Shown here one piece after another: positions 1 through 41,093 of a DNA stretch of 41,093 nucleotides. A program made the translations under genes and the position numbers. The DNA is from an uncultured bacterium (lineage in GTDB: Bacteria > Bacteroidota > Bacteroidia > Bacteroidales > CAIXTV01), in contig CAIXTV010000289.1 of NCBI GenBank assembly GCA_903922465.1, forward strand, positions 1 through 41,093, given 5' to 3'. The stretch's first letter is position 1, and each line of letters opens with the position of its first letter. Under the pieces are notes generated by a model. The model was given only the letters and a program-made list of their open reading frames with translations, was not told where the DNA came from and searched no databases.

Positions 1-1
1 G

Positions 2-2113
2 TATTCTGACAAAGTCATTAACATGGATTTGGAGGAATTTAACTTTAATATTAGTCCGGTTGAAATTAAAACCACGAATGAAGAAAATCTGACGAAAAAC
101 AATCAGCTTGGTCAAATGAAATTGTCTTCGAAAACGATTGGGCAGATGTATGGTTTCGTGGGAGAATTTGATATTATTAAATCCCTTCAGGCGGTTCCGG
201 GGATAAAATCGTATGGAGATGGTTCCTCTTTGTTTTATGTGAGAGGCGGGAATAGTGACGAGAATTTAATTCTCTTAGATGAAGCTCCTATTTATAATCC
301 TTCCCATTTATTTGGCTTCTTCACTGCAATTGCACCTGATGCAATCAAAGACATTGAGGCTTATAAAGGTGATTTTCCGGCAAACTATGGCGGACGTTTA
401 TCTTCAGTGATAGATGTTAAGACAAAAGACGGTAACATGAAGAAGCTTGGCTTCTCGGGAAGCATTAGTCCTTATACCTCTAACCTCACATTTGAAGGTC
501 CTTTCAAAAAAGAGGTTAGCTCTTTTTTCATTACAGGGAGAACTTCCAATTTGAATTGGTTGAGTAATTTGAGTGTGCTCAATAAATCAGTCAAATTGAA
601 TTTCTATGATTTGAATGCCAAGTTCAATTACAAAATTAGCAACAACAATCGTCTCTATTTATCAATGTATTACGGTGAAGACAATTTCACTAACTACTAT
701 ACTACCTCTTTTCGCACATTTGGGATAAGTTGGGATAATATGTTAGGCAGTTTGCGCTGGAATCATATTTTCAGTGATAAACTTTTCACGAATACCACCT
801 TATATTATAGTCGCTATCGTTACTATTTATATACCTCGAAAGAACAAAACGATTACTGGATTACTTCGATAGCAAACTTAACGCTAAAGACTGATTTTAC
901 TTATTATTTCAATCCAAATAACACCTTGAAAACAGGTTTGGAATTAAGTTCACATGCTTCTAACCCCGGAAATATTCATTATTCTGAAGCTTCAATTCAA
1001 AATAATGTGGTGAATATCCCTGACTATTCTTCAAAGGAAATCGATTTTTATATTAGCAACGAGCAGAAGATAAATAAGAAGCTTTCGGTTCGTTATGGAT
1101 TGCGTGTCCCTGTTTGGATAAATAAAGGACCTACAACTTTGTATTATTTCGATAATAATTATAATGTCATCGATACGCTTGTGGTGGCTGACAATTCTAC
1201 CACATCTTCATTTTATAGCATTGAACCCCGCATCAATATTCAATATACATTTAATTCAAAAGCCTCTCTTAAAGCAAGTTATAGTCGTTCAACGCAATTT
1301 CTGCATTTATTATCTAACTCTACCAGTCCTTTCACTTCTCTGGAAGAATGGGTGCCCAGCGGAACCAATATCGAACCTCAAAAAGCAGATCAGTTCTCAT
1401 TAGGATACTTTCAGGACATAGATTTAAAGGCAAAATATGTGTTTTCTGCTGAAATGTTTTACAAGTTTTGCCAAAATCAGATTGATTATAAAGACCATGC
1501 CAATATGTTGTACAATCCTTTGATAGAGGGTGAACTTCGTTTTGGAGATGCGCATACTTATGGGCTCGAGCTGATGTTGCGGAAAACGGAAGGAAAGCTC
1601 ACCGGGTGGTTGGGCTACACTTATTCGAGGGCATTTCGGCAGATTAATGGGGTGAATAACGACAAAATGTATCCCTCAAACTATGATTGCCCTCATGATA
1701 TTTGTTTTAACATCTCCTATAATGCTTCGAAGCATTGGGCTTTTTCTGCCAACTGGATTTATCAAACCGGCCGACCCATCACTACTCCCGTAAGCTTCTA
1801 TGAATATAATGGATATACTGTCCCCATTTATAGAGATAAAAATAATGACCGCCTGCCCGATTACCACAGGTTGGATTTGGCAGTTACTTTCAAAATTAAC
1901 AAACCCGAACGTCGCTTTCAGCATAATTTAATACTTACCCTTTTCAATGCTTATGGACGGGCAAACCCAATTTCGGTTAGCTTTAATAAGATTGTTGATG
2001 ATAGCGGAAAAATTTCAGTTCCTTCCGATTTAAGCAATAGCAACAACATCATTACCTCAACGCTTTCGGTGGTGGGTATGGTTCCATCCTTAACTTATAA
2101 TTTTAAATTCTAG
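2..2113 (+). CDS. TonB-dependent outer-membrane receptor, 5' end missing
   Basis: The reading frame is open from base 2, so the gene begins outside the window and the first in-window ATG (23) is internal. The plug domain is visible at about nt 130-430, with motifs such as QAVPGIKSYGDGSS, FYVRGGNSDENLILLD and the closing GGRLSSVIDVKTKDG. It is followed by a long stretch rich in aromatic, alternating segments typical of a 22-strand barrel. The protein ends in PSLTYNFKF; a terminal Phe is the usual outer-membrane barrel signature. Proteins of this family take up substrates across the outer membrane using TonB energy. The substrate cannot be read from the sequence. The stop is directly followed by the ATG of a DUF4249 lipoprotein, a common pairing in Bacteroidota. 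A carboxypeptidase-regulatory-like N-terminal domain probably lies upstream of the window, but this is inference. Confidence 0.93.
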   Translation, partial: YSDKVINMDLEEFNFNISPVEIKTTNEENLTKNNQLGQMKLSSKTIGQMYGFVGEFDIIKSLQAVPGIKSYGDGSSLFYVRGGNSDENLILLDEAPIYNPSHLFGFFTAIAPDAIKDIEAYKGDFPANYGGRLSSVIDVKTKDGNMKKLGFSGSISPYTSNLTFEGPFKKEVSSFFITGRTSNLNWLSNLSVLNKSVKLNFYDLNAKFNYKISNNNRLYLSMYYGEDNFTNYYTTSFRTFGISWDNMLGSLRWNHIFSDKLFTNTTLYYSRYRYYLYTSKEQNDYWITSIANLTLKTDFTYYFNPNNTLKTGLELSSHASNPGNIHYSEASIQNNVVNIPDYSSKEIDFYISNEQKINKKLSVRYGLRVPVWINKGPTTLYYFDNNYNVIDTLVVADNSTTSSFYSIEPRINIQYTFNSKASLKASYSRSTQFLHLLSNSTSPFTSLEEWVPSGTNIEPQKADQFSLGYFQDIDLKAKYVFSAEMFYKFCQNQIDYKDHANMLYNPLIEGELRFGDAHTYGLELMLRKTEGKLTGWLGYTYSRAFRQINGVNNDKMYPSNYDCPHDICFNISYNASKHWAFSANWIYQTGRPITTPVSFYEYNGYTVPIYRDKNNDRLPDYHRLDLAVTFKINKPERRFQHNLILTLFNAYGRANPISVSFNKIVDDSGKISVPSDLSNSNNIITSTLSVVGMVPSLTYNFKF

Positions 2114-2932
2114 ATGAAAAAATATCTCACTTACCTATTTCTTTTGTCGTTGATTGCCTGTCAAAAGCAGACCGATTGGAATTTGAATACTCAGGCTTCC
2201 GATAAAATTGTTGTGGACGGAACTATCACGAATGAGAATAAGACTCAGAGCGTTCATATCACTTATCCCATCACACAGCTTAACGAAACTCCCCGACCAA
2301 TGACGGGGGCTTTTGTGGTGGTGAACGATGAAGATTCGACGCACATATTTACTGAAGATATCCTTAATCCCGGTTATTATAACTCTAATTCCCGGTTTAT
2401 TGGGCAAGAAGGGCATCAATACACCTTAATAATTAATAATAATGGGAAGCTCTATTCTGCTAAATCCTTAATGGAACCGGCTATTTCTTTTCATCCTTTG
2501 ACTTATTCGAAGAACACAGGAGATAATTTATATCACATCGATAAAGTTGCAACATCGTTTAATGCAACTCAAAATGCTATTTGGGAAGTATTGTTGGATT
2601 GGTCGGCAGTAGCTGGATATGAAGGACAAGACCCTCAAAGTTGCAAAGCCCGACTGCTTTATTACAGCCTTCCTACCCTTGATGTGAGCGAAGTATTGGC
2701 ACCCCAAATGGAAAAGATTTCTTTTCCGGCAGGGACCATTATTTTGGAGAAAAGATATTCTATCAACCCAGAACATGCTGCTTTTATTCGTGCGCTGCTA
2801 TCAGAAACCACCTGGACGGGAGGCATGTTCGATTCTTCTCATTCCAATGTGCCCACTAACTTAAGCAATGGAGCCTTAGGCTATTTTGCTGCTTGTGGGG
2901 TGAGTTCTATTTCTATTACCGTTGTGCCATAA
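2114..2932 (+). CDS. DUF4249-family lipoprotein
   Basis: This 272-residue protein starts with a lipoprotein signal peptide, MKKYLTYLFLLSLIAC, which places the lipidated Cys at residue 16. The body has the DUF4249 look: KIVVDGTITNENKTQSVHITYP near residues 31-52, then GAFVVVNDEDSTHIFTED and a GYYNSNSRFIGQEGHQYTL segment, which resembles an Ig/carboxypeptidase-like beta fold. The ATG follows the stop of the TonB receptor with no spacing, so the two are almost certainly co-transcribed and translationally coupled. DUF4249 proteins are commonly encoded next to TonB receptors and are presumed to be surface partners of the barrel, by analogy with SusD-type lipoproteins. That role is inference; no enzymatic motif is seen. 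Confidence 0.85.
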   Translation: MKKYLTYLFLLSLIACQKQTDWNLNTQASDKIVVDGTITNENKTQSVHITYPITQLNETPRPMTGAFVVVNDEDSTHIFTEDILNPGYYNSNSRFIGQEGHQYTLIINNNGKLYSAKSLMEPAISFHPLTYSKNTGDNLYHIDKVATSFNATQNAIWEVLLDWSAVAGYEGQDPQSCKARLLYYSLPTLDVSEVLAPQMEKISFPAGTIILEKRYSINPEHAAFIRALLSETTWTGGMFDSSHSNVPTNLSNGALGYFAACGVSSISITVVP

Positions 2933-3078
2933 GGAAGTGCCTTGAGTATTTTAAGTACTTCTCTAAAATAATAAATAAAAATAATTACATCCCACATCAG
3001 GGTAAACCAACTTTCGTGTGTATTATTACTGAATCCCAAAAATAAATTCAATTCTTAATCAACTTAAACTTACAAAAA

Positions 3079-3996
3079 ATGAAAACAAGCAATTTATTTA
3101 AACTCGGAATGATGATGATAGCTGCATTAGCTATTAGTTTCACTTCCTGTAAAAAAGACAAAACCGAAGCTGAACCCGATTCTGGTTCTCTGCAACAACT
3201 TTCGAAAGATCAGGTTACTGTTGAATCTGCTTCCGACGACGCTATGAGCGATGCTAACGATGTGCTTTCAAGCACCGCAAAAATTCTACCTTGCAATGTT
3301 ACTAATGTTCCTGATACGCTTAACGACACTATTACTTACACCCTCACTTTCAACGGACTTAATTGTTCAGGAACACGCATCCGTGAAGGTGTTGTTAAAG
3401 TAAAAAGAAGTGTAAACACTCCATGGTCGCAAACAGGCACTGTGGTTACTGTAAATTTCATCAACTTAAAAATAACCAAAGTAAATACCGGTAATTGGGT
3501 TATTCTGAACGGCATAAAAACCTGGACAAATGTAAGTGGTGGCGTTATTGCCAATTTAGGTACCACAGCAACGGCTATAGTTCATAAAGTTTCCGGTGTT
3601 TTAAATGCCACATTCAACGACAACACTACCCGTGCATGGAACATCGCCCGCCAGAAAACATATACCGGAACTTATCCTAATGATATAGTTCGTTCTGTTG
3701 ATGGTTTTGGCTCGGCAAACGGTTATAACCAACTCGAAGCATGGGGAATCAACCGTCATGGCGAACAGTTCTACACTCAGATCCTACAAACTGTGGTTAT
3801 GCGTAAAGCTTGCGATTGGGATGCTTCGTCAGGTATTGTAAAACACCAAATCCCAAGTGATAATAAATCAGCTACCATCACTTTTGGGTTCGACAGCAGC
3901 AACCAGCCTATCACCGGAACCAATTGTCCTTATGAATACAAAGTAGATTGGGTTAAAAACACCCACTCCGGAACCTTATATATAGTTATTCCTTAA
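3079..3996 (+). CDS. Hypothetical lipoprotein
   Basis: This 305-residue protein begins with a clear lipoprotein signal, MKTSNLFKLGMMMIAALAISFTSC, giving a lipidated Cys at residue 24 followed by KKDK. After a low-complexity acidic linker (residues about 30-68), the rest is predicted mostly beta, with alternating hydrophobic residues and many Thr/Asn. A Cys near residue 75 and others near 95, 245 and 282 could form disulfides in the periplasm or at the surface. I do not recognise the family. The gene lies 146 bases after the DUF4249 gene without an obvious terminator between them, and a strong terminator follows it, so it may be the last gene of that transcript or have its own promoter. No function is assigned. 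Confidence 0.85.
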   Translation: MKTSNLFKLGMMMIAALAISFTSCKKDKTEAEPDSGSLQQLSKDQVTVESASDDAMSDANDVLSSTAKILPCNVTNVPDTLNDTITYTLTFNGLNCSGTRIREGVVKVKRSVNTPWSQTGTVVTVNFINLKITKVNTGNWVILNGIKTWTNVSGGVIANLGTTATAIVHKVSGVLNATFNDNTTRAWNIARQKTYTGTYPNDIVRSVDGFGSANGYNQLEAWGINRHGEQFYTQILQTVVMRKACDWDASSGIVKHQIPSDNKSATITFGFDSSNQPITGTNCPYEYKVDWVKNTHSGTLYIVIP

Positions 3997-4017
3997 TTTG
4001 AAATGTTAATGATAGAA

Positions 4018-4047
4018 GGGCTGCCTGCGAGGGCGGTCCTTTTTTTT
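4018..4047 (+). terminator. Rho-independent terminator after the lipoprotein gene
   Basis: A nine-pair stem (GGGCTGCCT with GGGCGGTCC, several G-U pairs) closes a GCGA loop and is followed directly by eight T residues. It lies 22 bases after the stop at 3996. Confidence 0.85.
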
Positions 4048-4147
4048 GTAAAAAAGTCTTCAGAATTATTATCAAGCAAATATATAAAAACAGACTAATA
4101 AAAATACTATAGAAAATTGACTTTTGAACTCCATCGTTTCTGTTAAA

Positions 4148-4215
4148 AAGCTTAGCATAGAAATGGTTGTTCTGAACGGCAACGTTCGGTATTACAGATT
4201 ACATGCTGAAAGCTT
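4148..4215. other. Nested inverted-repeat element of about 68 nt, possible structured RNA
   Basis: An outer arm AAGCTTAGCAT (4148-4158) pairs with ATGCT-GA-AAGCTT (4203-4215), leaving a two-base bulge. An inner hairpin CTGAACG (4172-4178) pairs with CGTTCGG (4183-4189) around a GCAA tetraloop of GNRA type. Short extra pairings (AAT 4162-4164 with ATT 4198-4200, TGT 4168-4170 with ACA 4194-4196) bridge the 13/13 internal loop. There is no T-tract, so it is not a terminator. It lies upstream of the pfkA promoter and therefore outside the predicted pfkA leader. The remaining bases of the 3997-4476 gap, apart from the terminator and promoter, show nothing else. Function unknown; it could be a small RNA or a chance or relic repeat. 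Confidence 0.4.
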
Positions 4216-4423
4216 GAAGGGGAATTCTTAAGTTCTAATTGGGATAGTCACAAATTAAATAGTGCCTGTCGAACCTTTAATTGAAAGTTAATAGTGTGTT
4301 CTAGATAAGACATGTTTGATTATTTAAAAATGTAAAACACATTGAGTTATTCCTCAGATTAAAGCCTGAGTTAAGCTTTTAAATAAATGATTGAATCAGT
4401 TCTCTAAAAAAAATAATCTGCTT

Positions 4424-4456
4424 TTTGAATAGATACCCTAATTCAGACTAAATTTG
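4424..4456 (+). promoter_or_regulatory. pfkA promoter, Bacteroidota type
   Basis: A -33 element TTTG (4424-4427) is separated by 21 bases from a -7 element TAAATTTG (4449-4456), a full match to TTTG-N19/21-TAnnTTTG. Transcription would start near 4463, leaving a leader of roughly 14 bases before the ATG at 4477. Confidence 0.8.
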
Positions 4457-4476
4457 CACTGAAATCAAAACAGAAA

Positions 4477-5460
4477 ATGAACAATCCGATTAAGACAATT
4501 GGCGTTTTCACCTCAGGCGGGGATGCCCCAGGTATGAATGCTGCAATTAGGGCTGTGGTTCGAACAGCACTTTATAATAAAATAGAAGTTGTGGGCATTT
4601 GTCGTGGCTACGAAGGCATGATTGACGGCGAATTTATCAGGCTCGAAAGCCATTCGGTTTCAAATATAATACAACGCGGAGGGACCTTTATAAAAACAGC
4701 ACGCAGCGAACGTTTTCATACTGCTCAAGGCCGCAAACAGGCATATGAAAACATTAAAAAAGAAAATATCGATGCTATAATAGCTATTGGTGGGGATGGT
4801 ACTTTTAGAGGAGCGCTAGCTTTCAATCAGGAATACAACACCCCTATTGTAGGAATACCTGGCACCATTGACAATGATTTGTTTGGTACCGATTTTACGA
4901 TAGGCTATGATACAGCTATCAACACAGTGGTTGAAGCGGTTGATAAAATACGCGATACTGCTGGTTCGCATGACATGTTATTTTTTATTGAAGTGATGGG
5001 TCGCGATGCAGGTTTTATTGCCCTTAGAAGTGGGATTGCCGTGGGTGCAGAAGATATTTTAGTGCCCGAAACAACTACTCGAGTTGAAGATCTGGTGAAC
5101 AAACTTCGCTTCGATCGAAGGAATAATAAAACTTCAGGAATAATAATCGTTTCTGAAGGTGACGATTTGGGAGGTGCTTATAAAGTCGCAGAACAAGTCA
5201 AGATGAAGTGTCCTGAATTTCAGACAAGGGTCACGGTCTTAGGGCATGTTCAGAGAGGAGGAAATCCGTCGTGTATGGACAGGGTGTTGTCAAGTACGAT
5301 GGGTTATGAGGCAGTGTTAGCATTATTAGATGGAAAAAGTGGAGTGATGGTAGGCATAATTAATAAGCAAATCGCACTTACTTCATTTGAGAAAGCGACC
5401 AAACATCATCAGGAGATAAATAAAGAAATGTTGGAAATGGCAAGAATACTTTCATTATAA
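4477..5460 (+). CDS. pfkA: ATP-dependent 6-phosphofructokinase
   Basis: Phosphorylates fructose 6-phosphate to fructose 1,6-bisphosphate, the committed step of glycolysis, in the cytoplasm. The 327-residue length fits the bacterial PfkA class. Visible motifs are TSGGDAPGMNAA (residues 12-23, nucleotide binding), GGDGT (105-109) and PGTIDND (128-134), with D132 as the catalytic base equivalent to E. coli D127. The Gly in GGDGT and the Gly in PGTIDND are the residues found in ATP-using enzymes; pyrophosphate-using enzymes have Asp and Lys there. MGRDAGFIA (substrate binding) and the later LGHVQRGGNPSCMDR segment are also present. The gene has its own well-formed promoter just upstream, and priA follows after 76 bases without a clear terminator, so partial read-through into priA is possible. 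Confidence 0.97.
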   Translation: MNNPIKTIGVFTSGGDAPGMNAAIRAVVRTALYNKIEVVGICRGYEGMIDGEFIRLESHSVSNIIQRGGTFIKTARSERFHTAQGRKQAYENIKKENIDAIIAIGGDGTFRGALAFNQEYNTPIVGIPGTIDNDLFGTDFTIGYDTAINTVVEAVDKIRDTAGSHDMLFFIEVMGRDAGFIALRSGIAVGAEDILVPETTTRVEDLVNKLRFDRRNNKTSGIIIVSEGDDLGGAYKVAEQVKMKCPEFQTRVTVLGHVQRGGNPSCMDRVLSSTMGYEAVLALLDGKSGVMVGIINKQIALTSFEKATKHHQEINKEMLEMARILSL

Positions 5461-5536
5461 TTTATGTTTAAGTCCAAAGCATCAAATTCAAAACTCTCAA
5501 TTTTAATTCCGAGTTTCTCTTTTGCTATTTAATTAA

Positions 5537-8020
5537 ATGATGGAAAGAATCACTTTTTTTGCTGATGTCCTATTACCCTTACCCTTGCCGGGGTATTTCA
5601 CCTATCGTGTTCCTTTCGAAATGAATGATTCAATCGAAAAGGGACAAAGAGTAGTAGTTCAATTTGGACAAAAAAAGATTTACACGGCTATTGTTTTTAA
5701 CATCCACGAACAAGTGCCGGTTGGATACACGCCAAAATATATTCTATCAATTTTAGATGATGAGCCTTTGATTAATGCACTTCAGATGAAATTCTGGCAG
5801 TGGATTTCAACGTATTATCTTTGTCATCCCGGCGATGTGATGAATGTTGCTCTGCCTTCGGTGTTTAAATTGGCAAGTGATACAAAAATATCTCTTAACC
5901 AAAATTTCGAAGGAATACTTTCAAACCTCAACCCCAAAGAAGCAACTTTGGTGCAAGCATTAATTCATCAACAAATCATTCCAATTGCTCAGGTTGCCGG
6001 GATAGTCGAACAAAAGAAAATTATCCCCTTAATTAAAACACTTGTCGAAAAACAAATCATTTTTCTTCACGAAAATATTGAAGAGAAATACAAACCCCTT
6101 ATAGAAACCTATATTCAACTAAGCATAGACTATCAGAATGATAAAGCCTTACAATTACTGTTCGAACAACTTGAAAAGCGAGCATTCAAGCAATTAGAGG
6201 CACTGATGGCATACATTTCATTGTCCCAAGACAAGGAAGAAGCTTTTCCCGAAATAAAAAAATCAGAACTTTCGAAGCGTTATAAAATTAATGGAGCTTC
6301 AATTGATTCTCTCATCAAAAAAGACATTTTCATTAAAAGTGAAAAAGAAAGCAGCAGACTTAAAACATATTCTTCCATTGAAAAATCTGAAAATATTCAA
6401 TATTCCTCTTTTCAAAAAGAAGCCATCGAAAACATTAAACTTCAATTTGAAGAAAAAGAAATAGTGCTGCTGCATGGAATCACTTCTAGTGGTAAGACTG
6501 AGGTATATATTCATTTAATAAACGAATGCATTAAAGAAGGGAAACAGGTGTTATATCTACTCCCTGAAATTGCACTCACTTCTCAAATCATTAACCGCTT
6601 GAGAAAATATTTCGGCAATACTGTTGGAATTTATCATTCAAAACATAGCGATAACGAAAAAGCGGAAATATGGCAGCAAACCCAAAACAATTTATTTCAT
6701 AAATATCAAATCATTCTTGGTGCCCGATCAGCTATTTTCCTGCCTTTCAAAAGGCTTGGATTAATTATAGTTGATGAAGAACACGATTCTTCTTTCAAAC
6801 AAAACGAACCCCCACCCTATTATCATGCCAGAGATGCAGCCATTTATCTGGCAAGTTTGCATCATTCAAAAACCCTACTTGGCTCAGCCACCCCTTCGGT
6901 TGAAAGCTATTTCAATGCAAAAACCGCTAAGTATGGTTTGGTCGAAATGAAGGAACGTTTCGGAGGAATTGCATTGCCCGAGATAAAACTTGCCAATTTA
7001 AAAGATGAAACGCGTAACAAAAGCATGAAATCTTTCTTCTCATCTGCCCTTATTGATGGGATTCAGCAAGCATTAGACCAACACCAACAAATCATACTAT
7101 TTCAAAACCGCAGGGGCTTTTCAATTCGACTCGAATGCGACAAGTGCCAATGGGTTCCAATTTGCAAAAACTGTGATGTTTCATTGGTCTACCATAAGCA
7201 CAACGACCAATTGCGTTGCCATTATTGTGGATATAGCACTATGGTACCCAGCCATTGTCCAGCCTGCAAAAGTCCCGAAATTAAAATGAAAGGATTTGGC
7301 ACTGAAAAAATAGAAGATGAGCTTTCAATATTTTTCCCAAATGCCAGCATCGCAAGAATGGATTTGGATACTACCCGAAGTAAATTTTCTTACCAACAAA
7401 TTCTGCAATCCTTCGAAGATCGTAATGTGGATATTTTAGTAGGGACTCAAATGATTACTAAAGGCCTCGACTTCGACAATGTTGGATTGGTAGGTATTTT
7501 GAGTGCTGACAATATGATTTCCTTTCCAGATTTCCGATCCATTGAAAAGAGTTTCCAACTACTTTCCCAAGTAAGTGGCCGAGCCGGCCGAAAACACGTC
7601 AGAGGGAAAGTTATTATACAAACTTGGAATACTCACTACGAAATTTTGAAGCAAGTTATTGAAAATAATTACGGACAAATGTTTCAGCAACAACTTTCAG
7701 AAAGAAAACAATTTAACTATCCACCATTTTTTCGCCTAATCAACATCACCCTAAAACATCCTGTCGACAACAAACTCAACGAACTTTCATTACAGTTGGC
7801 CAGCCTTTTGAAGAAAGAATTTAAAACCCTAATACAGGGACCTGCATATCCGTTGATTTCAAGAATCAAGGGGTATTACCTTAAAAATATTCTGATCAAA
7901 TTTAATAGGGACGGGAACTTACAAAACCAAAAAAACAAACTCTATGAAATTATTACTTCCTTCCAAAGAAAACAAGGGGACTATAAATTCAAAGTTAATA
8001 TCAATGTTGATCCCATGTAA
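5537..8020 (+). CDS. priA: Primosomal protein N', replication restart helicase PriA
   Basis: PriA binds stalled or collapsed forks, unwinds lagging-strand arms with 3'-5' polarity and helps reload the replicative helicase. The 827 residues show the N-terminal 3' DNA-binding domain (FADVLLPLPLPGYFTYRVP), Walker A GITSSGKTEVY near residues 313-323, the DEEH box (VDEEHDSSFKQ), a zinc-binding region of eight Cys at about 533-578 in CxxC pairs, and the helicase motifs GTQMITKGLDFDNVGLV and QVSGRAGR. The length is typical for Bacteroidota PriA. Two consecutive ATG codons (5537, 5540) make the exact start uncertain by one residue. It lies downstream of pfkA on the same strand. Nothing looks damaged. 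Confidence 0.97.
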   Translation: MMERITFFADVLLPLPLPGYFTYRVPFEMNDSIEKGQRVVVQFGQKKIYTAIVFNIHEQVPVGYTPKYILSILDDEPLINALQMKFWQWISTYYLCHPGDVMNVALPSVFKLASDTKISLNQNFEGILSNLNPKEATLVQALIHQQIIPIAQVAGIVEQKKIIPLIKTLVEKQIIFLHENIEEKYKPLIETYIQLSIDYQNDKALQLLFEQLEKRAFKQLEALMAYISLSQDKEEAFPEIKKSELSKRYKINGASIDSLIKKDIFIKSEKESSRLKTYSSIEKSENIQYSSFQKEAIENIKLQFEEKEIVLLHGITSSGKTEVYIHLINECIKEGKQVLYLLPEIALTSQIINRLRKYFGNTVGIYHSKHSDNEKAEIWQQTQNNLFHKYQIILGARSAIFLPFKRLGLIIVDEEHDSSFKQNEPPPYYHARDAAIYLASLHHSKTLLGSATPSVESYFNAKTAKYGLVEMKERFGGIALPEIKLANLKDETRNKSMKSFFSSALIDGIQQALDQHQQIILFQNRRGFSIRLECDKCQWVPICKNCDVSLVYHKHNDQLRCHYCGYSTMVPSHCPACKSPEIKMKGFGTEKIEDELSIFFPNASIARMDLDTTRSKFSYQQILQSFEDRNVDILVGTQMITKGLDFDNVGLVGILSADNMISFPDFRSIEKSFQLLSQVSGRAGRKHVRGKVIIQTWNTHYEILKQVIENNYGQMFQQQLSERKQFNYPPFFRLINITLKHPVDNKLNELSLQLASLLKKEFKTLIQGPAYPLISRIKGYYLKNILIKFNRDGNLQNQKNKLYEIITSFQRKQGDYKFKVNINVDPM

Positions 8021-8146
8021 TTATTCAGCTTTATTAAGGTAAACGAAAAGGAACCAGATCTCACATCCTAGCTTCCAAAGAGACAAACCAATGAAAATAG
8101 TTCACTTTTAAAATTGCCCATCAATAAAGTAATAACAATACCCTAT

Positions 8147-8476
8147 TTACTTTTCAACTTTAATTACCGTAGTATCTACCATCAAAAAAACATCTTCCTC
8201 TTCTCTTTTCATAAGATAAGTCTCACGGCCAAATTTCTCAAGATATCCAGGATCTTTTTGTAATCTTCTAATTTGAATACTATCTCGTGTAACTTCATTT
8301 TTATAGAAATCTCTCTCTTTTCTCAAGTCTTTCAACTCGCTAACTAAGTCATATTGAGAAATTAAATTGTTTTTATCCAGAAAGCCTACCCAAACCAAAA
8401 AAATCACACCTGCAATAAGATATCTATTATTGAAGCGTAATAATATGCTTTTTGTTTTTTGAAAATTGAACTTCAT
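8147..8476 (-). CDS. FtsB/DivIC-family septum formation initiator
   Basis: This 109-residue single-pass membrane protein has a cytoplasmic basic N-terminus (KFNFQKTKSILLRFNNR), one transmembrane helix at about residues 18-33 (YLIAGVIFLVWVGFLD) and a coiled coil at about 40-75 (LVSELKDLRKERDFYKNEV). It closes with the family's short C-terminal element DPGYLEKFGRETYLMKREEED. FtsB/DivIC proteins bridge early and late divisome proteins and help activate septal peptidoglycan synthesis. The gene begins 12 bases after the end of the protease gene on the same strand, so it may share that transcript, although the two functions are unrelated. It faces priA tail to tail. The 8021-8146 gap shows no convincing terminator. 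Confidence 0.88.
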   Translation of the reverse strand: MKFNFQKTKSILLRFNNRYLIAGVIFLVWVGFLDKNNLISQYDLVSELKDLRKERDFYKNEVTRDSIQIRRLQKDPGYLEKFGRETYLMKREEEDVFLMVDTTVIKVEK

Positions 8477-8488
8477 AAGGAGTATAGT

Positions 8489-10111
8489 TTAGTGCTTTTC
8501 AATTATTAGTTTTGAAGCGATCATATTGAAAAAGTCACATACTTTCACAATATATAAACCTTCTGGCAAATCATTTAAATTCAAATCCACAACAGCCTGA
8601 TTTGATAAATTAAAATCTTTATCGAAGCATATTTGGCCCAAAGAATTTATGAATTGTATATTTTGCTTCCCTCCTTTAAATGAAGGCATACCAATACTTA
8701 CAACCCCATTCGAAGGATTCGGGAAAATCGAAATTTTCTCCAACTCACTTTCTGATCCTTCAGAAATCGAAGCAGTAGGATCAAAACCTGTCTGAGTATT
8801 AAGCCCTGTATTTCCTGGATCTAACCAATCCTTCAAACGTTTAGTTGAGTCAGTCCCTTCCCATGAAACTGCAAAACGACCAAAATTATCATTGGTCAAA
8901 CTATTGCAAGAAGCCGTTCCTCCGTACAATTGACCAATTATCATATGACTCGAATTAAACAAAGGTGATCCCGATGAACCAGGCTCTGTTGTTCCGGTGT
9001 TCCACGAACCAATTTGCCAACATTCAGCTGTGGGGCTTCCCCAACTAACTGCTGTAGGAGCCTCATTATCGAAAGTAATTTTTTTAATATCCCCACTCGG
9101 ATGATGGATACAAACTGAAGAAGTTGGTGTTGTCCCAGTTTTATCCCATCCTGCATAGTAAACATAATATGAAACTGGAGGAGTTCCATTCATTTTAACG
9201 AGACAAAAATCAGAACCCGAATTACGCGCTTTTAAAGTACTCCCTGATGTGGCAACCTGATTATGTGCTGGTGTCGAACCCGGATTAGTGCAAGTTGAGC
9301 TTTGCCAATTGAACCAAAAAACCCAAGAAGAAAAATCATTACTCGCCGAGCAATGATTTGCTGTAAGTATATATGGTGTTCCATCATTGCTGGTATTATT
9401 TACTAAAGCACCTGTACAAAATCCACTCCCCCCAACTACTACCATACAAACCGAACGAATTTCAAACTCCCAACCGGCCGCTTGTGGACAAACTACATTT
9501 ACATTACAACTTCCCGACGAGCCAAACGATTTAGCATAAGAATAAACATCCCTATAGGCATGCGTTACCCTCCATAAATTCAATTCAGCAGAAAACGAAA
9601 CATCTTTGGGCTCATAATATTCCAAGGTAATCTCATCCCCTTGAATTAATTGAGTTGCAAAAAACTTGTCAATTTGATTATTCTCTTCAGTAAAAGCACC
9701 CAAAACATCAGTTTTTGAAGTATTATAAATATATAATTCCGCTCCGGGAGGCAAATGAAATCTATTAAATGTTAGATTAATACTAAACGCCTCTGCCGAT
9801 TTAATTTTTAACCTCCAAACTTTTGACCCATCTGCAAGCACTGACCAAACTCCAGAATTCGAAGGAGAAGAATCAACAAAAAGATTCTCACCAAACCGCC
9901 ATGGAATATCCTTTTGAGTGTCATTTATGGCATCCTCACCTAATAAACGGTCAATTTCCACAGAAGGCATCACCAAACTAGGAACTTCCTGATTTAATTG
10001 CGCTTGATTTTCACTCTTAAAGCTCGCAGGAATTCCAGTTTTGCTAATTTGAGAAAACGATAATGACGATATTATGACAACTAACAAAAGTGTGGTGCAG
10101 TATTTTTTCAT
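8489..10111 (-). CDS. Secreted trypsin-like serine protease with type A T9SS sorting domain
   Basis: The 540-residue protein begins with a Sec signal (MKKYCTTLLLVVIISSLSFSQ, cleavage near residue 20). A beta-rich pro-region of about 190 residues follows. The chymotrypsin-fold domain has a readable catalytic triad: His253 in LTANHC, Asp301 in SGSDFCLV, and Ser380 in EPGSSGSPLF. Several Cys in this part suggest disulfides, as in the Achromobacter lysyl-endopeptidase group. The last 80 or so residues (ISIFPNPSNG, LPEGLYIVKV, KLIIEKH) form a type A T9SS C-terminal sorting domain, so the protein should cross the outer membrane through T9SS and have this domain removed by PorU. Cleavage specificity is not evident. 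It is preceded on the same strand by an unknown membrane protein gene and followed closely by the ftsB-like gene. Confidence 0.92.
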   Translation of the reverse strand: MKKYCTTLLLVVIISSLSFSQISKTGIPASFKSENQAQLNQEVPSLVMPSVEIDRLLGEDAINDTQKDIPWRFGENLFVDSSPSNSGVWSVLADGSKVWRLKIKSAEAFSINLTFNRFHLPPGAELYIYNTSKTDVLGAFTEENNQIDKFFATQLIQGDEITLEYYEPKDVSFSAELNLWRVTHAYRDVYSYAKSFGSSGSCNVNVVCPQAAGWEFEIRSVCMVVVGGSGFCTGALVNNTSNDGTPYILTANHCSASNDFSSWVFWFNWQSSTCTNPGSTPAHNQVATSGSTLKARNSGSDFCLVKMNGTPPVSYYVYYAGWDKTGTTPTSSVCIHHPSGDIKKITFDNEAPTAVSWGSPTAECWQIGSWNTGTTEPGSSGSPLFNSSHMIIGQLYGGTASCNSLTNDNFGRFAVSWEGTDSTKRLKDWLDPGNTGLNTQTGFDPTASISEGSESELEKISIFPNPSNGVVSIGMPSFKGGKQNIQFINSLGQICFDKDFNLSNQAVVDLNLNDLPEGLYIVKVCDFFNMIASKLIIEKH

Positions 10112-10195
10112 TCAATATAATTTAGATACAAATAAACGATTTCTTTTTCAATTACAAAAGGCAATCAAACAAACATATAACTTCAAAGCTTAAAC

Positions 10196-10768
10196 TTAAA
10201 TTTTGGTGGGATGAATATAAGGATATGGATCACGGAAAAATTTAAATTCCAGCACAGGAAAGTTTATAAATTTCTCCATCAATAAACGAGTAATGATAAA
10301 TTGATCCCCATTATTTAAAATAACCCCTAAATATTGATACCTACCAAATGGATTATAATAACTAAACATCAAATCCGGGAACAAGCCACCTTTATGCAAT
10401 TCAACTTCTTTAACATCTGAAAAATTAATCACCCTTCCGCTCTTAAAATACATGATTTTCTTATTGAAATCCACTTCAAATTCATTATTCTTATCATTAA
10501 TATAATAGCTTAATAAAATAGGAAAACGAGCAAAAGCATACACACTCAATGGATTCAAAAAAATCGCCAAATAGGTGAAAAATTCAAGTGCAAAGAAAAT
10601 AGAATTGGCTATGACAAAAATAATAATTATCAAAAAGACACTTAACTCATAACGTCCAAACAAAAAAACATTCAACCAGGTCACAGTGAACAAGGACTTC
10701 TTCACCTGTTTTTCAGGTGGAAGTTTCTTCCTCTCTATTTTCGTTTCCTTTGGAACATATACAAGCAT
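10196..10768 (-). CDS. Hypothetical two-helix membrane protein
   Basis: I do not recognise the family. The 190-residue protein has a basic N-terminus (ETKIERKKLPPEKQVKKS), two adjacent hydrophobic stretches at about residues 42-64 and 65-95, and a C-terminal soluble part. That part is beta-rich (EVDFNKKIMYFKSGRVINFSD, ...VEVELHK-type strands, YLGVILNNGDQFIITRLL), which resembles the PH-like domain of bacterial membrane PH proteins. That resemblance is only a fold impression. The gene lies 36 bases after the end of ftcD on the same strand, with no clear promoter between them, so co-transcription with ftcD is likely. No catalytic residues can be proposed. Confidence 0.75.
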   Translation of the reverse strand: MLVYVPKETKIERKKLPPEKQVKKSLFTVTWLNVFLFGRYELSVFLIIIIFVIANSIFFALEFFTYLAIFLNPLSVYAFARFPILLSYYINDKNNEFEVDFNKKIMYFKSGRVINFSDVKEVELHKGGLFPDLMFSYYNPFGRYQYLGVILNNGDQFIITRLLMEKFINFPVLEFKFFRDPYPYIHPTKI

Positions 10769-10804
10769 ACTACCTGATCTAACGTGTCTTTATAAAGAAA
10801 AATA

Positions 10805-12496
10805 TTACAATGAAATCTTCTGATTTACCATTGAAATAATTTCTTTTTCAATTACAAATGCTTTTTCTTCAATTTGATTTCCTTCTGCCAAAACTTTTTC
10901 AACAAAAGCTTTATCCTTCAAACCCGAGGCATTAATTTTCACATTTAAAAAAGCACCTCTGATGGCAGTTAAAGCACACAATGCTCCAACTCCTGCATCT
11001 GTAACCGAATTTGGATTGCCCGTTTCAACCATTGCCTTAATGATTTCGAACGAACTAAATGCCGTTTTCATCACTTTAAAAGGAACCTCAATTGCATATC
11101 GTGTGGCATCCTGAATGGCTGCTGTCCGCAAAGCTTTTTCTTCATCACTTGATTTCGCCAAACTAAATGCATCCATTATTTTATTAAACGAGCGGGTATC
11201 TTCATCAACCAAAAACAATAATTGATCTTTTAGTGCCTGACCTTTTTCAGCCCAATTCGAAAACTCCTCCCACCTTTCGTCCCAACCAGCTTTGTGCGAC
11301 GAAAGATTTGCCACCATAGTCGCTAGTGAAATCCCCAATGCACCAACATAAGCCGAAACAGAACCTCCGCCCGGCGCAGCTGATTCCGAAGCAGTTTCAT
11401 CTGCAAAAGCAGCGCAGCTCATGTCGATTAGTTTCCCCTCCAAATTTTCTGCTTCAAGTAAATATTCAATAATTTTTTCTTTAGGATTAAAGGGTTTCAA
11501 ATCATCTAAGCCCAACGATTTTATAGCAATTTTAATGATTTCCGATTCCGAAACCCCTGTCGAACGATTTTGTTTTTTCAAGAAATATTTCCCAGCATCA
11601 ACCAAAGATTTCAGCGGAACCAATCCAACCAATTCCGAACCTGTAACTCTTAAACCTCTTTCCTGTGCTTTCTTGCATGATTCCTCAAAAGCCTCATGAA
11701 CAGAGGTGATCCTAATATTTGTAAGATTAATTGAAACCTGAGCAATTCCATATTCTTGAATAAACCAACCTATTGCCTTGCAAGCTTTCAACGAACCCAG
11801 AGTCCATTTTTCTTTCCCATTTTCATCCAATACAATTTTCCCTGTCACAGGATTTCCTTCCCTAACAGGGCGACCTTTTTCGCGTATATCAAATGCAACT
11901 GCATTAGCACGCCGTGTTGAAGTCGTGTTCAGATTAATATTATACGCAACCAAAAAATCCCTTGCCCCAACTGCCGTAGCACCTGTTGAAGGATTAAAAA
12001 CTGCAGGACCAAAATCAGGTTTCCAATGTGGGTCCGAAAGTTTTTTCGATAAACCTTCATATTCTCCCGAACGACAATTTGCAAGATTTTGTCTCTCCGC
12101 AGTGAAAGCAGCATTTTCGTAGCAATAAACAGGAATATTTAATTCTGCACCAACTTTTTCGGCAAGTTTGCGAGCATACACCACCGTTTCCTCCATTGTA
12201 ATCCCAGAAATAGGCACAAACGGACACACATCAGTTGCTCCCATTCGCGGATGTTCGCCTTTATGTTTACTCATGTCGATAATTTCAGAAGCTTTTTTAA
12301 TGGCTCTGAAAGCCGCTTCAACCACTGCGTCGGGTGTTCCAACGAGGGTAACAACAGTTCTATTGGTAGCTTTTCCGGGATCTACATCAAGAAGTTTAAC
12401 CCCATCAACAGTTTCTATTTGGTCAGTTATTTGTTTGATAATGCTCATATCGTTCCCTTCTGAAAAATTGGGAACACATTCGATAAGTTGTTTCAT
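10805..12496 (-). CDS. ftcD: Bifunctional glutamate formimidoyltransferase / formimidoyl-THF cyclodeaminase
   Basis: FTCD moves the formimino group from formimino-glutamate to tetrahydrofolate and then deaminates it to 5,10-methenyl-THF, the last step of one histidine degradation route. The start chosen is MKQLIECVPNFSEGND at 12496, giving 563 residues; the open frame extends to 12631, but that extension is repeat-like and holds the promoter. The N-terminal transferase domain carries HKGEHPRMGATDVCPFVPI, with His82 at the position of the catalytic His of the porcine enzyme. The cyclodeaminase domain starts near residue 360 (SCAAFADETASESAAPGGGSVSAYVGALG). Both halves are complete, so this is the full-length fusion. 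No other histidine-degradation genes are beside it in this window. Confidence 0.95.
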   Translation of the reverse strand: MKQLIECVPNFSEGNDMSIIKQITDQIETVDGVKLLDVDPGKATNRTVVTLVGTPDAVVEAAFRAIKKASEIIDMSKHKGEHPRMGATDVCPFVPISGITMEETVVYARKLAEKVGAELNIPVYCYENAAFTAERQNLANCRSGEYEGLSKKLSDPHWKPDFGPAVFNPSTGATAVGARDFLVAYNINLNTTSTRRANAVAFDIREKGRPVREGNPVTGKIVLDENGKEKWTLGSLKACKAIGWFIQEYGIAQVSINLTNIRITSVHEAFEESCKKAQERGLRVTGSELVGLVPLKSLVDAGKYFLKKQNRSTGVSESEIIKIAIKSLGLDDLKPFNPKEKIIEYLLEAENLEGKLIDMSCAAFADETASESAAPGGGSVSAYVGALGISLATMVANLSSHKAGWDERWEEFSNWAEKGQALKDQLLFLVDEDTRSFNKIMDAFSLAKSSDEEKALRTAAIQDATRYAIEVPFKVMKTAFSSFEIIKAMVETGNPNSVTDAGVGALCALTAIRGAFLNVKINASGLKDKAFVEKVLAEGNQIEEKAFVIEKEIISMVNQKISL

Positions 12497-12523
12497 TAAA
12501 ATTGGCGGATTAGTATAGTACGG

Positions 12524-12531
12524 CAAAATTA
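12524..12531 (-). promoter_or_regulatory. -7 element of the ftcD promoter
   Basis: The minus strand reads TAATTTTG here, matching TAnnTTTG, 27 bases before the chosen ftcD ATG. No good TTTG is found at the -33 distance. Its position supports the start at 12496 rather than the longer open frame. Confidence 0.55.
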
Positions 12532-12592
12532 CAAAAACCCCTGAAATTTTAGGTTTTTTTTTGCAAAAATATATGTTTACCACTATTTTAAA

Positions 12593-12788
12593 CCCAAACA
12601 CCATGACCCATATCCCAAATCCAAAGCACAAACATTTCTAAATAAGCTAAAAAATCCCCTCCTTGAAGCTTCAAACCTAGCTCTCAAAGCTTAAAATTTG
12701 GGTCTTGGATCTTGGAATTTGAAATTTGGGTCTTGGAATTTCCATCCTAGGTCTTGGGACTTATTTTAAGCACTTCAACATTAGGTTC
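12593..12788. repeat. Degenerate 7-nt-period array between ftcD and mscS
   Basis: The intergenic sequence can be cut into consecutive 7-mers with no indels. From 12663 they run TTGAAGC, TTCAAAC, CTAGCTC, TCAAAGC, TTAAAAT, TTGGGTC, TTGGATC, TTGGAAT, TTGAAAT, TTGGGTC, TTGGAAT, TTCCATC, CTAGGTC, TTGGGAC and on to about 12788. The block AAATTTGGGTCTTGGA occurs at 12694 and again at 12722, exactly 28 bases (four units) apart, and GGTCTTGG recurs 21 bases further at 12750. A less regular C-rich part (CCCAAAC, ACCATGA, CCCATAT, CCCAAAT) begins at 12593 and enters the unused upstream extension of the ftcD frame. It is non-coding by position between two divergent promoters. Confidence 0.75.
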
Positions 12789-12798
12789 GTTTATTCCC

Positions 12799-12806
12799 TA
12801 TTTTTG
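12799..12806 (+). promoter_or_regulatory. -7 element of the mscS promoter
   Basis: TATTTTTG matches TAnnTTTG and lies 25 bases before the ATG at 12832. No TTTG is seen at the -33 distance. Because it lies inside the longer open frame starting at 12754, it argues for the internal start. Confidence 0.6.
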
Positions 12807-12831
12807 CATTCTCAATTTAAAGCTACGTATC

Positions 12832-13950
12832 ATGGAAGAATTAAACGAATTATTGAATTTTCAGTTTTTAGGCAATACCCTCGAAAAATATTGCTGGTTT
12901 GTTGGAATATTAATTTTTGGAATCATTTTCAAACGCTTACTCTCTAAATTTTCCAGCAAATTACTCTATCGTTTGTTTAAACGCTATTCAAACGAAATGA
13001 GTTCCGAAAACTTTTTCCTCATACTTCACAAGCCATTCACCACCCTAATTTTATTGATATTTTTCTACATCGCCATCAACCAACTCAAATATCCCGATGC
13101 CTGGAAATTGGTTACCCGTGACGAATTCGGACTGAAAATGCTCCTCGACAAAGCATTTCAAATCATTTTCTTTTCTACCGTAATTTGGATTATGCTCCGT
13201 ATTGTAGATGTCATTGGAGTGATTCTGAAGAAAAAAGCCGACAAAACCGAGTCAAAATCCGACGATCAAATTGTCCCTTTTCTCATCGATGCCCTTAAAG
13301 TAGTAGTCGTAATCATTGGTTTATTCGTAATTTTAGGCACCGTTCTCCAACTAAACGTCGGCTCACTTGTAGCCGGTTTAGGAATTGGAGGTTTAGCCAT
13401 AGCTTTGGCCGCAAAAGAAACCATCGAAAACCTTCTCGGTTCCTTCACCATTTTCCTCGACAAACCTTTTGTACAGGGCGATTTGGTCAAAGTAAACGAC
13501 ATAACCGGAGTGGTCGAAAAGGTAGGTTTCCGAAGCACACGCATTCGTACCCTCGAAAAAACTTTCGTCACCATTCCCAACAAAAAAATGGTCGACACCG
13601 AGCTCGACAATTTGAGTTTACGAACCTTTCAGCGCGCAAAATTCACCATCGATTTAAAATACAACACCCCTCCCCAAAAAATCCGACTTATTACTGATGA
13701 AATAAATACATTTCTCTCCAGTCATCCCTCCACCAACTCCGATCATCAGGTCAAATTCAGCGATTTCGGAAGCAGTTCACTAATGATTTTAGTTATCTTT
13801 TTTGTAGCCTCAACCGAATACGATATTTTCTTAAACGTAAAAGAAGAAGTGAATTTTAAGATTATGGAAATTATGGCCAAACATCAGGCCGAATTCGCCT
13901 ACCCAACAAGGAGTTTAATTATTGAAAAAACTCAAGACCAAAGCTTTTAG
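12832..13950 (+). CDS. Small-conductance mechanosensitive ion channel, MscS family
   Basis: The channel opens under membrane tension and releases solutes on hypo-osmotic shock; it sits in the inner membrane as a heptamer in known members. From the ATG at 12832 (MEELNELLNFQFLG) the protein has 372 residues. Hydrophobic helices are visible at about residues 18-35, 60-82 and 108-130, and the pore-lining TM3 with its Gly/Ala-rich face (NVGSLVAGLGIGGLAIALAA) follows near 170-205. The beta domain motif DKPFVQGDLVKVNDITGVVEKVG and TIPNKKMVDTELDNLS are hallmark MscS segments. The longer open frame from 12754 is rejected because the promoter lies inside it. The gene diverges from ftcD across a 7-nt repeat array. 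Confidence 0.93.
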   Translation: MEELNELLNFQFLGNTLEKYCWFVGILIFGIIFKRLLSKFSSKLLYRLFKRYSNEMSSENFFLILHKPFTTLILLIFFYIAINQLKYPDAWKLVTRDEFGLKMLLDKAFQIIFFSTVIWIMLRIVDVIGVILKKKADKTESKSDDQIVPFLIDALKVVVVIIGLFVILGTVLQLNVGSLVAGLGIGGLAIALAAKETIENLLGSFTIFLDKPFVQGDLVKVNDITGVVEKVGFRSTRIRTLEKTFVTIPNKKMVDTELDNLSLRTFQRAKFTIDLKYNTPPQKIRLITDEINTFLSSHPSTNSDHQVKFSDFGSSSLMILVIFFVASTEYDIFLNVKEEVNFKIMEIMAKHQAEFAYPTRSLIIEKTQDQSF

Positions 13951-14168
13951 GCATTAAGCCCAGCATCTCTTATTTCCCATCGCAAACCCCTCTGATTATT
14001 TGAGTTTTTAATTACGAAACTCTCCTATCAGCTTTCTATCCCATTCCAGCAACCCATTACCATCTAAATTTAGGGCTGTTTATTTTAAAAATTGAAATTC
14101 CAGAAAGCAAAAAATGCCTTTTCAGGATGTATTATTCAAAAAAACATTTCATTATTTTCGAAAAATAT

Positions 14169-14483
14169 TCCAGAACTTAAGTTGAACAATCCAAAACTTA
14201 AGTTGAATATTCCAGAACTTGAGTTGTATAATCCAAAACTTGTGTTGTATAATCCAAAACTAGAGTTGAATAATCCATTTCTTGAGTTGAACAATCCAAA
14301 ACTTGAGTTGAACAATCCAAAACTTGAGTTGAATATTCCAGAACTTGAGTTGAATATTCCAGAACTTGAGTTGAATATTCCAGAACTTGAGTTGTATAAT
14401 CCAAAACTTGAGTTGAACAATCCATTTCTTGCGTATTTCCATCCGATTCTTGCGTATTTCCATCCATTTCTTGCGATAAATAA
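14169..14483. repeat. Array of 15 contiguous 21-bp units with a near-palindromic core
   Basis: Fifteen units of exactly 21 bp follow one another without any indel or spacer (starts 14169, 14190, 14211 and so on to 14463). The typical unit is TCCARAACTTGAGTTG plus five variable bases (AACAA, AATAT or TATAA). Units 1 and 2 have the perfect palindrome AACTTAAGTT, units 3 and 7-12 have AACTTGAGTT with only the centre unpaired, and units 13-15 are degenerate (TCTTGCGTA type). The variable five bases are linked to what follows: AATAT is always followed by TCCAGA, the others by TCCAAA or TCCATT. Since 21 is divisible by three, several frames on both strands are open, but no start or promoter supports a gene. 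The array ends 35 bases before the -7 element of the XRE gene. Confidence 0.93.
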
Positions 14484-14518
14484 TTAGATGAAAATTCAAA
14501 CGCTACGATTTATTTCTT

Positions 14519-14526
14519 TAACTTTG
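14519..14526 (+). promoter_or_regulatory. -7 element of the XRE-type regulator promoter
   Basis: TAACTTTG matches TAnnTTTG and lies 32 bases before the ATG at 14559. No TTTG is present at the -33 distance. The 21-bp array stops just upstream of where the -33 contact would fall. Confidence 0.6.
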
Positions 14527-14558
14527 TTCCCGTTTAAACCATAATCAACCATAAAATC

Positions 14559-14918
14559 ATGCTTACCTTCGACTTTAATCGCATTTTAAAAGCCCGTGGA
14601 ATTGAAAACCCAACCAAATTTCTCATAAAAAATGGCTTTTCACCCAACACGGCATCAAAAATTGTCCACAATCGCCATTCAAGTATAAACTTAGTCCAAA
14701 TCGAAAAACTCTGCCTCCTCCTTCACTCCACCCCCAACGACCTTATCAATTGGACACCTAACCCAGGCGAAAGCAACTACGAAAACCAACCTTTGATGAC
14801 CCTGCTCAAAAGCAACACAGCCTTTCAACTATCCAAAGTCATCAACTCAATCCCCCTCAACAAGCTTTCCGAAATCGAAAAACTCATCAACGAAAAGCTA
14901 AACGAAACCAACCCTTAA
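14559..14918 (+). CDS. Small XRE-type helix-turn-helix protein
   Basis: This 119-residue protein opens with a lambda-repressor-like HTH: FNRILKARGI, then NPTKFLIKNGFSPNTASKIVHNRHSSINLVQIEKLCLLLHSTPNDLINW over residues 5-65. That matches the HTH_26/YozG-like subgroup, in which the motif ends in a DL-W pattern. The C-terminal 50 residues (LLKSNTAFQLSKVINSIPLNKLSEIEKLINEKLNE) are predicted helical and could serve for dimerisation. Such proteins act as DNA-binding transcriptional regulators. No antitoxin partner is present on either side. The 21-bp array of near-palindromes lies directly upstream, so control of or by this protein is a natural hypothesis, but it is inference. Confidence 0.85.
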   Translation: MLTFDFNRILKARGIENPTKFLIKNGFSPNTASKIVHNRHSSINLVQIEKLCLLLHSTPNDLINWTPNPGESNYENQPLMTLLKSNTAFQLSKVINSIPLNKLSEIEKLINEKLNETNP

Positions 14919-14995
14919 TTCCCCCAAAACTCCAAAACTTTCAATAATTCTACACGGCTACACCGCCCATTTCTAACCATCAAAACAATTTATAT

Positions 14996-15003
14996 TAACT
15001 TTG
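14996..15003 (+). promoter_or_regulatory. -7 element of the gldA promoter
   Basis: TAACTTTG matches TAnnTTTG and lies 18 bases before the ATG at 15022. It overlaps the alternative TTG start at 15001, which rules that start out. A -33 TTTG is not evident. Confidence 0.6.
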
Positions 15004-15021
15004 CCGCAAATTGCAACAAAC

Positions 15022-15936
15022 ATGTCAATCGAAGTAAAAAACATATCGAAATTCTATGGTAAACAAAAGGCATTAGACAATGTATCCTTTTCCATTAAAC
15101 CAGGCGAAATTGCCGGACTTTTAGGCCCCAACGGAGCAGGAAAATCTACCATGATGAAAATAATCACCTGTTTCATCCCCCCAACTTCAGGTGAAGTTTC
15201 TGTTTATGGATTTAATATCTTCGACCATTCAATCCAAATCAGAGAAAAAATTGGCTACCTCCCCGAAAACAATCCTCTTTATTTGGATATGTATGTAAAA
15301 GAATACCTCGAATTTATTGGCAATATTCATAAAATCAAATCAGTTTCATCAAGGCTTAAAGAAATCATCGACTTAACAGGATTAGGTGTCGAGCAAAAGA
15401 AAAAAATCGGAACCCTCTCTAAAGGATTTCGCCAAAGAGTTGGACTTGCCCAAGCCCTAATTCACAACCCCGAAGTTTTAATCCTCGACGAACCCACTTC
15501 CGGCCTCGACCCCAATCAAATAATCGAAATCCGCAACTTAATTAAAGAAATTGGCAAACAAAAAACCATCATCTTTTCCACCCATATCCTACAAGAAGTC
15601 GAAGCCATTTGCACTAGGGCCATTATTATTGATAAAGGAAAAATCGTAGCCGACGACTCAACCCAACATCTAAACACCATCTTCACACCTAAAAATATCA
15701 TTTCTGTTGAATTTGATAAACCTATAAATAAAGAAAAACTACTAACTATAATAGGAGTAACAAATATCATCCATCAACAAGATTTCAGCTTTGTCCTCGA
15801 AGCCGAAGCCAACCACGATGTTCGCCCATTGATATTTAATTTTGCAGTGGAAAATAATGTCGCTGTACTTTCTATGAAAAAAGAAGAATCAGGCCTCGAA
15901 AACGTATTTCAACAACTTACCAATAAACAAGTTTAA
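15022..15936 (+). CDS. gldA: ABC transporter ATP-binding subunit GldA
   Basis: From the ATG at 15022 (MSIEVKNISKFYGKQKALDN) the protein has 304 residues. It shows Walker A GPNGAGKST (35-43), the signature LSKGFRQR (132-139), Walker B EVLILDEP (151-158) and the switch His in FSTHILQEVE. The segment IGYLPENNPLYLDMYVKEYLEF is characteristic of GldA, the ATPase of the GldAFG transporter linked to gliding motility in Bacteroidota. The transported substrate is not known. The permease genes gldF and gldG are not in this window, which is usual for this family. The assignment against other ABC-2 type ATPases rests on the overall look of the N-terminal half. Confidence 0.85.
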   Translation: MSIEVKNISKFYGKQKALDNVSFSIKPGEIAGLLGPNGAGKSTMMKIITCFIPPTSGEVSVYGFNIFDHSIQIREKIGYLPENNPLYLDMYVKEYLEFIGNIHKIKSVSSRLKEIIDLTGLGVEQKKKIGTLSKGFRQRVGLAQALIHNPEVLILDEPTSGLDPNQIIEIRNLIKEIGKQKTIIFSTHILQEVEAICTRAIIIDKGKIVADDSTQHLNTIFTPKNIISVEFDKPINKEKLLTIIGVTNIIHQQDFSFVLEAEANHDVRPLIFNFAVENNVAVLSMKKEESGLENVFQQLTNKQV

Positions 15937-16034
15937 AACATTCTATTTCGAGACTTATAGGCTAAGCCCAAGCTTCTGCATTTATGTCGATTGAAATAAA
16001 TCAATCTAAATCTTTTTTAACCAAGAATAAATTG

Positions 16035-16042
16035 TACTTTTG
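16035..16042 (+). promoter_or_regulatory. -7 element of the metK promoter
   Basis: TACTTTTG matches TAnnTTTG. A start near 16049 would give a leader of about 120 bases that begins just before the riboswitch-like structure. A T-rich stretch (16013-16018) stands near the -33 position, without a TTTG. Confidence 0.6.
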
Positions 16043-16052
16043 CCCCCGATAA

Positions 16053-16103
16053 TGTGGAAAAATTTGAATGATTGCAACCACGACTTAAAAAATGCTAAAC
16101 CAA
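16053..16103 (+). promoter_or_regulatory. SAM-II-like riboswitch candidate in the metK leader
   Basis: The stem TGTGG (16053-16057) pairs with CCACG (16078-16082). The loop reads AAAAATTTGAATG then ATTGCAA, and the 3' side ends in TTAAAAAATGCTAAACC. The ATTTRA...ATTGCAA loop, the A-rich run and the TGCTAAA tail fall in the same order and at nearly the same spacing as in the SAM-II aptamer. A pseudoknot is possible: GCA (16074-16076) with TGC (16093-16095), and GAAT (16066-16069) with ATTT (16103-16106). The element directly precedes a SAM synthetase gene, which is the expected regulon. It lies about 65 bases before the ATG, farther than usual for direct ribosome-site masking. The call comes from hand comparison only. 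Confidence 0.6.
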
Positions 16104-16167
16104 TTTTAATTCTCTAATCAATCAACTTTTCCCTTCTTAAATTGTTAAACCTTAAATTTAATTTATA

Positions 16168-17469
16168 ATGGGATATCTATTTACATCCGAATCAGTTTCC
16201 GAAGGTCATCCGGACAAAGTTGCTGACCAAATCTCCGACGCACTACTCGACGAATTCTTAAAATGGGACCCCGAATCCAAAGTAGCTTGCGAAACACTCG
16301 TTACAACTGGTCTCACCGTTTGTAGTGGTGAAGTAAAAACAAATGGCTACGTCGACATCCAACATGTTGCCCGCGAAACCATCAGAAAAATTGGCTATAC
16401 TAAAGCAGAATATCGCTTCGATGCCGATTCTTGTGGAGTAATTTCATCTATTCACGAACAATCATCCGATATCAATCAAGGTGTGGTTCGTGCAAAAGAA
16501 GAAGATCAGGGTGCCGGCGACCAAGGTATGATGTTTGGTTATGCAAGCAAAGAAATGGACAACTTCATGCCCATGCCTGTTGAGTTAGCTCATATTTTAT
16601 TACAAGAACTTGCTGAAATAAGAAGAGAAGGCAAAAAAATGAAATACCTGCGCCCCGATGCAAAATCACAGGTTACTATCGAATATGACGATAAAAACAA
16701 ACCTTTACGCATCGACACCATAGTAATTTCAACCCAACACGATGACTTCGATACCGAAGAAAAAATGTTAGCTAAAATCAAAGAAGATGTTGCTACCATT
16801 TTAATTCCTCGTATCAAAAAAATCATTCCCGAACGAGTAAAAAAATTATTCAAAAACGATTTTATCCTTCATGTTAATCCAACCGGCAAATTTGTTATTG
16901 GTGGACCTCACGGAGATACCGGCTTAACAGGTAGAAAAATCATCGTTGACACTTACGGCGGACGTGGTGCTCATGGTGGGGGTGCTTTTTCAGGAAAAGA
17001 TTCCTCAAAAGTTGACCGTTCAGCAGCCTATGCAACCCGCCATATTGCCAAAAACCTTGTTGCAGCAGGCGTTGCCGACGAAGTATTGGTTCAGGTAGCT
17101 TATGCAATTGGCGTTGCACAACCGGTAGGTTTATATGTGAACACTTATAATACCTCAAAAGTAAAAGACAATAATGGCAAGAAACTCTCCGATGGCGAAA
17201 TCGCAAAACGCATCTCAGGCATATTCGATTTACGTCCTTTTGCTATTGTTAACCGTTTCGGTCTAAAAAATCCTATCTTCCTACGAACAGCTTCTTATGG
17301 CCATTTTGGCAGAGATTTCTACAACGAACAAGTTGAAGTGTATTATGATGGAAAAGACGTAACAAAGAAGAAAGTTGACGGCGTAGAAAAAAGATTTAAA
17401 GACGTCACCTTCTTTGGTTGGGAAAAACTCGACTATGTCGACATCATCAAAAAAGAATTTAGTATCTAA
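16168..17469 (+). CDS. metK: S-adenosylmethionine synthetase
   Basis: MetK makes S-adenosylmethionine from methionine and ATP in the cytoplasm, releasing phosphate and pyrophosphate. The 433-residue protein has the N-terminal ATP and metal motif [19 protein letters not shown] (residues 9-27), the [12 protein letters not shown] hexapeptide-type motif (near 118-129), [21 protein letters not shown] and the Gly-rich loop [20 protein letters not shown]. It is somewhat longer than the E. coli enzyme (384 residues), as in other Bacteroidota, with extra residues in the middle ([27 protein letters not shown]) and near the C-terminus. The leader carries a SAM-II-like element, so feedback by SAM is likely. 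A strong terminator follows. Confidence 0.98.
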
Positions 17470-17491
17470 TCCTTCCTAAAGGAAATGAAAT

Positions 17492-17520
17492 AAAAAAAAC
17501 CGGCATCAGCCGGTTTTTTT
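17492..17520. terminator. Bidirectional terminator between metK and a convergent gene
   Basis: CCGGC pairs with GCCGG around an ATCA loop, flanked by eight A on the left and seven T on the right. The A/T arms allow it to work for metK on the plus strand and for the gene ending at 17538 on the minus strand. Confidence 0.9.
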
Positions 17521-17537
17521 ATTGTCTTCATTTTATT

Positions 17538-18278
17538 TTAATGTCTAATAATAAGTTTCTTCGAATTCTGAATATCGCTATTAATCATCACCGAATAGAA
17601 ATAAATACCTTCATCTAAATCTTCAATATTCACATTCACCCTACCCGACTGAGAAGTCAAAGGAAATTCTTTCATTGTTTTACCCAAAATATTACGAATA
17701 ATCAGACTAGCATTACTAGCAACTTTATTTAAGTCGTAATTTATAGTCACATAACTATTAGCAGGATTTGGATAAGCTGCTATCGAAATCAAACTGGCTG
17801 CATTTTCCTTTACAGAAACAGGTTCGGCTGTGTAATTTACAATGAAAGTTGCTGTATCATTTGGATTATTAACATTGAATATTAAATATCTGATAGAAGT
17901 AGTACCCGATATCCCCTGAGGATAATAATCACCAACAAAACTGGTCATATCTACCACTCCACCAGGAAAAGCAACAGGATTTGGAGAAACATAAGTTGTT
18001 GAACCAAAACACAAGCCAAAACAAAATGAATTTAATGTCCCTGTTACGGTATCAATGACATATTTTCTGCATTTAAGTTGGAGTGTATCCACCGAATTAT
18101 TTGTTATATACACATTGGCTGCTATTTCATTAGCATCCACATAGCCATGCACTGCGATAGCACCTCCGTTTGCAATGGCACCTCCACTATGCGATAAAGT
18201 TAAATTCTGACTTAATAGAGTTGTTGAAAACGAAGCAAATACTGCTATTAATAATAAAGAAATGTAATGTTTTTTCAT
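17538..18278 (-). CDS. Secreted protein with type A T9SS sorting domain
   Basis: This 246-residue protein has a Sec signal (MKKHYISLLLIAVFASFSTTLLSQ, about 24 residues). Its middle domain of about 135 residues is beta-rich and includes paired Cys (CRKYV, CFGLCFGS). The C-terminal type A sorting domain runs from about residue 165 (ISIAAYPNPANSYVTINYDL, LDEGIYFYSVMIN, KLIIRH). The middle domain is not one I recognise; its features (TNNSVDTLQLKCRKYV, PQGISGTTSIRYLIFNVNNPNDTATFIVNY) suggest an Ig-like fold seen in small T9SS cargo. It is expected to be exported by T9SS and attached to or released from the cell surface. It diverges from the Omp28-like gene and converges on metK. Confidence 0.88.
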   Translation of the reverse strand: MKKHYISLLLIAVFASFSTTLLSQNLTLSHSGGAIANGGAIAVHGYVDANEIAANVYITNNSVDTLQLKCRKYVIDTVTGTLNSFCFGLCFGSTTYVSPNPVAFPGGVVDMTSFVGDYYPQGISGTTSIRYLIFNVNNPNDTATFIVNYTAEPVSVKENAASLISIAAYPNPANSYVTINYDLNKVASNASLIIRNILGKTMKEFPLTSQSGRVNVNIEDLDEGIYFYSVMINSDIQNSKKLIIRH

Positions 18279-18335
18279 TTGATTGAGTTTTATGATTTAG
18301 TCTTACAATAATCGTGCAAAAAATATTTATTTTGA

Positions 18336-18369
18336 TTTGGTAAAAGTACGATTAATATACTTACATTTG
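18336..18369 (+). promoter_or_regulatory. Promoter of the Omp28-like gene
   Basis: TTTG (18336-18339) and TACATTTG (18362-18369) are separated by 22 bases, one more than the usual range. The -7 element lies 42 bases before the ATG at 18412. Confidence 0.6.
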
Positions 18370-18411
18370 TCACCTTAATAAAAATTATTTTCAAACTTAA
18401 AACCATTTAGA

Positions 18412-20145
18412 ATGATGAAAAAATTACTCAGTCTTATTTTAGGGCTTACAACTTTTAGTTTGTTTGCTCAATTACCGGTTAGTACAACTCCGGAAAACAA
18501 AAATGTTGTATTAGAAGAATTCACCGGAATTCATTGTGTATACTGTCCTCAAGGGCATGCAATTGCCAAAGCTGTTCAGGATGCAAATCCTAATGATGTT
18601 GTTTTAATTAACATTCACACTGGTAGCTATGCTACTCCAAGCGCAGGAGAACCTGATTTCAGGACTTCTTTTGGCACCGCAATTGAAACTCAATCTCAAC
18701 TTACAGGATATCCTGCAGGCACAGTAAACAGACATGTTTTCCCTAGCCCTGCTCCTATGACTGCAGGTGGTACTGCAATGGGAAGAGGAAGTTGGACAGC
18801 TTCAGCTGCTAGCATTTTGGCTCTACCTTCTTATGTTAATGTTGCTTTAGAAGCAAGTGTAGATGTTATTACCCGCGTATTAACCGTTAATGTTCAGGCT
18901 TATTATACCGGAACAAGCACTCAGGCTACAAATAAACTGAATGTTGGTATACTTCAAAATAACATTTTAGGACCTCAAACAGGTGGTAATGCTGGAAACC
19001 TCTACAACCACATGCATATGCTAAAACATTTAATCACTGGTCAATGGGGCGAAACTCTTGATACTACAACCACAGGAAAATTATATACAAGAACTTATAC
19101 TTATACAGTTCCTGCATCTTACACTAGTGTTCCTTGTGATATTTCAAATCTTGAAATTTTTGCTTTTATCACCGAAACTCAACAAGAAGTTATGACCGGA
19201 GCGAGATGTTTCCCAACTTATACTGGTATTACAAATACAACCGATGCTGCTCTTCTTTCTTCAACTGTTCCTCCAAGTGTTTGTGGAACTCAAGTTGCTC
19301 CTACTATTAAATTGCGCAACATGGGGATGAATCCTATGACAGCTGCTACTATTGAATATAAAGTAAATGGCGGAACAGTTTCTATTTACAACTGGTCTGG
19401 AAGTCTTACCAGTTATCAATCAGCTGGTGTTACTCTTCCTCTTATCACTTTCACACCTCAGGCCAGCAATACACTTGATGTTACAATAACTCAGGTTAAT
19501 GGCAGTACTGATCAAAATGTTGTTGACAATACTTCTTCTGCAACATTCGTTAAATCTCCTGTAGGTATTGGTTCAAGCTTTAATTTCGAATTAAAATGCG
19601 ATAATTATGGAAGTGAAACTACCTGGAAACTAAAAAATAGTGCTGGAACAGTTTTATATCAAGGGGGTCCTTATGCTGATGCTACTAACCCTCCTGCAAT
19701 TAACCAAACTTTTGTGTTAACTACATTAGATTGCTACACTCTTGAAATGTATGATGCTTATGGTGATGGAATTAATGCCGGATACGGTGTTGGTTATTAT
19801 AAACTTAAAAACCTTGCTGACAATTCAGTTCTCATCAATGGTTCCAATTTTATTTCCGACAAAGCAATTGATCCTTTACAAGTTACTGTGATTAATGGAC
19901 TTGACGAAAACACAAATGATCAAATCAACGTATATCCTAACCCCGCAAGTGATATTGTAAATATCACCAATGCTACTTATTCTGATATCATGTTATATGA
20001 TGTTTATGGAAAATTAATAATGGCTGATCAACATATCAGCAGCAATTATTCTTTAGACGTATCGAAAGTTGCAATTGGAAGCTACATCTTAAAGGTGTTG
20101 AACAAAGAAAAAACTAGCAGCATTAAAATTAATGTTGTTAGATAA
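18412..20145 (+). CDS. Omp28-related protein with thioredoxin-like CxxC and type A T9SS sorting domain
   Basis: This 577-residue protein has a Sec signal (KKLLSLILGLTTFSLFA, after a double Met). The Omp28-related domain starts near residue 30 (KNVVLEEFTGIHCVYCPQGHA). It carries a CVYC motif at the position of a thioredoxin active site and is followed by VVLINIHTGSYATPS and a conserved YPAGTVNRHVF segment with the cis-Pro-like P preceding AGTVNR. Residues about 285-390 look Ig-like (CGTQVAPTIKLRNMGM), and about 395-480 hold another beta domain (FNFELKCDNYGSETTWKLKN, YDAYGDGI). A type A sorting domain ends the protein (INVYPNPASDIVNI, IGSYILKVLNKEK). A role in surface adhesion or thiol chemistry is suggested by family knowledge but unproven here. 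Confidence 0.9.
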   Translation: MMKKLLSLILGLTTFSLFAQLPVSTTPENKNVVLEEFTGIHCVYCPQGHAIAKAVQDANPNDVVLINIHTGSYATPSAGEPDFRTSFGTAIETQSQLTGYPAGTVNRHVFPSPAPMTAGGTAMGRGSWTASAASILALPSYVNVALEASVDVITRVLTVNVQAYYTGTSTQATNKLNVGILQNNILGPQTGGNAGNLYNHMHMLKHLITGQWGETLDTTTTGKLYTRTYTYTVPASYTSVPCDISNLEIFAFITETQQEVMTGARCFPTYTGITNTTDAALLSSTVPPSVCGTQVAPTIKLRNMGMNPMTAATIEYKVNGGTVSIYNWSGSLTSYQSAGVTLPLITFTPQASNTLDVTITQVNGSTDQNVVDNTSSATFVKSPVGIGSSFNFELKCDNYGSETTWKLKNSAGTVLYQGGPYADATNPPAINQTFVLTTLDCYTLEMYDAYGDGINAGYGVGYYKLKNLADNSVLINGSNFISDKAIDPLQVTVINGLDENTNDQINVYPNPASDIVNITNATYSDIMLYDVYGKLIMADQHISSNYSLDVSKVAIGSYILKVLNKEKTSSIKINVVR

Positions 20146-20163
20146 TACCTCCTTTTAATTAAC

Positions 20164-20200
20164 AAAAAAGCCATGCAATGTATTGCAGGGCTTTTTTTTT
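20164..20200 (+). terminator. Rho-independent terminator after the Omp28-like gene
   Basis: AAAAAGCC-A-TGCAA pairs with TTGCA-G-GGCTTTTT around a TGTA loop, with one mismatch in the stem and a run of nine T at the end. Confidence 0.88.
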
Positions 20201-20296
20201 AGGCCAATGTAATATATAATTCCCCATCAGATATTTGTTTTTGCCATTTAAATTTTCCCTTCCCTACAGCATCTCATTCAAACAATTAAAATATTT

Positions 20297-20591
20297 TTGG
20301 GTTCTTAAAACCAAAATATTCAATCCCGAAAACATTTAGAGCAATCATTGAAACATTTGCTGCTGCCTCCGAAACGTTTGCTGCCATCACTAAAACATTT
20401 GTTTCCGTCATCGAAATATTTGTTTCCGTCACCAAAATATTTGTTTTCGTCATAGCAGCAATTGTTTCCGTCACCAAAATATTTGTTTTCGTCATAGCAG
20501 CATTTGCTGCCGCCATCGAAATATTTGTTTCCATCATAGCAGCAAATGTTTTCGGGACTGAATATTTTGCTTTAAGAATGGCAAAACCCAA
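20297..20591. mobile_element. Inverted-repeat-bounded element with an internal 21-bp array, MITE-like
   Basis: The left arm (20302-20337) and the reverse complement of the right arm (20544-20578) share TTCTTAAA, then after a 3/2-base difference AAAATATTCA, one mismatch, and TCCCGAAAACATTT. Outside these, TTGGGTT at 20297-20303 matches the reverse complement of 20585-20591 if eight extra bases in the right arm are skipped. Everything between the arms is a 21-bp tandem array. No transposase and no convincing target duplication are seen. The element lies in a 788-base gap between a terminator and ispF. It could be a non-autonomous mobile element or a large foldable structure formed by array expansion around an older hairpin. 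Confidence 0.6.
20330..20581. repeat. Array of 12 contiguous 21-bp units with AAAYRTTT core
   Basis: The core recurs at exact 21-bp steps: AAACATTT at 20330, 20351 and 20393, AAACGTTT at 20372, and AAATATTT at 20414, 20435, 20477 and 20519. Degenerate versions (CAGCAATT, CAGCATTT, CAGCAAAT, AATATTTT) stand at 20456, 20498, 20540 and 20561. Five of the cores are perfect palindromes. The rest of the unit is usually GTTTCCGTCACC or GCTGCCGCCATCG-like. A 42-bp higher-order unit is visible: the sequence starting at 20431 recurs at 20473 with almost no change over more than 30 bases. The minus strand stays open for 108 codons across it, but no promoter or composition supports a gene. Confidence 0.9.
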
Positions 20592-20933
20592 TACTAACAT
20601 CCTATAAAACATAAACTTAATGGGCCAAACTGAATGAGTAATAAAATAAATATGGCATTAGATGATCTTTATATACACTCATACAGCGCTATTAGAAAAC
20701 TGCCTATTATTTCTTGATTTATAGAAGTAAAATTGAATAATGCCTATTTCCCCAAATGAAAAACATATTGCTTTTAAAATCTAATAAAGACCAACAAAAC
20801 TTCGACAAGCTTAATAGTCTTGCGTAGTTTTCGAGAATGTCTAATCGATACCAACATAAGAAAACAGCTGATAACAAGAAGTAAATTAATATAAGAAAGC
20901 GGATGAAGGATGGATAAGTCTTACTTATCTATC
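20592..20933. other. Gene-free interval before ispF
   Basis: No coding frame, RNA gene or promoter is supported here. Two weak hairpins were seen: AAAACT/AGTTTT with inner CAAG/CTTG (20796-20831), and GATAAGT-CTT-ACTTATC (20913-20929), the latter just past the ispF stop on the minus strand. Neither is followed by a T-tract in the sense needed, so a terminator call is not made. Confidence 0.5.
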
Positions 20934-21416
20934 TCAGTTATTTTTAATGGCTAATAGCACCACACAATAGGCCGACACTCCTTCTTCGCGTCCAATAAAG
21001 CCCAGCTTTTCAGATGTTTTTGCCTTAATGGAAACCTGCCCTGGTAGGATGTGTAGTAGAGCGCTAATACTTTGTTGTATCTCAGGCACAAAAGGGCTCA
21101 ACTTGGGCATTTCGAGGCAAAGAGTTGTATCGAGATTAACGATTTCGAAATGATTTTCTGTAATTAAGTCGTAGACTTTAGTCAATAGAATTTTGCTATC
21201 GATTCCTTTATACTGAGGGTCGGTATCGGGAAACTGAGTTCCTATATCTCTAAGTCCCGATGCACCCAGCAAAGCGTCGCAAATAGCGTGTAACAAGACA
21301 TCGGCATCGGAGTGGCCCACAGCACCTTTTGCCGAAGGAATAAGTAAACCCCCTAACCAGAAATCGCGATTCAGTTCAAGTTTATGTGTATCGAAGCCAA
21401 ATCCAATTCTATACAT
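20934..21416 (-). CDS. ispF: 2-C-methyl-D-erythritol 2,4-cyclodiphosphate synthase
   Basis: IspF cyclises CDP-methylerythritol 2-phosphate to MEcPP with loss of CMP, the fifth step of the non-mevalonate isoprenoid pathway. The 160-residue length is typical. Metal ligands are readable: Asp9 and His11 in GFGFDTH, and His43 in GHSDADVLLHAICDALLGA. The cytidine/substrate loop is IGTQFPDTDPQYKGIDS and the C-terminal signature is KAKTSEKLGFIGREEGVSA. The gene starts five bases after the porV stop, so it is probably translated from the porU-porV transcript or from the porV promoter. The functional link between isoprenoid synthesis and T9SS is not obvious and may be positional only. Confidence 0.97.
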   Translation of the reverse strand: MYRIGFGFDTHKLELNRDFWLGGLLIPSAKGAVGHSDADVLLHAICDALLGASGLRDIGTQFPDTDPQYKGIDSKILLTKVYDLITENHFEIVNLDTTLCLEMPKLSPFVPEIQQSISALLHILPGQVSIKAKTSEKLGFIGREEGVSAYCVVLLAIKNN

Positions 21417-21421
21417 CAGTA

Positions 21422-22630
21422 CTACTTTTCGGTTTTGAAGGCACCGAAGTCGAATATCAAAGTAAACCTAAGTGTATTCTCTAGCGGGTTTCTCTGGTCG
21501 GTTGGAATTAGATATGCGAAATCCAATCCGAAAACATTATAGCGCAAACCTGCTCCAAGTGTGAAAAACTTACGGTTACCTTTGGTTTTATGCTCATTAA
21601 AATAACCTGCACGTATAGCAAATTGCTTGTCGTACCAATACTCAACCCCTGCCGAATATGATATCTCATGAAGCTCCTCTGTTGCACCACCAGGTGCATC
21701 ATAAAACGATTGGAATATCCCTGAAACTGGAGAAACATCATTATTCATCCCAGAGGCGATAATTAAGTTTCCCTCAGGATCCTTTGCAGGCAAACCGTTT
21801 GAGTCTTGTGCATAGATAGGAGGCGTTGGAACCAACAACTTGTTCAAATCGAGCATAATCGAAATGCTATTATACTTGTCGATGTCCATTGTGAAATTAG
21901 GGCCTAAACGTAAATTGGTAGGAATGTTATCCCTGCGGGTGGTTTCGGTGTAATTAATTTTATTCCCAATGTTTGAAATATTAAGACCTAGAGAAAGCAA
22001 ACTTCTTTCGAGACCTCTTATTCTAAATTCTTTTTGATAATAAAGACCAATATCAGCTGCAACCGACTGACCTGCATGTGAATTCTGACCATTTACACTC
22101 TGACCCAGAGTTAAGTTTGAATATATATAACGAAAGGCTACTGCAGCAGAGAAATTATCGGCCAGCTTACGCGAATATGCTAAATCGATGGCAAATTCAT
22201 TTGGTTTATAATCTCCCAATGAATTCCCTGTTTGATCAGTAAAAGTAATGTTCCCTAAAGAAAAATATTCGAGAGAAGCCGAAATGGCGTTTAAATCATT
22301 AAATTTATAATATCCCGACAAATAGGCCAAATTGATATCATTAACCAAGGCCCTTAGCCATGGGCTATAAGAAACGGCAAAGCCAAACTGATTTTTAGCG
22401 TAAGGATACTTGGCTGCATTCCAATGTTGCGAACTTGCATCAGGAGTAGATGCCACACCGGCATCACCCAAAGCCCCTGCTCTTGCATCGGGAGCAATCA
22501 TTAGAAACGAAACAGCAGTTGTAATGGTATTAATATTTCCACCTAATAGCCCGTTGGTGTTAACTTGTGCCCTTGCCTGAAGTCCAATGAGAATAGCGGC
22601 TGAAATGATAAGCTTTGAAATAAATTTCAT
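21422..22630 (-). CDS. porV: T9SS outer-membrane protein PorV
   Basis: PorV (LptO) is a FadL-like barrel that binds the C-terminal domains of cargo after they pass the SprA translocon and delivers them to PorU. The 402-residue protein has a Sec signal (MKFISKLIISAAILIGLQARAQ) and the family's conserved opening SFLMIAPDARAGALGDAGVASTPDASSQHWNAAKYPYA. Alternating beta strands follow, and the protein ends in LRFTLIFDFGAFKTEK. It follows porU on the minus strand with a 142-base gap holding its own -7 element, and precedes ispF by five bases. The porU-porV neighbourhood is conserved in T9SS-bearing Bacteroidota such as Flavobacterium johnsoniae and Porphyromonas gingivalis. Confidence 0.95.
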   Translation of the reverse strand: MKFISKLIISAAILIGLQARAQVNTNGLLGGNINTITTAVSFLMIAPDARAGALGDAGVASTPDASSQHWNAAKYPYAKNQFGFAVSYSPWLRALVNDINLAYLSGYYKFNDLNAISASLEYFSLGNITFTDQTGNSLGDYKPNEFAIDLAYSRKLADNFSAAVAFRYIYSNLTLGQSVNGQNSHAGQSVAADIGLYYQKEFRIRGLERSLLSLGLNISNIGNKINYTETTRRDNIPTNLRLGPNFTMDIDKYNSISIMLDLNKLLVPTPPIYAQDSNGLPAKDPEGNLIIASGMNNDVSPVSGIFQSFYDAPGGATEELHEISYSAGVEYWYDKQFAIRAGYFNEHKTKGNRKFFTLGAGLRYNVFGLDFAYLIPTDQRNPLENTLRFTLIFDFGAFKTEK

Positions 22631-22740
22631 ATATAAATAAATTGATTTTTATAGTAAACGAAAACATTCGCAACAAATTGTGTTGAATGTGTTTTTTTGA
22701 GTTTAAATTAATTACTGATTAATAGTATTTTTTTCGATTG

Positions 22741-22748
22741 CAAAAGTA
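22741..22748 (-). promoter_or_regulatory. -7 element of a porV promoter
   Basis: The minus strand reads TACTTTTG, matching TAnnTTTG, in the gap between the porU stop and porV. It would give a leader of about 105 bases. No TTTG is seen at the -33 distance. Confidence 0.45.
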
Positions 22749-22772
22749 ACGAAAAATAAAATACCTAATTGT

Positions 22773-25700
22773 TTATTTCAAGATTACTAATTTTTCGAGC
22801 TTTTCGGCATATTTACCATCCTGATTCTTTACACGAAGTTTATAAAAGTAAACTCCCCTTCCAATGTTATCCCCAAAGTCATCTCTGCCATCCCAAGCAA
22901 TAGGTTCATTCCTAAACCCATCAGTAGAAACCACTGTTTCGATAGTCTTAATTAACTTTCCACTGATAGTAAATATTTGTATCATCACCTCCAGATAACA
23001 GCAAGGTTGATTATGCTCGAAATAAAAAGAAGTTTTAGTAGTAAAAGGATTAGGATAATTCAACACATGTTTTAAAGACAATTCTGCCGACTCTGCAACC
23101 ACAAAATCCAAATAAGCCTCAGATGAATTATTATACACATCCCATACTTTTACTTTTAAATTATGAGCTCCATTAGCCAAACTATAAAATGGATAACGAA
23201 TCAAACCCTTTTGATAACTGTCAAGATCAGCTTCATAATAATCATTCAAAACATAAGGTTTATTGGTGACATTATCTAGAGTAGCCGTCAAATCGTGTCC
23301 AATACCGTTCCCTATAGTATTAACCCCACCCGAATCAATAACATTAACAAGTAGCAAAGGATTTTCACTGGTAATTCCTCCGTTTACAAACTTGGTATTA
23401 TTTAAAAACAACTTTATTGTTGGTCCTGCAACATCCGTTATCTGATTGGTGTCTATCCCCCCAACAACCACTTTCTCGTAGTATCCTGTCGCATCATACG
23501 TATCATTCTTTGCATAATAGCTAATTCTTCCAATCCCAAACTGATAGGCGATATCCTTGGGCACAATAAAACTAAAAGAGAAGTCTCCATTTTGCACGCG
23601 CGCCTTTCCTTTATATAGAATGTTTTTTTGTAAGGAAAAATTAAACGGGGGACTATTTGCCCCATCATTCGAAAGGGTAGTAATGTTTAAAGGCTTATCA
23701 TACACCTGAGGAAACACAGTTCCATTAAAATCTGTAATCTTATTCCCATTTGCATCCTGAATAATACCGCTGATAGTGACTTTAGATAAAGCCCTAAGGG
23801 TATCATTGGCCAAATTAGCTGGCTGACCATTCACAAAAGTAGTAGCAACATTTTCTTTGGGATATGCAGGAATTAGAGCAGGATCGCCTAACAACACAAA
23901 GTTTCTTATGTAAAGATTGTTTCCATTATCGTTTTTGGCCCTATAAAGCACATCCGACATGGTATAATATTTCCCATCAGTATTCTTATGATATAGATAT
24001 GAATACAAGCTAAGGTTAAGCGAAAAGTTTGAATTTGAAAAAGCCAGACGGGTTGTGGTGAACAACGATATGCCTCCCCCATTTGCATTAGTAAGCACCA
24101 ACTCACCTGCCGAGTTTAATCCAGGATTGTCGAAGCGACTGAATTCGCAAGTGGCTGTAATAAACATAGGAATATTATTGGTATTAGCCCATTTGTTTAT
24201 GTCAGAAACCTCAAGCACTCTTTCATGCGACCATCCCAACTCTCCTCCGTGTCCCGTGTAATTGACAATAAATGCTCCTTTATTTACCCTTTGGTTTATC
24301 GCATCTGTCACATCAGGATAGCGTTGACCACCTGGAGTTGACAATTGTTTATAAGAATCAAAATATATTTTATCGACATTTACCTGCTTATAATTTGTCT
24401 TAACAAACGTTGCGAGATGGTCCGCATCAGTAATATGAAGATCCCCATCTTCATCGTCCGCAACAAAGCAAGTTACATTGCGCCAATCTCCAAAATTAGA
24501 AACCAAATTCCCATAATTACTACATCCTCCCGATTGAACAGTTAAATCAACCGGGCTCGAATAACGAAGTATTTTATTCACCAGTCCATCCGCTTCTTCT
24601 TTGCTTGTAAAGGGAAATCTACCTATCCCTAAATCCAATGCACCATTCGCATCAGGCCCTTCGTTGTCGTCAAATAACCCAAAATAATCATCCGTTACAA
24701 ATGATAATGCTGGATGCAATGAATTATTAGCCTCATAAGTAGGCACTAAATTGGTATTACTTGCAATTCTTTTCTTTGGGTCATATGAGCCATCGCCAAA
24801 CAAAAGAAGATATTTAATTTTTTTAGCAGCAATTGAGTTATCATACATTTGTTTTAGAAAATCACGAATAGCAGTGATATCCTGCGCACCAGAAGAATAC
24901 TCATTATATATTTGGTCGGGAGTGATAATCAGTACCGACAAATTCTGTTGTTGCTCATGTAAACTCGCAATTTGCTGCGATTCGCTTAAAAACAAAGGAT
25001 GACTAACAATTACCATATCATAATCTTTCTTACTATGCAGATTTTGATTCTCTACTTTCCCTACAGTCTCCACCGAATTCAACAAGCTTCCATTAAATGC
25101 AATAAATTCCTGAGGCTTTTCCATTAGCAAATTAAATGAAAGCGTATTCCCTGTCAAACTAACCTCTTGCGATTTCACATTAAAAATATCCGACACATCC
25201 CACACTTTTAATGAAGTAGTGGCATTGCCAATATTATATTTACAATACGAACCATTTAACGTTGAATTAAAATTCCTGAAACTCATTTGAGAACCAGCAA
25301 AGTTCAGGTTTCTCAACACATTTAATTCAAGATAATTCAACCACCCAATCGAACTCGACAAAGGCTTTGAATAAGTTACCCCAAGGTTTATAAGTGGTGT
25401 TGTGGGAACAAAACTAAAAGTATCCGTCGCTGTATAAGCATATGTATCCGTATAAGATGCTGAAACTGCAGCTATAGAAGGTGTATATGTCGTCGACCCT
25501 GTTGTTATTGTAAACGAACTCTGTATGGTTGAACGGGCAGCTAAACTTGCCTTAACCAAAACCTTTTGACTATTGTTGATATCAGGAAAATTAAAAGGAT
25601 ACGAATAATTCGTAACAATATCGAAAGTTTCCCCATACCATTCCTTTCCTGAGTTGATCAAATTCACCAAATCCCTTTCCCAATAAGAATAATCAGGAAA

Positions 25701-26642
25701 AGTAGTAATTGTATTGTCTGGCGCTGTTGTTGAATTTGCCTGAACAGTTATACGTTTCTTCAGTCCAATCCCAGGATCCGTATTAATGAAATAGTAGGCA
25801 TTATCAGAATAAATATTTTGTGCATGCGCGAACGTTTTTCCTATCGAATCATATTTCCATACGTTTGCACCTTTTCCATAAAACAAAATATAATCCTGAG
25901 GATCAAAACTCCCATCATTCCCATCCACAATCTGAATCGCATTTTCCTGTAAATCATCATAACGTGTGGCCGAATTCAATTCAGGTAACATTCCCCCTCC
26001 ATTTCCAAACAGCGCAATATTTTGAGGCAATACGGAACTAACATCAACATTCATTTTCTCTAAATCACTATACGTAATCTTATAAATCCCCGTTGTCTTA
26101 ACTCCAATTTTATACCAATTCCCACTCGAAAGCACTGAGTTTTGTTTGCTCGGTTTTTTCATTTTCGGGACATATTGCGTTGGAGTCATTCGTATATTAA
26201 GATCAAAAGCCACCAATTTTTCCACCTTTCCCGAAAAATCATTCTTTCTTAATGGCAAAATAGTGATATATATATACGGTATACCCCTTTCCTTATAAAT
26301 TTTCTGATTAATAGAAATTTCTTTTGTTATGAGTTCAGCATTCGCAATTGCGCTAATTTCCTCAGAGCTTAACTCAGCATAAACTGCATTTTGCACTTCA
26401 ACATTTGCGGTTTGATTTTCTCCCGTTATTTTAACCCTTTCGAAGAATAATGGCAGCAAACCATAAGGATTATCATTAATCGAATTCTCAAATGCAAGAA
26501 AATTAATTTTATTATTCTCATTCATTTTCATTACCTTAGGGGTCTGCCACGAAATTTTTCTCGAAAATTTCATATCCTGACCAAAGATATTCATTGTTAT
26601 CGTCGTCAATATAAGTAAAATGGATAATTTGAGGATTTTCAT
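22773..26642 (-). CDS. porU: T9SS C-terminal signal peptidase/sortase PorU
   Basis: PorU is the gingipain-like (C25) cysteine protease at the cell surface that removes T9SS C-terminal signals and couples cargo to anionic LPS or an equivalent. The 1289-residue protein has a Sec signal (ILLILTTITMNIFGQ) and a long N-terminal region with the PorU-typical SGNWYKIGVKTTGIYKITYSDLEKM near residues 170-195. The C25 catalytic domain has His798 in NYTGHGGELGW and Cys832 in ATCEFSRFD. The C-terminus resembles a sorting domain (LNYPNPFTTKTSF, GVYFYKLRVKNQDGKYAEKLEKLVILK), as known for PorU, which is itself a T9SS substrate. Length and motifs are complete. It diverges from the PorP/SprF gene across a 219-base gap. 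Confidence 0.96.
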   Translation of the reverse strand: MKILKLSILLILTTITMNIFGQDMKFSRKISWQTPKVMKMNENNKINFLAFENSINDNPYGLLPLFFERVKITGENQTANVEVQNAVYAELSSEEISAIANAELITKEISINQKIYKERGIPYIYITILPLRKNDFSGKVEKLVAFDLNIRMTPTQYVPKMKKPSKQNSVLSSGNWYKIGVKTTGIYKITYSDLEKMNVDVSSVLPQNIALFGNGGGMLPELNSATRYDDLQENAIQIVDGNDGSFDPQDYILFYGKGANVWKYDSIGKTFAHAQNIYSDNAYYFINTDPGIGLKKRITVQANSTTAPDNTITTFPDYSYWERDLVNLINSGKEWYGETFDIVTNYSYPFNFPDINNSQKVLVKASLAARSTIQSSFTITTGSTTYTPSIAAVSASYTDTYAYTATDTFSFVPTTPLINLGVTYSKPLSSSIGWLNYLELNVLRNLNFAGSQMSFRNFNSTLNGSYCKYNIGNATTSLKVWDVSDIFNVKSQEVSLTGNTLSFNLLMEKPQEFIAFNGSLLNSVETVGKVENQNLHSKKDYDMVIVSHPLFLSESQQIASLHEQQQNLSVLIITPDQIYNEYSSGAQDITAIRDFLKQMYDNSIAAKKIKYLLLFGDGSYDPKKRIASNTNLVPTYEANNSLHPALSFVTDDYFGLFDDNEGPDANGALDLGIGRFPFTSKEEADGLVNKILRYSSPVDLTVQSGGCSNYGNLVSNFGDWRNVTCFVADDEDGDLHITDADHLATFVKTNYKQVNVDKIYFDSYKQLSTPGGQRYPDVTDAINQRVNKGAFIVNYTGHGGELGWSHERVLEVSDINKWANTNNIPMFITATCEFSRFDNPGLNSAGELVLTNANGGGISLFTTTRLAFSNSNFSLNLSLYSYLYHKNTDGKYYTMSDVLYRAKNDNGNNLYIRNFVLLGDPALIPAYPKENVATTFVNGQPANLANDTLRALSKVTISGIIQDANGNKITDFNGTVFPQVYDKPLNITTLSNDGANSPPFNFSLQKNILYKGKARVQNGDFSFSFIVPKDIAYQFGIGRISYYAKNDTYDATGYYEKVVVGGIDTNQITDVAGPTIKLFLNNTKFVNGGITSENPLLLVNVIDSGGVNTIGNGIGHDLTATLDNVTNKPYVLNDYYEADLDSYQKGLIRYPFYSLANGAHNLKVKVWDVYNNSSEAYLDFVVAESAELSLKHVLNYPNPFTTKTSFYFEHNQPCCYLEVMIQIFTISGKLIKTIETVVSTDGFRNEPIAWDGRDDFGDNIGRGVYFYKLRVKNQDGKYAEKLEKLVILK

Positions 26643-26861
26643 TTTTAAATGTATTTATTTACTTTGCAAAAATCGTAAAAATAGAATCGTTTGAAACATT
26701 ACAAGATTATATAAGTATAAAAGTATGTTTTCAACAATTACTTGATACCAAAACGTAAATGAAAAAAAATTATTGTTGTTTAAAATAAAAAAGCCAATTT
26801 AAAAAAATAATTTGTAATATTGTCTTCTAAATGAAATCATCAAAATTAAGACTAAAACAAT

Positions 26862-27851
26862 ATGATTAAAAAGTTAGTAATAGTTTTCTTTGCTATTTTC
26901 CTATTGCTTGGAGAGAAACAAGTTTTCGCTCAAGACCCTGAGTTCTCGCAGTTTTACGCAAACCCATTGTATCTTAATCCCGCTTTTGCAGGTGCCAGTG
27001 TCTGTCCAAGAATCATCCTTAACTACAGGAATCAATGGCCATCAATTTCGGGTACTTTTGTCACTTACGACGCTTCTTTCGACCAACATATCGATAAAAT
27101 TGCAGGTGGAGTCGGCGTAATGTTCATGGGAGACCGTCAAGGGGAAGGAGTTATCAACACTTATAATTTAAGTGCTATGTATTCCTATCGTCTCGATTTA
27201 AGTCGTAAATGGGCACTCAAGGCAGCCCTTCAAGCTACCTACGCTCAGAAATCTCTCGATTGGGATAAACTGAGTTTTGGCGACCAAATTCATCCTCGTT
27301 ATGGATTTGTCTTTAATTCTTCTGAAACCAAGCCCGGTAGCCTCACTAAAGGTTATGCTGATTTCTCTTCAGGAGTTATTTTATATAGCGAAGACCTTTT
27401 TGCCGGTGTCGCCGTCCATCACATGACTGAACCCCAAGAAGGCTTCATCAGCATCAGTCATTTACCTGTTAAATTAACCATACACGCAGGGGGTGTTATT
27501 GGTTTAAGAAAGAAAAACACCAGAGGTAGAACCATCGAAGACCCTACCATTTCTCCTAACATTATTTATCAACAACAATTAAACTTCCATCAGCTCGATT
27601 ATGGCTTTTATTTAAATAAATATCCTTTTGTTGGTGGAGTTTGGTATCGTCAAAACTTCGAAAGCTCCGATGCTTTCATTGTTTTGTTCGGAATTATGTA
27701 CGATTTCTTTAAATTTGGTTATTCTTACGACCTCACAGTTTCCAAACTAACCAATGTTACAGGTGGCGCCCATGAAGTTTCTGTAGCATTCCAATTAAAA
27801 TGCCCTGATAAAAGAAGAAGAATTAAATCAATTTCTTGCCCTTCTTTCTAG
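26862..27851 (+). CDS. PorP/SprF-family T9SS outer-membrane protein
   Basis: This 329-residue protein has a Sec signal ending VFAQ (residue 24) and then the family's hallmark start DPEFSQFYANPLYLNPAFAGASVCPRI. NYRNQWPSISGTFVTYDASFDQHI, GVGVMFMGDRQGEGVINTYNLSAMYSY and a series of barrel strands (DFSSGVILYSEDLFAGVAVHH, KFGYSYDLTVSKL) follow. Family members include PorP, a core T9SS subunit, and SprF, which is paired with the adhesin SprB. Many genomes carry several, each linked to a particular large type B cargo. Here it stands beside gldJ rather than a cargo gene, so whether it is core PorP or a specialised SprF cannot be settled from sequence alone. The 43-base gap to gldJ suggests one operon. 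Confidence 0.93.
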   Translation: MIKKLVIVFFAIFLLLGEKQVFAQDPEFSQFYANPLYLNPAFAGASVCPRIILNYRNQWPSISGTFVTYDASFDQHIDKIAGGVGVMFMGDRQGEGVINTYNLSAMYSYRLDLSRKWALKAALQATYAQKSLDWDKLSFGDQIHPRYGFVFNSSETKPGSLTKGYADFSSGVILYSEDLFAGVAVHHMTEPQEGFISISHLPVKLTIHAGGVIGLRKKNTRGRTIEDPTISPNIIYQQQLNFHQLDYGFYLNKYPFVGGVWYRQNFESSDAFIVLFGIMYDFFKFGYSYDLTVSKLTNVTGGAHEVSVAFQLKCPDKRRRIKSISCPSF

Positions 27852-27894
27852 TAATTATATTAATTTTCAAACTCAAAAAAACAGAAAAATCACA

Positions 27895-29367
27895 ATGATA
27901 CGAATCAGTAAAATAATCAGCGGATTAATACTCTTAATAGTTGTCAGCTTCTTTTCATCCTGTAAAAAACCTACCTCAAGTGCTACAGGATGGGAATATA
28001 ACAACTCTAAGAATGGCGGATTTCAAGTCGCTCCTTTCGAAGATCAGGCTACCGGACCTGGCCTTATCCTCATCGAAGGCGGTACTTTTGTGCAAGGTCG
28101 CACCGAACAAGACCTAAAATGGGAATGGGACAACATCCCTCGCAGAGTTACTGTCTCATCTTTTTATATGGATGAAACCGAAGTGAAAAATTTAGATTAC
28201 CTCGAATATCTTTATTGGCTAGGACGTGTATATGGCACCGATTATCCCGATGTTTATAAAAAAGCTTTACCCGATACCCTTTGCTGGAGAAATAAACTCG
28301 AATACAACGAACCTCTTGTTCAATACTATTTACGTCATCCTTCCTATAGAGAATATCCTGTTGTTGGCGTTTCCTGGAATCAGGCTAAAGATTACTGCGC
28401 TTGGAGAACCGATAGAGTTAACGAGAAAATCCTCATCGAAAATGGGGTTCTAAAATGGGATCCCGATCAGTTAAACGAAAACAACTTCAACACCTTCGCT
28501 TATCTTTCTGGTCAATACGAAGGCGTTGTTAATCAAGATTTAGTCGATTTAAACCCTAATGGTTCAGGCACACGAAAAGTAAAACTAGAAGATGGCATCT
28601 TCCTACCCGAATATCGCCTACCAACCGAATCTGAATGGGAATTCGCTTCTCTTGGCTTAATCGGAAACACACTTTACGAAAGAATTATTGAAAGAAGAAT
28701 TTATCCTTGGAACGGTCACATTACCCGCACCGATGACAGGAAAGCCTATGGCGATTTTGTTGCCAACTTCAAAAGAGGTCGCGGCGACAACATGGGGGTG
28801 GCTGGAAATCTTAACGACGCTGCCGATATCTCTGCACCTGTTTATTCGTATTGGCCTAACGATTATGGCCTCTATAATATGGCTGGCAATGTTTCCGAAT
28901 GGGTTATGGATGTCTATCGACCTCTAACCTTCGAAGACGCTTCCGATTTCCGTTCTTTCAGAGGTAATGTTTACCAAACCTACAAAAAAGACGAAGAAGG
29001 AGCCATTGCTGAGAAGGACAGTTTAGGAAGAATTATCATGACTGACGTAAATGTCAAAGAAAACTTAAACCGTAGAAACTATCGCAAAGCCGATAACATT
29101 AACTTCTTAGATGGTGATGCCGGCTCTACAACATTAGGTGCTTGGGAAACCCTTACCGACTCTAATCAAACAGTTAACATGTATCAATACGAAAAAACTT
29201 CCATGGTGAACGACAAAGCCAGAGTTTACAAAGGCGGTTCATGGAAAGACAGAGCTTACTATATGAGTCCCGGCGTTAGACGTTTCCTCGACGAAAATCA
29301 ATCTACCGATTACATCGGATTCCGATGCGCTATGGCAAGGCTCGGTTCCCCGGTAGCTAAGAATTAA
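27895..29367 (+). CDS. gldJ: Gliding motility/T9SS lipoprotein GldJ
   Basis: GldJ is an outer-membrane lipoprotein with an FGE-sulfatase (SUMF1) fold needed for gliding and for stability of GldK in Flavobacterium. The 490-residue protein has a lipoprotein signal with Cys23 (VVSFFSSC). It then has TGWEYNNSKNGGFQVAPFEDQATGPGLILIEGGTFVQG, the GldJ-specific RRVTVSSFYMDETEVKN and YPVVGVSWNQAKDYCAWRT, and the SUMF1 core RLPTESEWEFA, GLYNMAGNVSEWVMDVYRP and VYKGGSWKDRAYYMSPGVRRFL...GFRCA. Only one of the two catalytic Cys of true formylglycine enzymes is visible at the C-terminal site, so it is most likely non-enzymatic. PorU, PorV and GldJ genes are also neighbours in F. johnsoniae. A terminator follows the gene. 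Confidence 0.93.
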   Translation: MIRISKIISGLILLIVVSFFSSCKKPTSSATGWEYNNSKNGGFQVAPFEDQATGPGLILIEGGTFVQGRTEQDLKWEWDNIPRRVTVSSFYMDETEVKNLDYLEYLYWLGRVYGTDYPDVYKKALPDTLCWRNKLEYNEPLVQYYLRHPSYREYPVVGVSWNQAKDYCAWRTDRVNEKILIENGVLKWDPDQLNENNFNTFAYLSGQYEGVVNQDLVDLNPNGSGTRKVKLEDGIFLPEYRLPTESEWEFASLGLIGNTLYERIIERRIYPWNGHITRTDDRKAYGDFVANFKRGRGDNMGVAGNLNDAADISAPVYSYWPNDYGLYNMAGNVSEWVMDVYRPLTFEDASDFRSFRGNVYQTYKKDEEGAIAEKDSLGRIIMTDVNVKENLNRRNYRKADNINFLDGDAGSTTLGAWETLTDSNQTVNMYQYEKTSMVNDKARVYKGGSWKDRAYYMSPGVRRFLDENQSTDYIGFRCAMARLGSPVAKN

Positions 29368-29374
29368 AAATACT

Positions 29375-29400
29375 AAAACCGCTTTCAAGCGGTTTTTTTT
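29375..29400 (+). terminator. Rho-independent terminator after gldJ
   Basis: CCGCT pairs with AGCGG around a TTCA loop, extended by AAAA and TTTT arms, and ends in a run of eight T. Confidence 0.9.
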
Positions 29401-29431
29401 ATGCCTTTTATTTCCTTTAATATTATCAATA

Positions 29432-30931
29432 CTATTTAAATTCATCAATCTTTTTCCTTAGCCAAGCGCTTATTAAAGTATTTTCCAGAAAGAAAATCGA
29501 TTTTGAATCTTTCTTATCAATATTGTTTACTTTAATTATTATCTCCTCAAATAGCAATTTGATTTTTTTATCCTCAGTTTCCTTACAAATATCGGAAAAG
29601 AAATTAATAATTGCGATATATATTTTATTTTGAAACATAAAATCACTTTTCCTTTTATAAGATCGAATAAGACATTCAATATTATCGAGTGAGTTTATCT
29701 CATAAAAAATAGCCAATCCTAAAACATTCAAACCTGGATCAATATCAGTTCTTATATCATCAAACTCTTTATTGTTTTTAATAGAGTTGTAACAATGCAA
29801 TGCTTTCTTAATTTTACCAATACAAAGATATATCTGACATAAGTTAGCTAAAAATATTTTCCTAATACTCGGCTTTACAGATTCAGTGAGAATCTCGGAT
29901 TGCAAATCTTCCGATTTAATGCTCGCTTCAACAAACTCCTCAATGTGGGTTAAAAAAGCAATAACATTGTTTTTAACAGTAAAATAATTTGTCATCACAG
30001 AAATGCTTCTTGCTTTTATCAGCATTGAATTTACAACATTTTCGGCTTTCTTATCTAACACCCATAATAAATCTTTATCATGGGTAAATACACTTATGGT
30101 GATTCCAATATTAATATGCCATAAATAGTCTTCCGAATTAATGAAGGTATCATTGAATTTTTCGTATAAACTCAAATATATTTCAAAGCTTGATTTTGCT
30201 TTATAATATTCATTTATCATCAGATAACTATAATATTCAATGAATTTTTCCTGTAAAACAATAAAACTTGGCTTTTCTTCAAGTTCAAGCTTAGTGCTAA
30301 CTATTTTGGAGTTTATTTTTTTTATTATCTGTTTTTTTTCTTTCTCTGGATAACAACCATCTGTCACATTTAGCCTCCTTAATACATAAATCATTTCTTG
30401 ATTTTGTTGAACCCTGCTATAACTTTCGAGCAAGGATTTTTGAGTAAAAAGGTTCATTGTTCTTATTTCTTCATAACCTTTATAATTATCGCTATCTAAT
30501 GCTAAAAATTGTTGTTCAGCCATAAATTGAAGTTGAAACAAAAAATAGCCCTCTTTACTTGCTTTTTCAATGGCTGTTTTAATTAATTTGTTTGCCTTTG
30601 AAAACAATTTCTTTTTTCTTAAAATTCTTATTTGAAATAATAAGCTATACAATTTCTGTTCTGTTGTTGCATCTGCATAATACAACTCCAATGTTTTAAA
30701 TAAATAATCCAGAAGAGTTTGTTTGCAATGTTTAACTGTTATTTTGCTAATTTTCTTAACAGCAAGTATCATTTTATTCTCATCATATTCTGATTGAGAA
30801 TTTAAATAATCAAACAAATCTTCATTTATCGACGCTCCAGATTCTTTATGAAAACAACGCTTTATAAATGCTTTTTCATGCGAATCTAAGGATTTAACAA
30901 GTTTAAATATGTCGTCCGATGGTTTTTTCAT
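29432..30931 (-). CDS. Large all-helical hypothetical protein
   Basis: I do not recognise the family. The 499 residues are Lys/Glu/Ile-rich and look almost entirely alpha-helical, with paired helices spaced like TPR or TPR-related solenoids (for example KLYSLLFQIRILRKKKLFSK, ANLCQIYLCIGKIKKALHCY, NKIYIAIINFFSDICKE). There is no signal peptide and no membrane segment, so it should be cytoplasmic. The opening KPSDDIFKLVKSLDSHEKAFIKRCF is distinctive and may mark a Bacteroidota-specific group. It is more AT-rich than the T9SS genes beside it. It diverges from a giant T9SS cargo gene over 135 bases, and its predicted promoter would put the transcript start at or near the ATG. Confidence 0.85.
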   Translation of the reverse strand: MKKPSDDIFKLVKSLDSHEKAFIKRCFHKESGASINEDLFDYLNSQSEYDENKMILAVKKISKITVKHCKQTLLDYLFKTLELYYADATTEQKLYSLLFQIRILRKKKLFSKANKLIKTAIEKASKEGYFLFQLQFMAEQQFLALDSDNYKGYEEIRTMNLFTQKSLLESYSRVQQNQEMIYVLRRLNVTDGCYPEKEKKQIIKKINSKIVSTKLELEEKPSFIVLQEKFIEYYSYLMINEYYKAKSSFEIYLSLYEKFNDTFINSEDYLWHINIGITISVFTHDKDLLWVLDKKAENVVNSMLIKARSISVMTNYFTVKNNVIAFLTHIEEFVEASIKSEDLQSEILTESVKPSIRKIFLANLCQIYLCIGKIKKALHCYNSIKNNKEFDDIRTDIDPGLNVLGLAIFYEINSLDNIECLIRSYKRKSDFMFQNKIYIAIINFFSDICKETEDKKIKLLFEEIIIKVNNIDKKDSKSIFFLENTLISAWLRKKIDEFK

Positions 30932-30936
30932 TTCAG

Positions 30937-30944
30937 CAAAAATA
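30937..30944 (-). promoter_or_regulatory. -7 element very close to the start of the helical protein gene
   Basis: The minus strand reads TATTTTTG, matching TAnnTTTG, only five bases before the ATG at 30931. If used, the mRNA would be leaderless or nearly so. No TTTG stands at the -33 distance. Confidence 0.45.
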
Positions 30945-30965
30945 CAAAAAATATTTCAATATCAT

Positions 30966-31023
30966 TCATCCTACTTTTGAGCAAATTTGGTTTGGAATAA
31001 TATACAATGCCATACTATCTTTG
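30966..31023 (+). promoter_or_regulatory. Promoter with conserved upstream block, giant type B cargo gene
   Basis: TTTG (30991-30994) and TATCTTTG (31016-31023) are 21 bases apart, a full match to the Bacteroidota promoter, with the ATG 43 bases further. Just upstream, overlapping the -33, is a block (30966-30995) reading TCATCCTACTTTTG, three free bases, then AAATTTGGTTTGG. The same block stands in the same position before the gene at 35102. Confidence 0.75.
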
Positions 31024-31066
31024 CGCTAAAGTTTTAATCTTAAGAAACATTTCATTTTAATTATTC

Positions 31067-34000
31067 ATGAAATCAATAATAACATTTCAAATATCTTTAA
31101 TAGTCATGCTATTATTGAGCCTTAGTAATCTCGAAGGCCAAGTCATGTTTTCCTCCGAACCCGGATTTAATTCAAAGCAATTTAATGTAAAAAAGAATGT
31201 TCACATTATTTCCACAGGTGATATATTTGGAAAACGTGTATTTGTGAAAAATAAAGGACAGTTTGATAATATTCTCCCTAATAAAAAATCTGTTGAATAC
31301 GCATACACGAATGGTGATGAGCAAGTTTACTTTAATAAATCAGGAGTAACTTATTTTTTGCAAAAGCATTTTCCTCTGACTGAAGAACAAATGGAAAAAA
31401 TGGAGGATGGCAAGAAACTTATTCAAAAACCAACCCTAAAAGCCTTTGTTAATGTAATCTGGGAAAATTCAAATCAAAACATTGAGATTTTGGTAAGTGA
31501 TCAACAACCTTTTTATCATTCATTTGGTGAAGAGCAATATAAATCGGAATGCTATAAAAAAATAACCTATAAAAACGTTTATAATCATATCGATATTGAA
31601 TATGTATTTACAAACGAAAAAGACATTGGCATAGAGTATAATGTTATTCTGAGACCAGGAGCCAATGTTAATGATATAAAAATAAAATATTCAGGTGACG
31701 TTAAAAAAGTATATTTAAAAAGAGGGAATGTTGTGATTAAAACATCAGTTTCCAATATTACAGAATATGCTCCTATTAGTTTTCAAAACAAGGGAAAAAT
31801 TGAATCTAATTTTACCGTAGAGAATAATATAATTTCCTTTAATTTGCCTAATGGTTATGATATTTCAGAGGATTTAATAATTGATCCCTGGGTTGTAAAT
31901 TTAGCATTGCCTACGACCAATATTGGTTTTGATGTGGACTTTGATAATGCCGGCAACTATTATGTTTATGGAGGTAGTGGACCTTATTTAGTATCGAAAT
32001 ATACCGCAGCCGGGGCTTTAGTATGGACATTTAATGGTGTAGTTACAACTCCTGCATGGAACTCTTCCGGAACTAACACAGCTTGTCCAGGGAATTTTGT
32101 TGTTGATAAAATAGCGGGGAAAACTTACATAGGACAAGGCGTTGAGCAAACATTAGGTTGTAGGGTCATTAGAATAAATGCGCTCGGGGTTTATGATAAT
32201 TTTATTAGTACTGCCAATATTAATTTCACTGAACTTTCAGACATGAGTTTTTATGGTGGTTGTACAGGTGTTGCGAAAGTCATTATTATTGGTGGCGGAC
32301 CAGGTGCACCTTCAAAAACAGGAGGGATATTAAATGTTACAACTGGAGCAATTACTTATAATAGTGTTGTCGGCTCAGTGCTTGCTAGGCAAGATGCTAT
32401 GTCTCATGCCCTCGACCCGAATGGAAATAGCTATATTACAACTGCAAGCCCTTCAGAACCTTTGCTTAATCATAAAATCCTAAAGATAAATTCTACTTTT
32501 AATGGTAATATTTGGAATCAGCCTAGACTTGCCACTTTGTATGAAGGTTCAAATAAATCATATCCTGGTTTTGGGGGTGGGGGAGGTCAAGCTATTGGCT
32601 TTAATGCTTTAGCAGCAAGTACAAACTATTTATATTATTATGATGGATTAAATTTGGCAGCCTATAATACCACAACCGGTACTTTCATTAGTTCAATCAC
32701 TACTGGATTGACAATAAGAAGTCAAGGTGGAGTTGCTGTTGACGATTGTAACAATGTTTATGTTGGTGGTGTTGATGCAATTAAATGCTATACTTTTAAC
32801 GGAACAAATTTTATTACCTCAGGAGATATTCAACTAGGCTTAACTACTATAAATAAAAATGTAACTGATATTAAATTTAATTCGACCACAAATGAATTAT
32901 ATGTTTGTGGTACTGGCTTTGGAGGAATTGTTAGTGCAACTTACAGCGCTTCTTGTCCTACCGTAATAAATTCACTAATTGAGCCTACTTTTGCTGCTTT
33001 GGGTCCTTTTTGTGTTGGGGCAACACCAGGCGTTTTACCAAGTACTTCTTCAAATGGAATTATTGGTACATGGAGTCCAGCTACGATTTCAACTACTTCA
33101 GCTGGAACCTTTGTATACACATTTACTCCAAATGCTGGTCAATGCGCAGATACTGCAAGCATGAATGTCACCATCAGTTCAAGCTTTACACCAACTTTTA
33201 CGGCTTTAGGTCCTTATTGTGTGGGTGCAACCCCTGGTACTCTCCCTATTATTTCTACAAATAGTATTACAGGTACATGGAATCCTGCAAGTATTTCTAC
33301 CTCTACAGTTGGAGCTACTATTTACACCTTTACTCCAAATGCCGGGCAATGTGCCACTACAACCACAATGAGTATAAGTATAACAAATAGTATTACCCCC
33401 ACCTTTACAGCAATGGGTCCTTATTGTTTAGGATCGACACCAACAGGAGTTTTACCAACAACCTCCAACAATAGCATTACAGGAACGTGGAGCCCCGCTA
33501 TTATATCAACATCTACTCCAGGGACTTCTGTTTATACTTTTACCCCGAATGCAGGACAATGTGCTACTCCCTCAAATATGAGTATTACAGTCAGTTCAAC
33601 AATTACTCCTACTTTCAATCCATTGGGACAATTTTGTGTTGGAGCAACTCCGGGAATTTTACCAGCAACCTCAACCAATAGTATTACAGGTAATTGGAGT
33701 CCTGCATCCATTTCTACAACAACAATTGGAACTTTTGTTTATACTTTTACCTCAGATACAGGTCAATGTGCGAACAATACTTCTATGAATATAACAATAA
33801 ACGCCTTACCAACTATTATAGCTTCTGCATCACCTTCTTCAATATGTAATGGACAAGCATCAACTTTAACTGCCACCGGAGCTGATACTTATGTTTGGAT
33901 GCCTGGAAATTTAATTGGTGCAATGGTCAGTGTTTCTCCAACAACAACAACAACAACATATTTAGTTGTAGGGACTTCGTTGGGAGGATGTCAGGATAGT

Positions 34001-34816
34001 ACAACCGTTACAGTCTTACTTTCAAATGTTGCTCCGCTATTATTTAATACTCTACCAGACGAGGGCTGTGTCCCTCTTTTCGTTCATTTCAACTTTCAAA
34101 ATGATGGAACCATTGACTCCAATTCAATTCATTGGGATTTTGGCGATCCAACAACAACTTCGGATGTTTCTAATCTAAATTCGCCTACTTATACTTATAC
34201 GAATGATGGAAACTTTATTGTTACTCTTAGTGGAATTACAATAACAGGCTGTAATGCTATTGGGTACGATACAATAACTGTTTATCCTGATCCAATTGCC
34301 GATTTTAATGCCATCCCATGGGTAGCAGACATCTATTCTCCTGTTATACATTTTTATGATGCATCGGTGAATGCTAACGAATGGCTTTGGTACTTTGGAG
34401 ATACAGGCAATAATACCTCTACTCTACAATTCCCAATCTATACCTACAATACATCTGGCGACTTCCCGGTTATGCTTATAGTTCGCAATGGTGAATGTAC
34501 TGATACCATTATAAAACATATAATTATTGGAGACGGATTCACATATTATATACCAAATTCATTCTCTCCAAGCGAGGACAATAAAAATGAAAATTTTAAT
34601 GGGAAAGGCACTGGTTTTAAAACTGATGACTTTGAGTTATTGATTTTCGACAGATGGGGTGAGCTTATTTTTCGCACCACAGATTCCGAAATGGGATGGA
34701 ATGGATATTACAATGGAAAGTTTTGTATGGAAGGGGTTTATGTTTACAAATTTAAGGTTGTGGAAATGAATAATAAAGTGCATTTTTTTGTTGGATCTGT
34801 TACTTTGCTTAAATGA
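31067..34816 (+). CDS. Giant secreted protein with type B (gliding-associated) T9SS sorting domain
   Basis: This 1249-residue protein has a Sec signal (residues about 1-25, ending SNLEGQ). The N-terminal domain (VKNKGQFDNILPNKKSVEYAY to about 275, ending LIIDPWVVNLALP) resembles the DUF7948-type region that precedes beta-propeller-like SBBP repeats, and a propeller-like part follows at about 275-630. Next are four tandem Ig-like repeats of 69-70 residues starting at 640, 709, 778 and 848, then a further Ig-like unit (LPTIIASASPSSICNGQ). Two PKD-like domains follow (WDFGDP near 1025, WYFGDTGN near 1108). The end (YIPNSFSPSEDNKNENFNGK, LLIFDRWGELIF, GVYVYKFKV) is a type B sorting domain, exported by T9SS and usually linked to surface adhesins such as SprB. 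The specific role is unknown. Confidence 0.92.
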   Translation: MKSIITFQISLIVMLLLSLSNLEGQVMFSSEPGFNSKQFNVKKNVHIISTGDIFGKRVFVKNKGQFDNILPNKKSVEYAYTNGDEQVYFNKSGVTYFLQKHFPLTEEQMEKMEDGKKLIQKPTLKAFVNVIWENSNQNIEILVSDQQPFYHSFGEEQYKSECYKKITYKNVYNHIDIEYVFTNEKDIGIEYNVILRPGANVNDIKIKYSGDVKKVYLKRGNVVIKTSVSNITEYAPISFQNKGKIESNFTVENNIISFNLPNGYDISEDLIIDPWVVNLALPTTNIGFDVDFDNAGNYYVYGGSGPYLVSKYTAAGALVWTFNGVVTTPAWNSSGTNTACPGNFVVDKIAGKTYIGQGVEQTLGCRVIRINALGVYDNFISTANINFTELSDMSFYGGCTGVAKVIIIGGGPGAPSKTGGILNVTTGAITYNSVVGSVLARQDAMSHALDPNGNSYITTASPSEPLLNHKILKINSTFNGNIWNQPRLATLYEGSNKSYPGFGGGGGQAIGFNALAASTNYLYYYDGLNLAAYNTTTGTFISSITTGLTIRSQGGVAVDDCNNVYVGGVDAIKCYTFNGTNFITSGDIQLGLTTINKNVTDIKFNSTTNELYVCGTGFGGIVSATYSASCPTVINSLIEPTFAALGPFCVGATPGVLPSTSSNGIIGTWSPATISTTSAGTFVYTFTPNAGQCADTASMNVTISSSFTPTFTALGPYCVGATPGTLPIISTNSITGTWNPASISTSTVGATIYTFTPNAGQCATTTTMSISITNSITPTFTAMGPYCLGSTPTGVLPTTSNNSITGTWSPAIISTSTPGTSVYTFTPNAGQCATPSNMSITVSSTITPTFNPLGQFCVGATPGILPATSTNSITGNWSPASISTTTIGTFVYTFTSDTGQCANNTSMNITINALPTIIASASPSSICNGQASTLTATGADTYVWMPGNLIGAMVSVSPTTTTTTYLVVGTSLGGCQDSTTVTVLLSNVAPLLFNTLPDEGCVPLFVHFNFQNDGTIDSNSIHWDFGDPTTTSDVSNLNSPTYTYTNDGNFIVTLSGITITGCNAIGYDTITVYPDPIADFNAIPWVADIYSPVIHFYDASVNANEWLWYFGDTGNNTSTLQFPIYTYNTSGDFPVMLIVRNGECTDTIIKHIIIGDGFTYYIPNSFSPSEDNKNENFNGKGTGFKTDDFELLIFDRWGELIFRTTDSEMGWNGYYNGKFCMEGVYVYKFKVVEMNNKVHFFVGSVTLLK
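32984..33814 (+). repeat. Four tandem 207-210-bp repeats inside the type B cargo gene
   Basis: Repeat starts are at 32984, 33191, 33398 and 33608. Each encodes PTF-x3-LG-x-FC/YC-VGATPG, a Ser/Asn-rich ITGTWSPA-ISTxT-xGT segment and VYTFTPNAGQCA. The DNA is similar enough between copies for recombination to change copy number. Confidence 0.85.
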
Positions 34817-34973
34817 CAATTGATTCATATATGTAGAGGTTTATTTTTATCAATTAGAAGTGTTTATGTTTTCTCAACTTAATTTGTACTCATCAAAAGT
34901 AAATGTTACTTCTCTTTTTTATATTCGTAAAAAATATTATATCAACGATTTAATATTATTTATTACAAATCAG

Positions 34974-35031
34974 TCATCCTACTTTTGGTAAAATTTGGTT
35001 TGGTTTGCATAGCATGCTTACATTACTTTTA
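34974..35031 (+). promoter_or_regulatory. Promoter with the same conserved upstream block, second cargo gene
   Basis: TCATCCTACTTTTG, three free bases and AAATTTGGTTTGG occupy 34974-35003. The embedded TTTG (34999-35002) is followed after 21 bases by TACTTTTA (35024-35031), one base off TAnnTTTG. The ATG is 70 bases further. Confidence 0.6.
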
Positions 35032-35101
35032 CACAGAATTTGTTAATGCAAAAATTTGCTTTTTACCATAATCATATATTAATCCCATAATTATCAATAA
35101 C

Positions 35102-37219
35102 ATGAAAAAACTTTTATCACTTTTTACCTTTATTTCCTTTTGCGTTGGAAGTTCTTGGGCACAAACCACCACAACAATTGGAACAGGTACCACACCTTCC
35201 TCCAACTTTGGACCAATAAATCGTGTAACTGCAAGCAGTCCTGATGATAATAGTAAATATAATTATCTTTACAAAACCTCAGAATTATCTAATGCCGGAA
35301 TCCCCGCAGGTGTACTTATTACAAAACTTGGTTGGTACAAGCAAAATGCCAGCTCAACGCTCGGAAACGCCAAATTCAGTATCTGGATGAAAAACTCCTC
35401 TGCTACTGACCAACCTGCAAGTATTACCTGGGGAGACGTTAAAATAGGTGCAACCCTTAAATATACTAGCACAACTCAACAAATCTCAGATCCAGCCGGA
35501 TGGATAGAATTCACTCTCTCCTCACCTTTTATTTATACTGGAGGCTCTATTGAAATAGGTTCTGACTGGGATATCTCAGCAGTTATTGGAAATCCAACTA
35601 CTAGCAACTTCTACTGGTCAAATACTGGTTCATTGGGATTTAACGCTACAATAGGTTGGGCAGACATGGCAGACAATTTTGATGCTGCAATTTTAACTAA
35701 TGTTGTTTATGGAGGTACTTGGAGACCCAATATTCAAATCACCTATATTACACAAGGGCCTCCTACAATTACAAATTTAGGATCTAACAGTGGGTGTGCT
35801 GGCACATCACTTACTATTTATGGAACAAACTTTTTTTCTGCTACCGCAGTTACTGTCGGAGGAACTGCCGCCACAATTATTGGGAATAACGATACAACAT
35901 TAACCGTTACTTTAGGAAATGGCACAACTGGTCAGGTTGTTGTTGCCTCGCCAAATGGGACAGCCTCAAGCACGGGAAATTTCACAGTTTTAACAGCCCC
36001 TGCTCCCTCTGGCAATATAATAAGCAACAGTCCTCAGTGTAGTGGAACAGGAATTACATTCACAAAAGGTTCATGCCCTACAGGAACATGTTATTGGGTA
36101 AGTTCACCAATAGGTACAGAAACAACAAATTCTTCAGCTACATATATCACTCCATCTGCAATTGGAGATTATTTTGTCTGGGTGCGTGCTTATAACGGCA
36201 CGTGCTGGAGCAGTGCTGTCTCCGATACCGGATCAATTTTTGCTGTTCCAACAGCACCTTTAGTAGGATCAATTATTCAGCCTTCCTGCATCGTACCTAC
36301 AGGAAGTGTTTACTTGTGGGGATTACCACCAACAGGAAACTGGACATTAACAAGAATGCCCGGTAGTGTCACATCGTCAGGATCTGGAAATTATATAACT
36401 ATTTCAGGCTTAATGCCTGGAGTTTACACTTATACAGTTAATATTGCCCCTTCCTGCACCTCACCTATATCATCCAATGTGCCTATATATACTACAACAT
36501 CTCAACCCGCTCCAACCATTGGAACAATAACTCAACCTACATGTACAACAGCAACTGGTAGCGTAATTCTATGGGGTTTGCCTACTAACGGTTTATGGAC
36601 ATTAACAAGAAGTCCTGGAAATATTGTTTCAACTGGAAATACAGCAAATACAACCATAACAGGACTGACCCCAGGAACCTATACTTTTATTGTTACTGAT
36701 ACATTAGGCTGTACATCTGTCCCTTCTGCTAATGTAGTCATAAATCCACAACCGACAATTCCACCAACTCCGGTAATTTCACTTAACGGTAGCACACTGC
36801 ATTCGAATGCTTCATTTGGGAATCAATGGTACTATCAATCGGGTTTAATTAATGGTGCCACAAGTCAAGACTATACCCCAACTGTAAATGGCAACTACTA
36901 TTGTATCGTTAAAATTAATGGATGCAGTTCTGCATCATCAAATATTATTCAAATCACAAATTTAAGTATCCAATCTAACGAAAATAATAAATCAATAAAT
37001 GTCTATCCCAATCCTGTTTCTGATGAATTAATTATTGAAATCAGTGGGAATTCAGGACAAACAAATTTTGAAATATTAAATTCATTAGGTCAAACCATAT
37101 ATAAAGGCAATGTTATAGAAAAAACAGTTGTCCAAACTACAAATTTTCTTCCGGGTATATATGTAATCAAATTAGAAAACAGCAAATCTATCCAATTTAA
37201 GAAAATTGTCAAAGATTAA
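35102..37219 (+). CDS. Large secreted multi-domain protein with type A T9SS sorting domain
   Basis: This 705-residue protein has a Sec signal (KKLLSLFTFISFCVGSSWAQ, about 21 residues). The first domain (about 25-215) looks like a beta-sandwich (GPINRVTASSPDDNSKYNYLY, GWYKQNASSTLGNAKFSIWM). It is followed by an IPT/TIG domain at about 220-300 (PPTITNLGSNSGCAGTSLTI, GTAATIIGNNDTTLTVTLG), an Ig-like domain, and two related repeats near 395-465 and 475-550, each with GSVxLWGLP-x-GxWTLTRxPG and a SGLMPGVYTYTV or TGLTPGTYTFIV ending. Another Ig-like part follows. The sorting domain is at about 635-705 (INVYPNPVSDELIIEISG, LPGIYVIKLENSKS). A surface or released adhesin or matrix protein is plausible. 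Its IPT domain is closely related to the one in the next gene, 49 bases downstream. Confidence 0.9.
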   Translation: MKKLLSLFTFISFCVGSSWAQTTTTIGTGTTPSSNFGPINRVTASSPDDNSKYNYLYKTSELSNAGIPAGVLITKLGWYKQNASSTLGNAKFSIWMKNSSATDQPASITWGDVKIGATLKYTSTTQQISDPAGWIEFTLSSPFIYTGGSIEIGSDWDISAVIGNPTTSNFYWSNTGSLGFNATIGWADMADNFDAAILTNVVYGGTWRPNIQITYITQGPPTITNLGSNSGCAGTSLTIYGTNFFSATAVTVGGTAATIIGNNDTTLTVTLGNGTTGQVVVASPNGTASSTGNFTVLTAPAPSGNIISNSPQCSGTGITFTKGSCPTGTCYWVSSPIGTETTNSSATYITPSAIGDYFVWVRAYNGTCWSSAVSDTGSIFAVPTAPLVGSIIQPSCIVPTGSVYLWGLPPTGNWTLTRMPGSVTSSGSGNYITISGLMPGVYTYTVNIAPSCTSPISSNVPIYTTTSQPAPTIGTITQPTCTTATGSVILWGLPTNGLWTLTRSPGNIVSTGNTANTTITGLTPGTYTFIVTDTLGCTSVPSANVVINPQPTIPPTPVISLNGSTLHSNASFGNQWYYQSGLINGATSQDYTPTVNGNYYCIVKINGCSSASSNIIQITNLSIQSNENNKSINVYPNPVSDELIIEISGNSGQTNFEILNSLGQTIYKGNVIEKTVVQTTNFLPGIYVIKLENSKSIQFKKIVKD

Positions 37220-37268
37220 TTTCATACAAATTAAATTTACTTTTTTTAATCACAATACAATTTTTATC

Positions 37269-40200
37269 ATGAAAAAATCAAACACTTTATTTTTAAGTAC
37301 AACTACCAAAAGGATAATTCCTATGGTATTTTTTGTATTCTTATTGTTATCCTCTTCTTTTGTCCTGGGAGCTGCTCGAACTGCTTCGGTTAGTGGGCTT
37401 TGGAGCAGTACTGCTACCTGGGGTGGTGCAGCAATTCCTACTTCTGCAGATGCAGTGACTATTAATTCTGGTATAACAGTTACTGTCGACATGGCTGCTC
37501 AATGTGCTTCACTCACTTTCGCAGCAGTGGCTGCAAGTAGCACTGTAACCATTAGTGGGACTAATTCTCTTGCTATTATTGGACTTTTAAGTATGCCAAG
37601 ACCTTCATCTGGTTTCCTATGTACAGTAAATGTAAATGCTGGAACACTCACCTGCGGAACGCTAACTATGTCTGCCACAACCTCAGGCAGAAATGATGTT
37701 TTTAATATTACTTCCGGTTCTGCTACCATCTCCGGTAATGCAACCACTGGAACAACAGGTTGTATTTTTAACTTTACTGGTGCTGGCAGTCTGTTTTTTG
37801 GAGGTACAATTAGCAGTACACCTACTTTAACAACTTTTTCAGGATCTACTGTAAGCTACACAAGTGCTTCTTCTCAAACAGTTTTAGCTGGTTCTTACAG
37901 CAATCTTACTTTGTCTGGTGCCGGGGCAAAAACCCTCAACGGAGCTTCTTCTGTTAGTGGAAATTTAACATTAACCTCAGGAATTCTCACAACCACCACC
38001 ACGAACCTGCTTTCAATTACGAATACAACTTCAACAGCAATTTTTGGTGGCTCAACAACTTCTTATATCAGTGGCCCTTTAAAATGGACTTTACCGGCAA
38101 GTCTTGCATCTGGCTCAAATTATAATTTTCCTGTTGGTAAGGGTGGGGTTTATTTACCTTTTTCTCTAAACAGTCCAACTACCGGTACTGGTACAGTTAC
38201 AGCACAGGTGGAAGCATTCAATGTGAGTGCCGCAGGCACTTATGATGCTTCTCTAACTTCAACAAGTACAACAGAATATTGGTCTTTATTGACTTCTGGT
38301 AATTTCACCAATAGTTCAGTATCCTTAGTAAGGCAAACTGCAATTTCTCCCTTAGATGCTATCGGTGGAAGCACCTCAAAAACAGGAATATACACATATT
38401 TAGCAGGCAGTCCCAATACTAATTCGGTTACAAATTCAAATGTCATTGGAGTCAATAGATTTTTCCTTTTAGGAAAAGCAGGTTGTATTGCCCCGCCAGC
38501 AAACCCAGCATACCCTATCAGTGATGGTCCACAATGCACCACCCCGGGTGTGACTTTAACAATGAATGGCACACCTCCGGCAAACGAAACATGGTACTGG
38601 CAAACAAGTGCTACAGGTACCTCAACAGCAAATTCATCAAATACTTATAATGTAACTACCTCAGCAACTTATTACATTCGTTCGCAAAATAACACTTCTC
38701 TATGCTGGAGCACAGGTGCAGGTAGTATAGCCGTGGTAGTTCTTGGATTACCTACGATTACAACTCCCACGAGTGCCGCAATAACTTTTAACACAGCTAA
38801 TTTAGGTGGCAATATTACAACAATTGGTTGCCCCGATGTTACTATGAGAGGAATATACTATAGCACTACAAATGGTTTTCCTGACGGATCTGGAACCCAG
38901 GTAATGGAAAACTCAGGTCCGTATTCAACAGGTACATTCTCAGTTCCGGTTTCAGGACTTACACCAAGTACGACATATTACTATAAAGCTTTTGCTACCA
39001 ACAGTATGGGGTCAGCTTATTCCACTCAGGGTACTTTTGCAACTACATGTGCCCCTGTTTCTTTATATCCCTGGACGGAGAATTTTGATGCAATGAGTCC
39101 GATTGGCGCTTCAATTTTACCGAATTGTTGGAAACCTGAAGGTTCATATTGGAGATCTTCTGATGGCACTTACACAACATACCATGACCCACTTTCCCCA
39201 CCTAATTATATAACAGTTTTGGGTTACACAGCAAGTATGTATTTAATCACCCCTGGTTTTAGTCTGACTGCAGGAAATGCATATAATTTCAGCTTTCAAT
39301 ATGTTGGTGATGGACAACCAGGCTGGGCTGTCGATATTAGATACAATACTACTCAAACCGGAGTAGGTTCAACGCTACTTGGAAATGTCCTTTATACCAG
39401 TGGAACTCCTCCAACATCCTATACGCTTGCGAACCGTACTTTTTATCCTACAACTTCCGGTATGTATTATTTTATGGTTCATACTAATAACCTTACCTAC
39501 TCTCCTCCTTATTACATGGGTTTTGATAACTTCAGTATGACTGAAACACCTCTTCAACCTCCTGTCATAACAAGTTTTGGATCCTCAGAAGCTTGCGCTT
39601 CATCTTCACTACTTATTAAAGGAACTTATTTATCTGGAGCCTATGCAGTAAGCGTTGGAGGCACACCTGCTACCATTACTTCTAATACAGATACAACTTT
39701 AACAGTTACTTTAGGTATAGGAACAACCGGAACAGTATCTGTTACCACTCCAGGTGGTACAGTTGTAAGCGCTGATATATTCACTGTTAAGCCTGTACCA
39801 ACAGCAAGTGCATCAGGAATCTCCCCAATTTGTGTCGGTTCGGCTCTCCAATTAACTGGAACAACCGATATTGGAGACACATACTCATGGACAGGTCCCA
39901 ATGGGTTTGCATCTTCCAGCCAAAATCCTACAATTCCCTCTGTCACAACGGCTGCTACTGGAACCTATTCTTTTACAGCTTCCTTCAATGGATGTGCCTC
40001 TCTTGTTTCAACAACTTCAGTTGTTGTCCCTCCTAATAATCCGGTTATAACTCCAAATCCTGCAACCATTTGCACAAGTGGAACTTCCGTAATTTCTACC
40101 AACCCTGCTACTGGTTATGGAACAGCTACTTTCCAATGGCAAAATTCAACCGACAGTATAACTTTTACGGATATACCAGGAGCAAATGCTATTTCTTATA

Positions 40201-41093
40201 CCACTCCTACTATTTCATCAACCACATATTATAAATTACAAATTAAAGTAGCTGGAAATCTTTGCAGCGAATCAAATGTAACTACTGTTAAAGTGGAAAA
40301 TCCTATTATTATAAGTACAACCCCTGCATCCCGTTGTGGAGCAGGTACCTTGAACTTAGGTGCAACAACAACTCCTGGCTCCATCTTAAATTGGTATGCT
40401 GCTGCAACAGGAGGAACAAGCATTGGTACAGGCTCTCCGTTCACGACTCCAACTATTTCAAACAATACAACCTATTATGTAGGAGCTCAATCAGCCAATA
40501 GCGCCACTTTTAATGGTGGAAAACTAACCTATACAACCATCAGTTTAATGACTTCTGCTAACTATGGTTTGAATTTCGATGTTACCACTGCTTTTACATT
40601 AAATTCCGTTGATGTTTATAATGGCAATTCTTCCTCTTCAACAATGATTATACGTTTACTTAATAGCGCTGGAACTACTATTTATACCTCAGGCACTTTT
40701 ACTGTCCCAGGAGGCACGGGAAATACTGCTTATACAGCTTCATTAGGTTGGGCAATTCCAGTGGGTACTCAATATCGTATTATTGTAGTTCAAACAGGAA
40801 GCACTGTTAATTTAATTAGAGAATCTGTAAGTGGTTTTCCTTATGCAATAGGTACCGCTGGAAGCATAACCAGTGGATGGTTAGGGGGCAATCAAGCATG
40901 GTACGTATACTTCTATAATTGGAATGTTACAACGGGTTGCCAAAGTGGTCGCACTCCCGTTGTAGCAACAGTTGTAACAGCACCATCGATTACAGCAAGT
41001 GCCACTGTCCCTGCTGTTTGCGATGGAGATCCCACCACATTAAATGCCACAAGTAGCAATACTGGCTACTCCTATTCATGGTCGCCTTCAACA
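37269..41093 (+). CDS. Giant secreted mosaic protein, 3' end missing
   Basis: The frame stays open from the ATG at 37269 to the last base, 1275 codons, so the gene continues past the window. A signal-type segment (IIPMVFFVFLLLSSSFVLGA) ends near residue 36. The N-terminal part (GLWSSTATWGGAAIPTSAD, then Ser/Thr/Gly-rich strands to about 390) looks like a beta-helix or G8-like surface domain. Then come an Ig-like domain, a fibronectin-III-like domain (GLTPSTTYYYKAFATNSMG, near 560-590), a choice-of-anchor J-like domain (YPWTENFD near 600 to MGFDNFSM near 755), an IPT/TIG domain (about 765-835) and several Ig-like domains. One of these seems interrupted by a jelly-roll-like insert. A T9SS sorting domain is expected at the missing end, but this is inference from the neighbouring genes. 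Confidence 0.85.
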   Translation, partial: MKKSNTLFLSTTTKRIIPMVFFVFLLLSSSFVLGAARTASVSGLWSSTATWGGAAIPTSADAVTINSGITVTVDMAAQCASLTFAAVAASSTVTISGTNSLAIIGLLSMPRPSSGFLCTVNVNAGTLTCGTLTMSATTSGRNDVFNITSGSATISGNATTGTTGCIFNFTGAGSLFFGGTISSTPTLTTFSGSTVSYTSASSQTVLAGSYSNLTLSGAGAKTLNGASSVSGNLTLTSGILTTTTTNLLSITNTTSTAIFGGSTTSYISGPLKWTLPASLASGSNYNFPVGKGGVYLPFSLNSPTTGTGTVTAQVEAFNVSAAGTYDASLTSTSTTEYWSLLTSGNFTNSSVSLVRQTAISPLDAIGGSTSKTGIYTYLAGSPNTNSVTNSNVIGVNRFFLLGKAGCIAPPANPAYPISDGPQCTTPGVTLTMNGTPPANETWYWQTSATGTSTANSSNTYNVTTSATYYIRSQNNTSLCWSTGAGSIAVVVLGLPTITTPTSAAITFNTANLGGNITTIGCPDVTMRGIYYSTTNGFPDGSGTQVMENSGPYSTGTFSVPVSGLTPSTTYYYKAFATNSMGSAYSTQGTFATTCAPVSLYPWTENFDAMSPIGASILPNCWKPEGSYWRSSDGTYTTYHDPLSPPNYITVLGYTASMYLITPGFSLTAGNAYNFSFQYVGDGQPGWAVDIRYNTTQTGVGSTLLGNVLYTSGTPPTSYTLANRTFYPTTSGMYYFMVHTNNLTYSPPYYMGFDNFSMTETPLQPPVITSFGSSEACASSSLLIKGTYLSGAYAVSVGGTPATITSNTDTTLTVTLGIGTTGTVSVTTPGGTVVSADIFTVKPVPTASASGISPICVGSALQLTGTTDIGDTYSWTGPNGFASSSQNPTIPSVTTAATGTYSFTASFNGCASLVSTTSVVVPPNNPVITPNPATICTSGTSVISTNPATGYGTATFQWQNSTDSITFTDIPGANAISYTTPTISSTTYYKLQIKVAGNLCSESNVTTVKVENPIIISTTPASRCGAGTLNLGATTTPGSILNWYAAATGGTSIGTGSPFTTPTISNNTTYYVGAQSANSATFNGGKLTYTTISLMTSANYGLNFDVTTAFTLNSVDVYNGNSSSSTMIIRLLNSAGTTIYTSGTFTVPGGTGNTAYTASLGWAIPVGTQYRIIVVQTGSTVNLIRESVSGFPYAIGTAGSITSGWLGGNQAWYVYFYNWNVTTGCQSGRTPVVATVVTAPSITASATVPAVCDGDPTTLNATSSNTGYSYSWSPST

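Follow-up and report, generated by a model that had tools for sequence, protein, structure and literature searches.

The question raised by a 295-bp stretch at positions 20297..20591 of the window (the whole 41,093 nucleotides of DNA analysed here, from an uncultured Bacteroidales bacterium) is whether a 21-bp tandem array enclosed by inverted repeats is a non-autonomous mobile element or an array that grew inside a hairpin, the two options offered by a preliminary description of the sequence. The element exists at these coordinates, as determined by an inverted-repeat search, symmetry registers and a letter check, with its dyad centre at about 20440.5 and no strand assigned to it or to its parts, and the preliminary observation as a whole is partly confirmed. 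It sits between the 3′ ends of two convergent genes identified by domain search, a plus-strand gene (18412..20145) encoding an Omp28 protein with a type IX secretion C-terminal sorting domain and a minus-strand gene of the YgbB family (ispF, 20934..21416), beyond which lie porV and then a C25 peptidase gene. A hairpin followed by a T run (20160..20201, plus strand), detected by inverted-repeat search and absent from a simple terminator scan, lies outside the element and is likely the terminator of the left gene.

The left arm (20302..20337) and the right arm (20544..20578) had been described as near-perfect reverse complements, and this was borne out by their alignment, in which 33 of 36 columns were identical, with two mismatches and one gap. 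This alignment can be extended to 54 columns (20302-20355 vs. 20526-20578), and a longer inverted pair of 61 nt was found with 77% complementarity (20295-20355 and 20526-20586). A weaker symmetry continues from the arms into the array, and the sequence 20302-20578 matched its own reverse complement with 67% identity (E 9e-16). The extra TTGGGTT match noted earlier is also present, as outermost TTGGGTT at 20297..20303 and complementary AACCCAA at 20585..20591, though the left copy overlaps the left arm; the right copy is six bases away from the right arm. The inverted arms exceed chance: with 42 array bases counted, the border score of the element was 60, and with the array excluded it was 38, neither value being equalled by any of 2652 cross-paired array flanks, and under other settings 2 of 462 (63 bases inside) and 2 of 5402 (all periods 15-90) cross-pairings equalled its score. 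The other 21-bp array of the window (14164..14475), which has a different unit and no strand assigned, showed no unusual inverted border (score 19, equalled by 87 of 462 cross-pairings). A 315-nt stretch at the element was predicted to fold as RNA at -94.8 kcal/mol, compared to -52.8 ± 4.3 in 100 shuffles (z -9.8), and as DNA at -54.3 kcal/mol, compared to -28.6 ± 3.6 in shuffles (z -7.1).

The array itself consists of nine clear 21-bp units (20351..20539), with one diverged unit within each arm (20330..20350 and 20540..20560), so that the twelve units counted previously are too many, and the statement that all sequence between the arms is such a 12-unit array was overstated, the inter-arm space being 206 bp. 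Each clear unit comprises a 12-bp near-palindromic core (five bases, 2 nt and five bases) followed by a 9-bp spacer; left half-sites read AAACA, AAACG, AAATA or CAGCA, and right half-sites TGTTT or TGCTG. Head-to-tail imperfect units of tens of bp are those of a minisatellite. To delimit the array, a unit profile built on the nine interior rows was scored against 1489 background positions, and only the edge rows provide a fair test because the interior ones made the profile. Two rows within the arms, 20330 and 20540, scored as diverged units (1/1489 background positions equal in each case), row 20561 was borderline (19/1489) and row 20309 was no unit (82/1489), with 20302-20329 showing no recognisable unit; thus, by these scores, the edge units grade into the arms. 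The top background score in this assay was a unit-like 17-mer at 20231-20247, which lies beyond the left arm, has 88% similarity to two of the array units and is off the 21-bp phase.

When the array was slid along its own reverse complement, high complementarity was found at each 21-bp step; therefore, the dyad resides in the unit as well as in the arms. Complementarity was 0.46-0.62 at every one of the ten registers that had 45 pairs or more and satisfied c mod 21 = 1, compared to a mean of 0.26 over 199 registers, and the arm register (c = 40881) belongs to this same set, so that arms and units are in a common symmetry phase, with the common centre (20440.5) in the middle of a core. The dyad significance of this array varies with the test used, with p values of 0.083 for the 21-mer consensus, 0.27 for the 42-mer consensus, 0.03 and 0.06 in column permutation variants, and 0.02 under a stricter null in which 21 columns are permuted.

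Only one copy of the element was found in its own genome (5.02 Mb, 312 contigs, 97% complete) when searched at E 10. The remaining matches at E<=10 were at most 46 bp long, the best of them (C92:33532-33576; 46 bp, 80%, E 0.0014) spanning part of the right arm plus a unit and lying, by eye, within coding sequence; apart from it, matches to the arms were at most 31 bp with E of at least 0.77, in a draft of 312 contigs. No full copy was found at E 1e-4 in 294 other genomes (295 together with its own), which do not include family relatives, a cut-off that hides weaker partial relatives. The sole match outside its own genome is a stretch of G268 (43-44 bp, 83%) with a per-genome E of 8.2e-5, for which about 0.02 matches would be expected across all the genomes searched; it has no array, by eye resembles coding sequence, and is taken here as a chance likeness. 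Nor was a target-site duplication detected at the element, the best flanking direct repeat being 4 bp, equalled by 70% of random site pairs. The follow-up proposed in the preliminary description, a search for further copies and for target duplications, therefore left its first option, an undescribed non-autonomous element, unsupported. That description would have given up the mobile reading for a single copy with no empty sites anywhere and with arms that are just diverged array units; the copy is indeed single, and the inner halves of the arms are diverged units, but the outer halves are not clearly so. Regarding the locus in other organisms, ispF was found in 68 of 80 named PorV loci, and an Omp28 neighbour in none of the 80 (E 1e-8).

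The element belongs to a genome-wide class of arrays. In 1,280,572 bases sampled from this genome, comprising 87 sequences once joined and with the window among them, there were 96 tandem arrays of at least 80 bp. The period was close to two, four or six helical turns in 63 of them (49 per Mb), and in 54 of these 63 it was exactly 21n bp (30 of 21, 19 of 42 and 5 of 63). According to a greedy open-frame count, 59 of the 63 are intergenic. The best named relatives of the window's PorV, at 49-66% identity, come from MAGs whose titles mostly read Bacteroidales or Bacteroidetes, which is the basis for placing the window in Bacteroidales. In other Bacteroidota, 1.27 Mb from 80 named PorV loci contained 7 such arrays (5.5 per Mb), and 20 order relatives (0.24 Mb) contained none; the rate in the other sampled Bacteroidota is thus around one-tenth of that in the own genome, although this is only a rough control because each relative was sampled either near a single gene or from the start of a single contig. 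Five of the named loci carry a class array of at least 60 bp (L062, L076, L111, L121 and L130), and those of L062, L076 and L111 are not directly after ispF, as judged by ORF positions. When the 51 arrays of the first sample (7 from named loci and 44 own) were compared all-against-all, 38 had no relative in the set, some of which will gain relatives since whole-genome searches with two families gave more copies.

An excess of dyads was detected in this class, concentrated in the 42-bp period. Under the stricter 21-column null, 18 of 54 arrays reached p<=0.05, including 12 of the 19 with a 42-bp period, and arrays of 21-bp period by themselves showed little excess (5/30, mean z 0.59). A consensus test on 22 arrays gave 0/22 for the 21-mer and 5/22 for the 42-mer at the same threshold. 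Column permutation yielded 12/37 and 20/54 arrays at p<=0.05; where arrays have a 21-bp substructure, however, permutation across all 42 or 63 columns is too loose, and hence the value of 18/54 was relied on. Inversion of the core in place was also assayed by a strict test, which 5 of 37 arrays passed, four of them beyond all 60 permutations.

A survey of inverted borders in the 52 arrays with enough flank revealed that only two stand out, the element and L184, an array placed at C200:1857-1978 in this survey and otherwise delimited as C200:1838-1998, whose unit is unrelated to that of the element. L184 follows the plan of the element, less clearly. It consists of five rows with a GTATAC core (once GCATAC) inside arms GCAAACCTAAAAGTGATTTA.. 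whose ungapped alignment has 25 matching columns out of 27, its symmetry centre lies on the middle core, and it matched its own reverse complement with 76% identity over 132 bp (E 1.9e-20). Its predicted DNA fold was -29.2 kcal/mol, compared to -9.5 ± 2.25, and it is single copy, with one additional 47-bp match (E 0.008). With 42 array bases counted, its border score of 48 was equalled by 1 of 2652 cross-pairings, and with 21 bases inside, its score of 27 was equalled by 10 of 1806 and by 26 of 5402, whereas with the array excluded it fell below the top seven border scores; L184 is thus unremarkable once the array edges are left out, because its arms run into the array. Its dyad p values were 0.085, 0.085 and 0.055. 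Further high border scores were those of two 41-bp arrays of C150 (33, equalled by 2/2652) and of the 52-bp array L161 163-214 (37, equalled by 5/5402).

In our view, the element is probably a minisatellite whose near-palindromic 21-bp units multiplied by tandem duplication inside a pre-existing hairpin, the second option of the preliminary description, which gains support from the symmetry phase shared by arms and units and from L184, as well as from the dyad excess of the class (18 of 54 arrays) and its intergenic location (59 of 63). A short inverted repeat would have stalled replication at the start, and the hairpin centre, about two helical turns, would have been duplicated again and again through slippage or unequal exchange; since each duplicated unit is itself near-palindromic, such growth would not bring the array out of step with the outer arms. 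Template switching is known to make the arms of inverted repeats alike, and hairpins can arise or be preserved by it (PMC8604942, PMC8794818); switching of the polymerase between the arms may thus have kept the outer ones matched. Such switching at quasi-palindromes resembles the process proposed here in homogenising the arms, and can also invert the intervening sequence, but these sources describe it in coding DNA of yeast and in RNA genes rather than in tandem arrays (PMC8604942, PMC8794818). A cellular function would be unnecessary. Hairpin growth explains why arms and units share a phase, why the edges are graded, why both arrays are single copy and why a second case, L184, exists. Against it stand the facts that only 2 of the 52 usable arrays have such borders and that the border signal of L184 appears only with array edges counted, as do the dyad p values of the element, which shift with the test, the small dyad excess in arrays of 21-bp period and the low number of arrays (5 of 37) that passed the strict inversion test; the frequent exact 21n period is left unexplained by it, and both growth and template switching are proposed from a single genome.

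The nearest known systems are BrickBuilt and MITE464/PgRS of Porphyromonas gingivalis, MITEs with tandem arrays inside them (PMC4596501), so that the preliminary description was wrong to state that such arrays are absent from known MITEs. The element could accordingly be a BrickBuilt-like MITE with an internal minisatellite, now down to one copy. Both occur in Bacteroidales, are intergenic, and have imperfect head-to-tail units of about two helical turns (23 nt in BrickBuilt), inverted-repeat ends and long predicted stem-loops made by the repeats themselves (PMC4596501); terminal inverted repeats, as expected of a MITE, are present in the element, and this genome also has a dispersed array family with a common right-hand tail past the array. 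However, BrickBuilt is dispersed, being present at 19 sites of ATCC 33277, and has a leader, a tail and IS5-family-like ends of 12 nt, whereas the element has neither several dispersed copies nor a target-site duplication, its roughly 35-bp arms continue into the array and are partly made of its units, and no transposon with its ends was identified in the 312-contig draft; its 21-bp unit and TTGGGTT.. ends also differ from the 23-nt unit and GAGACCTTTGCA-type ends of BrickBuilt (Table 2 of PMC4596501). MITE464/PgRS likewise has an internal array, with a period of 41 nt that is near the 41-42-bp arrays of this genome, but it is multi-copy with IS5-family-like ends, a comparison made by period and description (PMC4596501). 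The MITE reading fails the copy-number and target-duplication tests, the search of the 294 other genomes having returned a single stretch of 44 bp, and we regard it as unlikely, while the resemblance in build to BrickBuilt persists (PMC4596501). In the open literature searched, no description of a comparable class of 21-bp arrays was found, BrickBuilt and PgRS being the nearest hits. That a recombinase acting on the arms flips the element as an invertible segment is hardly credible: an inverton has two arms around an asymmetric segment, and here the symmetry runs through the array instead of ending at the arms, the element lies between two gene 3′ ends, and promoter-like sites in 20100-20960 were not in excess (1 vs. 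4.4 expected). This holds even though the element, with its arms of some 35 bp separated by 206 bp, is of the size of Bacteroidales invertible promoters.

An open frame of 108 aa on the minus strand (20286..20612) spans the whole element and could encode a small protein with a seven-residue repeat, and its codon score (0.18 per codon) is within the range of 17 window genes (0.11-0.26), whose antisense frames scored -0.23 to -0.45. Yet the seven-codon repeat makes this score nearly one small sample repeated, the frame had no Pfam match at E 0.001, and 46 of 54 arrays have an open frame, compared to 42.0 expected after column permutation (z 1.6), so that open frames are ordinary in 21-bp arrays; the frame is probably no gene, and we consider a repeat protein very unlikely. 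A structural RNA or bidirectional transcription stop would suit the very stable predicted fold and the convergent setting between 18412-20145 and 20934-21416, but it appears just as improbable, as the left gene has its own hairpin and T run outside the element, and an Rfam search of the element gave 11 matches at E<=1, none above its gathering score. Arrays were also not clearly linked to gap orientation: a first comparison (20/31 vs. 106/420) was confounded by gap length, and among gaps with an array 22 of 42 were non-tandem (12 convergent, 10 divergent), vs. 76 of 210 array-free gaps of at least 200 bp (Fisher p 0.057). Finally, the 12-bp cores may be putative sites for a dimeric protein every two helical turns on one DNA face, with the arms as diverged sites, a binding platform that would act like plasmid iterons or an operator array. 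Plasmid iterons are direct repeats about two helical turns long that phase protein sites, and the element shares direct repeats of this length with them, but it is chromosomal, no initiator is shown for it, and the units differ between arrays. Cores built from interchangeable half-sites at a fixed 21-bp spacing, the exact 21n periods of 54 of the 63 class arrays and the dyad excess in 18 of 54 all agree with such a platform; nevertheless, as most arrays have unrelated units (38/51), one protein could hardly read all of them by sequence, and this reading seems doubtful to us.

The preference for 21n may have a wider meaning. Extrapolation of the 63 arrays in 1.28 Mb to 5.02 Mb gives about 250, and we put forward tentatively that this bacterium could keep some 250 intergenic arrays, with mostly unrelated units, periods of two or four exact turns and a dyad excess, which a turn-counting process or protein builds or maintains from hairpin-forming seeds, the element being an array with its seed hairpin still in place. 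If so, this process or protein would count helix turns and not read sequence, and a helix-phased process or protein may be the boldest reading left for the 21n preference. The exact preference together with mostly unrelated units separates repeat content from unit length, and thus makes a helix-phased origin testable. Minisatellites are mostly seen after growth, and two unrelated hairpin-nested arrays suggest how some may start. The 22-, 23- and 41-nt repeats known from P. gingivalis, as described in PMC4596501, may join a wider Bacteroidales pattern.

Several further arrays deserve mention. In the array at L134 1490-1960 (C92:19863-20313), an 11-bp core changes by eye from CCGAGTCTTGG to CCAAGACTCGG and then to GACGTC-centred cores, with the spacer direction and the 21-bp phase kept while the core inverts; the strict inversion test gave just one other, marginal pair in this array. 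The 42-bp units of L033 16342-16650 and L170 1-236 have a core GGATAGGCTTG and its near inverse GAAGCCTATCC at the same position of neighbouring 21-bp rows. A dispersed, MITE-like family (L139-L144, in C92, C141, C195, C216, C271 and C231) has the core AATAGTAT every 21 bp and a right-hand tail of about 110 bp past the array that is common to five of the six places; in L139, the tail contains the inverted pair TATAATTTGC..GCAAATTATA and ends with another AATAGTAT-like core. The genome also has two Y1_Tnp genes (PF01797; L206 and L207, C279:719-1057 and C60:13500-13838). In 11 of the 44 first-sample arrays there was no called gene before the contig end (L049, L052, L146, L148, L153, L157, L164, L170, L183 and L185 starts), which suggests that contigs of the draft tend to end at arrays and that their number may be underestimated.

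Among other genomes, L076 5895-6149 and L111 8164-8432 carry one common 21-bp array family; they come from the uncultured bacteria Kiruna_bin-04925 and AlinenLipids_bin-6511, which, with ispF identities of 66% and 65%, belong to the window's nearest named relatives. Another Bacteroidales MAG has a 41-bp array (L121 14440-14683) with the inverted pair CTTGCA..TGCAAG in its unit, a period like the 41 nt of PgRS, and two arrays with the 23-bp period of BrickBuilt lie 1.4 kb apart in an order relative (L203, G018; 8231-8298 and 9647-9736). Arrays of 7 bp were present as well, at L042 2628-2819 and L043 11966-12004 (ACTTAAC and AACTTAA), and, as 7 divides 21, such arrays may seed those of 21 bp.
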